The notes under the pieces are model-generated. The model was not told the origin of the DNA, ran no database searches, and saw nothing but the letters and a program-made list of their open reading frames with translations. The position numbers were made by a program, and so were the translations under genes. A stretch of 8,042 nt of DNA from an uncultured Lachnospiraceae bacterium (GTDB lineage Bacteria; Bacillota_A; Clostridia; Lachnospirales; Lachnospiraceae): the NCBI GenBank assembly GCA_902787595.1, contig CADAHD010000094.1, positions 1 to 8,042 on the forward strand, given 5' to 3'. Positions 1 through 8,042 of this stretch are shown here, one piece after another; positions within the stretch are counted from its first letter, which is position 1; each line of letters opens with the position of its first letter.

Positions 1-1
1 G

Positions 2-625
2 GAACTGGTGCGCGGCGAACTTACAATAGGCGCCAGCAATACCCTGACAGAATGCTATCTGCTCAAATATCTGAAACAGTATCACCGCATCTATCCCGGA
101 GTTAAGGTACGTATATTAAACGGCACTTCAAAGCGCGTTATGAGTTTTCTTAACAACGGTACGGTAGATATAGCTTTTGCAACCACGAACGAAAGAGATA
201 AACGCTTCGAATCCTATATGTGCTTTAAAACGCATACAGCATTCGTAGCCGCTGCGGATTATCCCATCGATTTCTCAAAGACCTACAGCTTAAAGGAGAT
301 ATCCTCCCTGCCCCTCATTCTCCTCGAAAAAGAAGCCGGATCGCGCCGCTTCCTTGAGGATTGTTTCCTGAAAAAAGGACTGCGGCTGGAGCCGGAAATA
401 GAGCTGGCAAGCTACGAACTGCTGATATCGCTGGCCGGGATAGGTCTGGGAATAGCCGGCATAACCGAAGAATTCTCCGGAGATGCACTGAATAAAGGTA
501 TAGTAAAACGTCTTAACTTAAGCACCTCCCTTCCCGAACGCGCCGTGAGCATGCTGTCCCCCAAAAACGGCGAAGTCAGCATGGCTGCCCGTAAATTTAT
601 GGAGTTGATACGCAGCGCAGATTAA
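2..625 (+). CDS. LysR-type transcriptional regulator, C-terminal part (5' end outside window)
   Basis: This is the effector-binding (periplasmic-binding-protein-like) domain of a LysR-family transcription factor. The reading frame is open to the left edge, and the first residues, GELTIGASNT, match the usual start of the domain (G-x-L-x-I-G-A-S). They are followed by YPGVKVRILNGTSKRVMSFLNNGTVDIAF, split here as YPGVKVRILNG and then NNGTVDIAF, the classic first half of the fold. A second-half signature is SLAGIGLGIAGI (about residues 142-153 counted from the GTG at 8). Full LysR proteins are about 290-300 residues; about 205 are visible, so the winged helix-turn-helix and linker helix (about 90 residues) lie upstream. 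The GTG at 8 is therefore an internal codon, not a start. The effector and the regulated genes cannot be told. The next operon lies in the same direction with its own promoter, so the usual divergent-target arrangement is not visible here. No clear terminator follows the stop at 623-625. Confidence 0.9.
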   Translation, partial: ELVRGELTIGASNTLTECYLLKYLKQYHRIYPGVKVRILNGTSKRVMSFLNNGTVDIAFATTNERDKRFESYMCFKTHTAFVAAADYPIDFSKTYSLKEISSLPLILLEKEAGSRRFLEDCFLKKGLRLEPEIELASYELLISLAGIGLGIAGITEEFSGDALNKGIVKRLNLSTSLPERAVSMLSPKNGEVSMAARKFMELIRSAD

Positions 626-659
626 ATAATATTCTGATCGTGCAATACCGTTCTGCCGA

Positions 660-689
660 TTTACTATCCCCTGCCTGTTATGATATAAT
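660..689 (+). promoter_or_regulatory. Promoter of the HAD/ParB-like operon (extended -10)
   Basis: A perfect TATAAT at 684-689 is preceded by TG at 681-682, giving an extended -10 (TGATATAAT). A weak -35, TTTACT at 660-665 (4 of 6 to TTGACA), sits 18 bases upstream. This is typical of a sigma-A promoter where the extended -10 compensates for a poor -35. Transcription would start near 696, leaving an untranslated leader of about 75 bases before the ATG at 773. It is the only good promoter-like sequence in the 147-base gap after the LysR gene. Confidence 0.65.
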
Positions 690-719
690 CCCGTAATGTA
701 AGGATCTGTCTGTTTACAG

Positions 720-753
720 CCGTTACAGCAACACTAAGTTACAACTTTAACGG
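720..753 (+). promoter_or_regulatory. Inverted repeats in the leader of the HAD/ParB-like operon
   Basis: CCGTTA at 720-725 can pair with TAACGG at 748-753 across a 22-base loop. Inside the loop lies a second small palindrome, AAGTT-AC-AACTT (736-747). GTTACA also occurs twice (722-727 and 738-743). The set sits between the putative transcription start and the ribosome binding site (AGGAG, 761-765). It could be an operator or an mRNA structure, but the stems are short and chance is a fair alternative. Confidence 0.25.
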
Positions 754-772
754 TCGCAATAGGAGTTATTAT

Positions 773-1270
773 ATGAGAATTTCTTTTGATCTGGATGAGG
801 TACTGTTTGTCGATCCCGATACTTTCGATACCGAGCCCCCACTGCGTTTTCCCTTAAACCATGTGTTCAGCGAACGTCTCCGGAAGGGCACGGTGGATCT
901 GATCCACGAGCTCCAGTCCCGTGGATTTGAAGTCTGGATATATACTTCATCTTTCCGCGCTGATGTCTATATCCGCAATCTTTTCAGACATTACGGAGTT
1001 AAATTCAACGGTATCATCAATGGCTACAGACATAACGCCGAGGTACAGCGCGGCCGGAGCGAGATATTGCCCCAGAAGATGCCCGGCCACTACCACATAT
1101 CACTGCATGTGGATGACGAAGAAGCTATCATCGCCAATGCCCGCAGCTTTGGTTTTAAAGTCTTAAGGGTATGCGAACCTGACGAACACTGGGCAGAAAA
1201 AGTCCTGGCAGAAGCAGACCGGATACGTAAGCTTGAAGAAGCGGCTGAAAGGCAAAGGAGGGGCAGATGA
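773..1270 (+). CDS. HAD-superfamily phosphatase-like protein
   Basis: This 165-residue protein has the four HAD hydrolase motifs. Motif I is FDLDEVLF, with the nucleophile D6 and the acid/base D8. Motif II is WIYTSS (T58 or S59). A lysine for motif III is plausible at K102. Motif IV is HVDDEE (D114-D115, Mg2+ ligands). Only a very short cap region is possible, so the substrate may be large or may be a small phosphate ester. HAD enzymes of this size usually hydrolyse phosphate from proteins, nucleic-acid ends, sugars or nucleotides; nothing here chooses between them. The C-terminus (about 142-165) is a charged helix ending in RQRRGR. The ATG at 773 has an AGGAG 7 bases upstream (761-765). The gene is first in its operon, and its stop overlaps the next start as ATGA (1267-1270), suggesting translational coupling and joint function with the ParB-like protein. 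Confidence 0.85.
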   Translation: MRISFDLDEVLFVDPDTFDTEPPLRFPLNHVFSERLRKGTVDLIHELQSRGFEVWIYTSSFRADVYIRNLFRHYGVKFNGIINGYRHNAEVQRGRSEILPQKMPGHYHISLHVDDEEAIIANARSFGFKVLRVCEPDEHWAEKVLAEADRIRKLEEAAERQRRGR

Positions 1271-1653
1271 GCTGGAGCAGTGATTTTCTTGAACGTGTTC
1301 GCAATGACATAAAAACATATAAAGACCGACGGGAAATGGTCAGAGTTAACATTCTTGTGCGGCTGATGGTGCATAAGCTTCCGCCTGAAATGCTAAAGCC
1401 CAACCCGGACGATGAATTTACTTTTGACAATATCGGACCTAACGAACATATTATACAGGGTTATTGTGAAGTAATACGCAGAAACCAGCGATATGATGAG
1501 GATATATTTCCCGAGCCTATCATAATACAGAGGATGCAGATCGGAGGATATATGATACTTAACGGCCATCACCGCTGGGCAGCCGCCCTGCACGAAAAGA
1601 TCCCTCTGGTACGTGTAGCTGTAGTAAATCCCCGCAAAAAAGGAGATAAATAA
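1267..1653 (+). CDS. ParB/sulfiredoxin-fold protein (single domain)
   Basis: This 128-residue protein has a recognisable ParB/Srx core near the C-terminus: PEPIIIQRMQIGGYMILNGH, followed by HRWAAAL and the closing strand PLVRVAVVN. NGHHR (99-103) occupies the place of the family's nucleotide-binding G-x-x-R motif. Members of this fold include chromosome-segregation ParB (CTPase), sulfiredoxin (ATP-dependent) and the free-serine kinase SerK, so nucleotide binding is a reasonable guess. There is no helix-turn-helix or dimerisation domain after the core, so this is not a canonical ParB or Noc. The N-terminal half (1-80) is charged and helical, with the acidic segment NPDDEFTFDNIGPNEHIIQG. The start overlaps the HAD gene stop by four bases and has a very strong ribosome binding site (AAAGGAGG, 1254-1261). 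Pairing with a phosphatase suggests a kinase/phosphatase or nucleic-acid-processing pair, but that is inference. Confidence 0.75.
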   Translation: MSWSSDFLERVRNDIKTYKDRREMVRVNILVRLMVHKLPPEMLKPNPDDEFTFDNIGPNEHIIQGYCEVIRRNQRYDEDIFPEPIIIQRMQIGGYMILNGHHRWAAALHEKIPLVRVAVVNPRKKGDK

Positions 1654-2142
1654 ATGAAGAATAACAGCTTTAAAAGATTCATCAAAGTCATTCTCCTGAT
1701 CGGAGCCGGCTTTCTGATAAACGATGTAATAGAGCTCGCCATACGTTACTTTAAAGAGCGAATAGCCCTGCGTGACTATATCGAAAAAGAATTAGATAAA
1801 CGCTCTAAAACAGATCCTTCCAAAAGCAGCCTGCGGGACGTTGAACGCATGGCTGAATATGTCGAAGCGATGCTGTTAAAAAACGGTGCCGAACAGGTAT
1901 TTACCTCCGGCGAAGAAAAATACAAACTAAGACGAACATATAAATTTAACGGCGCATACTATCGCATGAGCATCTCTGAGATCGATGGTGAACCCTTCCT
2001 TATCGCCAATGCCACAGATGATTCCGAATACGCCGATATCGGCATCATGGAGGAGATAGGCGCCTTCTCCCCTTCCCTGTCCGAAAGCGAGCTGGAACAC
2101 GAGGTCCGCTGCCTTCTGGAACTTGAAGACTATGAAGTGTGA
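1654..2142 (+). CDS. Small single-pass membrane protein of unknown function
   Basis: This 162-residue protein has a basic N-terminus (KNNSFKRFIK) followed by one hydrophobic helix at about 11-29 (VILLIGAGFLINDVIELAI). That is a membrane anchor or uncleaved signal rather than a cleavable signal peptide. A charged helical stretch (33-80) follows. Then comes a compact domain with two or three predicted beta strands (about 90-122, including TYKFNGAYYRMSI and EPFLIANA) and an acidic C-terminal helix (143-162). I do not recognise a characterised family and see no catalytic motif. The ATG follows the ParB-like gene's stop codon with no gap, and its AGGAG (1641-1645) lies inside that gene, so the three genes are almost certainly co-transcribed. 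The TGA stop overlaps a palindrome (2141-2169). Whether the soluble part faces the cytoplasm or the outside cannot be settled, since positive charges flank both sides of the helix. Confidence 0.75.
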   Translation: MKNNSFKRFIKVILLIGAGFLINDVIELAIRYFKERIALRDYIEKELDKRSKTDPSKSSLRDVERMAEYVEAMLLKNGAEQVFTSGEEKYKLRRTYKFNGAYYRMSISEIDGEPFLIANATDDSEYADIGIMEEIGAFSPSLSESELEHEVRCLLELEDYEV

Positions 2143-2169
2143 GGACAGAAGGACCGTCCCCCTGTCCTC
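2141..2169. repeat. Compact imperfect palindrome, REP-like
   Basis: GAGGACAG (2141-2148) pairs perfectly with CTGTCCTC (2162-2169). A GGA/TCC mini-stem (2151-2153 with 2157-2159) sits inside, separated from the outer stem by AA on one side and CC on the other. The form, two nested GGAC/GTCC arms with offset bulges, matches a short palindrome I recall as dispersed and multi-copy in many bacterial genomes, in some cases beside Y1 (IS200-like/RAYT) transposases. No T run follows, so it is not a standard intrinsic terminator, though the hairpin could protect the 3' end of the upstream mRNA. It overlaps the final bases of the upstream stop codon. Confidence 0.6.
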
Positions 2170-2192
2170 TACCTAAGCCATCATTTTTACAT

Positions 2193-2245
2193 TTGAATAT
2201 ACAGCGGTCTTATATTATAATGTGCTCGTTGTTTTTTAGTATAAT
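2193..2245 (+). promoter_or_regulatory. purB promoter region, two candidate -10 boxes
   Basis: The better candidate is TTGAAT (2193-2198), a 17-base spacer, then TATAAT (2216-2221), placing the start near 2228. A second perfect TATAAT lies at 2240-2245, but no convincing -35 precedes it. The resulting leader would be only about 15-40 bases, too short for a purine riboswitch. I see no clear PurR-type box. Confidence 0.6.
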
Positions 2246-2266
2246 GATCCTAAGGAGGAGAGATAA

Positions 2267-3703
2267 ATGCCTACAGACATCTACACAAGTCCCTTATCCG
2301 AGCGCTATGCAGGAAAGGACATGCAGTACATTTTTTCACAGGATATGAAATTCAGGACCTGGCGCCGCTTATGGATAGCCCTGGCGGAGACAGAGATGGA
2401 GCTGGGCCTTGATCAGATCACGCCCGATATGATCGAAGAACTCAAGGCTAATAAAGACAATATAAACTATGATGATGCGCGCGCGCGTGAAAAGGAAGTA
2501 CGCCACGATGTTATGAGCCACGTATACGCATACGGCCTTCAGTGCCCCAAAGCAAAGGGCATAATACATCTGGGCGCAACCTCCTGCTACGTAGGCGATA
2601 ACACAGACATCATCGTGATGAAGGAAGCGCTTAAGCTGATAAAGAAAAAGCTTGTGTGCGTTATCGATGAGCTTGCTAAATTTGCTAAGGAATACAAGGA
2701 TCTGCCCACTCTGGCGTTTACCCACTTCCAGCCCGCGCAGCCCACTACGGTCGGCAAGCGAGCTGCCCTCTGGATCAATGAATTCATGATAGATCTGGAA
2801 GATCTGGATTATGTATCAGGCAGCCTGAAACTCTTAGGCTCAAAGGGCACAACCGGCACACAGGCCAGCTTCCGTGAGCTGTTTAACGACGACGACGAAA
2901 CCATCGATAAGATCGATCCGATGATCGCTGAAAAGATGGGCTTTGAGTCCTGCTATCCGGTTTCCGGACAGACCTATTCACGCAAGGTCGACACCCGTGT
3001 GCTCAATATACTGGCAGGCATCGCTGCTTCTGCCCACAAGATGAGCAACGACATCCGCCTGCTCCAGCATTTAAAGGAAGTTGAGGAACCCTTCGAAAAG
3101 TCACAGATTGGTTCTTCTGCTATGGCTTACAAACGCAATCCCATGAGAAGCGAGCGCATCGCTTCCCTTTCAAGATATGTGATAATCGACGCATTGAACC
3201 CTGCGATCACTTCCGCTACTCAGTGGTTTGAACGCACACTGGATGATTCCGCAAACAAGCGTATCTCCATCGCTGAAGCTTTCCTGGCAACAGACGGTAT
3301 ACTTGAGCTGTGCCTTAATGTAGTAGACGGACTGGTCGTTAATGATAAGGTGGTCAACAAGCATCTGATGGCTGAACTGCCCTTCATGGCTACGGAGAAT
3401 CTGATGATGGACGCCGTAAAAGCCGGCGGCGACAGGCAGGAAATGCACGAAGAAGTGCGCAAGCTCTCCATGGAAGCAGGAAAGCATATCAAGCAGGAAG
3501 GCAAAGACAACGATCTGCTGGATCTGATCGCAGCCGATCCCAAGTTCAATACCACAAAGGAAGCCCTGGAAGCAAAGATGAATCCCGCCGATTATGTGGG
3601 CCGCTCTCCCAGACAGGTTGAGGTATACCTGCGCGACTTCGTGCAGCCGGTACTCGACGCCAACAAAGAACTGCTGGGCGCCAAAGGCGTGGTAAGCGTA
3701 TAA
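2267..3703 (+). CDS. purB: Adenylosuccinate lyase (long, eukaryote-like form)
   Basis: PurB acts twice in purine synthesis: it splits SAICAR to AICAR plus fumarate, and adenylosuccinate to AMP plus fumarate. It is a cytosolic homotetramer of the fumarase/aspartase superfamily. Visible landmarks are HDVMSHV (80-86), HLGATSCYVGDNTD (101-114), THFQPAQ (152-158, with the probable general acid H153) and the superfamily signature GSSAMAYKRNP (282-292), whose flexible loop carries the catalytic serine (S283/S284). QWFERTLDDSANKR and ELPFMATEN follow. At 478 residues it is clearly longer than the roughly 430-residue Bacillus type, and from memory it matches human ADSL closely along its whole length. 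The signature loop has Ala287 where many homologues have Pro. The ATG at 2267 has an excellent ribosome binding site (AAGGAGGAG, 2252-2260) and fits the expected N-terminus SPLSERYAGKDM. The gene appears monocistronic, ending in a shared terminator with purC. Confidence 0.97.
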   Translation: MPTDIYTSPLSERYAGKDMQYIFSQDMKFRTWRRLWIALAETEMELGLDQITPDMIEELKANKDNINYDDARAREKEVRHDVMSHVYAYGLQCPKAKGIIHLGATSCYVGDNTDIIVMKEALKLIKKKLVCVIDELAKFAKEYKDLPTLAFTHFQPAQPTTVGKRAALWINEFMIDLEDLDYVSGSLKLLGSKGTTGTQASFRELFNDDDETIDKIDPMIAEKMGFESCYPVSGQTYSRKVDTRVLNILAGIAASAHKMSNDIRLLQHLKEVEEPFEKSQIGSSAMAYKRNPMRSERIASLSRYVIIDALNPAITSATQWFERTLDDSANKRISIAEAFLATDGILELCLNVVDGLVVNDKVVNKHLMAELPFMATENLMMDAVKAGGDRQEMHEEVRKLSMEAGKHIKQEGKDNDLLDLIAADPKFNTTKEALEAKMNPADYVGRSPRQVEVYLRDFVQPVLDANKELLGAKGVVSV

Positions 3704-3724
3704 ACAAAGGCTCATTACTAAATT

Positions 3725-3795
3725 AAAAATGTCATCCTGAACGGTTTTAAAGGATCGGGGAAGATCCTTCGCTTCGCTCAGGATGACATTTTTTT
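3725..3795. terminator. Bidirectional terminator made from a nested inverted repeat
   Basis: AAAAATGTCATCCTGA (3725-3740) pairs perfectly over 16 bases with its complement at 3778-3793. Nested inside, AAGGATC (3750-3756) pairs with GATCCTT (3763-3769) around a GGGGAA loop. The right arm ends in seven T (3789-3795), and the left arm begins with five A, which read as T on the minus strand. This gives intrinsic-terminator geometry for both convergent genes, purB (stop at 3703) and purC (stop at 3862). The arm sequence, GTCATCCTGA plus AGCGAAGCGAAGGATC on the minus strand, matches a palindromic repeat I recall as widespread and multi-copy in bacterial genomes, so a mobile or REP-like element may have been adopted as terminator. 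Confidence 0.8.
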
Positions 3796-3811
3796 ATTAC
3801 TCAGGATGACA
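3777..3811. repeat. Direct duplication of one arm of the terminator repeat
   Basis: CTCAGGATGACA at 3777-3788, the right arm of the terminator palindrome, is repeated exactly at 3800-3811 after a short T-rich spacer. The extra copy can also pair with the left arm at 3731-3740 as an alternative stem. It looks like a half-copy left by slippage or by imperfect insertion of the repeat element. Confidence 0.6.
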
Positions 3812-3816
3812 CCATG

Positions 3817-3849
3817 TTCTCAGAATCTTTTTGTTTTCAGAACCTTTTT
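3817..3849. repeat. Short imperfect tandem repeat, period 17
   Basis: TTCTCAGAATCTTTTT (3817-3832) and TTTTCAGAACCTTTTT (3834-3849) agree at 14 of 16 bases. They lie just beyond the purC stop codon. On the minus strand they are A-rich, so they do not form a terminator for purC. They are probably a simple replication-slippage duplication. Confidence 0.5.
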
Positions 3850-3861
3850 CTCATAAAGTTT

Positions 3862-4725
3862 TTATACCTCAAGTTCTTTTCCGGTTAACAGGCGGTATGC
3901 TTCAAGATATTTCTCGATGGTCTTCTGCTCTACTTCTACAGGCAGCTTCCAGTCGTGCTCATTGCTCTTGAGCCAGTCACGGGCGAACTGCTTGTCAAAG
4001 GAAGGCTGGCTCTTGCCTGCCTCATAGCCTTCTACCGGCCAGAAACGTGAGCTGTCGGGCGTAAGCATCTCATCACCGATGATGATCTCGCCGTTCTCAT
4101 CCAGACCGAATTCAAACTTTGTATCAGCTATGATGATCCCCCTGCTGCGCGCATAGTCTGCGCACTTCACATACAGCGCTATGGTATAGTCACGAAGCTT
4201 CTTTGCATATTCTTCTCCCTTGCCGGGGAATTCTTTTTCAAGAACTTCGATGGATCTCTCATAGGAAATATTCTCATCATGATCGCCTATCTCAGCCTTG
4301 GTACTGGGAGTGTAGATAGGCTCAGGCAGCTTCTCGGATTCCTTAAGTCCTTCAGGCAGTTTAATGCCGCATACAGTGCCGTCCTTCTGATAGCTTGCCC
4401 AGCCGCTGCCGGTGATATATCCGCGGACTATGCACTCGATGGGCAGCATCGTAAGTTTCTTGCACATCATGCTCTTGCCTTTGAATTCCGGCTTTCTGAA
4501 GAATTCGGGCATCTCATTTACATCCGTGCTTATCATGTGATTCTTTACGATATCACCGGTCATATCAAACCAGAACTTTGACATCTGGGTAAGCACAGTA
4601 CCCTTCTTTTCGATGATGTTCTTAAGGATCACGTCAAAGCAGCTGATCCTGTCCGTTGCTACCATGATAAGGCTGTCGCCGTTATCATAGATCTCTCTTA
4701 CCTTGCCTTCTTTGATGGGTTTCAT
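3862..4725 (-). CDS. purC: SAICAR synthase (phosphoribosylaminoimidazole-succinocarboxamide synthase)
   Basis: PurC joins CAIR and aspartate using ATP to give SAICAR, the step just before PurB's first reaction. The 287-residue protein shows the N-terminal GKVREIY ATP-binding loop (7-13), ATDRIS (23-28), family signature 1 [16 protein letters not shown] (94-109), [16 protein letters not shown] (139-154), signature 2 [10 protein letters not shown] (198-207) and [12 protein letters not shown] (218-229). All expected key segments are present. It is longer than the roughly 235-residue form of Bacillus and E. coli and resembles yeast Ade1 as I recall it. The ATG at 4725 has a strong ribosome binding site (AAGGAGG in 4732-4738). 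The gene starts only 17 bases after the coiled-coil membrane gene, leaving no room for a promoter in the gap, so it is probably read from the upstream operon or from a promoter inside the preceding gene. It ends toward the terminator shared with purB. Confidence 0.97.
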
Positions 4726-4742
4726 TTGATTCCTCCTTTTTT

Positions 4743-5945
4743 TCAGCCGCCATCATAGCGTCTTACTATTCCTTCTATCTCATCCGCATATTGCGGATAA
4801 GCCAATACCAGATCTTTTATCTTATCCTGGGCTCGCCCGGTGATCTGCTTATTGTATTCAAGATGCTCGCGCAGTTTGCCGCGTCTGCCTATCAGCGCAT
4901 GCCGCACTTCCACCATTTCCCTGGGATCCACCAGCGCCCTGACCTGCCTGGTCCATATCTCAGGGTCCTGTATGCCGCATTTACGCAGGCTTTCGGTCAG
5001 TTTCTGATAATAATACTCCAGATCCTGACGAAGCCTTTCATCCTTAACACGGGCATTCATGACATCTATGTAATCTGCCCAGTCTGCCTCCAGATCCTTT
5101 GATGAATTTACATCATACTTTGTATACATATATGAGAGCAGATTGGTGTTATTCACATAACGTATCTTTACGGTATTATGAAGGACTATGATCTTATCAC
5201 GCGCTTTGGTGAGCTGTCTTATCTCTTTAGCCGCATCCTGATATTTTACGAACATCACAGTCAGCGCAATAGCTCCTGCGCCTCCTGTCAGTATATAGCC
5301 CCAGCTCACATCCATTTTCATGACATATTGCAGCACCGCCAGGATCAGGATGGCAAATATCACAGCCACAGCAACTATGACTGCCACGCCCCTGCAATTG
5401 GAAAGCGTGACCACTGCTTCCTTCATCTGATAACGGTTAGAAGCTTTCTCAGCTTCCATCTTGCGAAGATCCATCTTTACCAGACGACGGTATTTCTCCG
5501 CTTCCTTCATCTTTTCTATAGCCGCGGGAATGACATCCTCATAGCGTTTTAACAGATCCAGCCTGTAATCATCCAGAATGCCGGCATCCTCATAAGCCAG
5601 TCTGCGCTCTTTTTCCAGCTTCTCTATCCTTTCAGCCTGAGCGCTTATGCTGTCACGCATATCACCGACCAGCGCCTCTATCTCTTCCGTATCTTTGAGC
5701 AGCGCCGTAACGGCATCATATTCACTCTTATACTGCTCCGCCTTCCCGGCGGCCTCGCTCATCTGCTGAAGAGTCTCAAGCACATATACCGTACGGGTAT
5801 CGGCATCATTAAAATATCCTGCTCCCCTTTCGGCTGCCGGTTTATCATCTTCCAGCGACTTTTCATCCCATTCTTCCTCAGTATCGTCATAATCGCCGGA
5901 AAACCATTTATTCCATTTTTCTTTCAGCTTTTGAAAGAAACCCAT
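4743..5945 (-). CDS. Coiled-coil protein with a two-helix membrane hairpin, unknown function
   Basis: This 400-residue protein has a short basic amphipathic start ([15 protein letters not shown]), a strongly acidic linker (18-35), then long heptad-like charged helices (about 55-175). Two hydrophobic helices follow (about 186-209 and 215-233), with a short connecting turn containing MDVSW. A second helical region (235-330) and a basic, charged C-terminal helical domain (335-400) complete it. There is no signal peptide. The hairpin would put both large helical parts on the same side, most likely the cytoplasm. I recognise no enzyme motif or named family. The ATG lies 3 bases after the TPR gene's stop, with GGAG (5952-5955) inside that gene, so translation is probably coupled. 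As third gene of the Hsp70-like/TPR set, it may be the membrane anchor or scaffold of a complex; this is inference from gene order and topology. Confidence 0.75.
4782..4798 (-). other. Small perfect hairpin sequence in the end of the coiled-coil gene
   Basis: ATCCGCA and TGCGGAT form a 7-base perfect inverted repeat with a 3-base loop, about 40 bases before the stop codon and 57 bases upstream of the purC start. No T run follows on the minus strand, so it is not a normal terminator. It encodes part of AYPQYADE and may be chance, or a minor mRNA-processing or attenuation structure ahead of purC. Confidence 0.25.
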
Positions 5946-5948
5946 ATG

Positions 5949-6785
5949 CTACTCCGCCATGAACTTTCTGTATCTGTCCTTTTCGTCCTGAAGGAATGCA
6001 TAAGCTTCTGCCGCATATTCGTTCCGGTCGCTTCCCATACGAAGCTTCCTCAGTTCATCCGTCATTCTGCCTGTCGGTGAATCTTTATAATCCCTGCGCG
6101 CCTGCGCCATCACTTCTTCGACCTGCGCAGATACCGTGGTATCCATATCCAGCGTAGAAATAAAATCCAGGTATTCCATATCCCCCAGCTGCATGCGTTT
6201 GGCTGCCAGGTAAGCAAACATTATATCATCCGAAGGTTCCAGTTCATAAGCCTTCATATAATAATCCGCCGCCTCCGCAAAACAGAAAAGCCTTGCATAA
6301 ATAACTCCCAGATTAATATATATGCCGGAAAGCCGGCGTTCATCAGGCCCGTCCTGTTTCATTCCCAGCAGACGCTCATAGGTCTTGAGCGCCGACATAA
6401 AGTTGCCTCCGCGCAGGAAATAATCCGCCAACACCATCAGCCTGCCTGTCTCCGGCATGCTCCTGTTAGCCCTTATCACCTTGCCTATGCGCTTAAGCTC
6501 GTCCTCATCCACATAGTTGGCAGCATTCAGTATCTCTCCGACAAAGCTCTCTAGCTTGACACTCTGGCGGCGGACCACCTTCAGTTTGGCCGCAAGCTCT
6601 TTAAGACCGCATTCATCCGCAACCCAGTCTATCAGTTCGTTTGAAGCAAAGCTGTCATCCAGAAGATCCGCATTTTCACAGATATAATAGCAGAGTTCTT
6701 CCAGGCACCATACCCTTATATATGTATTTTTGATCACCAGCGGGGTATTCGCATAACGCCCCACGCATTGATGGATAGTAGTCAA
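5949..6785 (-). CDS. TPR-repeat protein, second gene of the Hsp70-like operon
   Basis: This 278-residue cytoplasmic protein has no signal or membrane helix. The N-terminal region (1-110) is helical, with a conserved-looking GRYANTP...EELCYYICENADLL segment (9-42) that I do not recognise as a named domain. Two tetratricopeptide repeats follow. The first is about 112-145 (LADYFLRGGNFMSALKTYER). The second is about 153-186 (YINLGVIYARLFCFAEAADY, then YMKAYELEP) and fits the TPR consensus very well. The C-terminus (220-278) is charged and helical. TPRs are protein-binding modules and commonly partner Hsp70 or Hsp90 proteins, which fits the upstream gene. The best start is a TTG at 6785: GAGG (6794-6797) lies 8 bases upstream, overlapping the preceding stop codon, and an in-frame stop lies just before it (6801-6803). 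The later in-frame GTG (residue 8) has no ribosome binding site. The gap to the upstream gene is 10 bases. Confidence 0.8.
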   Translation of the reverse strand: MTTIHQCVGRYANTPLVIKNTYIRVWCLEELCYYICENADLLDDSFASNELIDWVADECGLKELAAKLKVVRRQSVKLESFVGEILNAANYVDEDELKRIGKVIRANRSMPETGRLMVLADYFLRGGNFMSALKTYERLLGMKQDGPDERRLSGIYINLGVIYARLFCFAEAADYYMKAYELEPSDDIMFAYLAAKRMQLGDMEYLDFISTLDMDTTVSAQVEEVMAQARRDYKDSPTGRMTDELRKLRMGSDRNEYAAEAYAFLQDEKDRYRKFMAE

Positions 6786-6795
6786 TATCCCGACC

Positions 6796-8042
6796 TCACA
6801 TTATTGAAAAACTGCTCTCCCATTCAAGACCCGAAGGAGCAAATATTTCTCCAAAACCCATATCCGTAATGATCACATTCACTCTGGTCTCCGAAAGCAT
6901 AGTAAGCTTTAAATGTATCCTGGTTGCCCTTCTCTGTCTCCTGGGAAGTCCCTGCAGATATACCGGCACGGTTTTGGGATTCTTTCCGTTAAGCGGAGTC
7001 ACGATAAAATCCAGTCGTTCCCCCGGCTCCATCATCAGCTCACATTCCTTATAGCTGTCGTACCAGTTTCTGCCGCCGTCCAGAAGCGCCATATAAGCCT
7101 CAACGCCCTCGCGCATAACCATCATACCGATATTTGCCTTAACCTTATCCTGTCCAAGGAATACGCAGAGCTTCTCTTCCTCCGAAGGCTCCAGCTTTTC
7201 CCTGGCGCCATAGCAGGCTCCCTTGCTGAAGAGGTTATTTCCCTTAAAAGCCCTGCGGCCTTTGCATATATATTTCAGGCTTTCGGAAAGCCAGTCTCCC
7301 TCAAAGCCTTCACCCAGCAGATATACCGCAGATACCCTTTTGTCTTCGATCACGCCGTACAGTATGCTGTTAAACTTTTCATCCTTTTTGCTCTTTTTGA
7401 CATCGGCATTCTTTACCCCGTCAAACTGTTCCGGGACAAAATCCTCATATATGCTTTCCTGCATGATAACAACATGCGGTCTGGTCTGCCTGTTCTCCGT
7501 AAAGAGCATCGCATGAAGTCCGTTGCCGCGAAGATCGCATATACATACATCGGCTACCCTCACGTCCTTGGGCTGGTGCATGATATAATGATAAGCGCTC
7601 TCCGCATGACTCTGAAAGAAAACTCTCTCAGGCTTAAGCCTCAGCGTCTTTACTACCTGCCCCAGAATAGCTATCATCTGCTCATCAGGTTCTTCCACGG
7701 TGATAACTATCGCCGCCACCTTCTCCAAAGGCGCCTGAGCATATAAGCGCGATAAACACTTACGTATAAATAGCGCCAGCAGATCCACGGGATTATAATC
7801 CACAGCTTCCACTTCAACCGCTCTTCCTTCACGCGCGCGCTCTATCAGCCTGTCCACAGGGAAAGCCTCGTCGGCAGTGCTCATTTCAAGAGCTTCTTCC
7901 CCATATGTCCAGGAACTCTCACCGTATTTTTTAGCCAGCATCGTGGGTATGCAGAGTCTGTCGGTTCCTGCTATAAGACTGGGCGTAATTGGTTCTTCAC
8001 TGCCGCTGGCATAACTCACCTGCGAAAACTCGTCACTCAGAT
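6796..8042 (-). CDS. Hsp70/actin-like ATPase-fold protein (extreme N-terminus outside window)
   Basis: The frame stays open to the right edge. Reading in from it gives LSDEFSQVSYASG, which looks like the end of an actin-fold phosphate-1 motif (GxDLxD...Q), so probably only about ten residues are missing and the GTG at 8019 is not the true start. Counting from that GTG: AAIVITVEEP (102-111) and FFQSHAESAYHYIM (134-147) match the Hsp70 core. CDLRGNGLHAML (161-172) matches phosphate-2, but with R where Hsp70 has G. VYLLGEGFEGDWLSESL through GACYGA (232-272) matches the adenosine motif. The stretch between the last two is much shorter than in DnaK, so subdomain IIB appears reduced. Residues about 290-407 are strand-rich and resemble an Hsp70 substrate-binding beta sandwich, with a conserved-looking TDMGFGEIFAPSGLEW (385-400). 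There is no helical lid and no C-terminal EEVD tail. It resembles an unnamed Clostridia family (possibly DUF5716, from memory). It leads an operon with the TPR and coiled-coil genes. Confidence 0.75.
   Translation of the reverse strand, partial: LSDEFSQVSYASGSEEPITPSLIAGTDRLCIPTMLAKKYGESSWTYGEEALEMSTADEAFPVDRLIERAREGRAVEVEAVDYNPVDLLALFIRKCLSRLYAQAPLEKVAAIVITVEEPDEQMIAILGQVVKTLRLKPERVFFQSHAESAYHYIMHQPKDVRVADVCICDLRGNGLHAMLFTENRQTRPHVVIMQESIYEDFVPEQFDGVKNADVKKSKKDEKFNSILYGVIEDKRVSAVYLLGEGFEGDWLSESLKYICKGRRAFKGNNLFSKGACYGAREKLEPSEEEKLCVFLGQDKVKANIGMMVMREGVEAYMALLDGGRNWYDSYKECELMMEPGERLDFIVTPLNGKNPKTVPVYLQGLPRRQRRATRIHLKLTMLSETRVNVIITDMGFGEIFAPSGLEWESSFSIM

Follow-up and report, generated by a model that had tools for sequence, protein, structure and literature searches.

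Three adjacent minus-strand genes of the window, by which we mean the whole stretch of 8,042 nucleotides analysed here, appear to constitute, together with a DUF5717 gene upstream of them, a dedicated Hsp70 machine in its Lachnospiraceae form, which has shed its motor and in which the DUF5716 protein would act as a passive clamp. We place slightly better than even confidence in this reading. As the first-pass annotation had reported, the three ORFs (4743-5945, 5949-6785 and 6796-8042) are separated by gaps of 3 and 10 bases. The features of the locus are:

6796..8042, minus strand, DUF5716 pseudo-Hsp70 gene (PF18980, E 2.1e-99; model of the L001 ortholog; catalytic residues missing)
7153..8040, minus strand, nucleotide-binding-domain region of DUF5716, with a shortened lobe II (L001 model and alignment; boundaries approximate)
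6805..7140, minus strand, beta substrate-binding-domain region of DUF5716 (L001 model and alignment; boundaries approximate)
5949..6785, minus strand, TPR protein with a TTG start (PF07719; family alignment; profile match by hhalign with TPR genes from the order's other operons, E 6e-28)
4743..5945, minus strand, coiled-coil protein (CC) with a putative membrane hairpin (hydropathy; hhalign to the homologue in operons elsewhere in the order)
5331..5387, minus strand, predicted first transmembrane helix of CC, residues 187-205 (hydropathy 3.49)
5238..5303, minus strand, predicted second transmembrane helix of CC, residues ~215-236 (exceeds the hydropathy threshold in 29/33 relatives but not in the protein of the window)

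The DUF5716 gene is open at the right edge of the window and, judged from L001, starts ~24 residues further upstream. Its product belongs to DUF5716_C (PF18980), with 332.6 bits against a curated cut-off of 34.7, and PF07719 recognises the predicted TPR protein at E 1e-6 (28.8 bits, cut-off 27). The CC gene matched no Pfam family above cut-off, and none of the three proteins matched NCBIfam above cut-off. The DUF5716_C match (E 2e-99) and the recurrence of the gene order at related loci indicate that the trio is more than a chance arrangement. A scan for promoters and terminators gave nothing usable, promoter-like sites being no commoner than in shuffled sequences.

The AlphaFold model of the L001 DUF5716 protein, a 90% identical ortholog, has a pLDDT of 89.5 and predicts the arrangement of the Hsp70 superfamily, a nucleotide-binding domain (NBD) with a beta substrate-binding domain (beta-SBD). 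The model stops after the beta sandwich and lacks the helical lid of canonical Hsp70s, in agreement with the lidless actin/Hsp70-fold protein originally proposed. The model shows a complete beta-SBD, into which the longest invariant motif falls; a family-wide motif, DMGFGEIF in the window, is situated near the end of this region, with no helical lid afterwards. The structural matches listed for the model are Hsp70-family chains, save two ciliary central-pair chains whose descriptions carry no molecule name. A sequence search of the PDB with DUF5716 gave a weak match to DnaK (E 0.13).

The ATPase site of this protein is worn. The catalytic columns K70, E171, D194 and T199 were read by alignment to DnaK of the same genomes. 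Among 40 Lachnospiraceae-type rows, including the window, K70 is retained in none, E171 in six, D194 in 30 and T199 in three, and the window protein has I, Q, D and G at these columns. DUF5716 thus lacks the canonical Hsp70 catalytic set, which is why the ATP-dependent machine suggested in the annotation is unlikely for the window's own genes. The phosphate-1 aspartate is kept in all 38 family-type rows that reach its column and, together with D194 and the occasional E171 or T199, suggests that nucleotide binding and a weak ATPase activity may persist. One glycine in the adenosine-type loop, G267, does not vary across 36 aligned rows.

The partner proteins deserve separate consideration. A same-strand gene of ~1190 residues lies upstream of DUF5716 at 40/40 related loci (partial in L026), and in L001 it was identified as DUF5717 (PF18984 and PF18983). 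A further member beyond the right edge, which the annotation had suspected, is therefore present in the relatives; in the window's own genome, where the gene falls off the edge, DUF5717 is presumed. The model of the L001 DUF5717 protein, built with 30 sequences, predicts Ig-like sandwiches and helical solenoid stretches with a pLDDT of 86.9 and a pTM of 0.55, the latter leaving the arrangement of the domains relative to each other unsure. A fold search (best E 6e-7) matched Ig/ASH-like domains and solenoids of a generic kind, with TM-scores of at most 0.38 among the matches listed, and no function could be read from these.

In the second protein the TPR repeats, which confirm the original assignment, are preceded by a conserved N-domain in the family alignment (consensus VYSxEELCY, VWCLEELCYY in the window). 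Of the 122 proteins from a homologue search, 120 are listed and few bear a name, which is then 'hypothetical' or TPR protein. The profile match to the TPR gene of the order operons covers profile positions 1-187. As for CC, a coiled coil is suggested by the sequence search of the PDB, in which keratin coiled coils rank first (E 2e-4) and weaker matches are mixed. One clear membrane segment was found by hydropathy in the window protein; two hydrophobic segments are present in 29/33 relatives and in 7/7 distant homologues, which makes the membrane hairpin named in the annotation likely. Profiles of the window-type and order-operon CC proteins align with E 2.7e-43 over 325 columns.

Beside DUF5716, DUF5717 and TPR genes were each found in 40/40 loci and CC in 33/40, counts which favour the window's arrangement because these loci, all from other genomes, were fetched by a DUF5716 search with the window protein and so picked by similarity to it. 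The prediction that the trio travels together is thus supported, and broader samples extend it. DUF5716 is present, in single copy, in 197/200 genomes of Lachnospiraceae, the family of isolate L021 (at least 90% complete). Among 199 genomes drawn from the phylum it was found in two, namely the centre genome and one that the family sample contains too, G148; it was absent from all 14 control genomes. Two of the three family genomes without DUF5716 also lack DUF5717, and the third has DUF5717 at a contig end. TPR was detected in 97/100 family genomes and is absent from those same three. Among the matches listed, DUF5716 adjoins TPR in 78/79 genomes, the 79th having them on separate contigs. CC is the least constant part of the set, with matches in 44/100 family genomes at E 1e-3 (41 strong, 3 marginal), and is absent from more than half of them. 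In the seven genomes without CC at the locus, it was not found elsewhere either (ten genomes searched, no matches; the same query works on the family sample). Family members are part of the order sample, in which DUF5717 occurs in 75/146 genomes; among phylum genomes it occurs in 4/299, counting the centre, and all four belong to the order sample as well. Within the phylum samples the gene set is therefore limited to members of the order.

Another observation concerns the operons found elsewhere in the order. We examined 20 order loci with DUF5717, out of the 75 genomes with a match. One of them, L059, shows the Lachnospiraceae arrangement, and its genome belongs to the family sample; the other 19 genomes are outside that sample and likely outside the family, least surely so G405 (L045), which has the closest DUF5716. 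In all 19 loci an Hsp70-type gene follows DUF5717, and in the 18 reaching that far a GrpE-type gene comes next; in L058 two small ORFs intervene before the Hsp70-type gene, and its GrpE-type gene again comes after small ORFs. The GrpE domain was confirmed by Pfam in four loci (L041, L043, L045 and L058), and the remaining ones cluster with these. Next come DUF5716 and two more Hsp70s, of which the last (Hsp70c, ~690 residues) carries a VWA domain, checked in L061 and L045. At the place of DUF5716, L043 and L056 have a gene that the DUF5716 profile does not pick up. The TPR gene is next in 12/17 downstream extensions; among the others, L063 and L072 have an unrecognised 308-residue gene in its place, the TPR profile matches only a 123-residue ORF in L065, L075 is of the Lachnospiraceae type and L077 ends before the TPR place. 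A membrane CC gene is present in 7/17 extensions; L063 and L072 are near-copies, and the sequence stops short of the CC place in L076 and L077.

The Hsp70s of these operons appear catalytically equipped: Hsp70a, b and c (16, 14 and 14 sequences) retain K70, E171, D194 and T199 in 44/44 cases, and those of L041 and L061 score under the DnaK cut-offs. In the DUF5716 proteins of the same operons (15 rows, the L043 row being assigned by position only) K70, E171 and T199 are found in none and D194 in 13; by eye, a glutamate stands one position after E171 in 12/15 and several have a lysine 1-2 positions after K70, so the alignment may be shifted there. The Lachnospiraceae-type operon contains neither the operon Hsp70s nor GrpE. 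The annotation had argued that, with no GrpE in view, classic chaperone cycling does not fit. This holds for the window and its close relatives and fails for the lineage, in which a GrpE-domain gene and three motif-complete Hsp70s belong to the operon. Exactly one GrpE was found in 9/9 Lachnospiraceae genomes searched and a housekeeping DnaK in 6/6 genomes searched. In the four order genomes among these six, the extra Hsp70s are located at the operon; of the two from Lachnospiraceae, one carries an additional Hsp70-like gene at another place.

The motif-complete Hsp70s and the GrpE domain bear on a rather unlikely alternative, namely that these proteins build a scaffold in the cytoplasm, or an assembly resembling a cytoskeleton, for envelope proteins, using the actin fold as PilM, FtsA or MreB do, with DUF5716 no longer binding clients. 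The actin-type fold, the membrane hairpin protein and the large solenoid DUF5717 would suit such an assembly, but the chaperone genes of the other order operons argue against it, as do the intact beta-SBD with its invariant motif and the almost uniform Hsp70 identity of the structural matches.

In Hsp70s the segment between the phosphate-2 and adenosine motifs contains lobe II, the docking site for GrpE. The corresponding stretch has a median length of 74 residues in Lachnospiraceae-type DUF5716 (59-145, 39 rows, so that the shortening is not in every member) versus 143 in DnaK and 140 (125-152) in the DUF5716 proteins from elsewhere in the order; for Hsp70a-c the medians run from 146 to 180. 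Lobe II is about halved where the operon has no GrpE or Hsp70s of its own, and this pattern, taken together with the missing catalytic residues, makes the Lachnospiraceae set look like the core of an Hsp70 machine without its motor. A quick tree of 82 rows groups the DUF5716 proteins of Lachnospiraceae in one clade, nested among the others with support of 98-99, although L043 could not be placed, branches are long and the root is weakly supported. We infer that the Lachnospiraceae type lost the motors rather than that the others gained them; loss is the simpler reading and is unproven. A deep member of Lachnospiraceae could still possess the full operon.

The mechanism that we propose, a scaffold, sometimes tethered to the membrane, with a passive peptide clamp, is deduced from anatomy, with Ssz1 as a working parallel. 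DUF5717 would be the cytoplasmic scaffold and the TPR protein an adaptor, whereas the CC hairpin, where present, may serve as an optional membrane tether, non-essential because its gene is absent from most family genomes. DUF5716 would be a non-cycling peptide clamp that either holds a fixed partner or passes clients to the housekeeping DnaK, a hand-over modelled on Ssz1 working with Ssb in eukaryotes. The set could instead work at the ribosome, in co-translational folding or targeting, as a bacterial counterpart of RAC (Ssz1-Zuo1), but this is quite unlikely: Ssz1 is tied as the best structural match of the DUF5716 model, but at 14% identity they have only the Hsp70 fold in common, a resemblance common to all Hsp70s, and neither a J-domain partner nor a ribosome-binding domain was seen, Pfam scans of the operon proteins showing no J-domain gene.

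A bolder form of the motorless Hsp70 machine, which we offer tentatively and with less than even confidence, is that the whole family has made a three-Hsp70 machine ATP-free: the pseudo-Hsp70 would have become the permanent clamp of an Ig/TPR-solenoid scaffold, the GrpE-docking lobe would have been lost together with GrpE, and the machine would serve a core function outside known pathways.

The divergence of the cassette was compared with that of its flanks. Between the window and its closest relatives, L003 and L007, pur and other flank genes have 93-97% DNA identity and the cassette 70-82%. A hypervariable cassette under diversifying exchange was considered and rejected: in 83 syntenic genes of the L003 and L007 genomes, a sample that excludes the locus and its contig L114, the median identity is 85.4% and the lower quartile 77.7%, with 23 genes below the highest cassette value and five below the lowest, and the cassette is low yet within the normal range of the genome. 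The comparison points to the flank, not the cassette, as the unusual part. In seven close pairs the cassette is clearly under the flank in four and similar in three; judging from these identities, its evolution is possibly somewhat faster.

In the gut of mammals, Lachnospiraceae belong to the chief bacterial groups. A near-universal, single-copy and Hsp70-based set, limited to the order in the phylum samples, suggests a shared and unannotated function. The order operons with three Hsp70s and a GrpE domain offer a natural comparison of the machine with and without motor, through which the working of a chaperone complex after loss of its ATPase becomes a testable question. If the ATP-free reading is true, the machine would serve a core function of Lachnospiraceae covered by no known pathway.

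Among described systems, Pfam DUF5716_C and DUF5717, of which the window protein and the upstream neighbour of its relatives are members, are entries without function; by Pfam number both are absent from the open-licence PMC literature, 5.39 million papers, and one of these, unrelated in subject, has DUF5716 or DUF5717 by name. As to anti-phage defence, the annotation's statement that no known defence system fits is supported, as PADLOC gave no strong match to any component: the trio has a single match (TniQ, E 0.006), and in eight relatives the Hsp70 and TPR matches are partial, the strongest being to PDC-M61B over an Hsp70 stretch (E 8.7e-11).

Kaur et al. 2020 (PMC7159879) describe GTPase-centred GAP1-N2 systems of actinobacteria and firmicutes in which HSP70 and GrpE occur, some of them with another Hsp70 gene, along with FNIII repeats that are joined to DnaJ or to TPR. 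The order operons share with these the Hsp70 and GrpE, in some the second Hsp70, and a beta-repeat/TPR protein in firmicutes, to which the Ig-like and solenoid parts of DUF5717 may be likened; in those systems, however, the second Hsp70 is without a peptide-binding domain, whereas DUF5716 keeps its own, and here the set is near-universal in one family, without GTPase or GAP1. That the cassette is a conflict (immunity) system of this kind is very improbable, and GAP1-N2 membership was rejected, because GAP1-M (PF20014) was found in 0/13 cassette-carrying genomes (with a positive control matched in Corynebacterium glutamicum), no GAP1 or GTPase domain was detected in the scanned cassette proteins, the set is single-copy as well as near-universal in the family, and the PADLOC matches are weak.

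CnuD of the CoCoNuT systems, compared by description only, similarly has a degenerate Hsp70-like NBD and SBD, for which its authors predict poor ATP hydrolysis (PMC11090510); it belongs to McrBC-type systems, whereas the scanned cassette proteins include neither McrB nor a nuclease. The DnaK-GrpE system is resembled by the other order operons, with three motif-complete Hsp70s and a GrpE-domain protein, but they differ in the VWA domain of Hsp70c, in extra subunits foreign to DnaK systems and in that no J protein was seen, and the Lachnospiraceae-type operon differs further in lacking Hsp70 and GrpE. Ssz1 pairs with the J-protein Zuo1 at ribosomes whereas DUF5716 neighbours DUF5717, TPR and CC, and lobe II of DUF5716 is at about half its usual length. 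Both have an Hsp70 fold with a beta-SBD, no lid and, presumably in the case of DUF5716, no canonical cycling. Ssz1 is lidless, binds ATP without hydrolysing it and is a helper of another Hsp70 (PMC7083937), and by analogy a similar helper role may be proposed for DUF5716.

The cassette is tied to purine synthesis genes, a conserved link. In the window, purC follows the coiled-coil gene after a gap of 17 bases and runs on the same strand; among the 40 related loci, purB homologues fall inside the fetched locus in 30 and purC in seven (at E 1e-10).

Window 2267-4725: purC/purB stretch
Window about 4850 (coiled-coil gene, 3' end): identity jump in the DNA comparison with L003 and L007

Compared with these two closest relatives, the window is a mosaic, in which a low-identity cassette (70-82% at the DNA level) adjoins a high-identity flank (window 2-4725; purC, purB and four further ORFs, 93-97%). 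The flank was probably exchanged recently, as judged from DNA identity.

An Hsp90 (PF00183) gene cluster is present in 14 of the 40 loci and, in the 11 of these that are listed, is located upstream of DUF5717; Pfam confirmed its identity in two relatives.

L001:2519-4588: Hsp90 gene (PF00183)
L003:2407-4563: Hsp90 gene (PF00183)
G004:C133:196-1881 (L084): additional Hsp70-like gene of the L001 genome, away from the cassette
L034:9935-11478: DUF5716 in two ORFs, in a MAG

The additional Hsp70-like gene scored 428 bits, below the DnaK cut-off, and carries a single in-gene TGA. The DUF5716 split in L034 reflects either a frameshift or an assembly error. Split genes also occur in G405 (L045, L065), the order genome with the DUF5716 nearest to those of Lachnospiraceae: DUF5717 and Hsp70c, the third operon Hsp70, are split, the TPR gene apparently so, and the Hsp70s and GrpE are retained.
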